Positions 1 through 7,215 of a DNA stretch of 7,215 nt are shown piece after piece. Origin of the DNA: Candidatus Rokuibacteriota bacterium (GTDB taxonomy: Bacteria; Methylomirabilota; Methylomirabilia; Rokubacteriales; JACPHL01). A program made the translations under genes and the position numbers. The notes below the pieces were generated by a model that saw nothing but the letters and a program-made list of their open reading frames with translations, ran no database searches and was not told the origin of the DNA. Location of the stretch: NCBI GenBank assembly GCA_016188625.1, contig JACPHL010000025.1, positions 1 through 7,215 on the forward strand, written 5' to 3'. Within the stretch, counting starts at the first letter, position 1, and each line of letters begins with the position of its first letter.

Positions 1-11
1 GGGGAGGTTCG

Positions 12-34
12 GAAGGGGGGCGCAGCCCCCCTCC
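12..34 (-). terminator. GC-rich hairpin just after the response regulator stop codon
   Basis: Read on the minus strand, this is a stem of about 10 pairs (one of them a G-U wobble) closed by a 3-base TGC loop. Its core is a run of six G, then C, pairing with G and six C. It begins 7 bases beyond the response regulator stop, the usual place for a transcription end. No T-run follows the stem; the sequence continues as TTCCGAACC. It is therefore not a classic intrinsic terminator. It could be a U-less terminator, a 3'-end-stabilising stem, or a copy of a short dispersed GC-rich repeat. The stem is directly visible; the function is inferred. Confidence 0.45.
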
Positions 35-41
35 GAGGCTC

Positions 42-701
42 CTATCTCGAGCGGAGGAGCCCCGTGGAGAGGGCGTAGCGGACGAGGTCGGCGCGGCTCT
101 TGAGACCCAGCTTCTCCATCAGCCGGGCGCGGTAGGTCTCCACGGTCTTCACCGAGAGGCAGAGGCGGTCGGCGACCTGCTGGTTGGTGTGCCCCTGGGC
201 GATCAGGCAGAGGACCTCGCGCTCGCGCTCGGAGAGCGAGTCGCCGGGGACCTCGCCGCGGCCGCCGCGCGCCTTGCGTCCCAGGACCTCCTGCACCACG
301 GCGCCCGCGAGGGAGGGAGCCAGGTACGTCTCCCCCCGGTGCGTGATCCGGATGGCGGAGAGGAGCTCCGTGTCGGCGGCCCGCTTGAGCACGTACCCGG
401 ATCCGCCAGCGGCCAGCACGCTCCGGAGGTAGGCGGGGTCGTCGTGCATGGTGAGGGCGAGGACCCGGACCCTCGGGCAGGTCCGCCGGATCTGGGCTGT
501 GGCGTCGATCCCGCCCGCGCCCGGCATCGTGATGTCCATGAGGACCACGTCCGGCTGAAGCTCCCGGGCGAGGCGGAGCCCCTCCTCCCCGCTCGCGGCC
601 TCCCCCACCACCTCCATGTCGGGCTGGGCGTTGATCAGCATCCGGAGCCCGGCGCGGAGTACCGCGTGATCGTCCACCAGGAGGACCCGGATCCGGCCCA
701 C
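42..701 (-). CDS. NarL/FixJ-family response regulator (REC + LuxR-type HTH)
   Basis: A 219-residue two-component response regulator, the usual length for the NarL family. The receiver domain covers about residues 4-120. It has the acidic pair Asp10-Asp11, the phosphoacceptor Asp56 in VVLMDITMP, Thr84 in LALT and Lys106, so all phosphorylation and switch residues are present. After a Gly/Arg-rich linker (about 141-152), a LuxR-type helix-turn-helix spans about 157-215, with LSEREREVLCLIAQG and SVKTVETYRARLMEKLGL. By family knowledge, phosphorylation by the partner kinase promotes dimerisation and promoter binding. The start is GTG at 701, supported by a GAGGTGG ribosome site 4 bases upstream. 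The gene follows the histidine kinase after 97 bases, so that kinase (HisKA_3 type, the usual NarL partner) is its probable phosphodonor. The likely target is the promoter of the upstream oxidoreductase operon (inference). No defects were seen. Confidence 0.95.
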   Translation of the reverse strand: MGRIRVLLVDDHAVLRAGLRMLINAQPDMEVVGEAASGEEGLRLARELQPDVVLMDITMPGAGGIDATAQIRRTCPRVRVLALTMHDDPAYLRSVLAAGGSGYVLKRAADTELLSAIRITHRGETYLAPSLAGAVVQEVLGRKARGGRGEVPGDSLSEREREVLCLIAQGHTNQQVADRLCLSVKTVETYRARLMEKLGLKSRADLVRYALSTGLLRSR

Positions 702-705
702 TAAT

Positions 706-712
706 CCACCTC
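706..712 (-). promoter_or_regulatory. Ribosome binding site of the response regulator
   Basis: GAGGTGG on the minus strand, four bases (ATTA) ahead of the GTG at 701. It is the best Shine-Dalgarno match near any start in this window and supports choosing the GTG rather than a downstream codon. Confidence 0.6.
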
Positions 713-738
713 GGGGGGGAGCGGCGTCGCTCCTCCCC
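713..738 (-). other. Hairpin in the kinase-regulator gap, next to the ribosome site
   Basis: In the 97-base gap between the kinase stop and the regulator start, two 11-base arms (713-723 and 728-738) can pair around a 4-base loop. In the minus-strand transcript one internal pair is an A-C mismatch. The stem ends directly against the GAGGTGG ribosome site. It could modulate translation of the regulator or stabilise the message between the two genes. G/C homopolymer runs also make chance pairing likely, so function is speculative. The rest of the gap (739-798) shows no recognisable promoter. Confidence 0.25.
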
Positions 739-798
739 CAAGCCCCCCCACCACCCGGGTCCGAGGTCGGGCGGCAACAGGCAGAGGCAGGCGGCCCA

Positions 799-2241
799 TC
801 ACTCCTCCTCGCCCGTTCCCAGCGGGATCTCCGCGAAGATCGTGGTCCCGCGCCCGGGGGCGGACTCGATGGTGAGGCTCCCGCCGAGCAGGGCCGCCCG
901 CTCGCGCATGCCGTGGAGCCCCAGCCGGCGCTCCATCTCGCCGCGCGAGAGCACCTCCTCGACGTCGAAGCCGCGGCCGTCGTCCTCCACGATCAGGTGG
1001 AGGGATGCCCCCCGGTGCTCCAGGAGCACGCTCACCGTGGTGGCCCCGGCGTGCTTGGCGGTGTTGGTGAGGGCCTCCTGGACGATCCGGTAGACGGCGA
1101 TCTCCACCGGGCCCGGGAGCCGGTGGCCGTCGAACCCGCTAGCGTGGAGGTCCACCGCGATCCCCCGGCTCGCCCCGTACTCCTTCAGGTACCGCTCGAG
1201 AGCTGGGAGGAGCCCCAGGTCGTCGAGCACGCTCGGGCGGAGCCCGCGCGAGAGGTGGTGCACCTCCTCCAGGGTCCGCGCGGCCAGGCGGCGGAGCTCC
1301 CCGGCGCGCTCCCGCGCCGTCCCGAGGTCCGGCGCCTCCTCGATCAGGGCGAGCCCCACGGTGAGGGAGGTCAGTGATTGGCCGGTCTCGTCGTGGAGCT
1401 CCCGCGCGATCCGCCGCCGCTCCTCCTCCTGGGCGGTCATGACCTGCTCCAGCAGGCGCCGCCGGATCTCCTCGCGCCGCCGGAGCTCGTCCCGGAAGCG
1501 GCCCAGCCGCTCGGTCATCCGGGCGAAGCTCGCCCCCAGGCGCCCGATCTCGTCGTGGGCCCAGCTGGGCGGCCGCCAGCTGAAGTCGCCGAGCCCCAGG
1601 GCCTCGGTGGCCCGGGCCAGCTGGCTCAGCGGGCGCGCGAGGATTGTCGCCAGGCCGAACCCCAGCGCTGCCCCAACGACGAGCACCACCGAGGTGACGA
1701 GGACGATCCGCCGGATGTGGCCGGCGATGGTCGCCCGTATCTCCCCCTCAGACATCCCCAGGTGGACGGCCCCGGCGCGCCCCTCCAGGATCGGCACCGT
1801 GATGCTCCGGATCATCCCCGTCTCGCTCTCGAGCAGCCGGACCCGGTAGGCCTCCCCCTCCCCGAGCGGCGGGAGCATCAGCAGGTCCTCGGGCATCCCG
1901 CCACCGAAGGTGTGGACCAGGACGGCCCCGCTCCGGTCCGTGATGTACACGTAAAGGAGGTCCCTGTTGTCGCGGGCGGTCTCCCTGGCGAGGGTGTAGA
2001 GGGCGAAGAGCCGGTCGGTGAGGACCAGGTCCTGGCTCCGGCTCGCAAGGTTCACGGCGATGGCGATGCCGCGCTCCTGGAGCTCGCGCTCGAGCGTCGC
2101 CGTGAGCCCCCGGTGGACGACCAGGGTGACCGCCACCCCGAGCGTCAGGATCAGGCCGATGACGATCCCCATGATCTTGACGCGGATGGAGACCGCGCCC
2201 GCCACCGCCCAGAATCGCTGCCAGAAGCCGCCGGCCTCCAC
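799..2241 (-). CDS. Membrane sensor histidine kinase, NarX/HisKA_3 type with HAMP
   Basis: A 480-residue inner-membrane sensor kinase. A short cytoplasmic start leads to transmembrane helix 1 (about 21-43). An extracytoplasmic domain of about 130 residues follows (45-175), containing LLYVYITDRSGAVLVHTF, typical of single-Cache/PAS-like sensor folds. Transmembrane helix 2 covers about 178-200 and a HAMP linker about 200-253 (P204, DEIGRL). The dimerisation/phosphoacceptor helix is HisKA_3, with His283 in ARELHDETGQ. The ATPase domain has its N-box at YRIVQEALTNTAKHAG (Asn393), the G1 box at DDGRGF (420-425) and the G2 box at GLHGMRERA (441-449). All catalytic motifs are intact. The start is GTG at 2241, 3 bases after the lipoprotein stop, which suggests translational coupling; GGTGAG lies immediately upstream as a weak ribosome site. 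The expected partner is the NarL-type regulator that follows. Placement after a PhnD-like lipoprotein suggests that protein presents ligand to this kinase (inference). The signal sensed is unknown. Confidence 0.93.
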   Translation of the reverse strand: MEAGGFWQRFWAVAGAVSIRVKIMGIVIGLILTLGVAVTLVVHRGLTATLERELQERGIAIAVNLASRSQDLVLTDRLFALYTLARETARDNRDLLYVYITDRSGAVLVHTFGGGMPEDLLMLPPLGEGEAYRVRLLESETGMIRSITVPILEGRAGAVHLGMSEGEIRATIAGHIRRIVLVTSVVLVVGAALGFGLATILARPLSQLARATEALGLGDFSWRPPSWAHDEIGRLGASFARMTERLGRFRDELRRREEIRRRLLEQVMTAQEEERRRIARELHDETGQSLTSLTVGLALIEEAPDLGTARERAGELRRLAARTLEEVHHLSRGLRPSVLDDLGLLPALERYLKEYGASRGIAVDLHASGFDGHRLPGPVEIAVYRIVQEALTNTAKHAGATTVSVLLEHRGASLHLIVEDDGRGFDVEEVLSRGEMERRLGLHGMRERAALLGGSLTIESAPGRGTTIFAEIPLGTGEEE

Positions 2242-2244
2242 AGC

Positions 2245-3180
2245 TCACCGCCCGACGCGGGCCGCCATCTGCCGGATGGAGCGGAAGAGGTTCGGATCCA
2301 CGTCTACGAAGCGGTCGATGAGGAGCCACTCGAGGATCCGCTTCCCCTCCGGGTCCGCGTGCATCGAGAGCAGAAACTCCTTGAGGGTCCGCTTGAGGTC
2401 GGGGTCCAGGTCGGGGTGCACCGCCACGGGGGGGATCCCGTAGGGGCCCCAGCGCGCGATGATCCGGGTCTCGGCAGCCGCCTCCGGGTTGCGGGCGCGG
2501 AGGTAGTCGTAGACCAGGCTGTCCACCGCGGCCCCGTCCACCAGGCCGTCGGCCACGGCCAGGATCGAGTTGTCGTGGCTGTAGGTGAAAGCGGTGCGGC
2601 TGAAGAAGCGCTCGGGGGTCTCGCCCCGGACGGCGAGCTGGTAGACCGGGACCAGGCGGCCGGAGTTGGAGAGCGGGTCGGAGAAGGCGAAGCTCCTCCC
2701 CCGGAGGTCCTCCAGCCCCTCGGCGCGGCTCCGGCGGTTCACGATCAGGTAGGAGTAGTAGACCGTCTCCCCGCGGATCTGGGGGACCACGAGGGCCCGC
2801 ATGCCGAACTCCCGCTCCCCCTCCAGCAGGGCCCCCGCGCAGACGAAGGCCAGGTCGATCTCGCGGTTCTTCAGGAGGTCGTTGACCTCGGCGTAGGTGC
2901 TCCGCTGGAAGAGGCGGATGGGGCGGCCGAGGCGCCGGCCCATGTAGGTCAGGAGGTCGTGGTAGTCGTTGAGGGTCCGGCTGGGGGAGAGGACGCTCGC
3001 GATGGCCACCCGGAGCGGCGGCGGGGAGCCCCGGACGGCCTCGGGCCCCTGGGACGGCCGCACCGAGGCGACCTCCACCCGCCGCTCCAGGCTCACCCGG
3101 GCGACCTCGGGCGATTCCCCGCAGGCCCCGAGCGCCAGGGCGAGCAACAGGACACCTGCCCCGAAGATCCTCCCCCGCAT
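2245..3180 (-). CDS. PhnD-like (phosphate/phosphonate-binding superfamily) periplasmic lipoprotein, probable sensor
   Basis: A 311-residue exported lipoprotein. The N-terminus MRGRIFGAGVLLLALALGAC is a short basic n-region, a hydrophobic core and an LGAC lipobox, so mature Cys20 would be lipidated. The body is a type-2 periplasmic-binding fold of the PhnD family (PF12974-like). It contains STYAEVNDLLKNREIDLAFV (94-113), SDPLSNSGRLVPVY (167-180) and SHDNSILAVADGLVDGAAVD (201-220), which line the ligand cleft in this family. Cys114 is the only other cysteine. No ABC permease or ATPase gene is adjacent; the next genes are a kinase and a regulator. A sensing role, as for AioX or the PhnD-like domain of TtrS, is therefore more likely than transport (inference). 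ATG 3180 was chosen because it gives a clean lipoprotein signal, although its GGGGAGGAGG ribosome site is 14 bases away. ATG 3210 would add an acidic stretch before the signal. The oxidoreductase gene ends 44 bases upstream. Confidence 0.85.
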   Translation of the reverse strand: MRGRIFGAGVLLLALALGACGESPEVARVSLERRVEVASVRPSQGPEAVRGSPPPLRVAIASVLSPSRTLNDYHDLLTYMGRRLGRPIRLFQRSTYAEVNDLLKNREIDLAFVCAGALLEGEREFGMRALVVPQIRGETVYYSYLIVNRRSRAEGLEDLRGRSFAFSDPLSNSGRLVPVYQLAVRGETPERFFSRTAFTYSHDNSILAVADGLVDGAAVDSLVYDYLRARNPEAAAETRIIARWGPYGIPPVAVHPDLDPDLKRTLKEFLLSMHADPEGKRILEWLLIDRFVDVDPNLFRSIRQMAARVGR

Positions 3181-3224
3181 GGCCGCGCGCTCGACCTCCT
3201 CCCCGGCCATTCCCGACCGTTGGC

Positions 3225-6200
3225 TCAGGCCTTGGTCACCTTCACCTGGGTGTCGTAGAAGACGGCGCTCCCGCCGGTCAGGTCGCTGCGCGTGGTGTTC
3301 TTGAGGACCGGGTCGATCCGAAGCGCCGCGTTGGCGTGGATGCCGGTCCCGCGGCGCGAGTCGCCCTTGATCACCTGCCCGTCGATGGTCACGTCGGAGG
3401 CGCCATACGCCCAGTGGCCGTGGCCCAACGAGTAGGCGATCACCCCGGGCCGGATCCCCTGGATCACCTTCACGCGGCCGACGATGGGATGCGACTTGCC
3501 GTTCCTGAAGTCCCACGCGCCGTCGGGGTTGGAGGCCGAGTGGACCCGGACCCGGTCGCCGTCCTTGAGGCCCCGGCGCTCGGCGTCGCGCTTGTTCATC
3601 AGCACGCTGTTTTCAGGGAGCAGGGCCAGGAGCCAGTAGTTGGCCACGGTCCTGGACTTGGTCTGCATGATCTCGCGGTAGGTGATGAGCCTGAGGTCGT
3701 AGCCCGCCTGCTCGTCGCCGAGGGGTCGCCCCAGGGCATCCGCGGGCGAGGGGACGTAGGCGGCGATCCCCGGGAACGGCTTGCCGGTCATCGAGTTCTT
3801 CGTCTTCGACGTCTTCTCCTGGTAGAGGTTGATGAGGGTCCCGTACTTGTTCTTCACCAGCTCGCCGTCGTAACCCTTGGCGAAGTCGTCGAAGCGGCCG
3901 CCCCGGTTCAGGAGGTAGACCACCTTGGGCCAGAGCTCGGCGCCCACGGTCTCCCGCCACCGCTGGGGGTCGAACACGGTCTTCGGGAGGTGCCGGCGGC
4001 CCTCCAGGAAGATCCGCATCTCCTCGGCCGAGGCGTCCGGGAGCGCCTGGTCGGGCTTGTCCCCGACGGCGAGGTTGGCCGCCATCCGGAGGTAGAGGTG
4101 GTCCGGGTGCGTGAAGGGCCTCCCGGGGCCGAACCCGTCGGGGCCGAACCCTGGGAGCCCGAGCTTCTCGGCCAGGGCCATCAACATCGACTCGAGGCCG
4201 ATCGGCACCTCCTGGCCGTACACCTTCACGAGTTCCGGGATCGGCGCGATCACCGGCTGCCGGACCGGTTGGACCTTCCAGATCATGTTGGGGTGCGAGC
4301 CGGCGAACTCCCACCGCTCCAGGTTGGAGAGGTCCGGGAAGATGTAGTCGGCGTACATGGAGGTCTCGCCGATCACGATGTCGGAGGCGACCACCAGGGG
4401 GATCTTCTCGACGTCCACGAGGATGTCGATGTTTGTCTGGCCGGCCGGGAGCGAGTAGACCGGCGACCCCATGTAGATGAAGAGCGCCTTCACCGGGTAG
4501 GGGTAGGCGTCGCCGATCGAGGGGATGATCTCCTGATAGATGTCCGAGGCCAGGGGGTACCACGGCCGCCTGGCCGGGTAGCCGGCGAAGAGGGTCGTGT
4601 CCTCGTACTTGTCGCCGTGCCGGATGACGCTGATCCCGAAGGGATTGAGTCTCCCTTCGATCTTGGCCACCGGGAACGGCTGTGCCCACTCGGCCTCGGT
4701 CCCGTCGGGCTGCTTGATCTTGTCGGTCTTCCCGCCAGCGGCGTCGTAGGTGCTCGCCTTGACCAGCCCACCCTTCCAGTCGTAGTTGCCGATCAGGAGG
4801 TTCAGGGTGTACCAGGCGAAGACCTGGTAGAAGCCGTTGGTGTGCTGCGAGACCCCCCGGTGGATGTCCGCCACGGCGCGCTTGCCGTGGCTGGTGAACT
4901 CCCGGGCCAGCTCGGCGATGTCGCGGGCCCGGATACCGGCCAGGGCGGCCCACTCGTCGATGGTCCTGGCGAAGGCGTTCTCCTGGAGGATCTGGAGCCC
5001 GGACTTCACGGGGATGCCGTTGATCTCGGTGCTCACCAGCAGCTCGCCCTCGACCGGCTCCTTCTCCGAGTAGGGGTCGAAGGGGACCGCCTGGCCGCCC
5101 TTCCACACGACGAACGGGTCGAACTCGTACGGCGTCTCCTCCCCGGTCTTCCTGTCCTTGTGGACGCGCTTCTCCTTGGGCAGGCCGATCTCAGAGGCGC
5201 GCAGGAACCCGCCCGGCTGACCCTTCTCGAGCTTCACGAGCCAGGCCGCGTTGCACCACGTGGGCTCGCCGTCGGCCTTGGCCGCCCCCTTGTTGGCGTT
5301 GGCCAGGTAACGGCCGTCGTAGCGCTGGTGCTCGAGGACCCACCGGATCATCCCGAGGGCCATCGCCCCCTCGCCGCCCGGCTGGATCGGCACCCAGCGC
5401 CACGCCTTGGCCGCGGTCTTCGAGGCCCGCGGATCCACGACGGCGAACTTGAGATCCCCGTCCACCAGGCGCTGCGCAATCCGGCTCGCCCGGTTCGTCG
5501 GGCCGTAGTTCCCCTCGAAGGGGGAGGCGCCCACGAAGATGATGAACTCCGCCGACTGCTGGTCGGCCTGCCAGTAGAACTTCGCCCCCTTGGTCCACTT
5601 CATCTTCCGGTCTTTGTCGTCGTAAACGAACTGCTCGCTCATCGCCTTGCCGGTGAAGTAGAGCGAGCCCTGGCAGACCGTGGTGTGGCCGTGGGCGTTG
5701 GTCGAGCCGAACCCCGCCTCGACGAACCGCCGGATCAGCTCGCCGCGCCCGCCCTTGAGACGCCCCCACATGAAGACGAACTGGTTGTTCTTGGGGCCGA
5801 GGTCGGGGTGGTTCGGGTCGATGAGGTGCTTGAGCGCGTCCCGGTACTTGGCCTTGAACTCGGCCAGCGCCATCTCCTTCTTGGCGACCTTCTTGGCGTC
5901 TTCGGCCAGCTCCTTCATCAGCTTGGGATCCCGGATCGCCCGGAGGTCGCGCAGGCCCTCCACCTTCCGGTTCTCCTCGCCGGGGACCTGCGCGAAGAGG
6001 AAGCCGCCCTCGACGATCTCCTTGACCGCCTGGTCGAAGGGGATCGAGGTCCACTTGTTCTCGCCCCGCTTCCCCGCCCGCTTCAGGACCTTGACGATCC
6101 GGTAGGGGTCGTAGGCGGTCTGGATCGCCGCCTGGCCCTTCGGGCAGAGGAGCCCGTCCACGGCGGCGACCTGGGTCACCGGGGTCTTGTAGGGGAGGTG

Positions 6201-6376
6201 CGGGACCATGTTCCAGGGCGAGTAGGGGTTCCCGTCGATCTTGGCGATAAGGCCGTTCTCGATCTTCACCTTGATCCCGCACTGGGTGTTGCACTGCTGG
6301 CAGACGGAGTACAGGATGTTCTCCGGCCGGGCCAGGGGGTACTCCGCGGTGGGCGTCAGGTAGTCGCCCGCCTCGG
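3225..6376 (-). CDS. Molybdopterin oxidoreductase catalytic subunit (TtrA/PsrA/ArrA branch), 5' end missing
   Basis: About 1,050 readable codons of a DMSO-reductase-family bis-MGD enzyme. The N-terminal 4Fe-4S motif CQQCNTQCG has Cys codons at 6302-6300, 6293-6291 and 6281-6279, and the fourth Cys is in LLCPKG (6146-6144). The sequence GHTTVCQGS (Cys codon 5675-5673) occupies the position of the Mo ligand in Cys-type enzymes. Further family motifs are [56 protein letters not shown] and the C-terminal [11 protein letters not shown]. The length is close to TtrA (about 1,000 residues) and longer than typical ArrA. A Lys/Glu-rich insert lies at about 5835-5970. The first usable start codon, GTG 6269, is not credible because it removes three cluster cysteines. 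The frame stays open upstream until a TAG at 6392-6390, which lies inside the inverted repeat. The true start, and any Tat signal, are lost there. It probably acts with the NrfD-type subunit upstream in oxyanion or sulfur-compound respiration; the substrate is undetermined. Confidence 0.85.
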
Positions 6377-6476
6377 CCGGGGCGGGCGACTACCTGACGC
6401 CCACCGCGGAGTACCCCCTGGCCCGGCCGGAGAACATCCTGTACTCCGTCTGCCAGCAGTGCAACACCCAGTGCGG
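6277..6476. repeat. 200-base near-perfect palindrome (100-base arms) between membrane and catalytic subunit genes
   Basis: Bases 6277-6376 are the reverse complement of 6377-6476, pairing position i with 12753-i. The only mismatched pair is 6373/6380, and the centre is the self-complementary CGGCCG (6374-6379), so there is effectively no loop. Identity stops abruptly outside: 6477 against 6276 no longer pairs, and what follows is unrelated coding sequence on each side. The left arm is genuine molybdoenzyme coding sequence, including three cluster cysteines. The right arm repeats it inverted and interrupts the NrfD-type frame. Long spacerless palindromes are cleaved by SbcCD-type nucleases and are unstable in bacteria, so a fold-back amplification or assembly chimera is the leading explanation. 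Confidence 0.95.
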
Positions 6477-7215
6477 CGTGGTTTCTCAGGAACGGCAGGA
6501 CCTCGATGGCCAGAACGAAGGCCAGGGCCGCGACCCCGATCACACCGACGGCCAGGAACCACTCCGTGGCGCTCGGGAAGTACGTGACGGCGAGCCGCGC
6601 GTGGACGAAGGCCTCCGGCAGTGTCCGGAACTCCGGGATCGCCAGGCCGGGGAGCACCAGGTTCTGCTTGGTCCCGGCGTACCCGAGGGCGATGAGGAGC
6701 CCCGCCAGGCCGAGCCAGGTCGGACGGGCGCCCGACGGCAGGGCCAGGAGGAGGAGCGGGAGCGCCAGGCCCGCCGCGAGCTGGACGATCCAGAAGACCC
6801 ACCAGTGCTCGCCGAACATCATCAGGCGGTAGGCCTCCACCACGGCCGGGATCCCGGTGTAGAGGGTGACGGAGATCTCCGCGAACTCCACGACGATGTT
6901 GAGCCCGAGCAGGCCTAGGAGCGACATCCGGAGAAAGCGGGTCGCGTCCGCGTCCTCGGCGTCGCTGGCCCACCGCTTGAAGGCCACGGCGGCGAACGCC
7001 ACCAGCCCCATCCCGGAGAGGAACGCCGAGAAGAGGAACCGGACCGGGAGGATCCCGGAGTTCCAGTACGGCTTGGAGCCGAGGACGCCGAAGAGGGCCC
7101 CCTCGCCTCCACCGAAGGTGACGACCAGGGCGAAGCCGGCGAAGGAGAGCCACTTGAGGGCCGCGCGGCTCTCCCGGGCCATGGCGACCAGCATGGCGAC
7201 GAGCACCAGCGCGTA
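6477..7215 (-). CDS. NrfD/PsrC-family membrane subunit, partial at both ends
   Basis: About 246 codons of a hydrophobic integral membrane protein. The frame is already open at the right edge (Tyr-Ala-Leu...), so the start lies outside the window; GTG 7206 and the ATGs just after it are probably internal. At least six membrane helices are visible, at approximately 7161-7110, 7053-6980, 6933-6855, 6807-6737, 6720-6667 and 6564-6487. Family-like features include GSKPYWNSGILPVRFLFSAF and VVEFAEISVTLYTG, as in PsrC/TtrC/NrfD subunits that oxidise quinol and pass electrons to a ferredoxin-like subunit. The last native residues appear to be EVLPFLRNH. Beyond 6476 the frame runs into the inverted repeat and then antisense of the next gene without a stop, which is spurious. 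The real C-terminus is therefore missing. Its position before the molybdoenzyme gene matches the ttrC-ttrA order. The family call is firm; the specific subfamily is not. Confidence 0.82.

Follow-up and report, generated by a model that had tools for sequence, protein, structure and literature searches.

Gene organization of the locus

The window, that is, the whole analyzed stretch of 7,215 nucleotides from a Rokubacteria-type bacterium, carries on its minus strand the genes for a lipoprotein (X), a sensor histidine kinase (S), and a response regulator (R), preceded on the same strand by a gene pair encoding a NrfD-like protein and a molybdoenzyme (Table 1). The kinase gene starts with GTG, and 3 bases separate this codon from the stop of the lipoprotein gene, which confirms the gap reported in an earlier note on this DNA. 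The same note described the kinase as followed by a NarL-type regulator; both protein assignments stand, but direct adjacency does not, with a repeat of 97 bp lying between the two genes. This repeat fills the space from kinase stop to regulator start exactly, has about 20 copies in the genome, most of them at a fixed placement relative to stop and start, and is absent from the kinase-regulator junctions of relatives. Across 50 further HisKA_3 places used for comparison, kinase and regulator genes mostly overlap or abut. An Rfam search gave no match. ABC transporter genes (permease, ATPase) are absent from the window, but the contig is so short that this absence says little.

Table 1. Positions of genes, domains, and repeats in the analyzed stretch
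Feature	Position	Strand	Basis
R: NarL/FixJ-type response regulator, 219 aa, receiver + LuxR/GerE HTH	42..701	-	Pfam Response_reg 2e-27, GerE 5e-21
~97-bp interspersed hairpin repeat, outside the conserved trio	702..798	-	Copies in genome; junctions of relatives
S: sensor histidine kinase, 480 aa, sCache_3_2 - HAMP - HisKA_3 - HATPase_c	799..2241	-	Pfam; AF2
HisKA_3 dimerization/phosphotransfer domain of S, residues 274-339	1225..1422	-	Pfam 5e-14
Single Cache domain in the periplasmic part of S, residues 47-176, proposed site for docking of X	1714..2103	-	Pfam sCache_3_2 1e-8
X: AioX/ArrX-type oxyanion-binding lipoprotein, 311 aa	2245..3180	-	Pfam PF12974 1e-64; PDB matches; AF2; pocket mapping
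TtrA-like DMSO-reductase-family molybdoenzyme, catalytic subunit	3225..6269	-	NCBIfam TtrA; Pfam Molybdopterin/Molydop_binding
Inverted repeat, 100 bp, zero spacer, one mismatch	6277..6476	.	Sequence; relatives
NrfD/PsrC-like membrane anchor, 5' end off contig	6481..7215	-	Pfam NrfD 3e-17; relatives

The molybdoenzyme is TtrA-like and, by the models applied, neither AioA nor ArxA nor ArrA. It reaches 441 bits with the NCBIfam TtrA model (cut-off 1750), its N-terminus being short by only about 60-100 residues, and 95 bits with the ArrA model (cut-off 1600). TtrA, PhsA, and ArrA were all rejected as names for the enzyme because no curated model reached its cut-off. Its nearest solved structure is that of a 'thiosulfate reductase' (2vpw), and it shares 62% identity with the enzyme adjoining the trio in loci L074 and L087. 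The ttrC-ttrA-like pair proposed earlier is present as a NrfD gene and a TtrA-like enzyme gene, with 'ttr' denoting no more than a resemblance. Between the two genes, the inverted repeat cuts off the N-terminus of the enzyme and the last residues of NrfD; the reading frame of the enzyme runs on through one arm to about position 6376, and its true N-terminus is missing. This palindrome is probably an assembly or fold-back joint that replaces a few hundred bp.

The binding protein X

X has a lipobox (LGAC, residues 17-20) and is, by sequence, fold, and pocket, a member of the signaling branch of the PhnD superfamily that comprises AioX, ArxX, and ArrX. Among solved structures in the PDB, the best sequence match is ArrX (1e-60, 42% identity), followed by AioX (8e-41), whereas the transporter proteins PhnD and PtxB match at 1e-18 and weaker. 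ArrX and AioX are also the first fold matches of the AF2 model of X (pLDDT 91.9; fold E-value 6e-33 for ArrX). All seven ligand residues of AioX (Y88, C106, Y131, S161, S163, H192, and D210) are identical in X, where they correspond to Y96, C114, Y141, S171, S173, H202, and D220; the set includes the equivalent of Cys106, which links arsenite in the AioX crystal structure (PMC5908839). Among X proteins that adjoin HisKA_3 kinases, the pocket Cys is conserved in 53 of 53 and the pocket Asp in 52 of 53. In relatives of X linked to ABC transporter genes, these two positions are occupied by His and Phe. A lipobox is found in 33/53 on the HisKA_3 side and in 20/36 of the comparison set, counts based on uncurated start codons, and was rejected as a marker of the HisKA_3 class.

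The kinase S and the regulator R

The AF2 model of S shows a first transmembrane helix, a periplasmic Cache domain, a second transmembrane helix, and a HAMP domain. The transmitter resembles that of DesK, and the phospho-acceptor is His283; His283 and Asp284 are invariant among 25 homologs. NarX and NarL models scored far below their cut-offs in the window, and R reaches 70 bits with the TtrR model (cut-off 290). The HisKA class was found for AioS and for two plasmid kinases related to it, AioS having a HAMP-HisKA architecture without an sCache match, and AioR carries a Sigma54_activat domain, whereas R consists of a receiver and a LuxR/GerE domain. The suggestion that the kinase class differs from those of the known trios therefore holds with respect to AioS and to an ArxS-like kinase; a NarL/FixJ-like regulator has a precedent in ArrR (PMC5908839).

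Conservation of the trio and its linkage to molybdoenzymes

The order X-S-R is more than a chance arrangement because it recurs on contig C221 of the same genome and in tens of other loci. The trio was found in Chloroflexota, Methylomirabilota/Rokuibacteriota, Bacillota, and Zixibacteria. Among the best 79 of 320 relatives, a set biased towards the query, the gene after X encodes a kinase nearly everywhere apart from contig ends; in three places this gene was left unclassified by the reference set. A NarL regulator comes next in 51 of 51 HisKA_3 places with room for it.

The Pfam family of X is named Phosphonate-bd, and X could accordingly bind the substrate for an ABC transporter with its partner genes located elsewhere, the place of X before the kinase being incidental. 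This is very improbable, and the transporter reading was rejected because neighborhoods and pocket contradict it: the kinase lies directly 3' of X nearly wherever room exists, across phyla, the nearest relatives of X are the signaling proteins AioX and ArrX, and X co-evolves with the kinase sensor half (see below). Linkage of X to ABC genes instead of the kinase was looked for in the best 79 of 320 relatives, and no transporter operon with X was seen; the sole ABC-linked matches are remote (L041, 32% identity) and have neither the Cys nor the Asp of the pocket. The earlier statement that no transporter genes accompany X holds for the window and, in the related set, for the gene directly after X, except for L041.

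A dedication of the trio to a respiratory enzyme, as had been proposed, is supported by its neighborhoods. In 13 genomes of the phylum of the window, a molybdoenzyme is found no more than 10 kb away from 10 of 11 HisKA_3 kinases that follow X but from just 4 of 22 that do not (p = 1e-4). Overall, a molybdoenzyme is located within 10 kb in 40/53 HisKA_3 places vs 6/33 HisKA places, a split confounded with taxonomy, as HisKA_3 loci belong mostly to Chloroflexota and HisKA loci mostly to Methanoperedens-type archaea. The enzymes beside HisKA_3 trios vary in type, with TtrA or PhsA often being the best curated models at scores far below the cut-offs. On the tree of X, enzyme type changes 21 times among 50 labeled loci, compared with a mean of 26.6 after shuffling; this small reduction means that the trio may sense something other than the substrate of its neighbor. 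The HisKA_3 trio is a widespread variant of the known arsenic-sensing trios with different kinds of kinase and regulator, and a search of the open-licence literature found no account of such a HisKA_3 trio.

Two proposed modules joined within the kinase gene

Pairwise distances of X correlate with those of the kinase sensor half (r 0.65; 0.54 once near copies are removed), and distances of the transmitter half correlate with those of the regulator (r 0.78 and 0.74, respectively), while the two halves of one kinase gene correlate at only 0.36 and 0.33. These values rest on a transmitter cut anchored at the H-box, with which a cruder cut agrees; an earlier cut based on phmmer, which gave r 0.28 for transmitter and regulator and near zero for sensor and transmitter, was judged to contain partial domains and was replaced. 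On the tree of X plus sensor half, HisKA_3 loci as one clade are rejected (AU test, p = 0.001), whereas the same test with X alone gives p = 0.096. The idea that the kinase classes separate cleanly, by one split, on the tree of X was rejected accordingly, as two changes are needed, with the reservation that X alone formally does not exclude it. On the tree of X plus sensor half, L034, L036, and L037 (HisKA_3 and NarL) are sister to L035 (HisKA and an NtrC-like regulator); their sensor halves share 47-51% identity with that of L035, and the transmitters belong to different classes.

Together, the sequences suggest two modules, X with the kinase sensor half and the transmitter half with the regulator, and one apparent swap between them, which rests on one small clade. 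A broader proposal, plausible but held at somewhat less than even confidence, is that the HisKA_3/NarL form is the commonest version of a general sensor of oxyanion respiration. Its input module (X and Cache-HAMP) and output module (transmitter and regulator) would be exchangeable and naturally recombined within the kinase gene, it would control many chemically different molybdoenzymes, and the arsenic trios would represent one specialized branch.

Proposed signaling pathway and candidate ligands

The trio of the window is probably a three-component system of the AioXSR design, with the operon of a respiratory molybdoenzyme under its control. Gene order, the family of X, the domains of S and R, the conservation of X-S-R, the linkage to molybdoenzymes, and the joint evolution of X and sensor half are shown by the sequence data. 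Binding of a ligand, docking, phosphotransfer, and the promoter targeted by R are predicted as follows. X would close on a small oxyanion outside the cell and, once loaded, would dock on the periplasmic Cache domain of S. The signal would pass via HAMP to the HisKA_3 transmitter of the DesK/NarX class, which would phosphorylate the NarL-type regulator R, and R would then activate the operon encoding the enzyme and the trio itself.

The ligand of X is most likely an oxyanion, of either arsenic or sulfur, that the enzyme consumes or forms. It is possible, though doubtful, that the trio is a specific arsenic sensor like ArrXSR and AioXSR, the TtrA-like enzyme being an unrecognized arsenic oxidoreductase or co-regulated with arsenic resistance. 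The pocket shared with AioX, including the arsenite-linking Cys106 (PMC5908839), is consistent with this, as are the arsenic genes in 7 of 48 HisKA_3 loci. In L087 and L118, where the enzymes share 59-62% identity with that of the window, ACR3 exceeds its curated cut-off; ArsA/ACR3 lie immediately upstream of X in L116, and L044, closely related to the trio of the window, adjoins an ArrA-like enzyme (1056 bits, cut-off 1600). However, an identical pocket is also present where the adjoining enzyme is PhsA-like or of another type and in HisKA loci that have no molybdoenzyme, and selectivity is not set by pocket residues alone (PMC5908839). In most HisKA_3 loci no arsenic gene is apparent, and the contig of the window is too short to show any.

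A sulfur oxyanion such as thiosulfate, tetrathionate, or a similar compound can likewise be considered tentatively, with the trio controlling a sulfur-compound reductase as the separate-protein counterpart of the fused TtrS. This would fit the frequent TtrA or PhsA matches of the neighboring enzymes, the 2vpw structure, and the sensing of tetrathionate by TtrS via a PhnD-like domain (PMC5408782), but every such enzyme match is far below its curated cut-off, and the pocket of X is of the AioX/ArrX type with its Cys. It is unlikely that the trio reports the status of phosphate or another phosphorus oxyanion, so that the enzyme would be tuned to nutrient state instead of substrate. ArrX binds phosphate besides arsenate (PMC5908839), and the trio is kept while the enzyme type varies freely; the linkage of the trio, however, is to molybdoenzymes.

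AioX and its orthologs have been described as the sole signaling members of their family of binding proteins (PMC5908839). The gathered loci suggest that signaling proteins of the X type are far more widespread than described, in uncultured lineages and archaea, and mostly adjoin enzymes of unknown substrate. If they are, each X protein, which can be purified, would through its ligand point directly to the substrate of the neighboring enzyme, and the kinase halves exchanged in nature would supply existing pairs with which oxyanion biosensors could be studied and built.

Comparison with known systems

ArrX-ArrS-ArrR from the arsenate respiration of Chrysiogenes arsenatis is likewise a trio beside a respiratory molybdoenzyme, and ArrX is the closest solved relative of X. 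ArrR is reported to be CitB-like, its DNA-binding part resembling that of FixJ (PMC5908839), and is the published precedent for a NarL-like regulator in such a trio, matched to R by description only. In contrast to the Arr system, the enzyme in the window is TtrA-like and not ArrA. AioX-AioS-AioR, known from arsenite oxidation in NT-26, and ArxX-ArxS-ArxR share with the window the gene order, the fold of X, the seven-residue pocket, and a HAMP-containing membrane kinase. The window differs from both in that its enzyme is not AioA or ArxA and its X is a lipoprotein, and from AioXSR also in combining an sCache-HAMP-HisKA_3 kinase with a NarL-type regulator in place of a HAMP-HisKA kinase without sCache and a sigma-54 regulator.

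The tetrathionate system TtrS-TtrR resembles the trio in its PhnD-like sensing, the adjacent TtrA-type enzyme, and a LuxR-family regulator. TtrS, however, contains the PhnD-like domain within the kinase itself (PMC5408782), whereas the window encodes a separate PhnD-like lipoprotein next to a kinase with a Cache domain of its own. The nitrate-sensing NarX-NarL system has the same transmitter class, HisKA_3, a NarL-type regulator, and control over a respiratory molybdoenzyme in common with the trio, but has no separate binding protein.

Gene organization of the locus

The window is the entire contig C82 of a metagenome-assembled genome with 84% completeness, and its proteins have named relatives in Candidatus Rokubacteria/Methylomirabilota. 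All genes are encoded on the minus strand. Only 44 bp separate the stop codon of the enzyme from the start of the binding protein X, and 3 bp lie between X and the kinase S; these three genes are therefore likely part of a common transcript.

Features of the contig in order of transcription
Feature	Position	Strand	Characteristics
NrfD-like anchor	6481-7215	-	cut by palindrome
Palindrome	6277-6476		100-bp inverted repeat, zero spacer, one mismatch; cuts NrfD and enzyme N-terminus
TtrA-like molybdoenzyme	3225-6269	-	N-terminus cut
X, AioX/ArrX-type lipoprotein	2245-3180	-	
S, histidine kinase	799-2241	-	sCache_3_2 - HAMP - HisKA_3 - HATPase_c
Hairpin repeat	702-798		97 bp; repeat match 696-811
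R, response regulator	42-701	-	NarL-type
GC-rich repeat	1-43		short, at contig end

Compared with loci L074 and L087, NrfD lacks a few C-terminal residues at the palindrome, and the enzyme, even if its reading frame is extended to the palindrome centre, is about 35-65 residues short at its N-terminus. The palindrome appears to be an artefact of assembly or fold-back. The GC-rich repeat at the contig end, which matches about 20 other places in the genome, is probably the point of an assembly break.

Whereas kinase and regulator genes abut or share a TGATG-like junction in relatives, they are separated here by a hairpin repeat that occurs about 20 times in the genome (other copies at L004-L008 and L128-L141). 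Of 59 genomes of the order, 20 carry related hairpin cores. In most of the 20 copies examined, the repeat fits exactly between two co-directional genes: the upstream gene ends with TGA at one fixed edge, and the downstream gene begins at the other with GTG (once ATG), preceded by the Shine-Dalgarno-like AAGGTGG. In these copies, the orientation of the repeat is always the same. Apparently, it is an intercistronic element that either supplies the stop and start codons or keeps them intact.

The binding protein and its ligand

By sequence, X ranks closest to ArrX of Chrysiogenes (1e-60), followed by AioX (8e-41), with the transporter proteins PhnD/PtxB far behind. ArrX and AioX also led a PDB search with an AlphaFold2 model (55 aligned homologues, pLDDT 91.9). 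The Z scores of the model for AioX (36.2), ArrX (35.2), and PhnD (33.6) are so similar that the predicted fold by itself gives little separation.

X is identical to AioX at all seven ligand residues (PMC5908839), including Cys106 and Asp210, whose hydrogen bonds have been called AioX-specific relative to PhnD (PMC5908839). Equivalents of these two residues are present in 53/53 and 52/53 X proteins beside HisKA_3 kinases, respectively, whereas two ABC-linked remote relatives have His and Phe. In L039, located next to a type II DMSO-reductase-like enzyme, X has lost most of the pocket residues (F C R C P H D), which suggests that it may bind a different ligand.

We propose that the trio forms an oxyanion-triggered phosphorelay. 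Arsenic and sulfur oxyanions are equally probable ligands. Arsenic is favoured by the AioX-type pocket with its Cys, by the ArrA-like neighbour of a close relative of the trio, and by arsenic genes, which occur in 7 of 48 HisKA_3 loci; in two of these loci, the neighbouring enzyme shares 59-62% identity with that of the window. The resemblance of most neighbouring enzymes to TtrA/PhsA points to sulfur.

Conservation and association with molybdoenzymes

X was found at E < 1e-30 in 14 of 95 genomes of the phylum, and a paralogous trio adjoins an ArrA/PhsA-like enzyme on C221, another contig of the same genome. A scan of 84,980 genomes yielded 320 relatives. Among the best 79 of these 320 loci, excluding contig ends, the gene after X encodes a HisKA_3 kinase (53 places), a HisKA kinase (33), or a product that the reference set left unclassified (three). 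A NarL-type regulator, mostly overlapping the kinase gene, comes next in each of the 51 HisKA_3 places that leave room for it. Four Chloroflexota loci (L084, L087, L098, L118) have tandem double trios (X-S-R-X-S-R) before enzyme genes. Methanoperedens-type archaeal loci (L065, L083, L088, and others) combine the same kind of X with HisKA kinases; some are X-S-R units with ArrA-like enzymes, and many encode large kinases without an enzyme nearby.

In 13 genomes of the phylum, a Pfam Molybdopterin gene lies within 10 kb of 10 of 11 HisKA_3 kinases following X, but of only 4 of 22 others (Fisher 1e-4). The respective numbers in the wider set are 40/53 HisKA_3 and 6/33 HisKA places. The enzymes vary (TtrA-, PhsA-, ArrA-, and Arx-like, one type II DMSO-reductase-like), even between the window trio and the four relatives closest to it (X identity 59-72%; TtrA-, PhsA-, and ArrA-like), and every one tested against curated models scored under the cut-off. 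In the close relative L045, the regulator is directly followed by the C-terminal 139 residues of the TtrA-like enzyme, and a second piece, an enzyme start, lies at the contig end (7216-7737, 11429-13178), reflecting either a tandem copy or an assembly problem.

Two apparent modules within the trio

Across a tree of 99 X proteins, kinase class changes only twice and enzyme type 21 times. In HisKA_3 loci, distances (uncorrected for shared whole-genome ancestry) correlate between X and the kinase's sensor half (r 0.65, falling to 0.54 without near copies) and between transmitter half and regulator (0.78; 0.74), but weakly between both halves of the kinase gene (0.36; 0.33). A single HisKA_3 clade is rejected by X plus sensor half (p = 0.001), but not formally by X alone (p = 0.096). 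An apparent exchange is seen in one clade, in which L035 (HisKA, with an NtrC-like regulator) is the sister of L034, L036, and L037 (HisKA_3, NarL): the sensor halves share 47-51% identity, but the transmitters belong to different classes.

Comparison with known systems

ArrR is CitB-like with a FixJ-like DNA-binding part (PMC5908839), and it is therefore not certain that S also differs in class from ArrS. The suggestion of the earlier note that the kinase class may differ from those of known trios holds for AioS and the ArxS-like kinase, since AioS and two related plasmid kinases are of the HisKA class, in contrast to the HisKA_3 kinase S. The regulators differ as well: AioR contains a sigma-54 domain, whereas R is of the NarL type.
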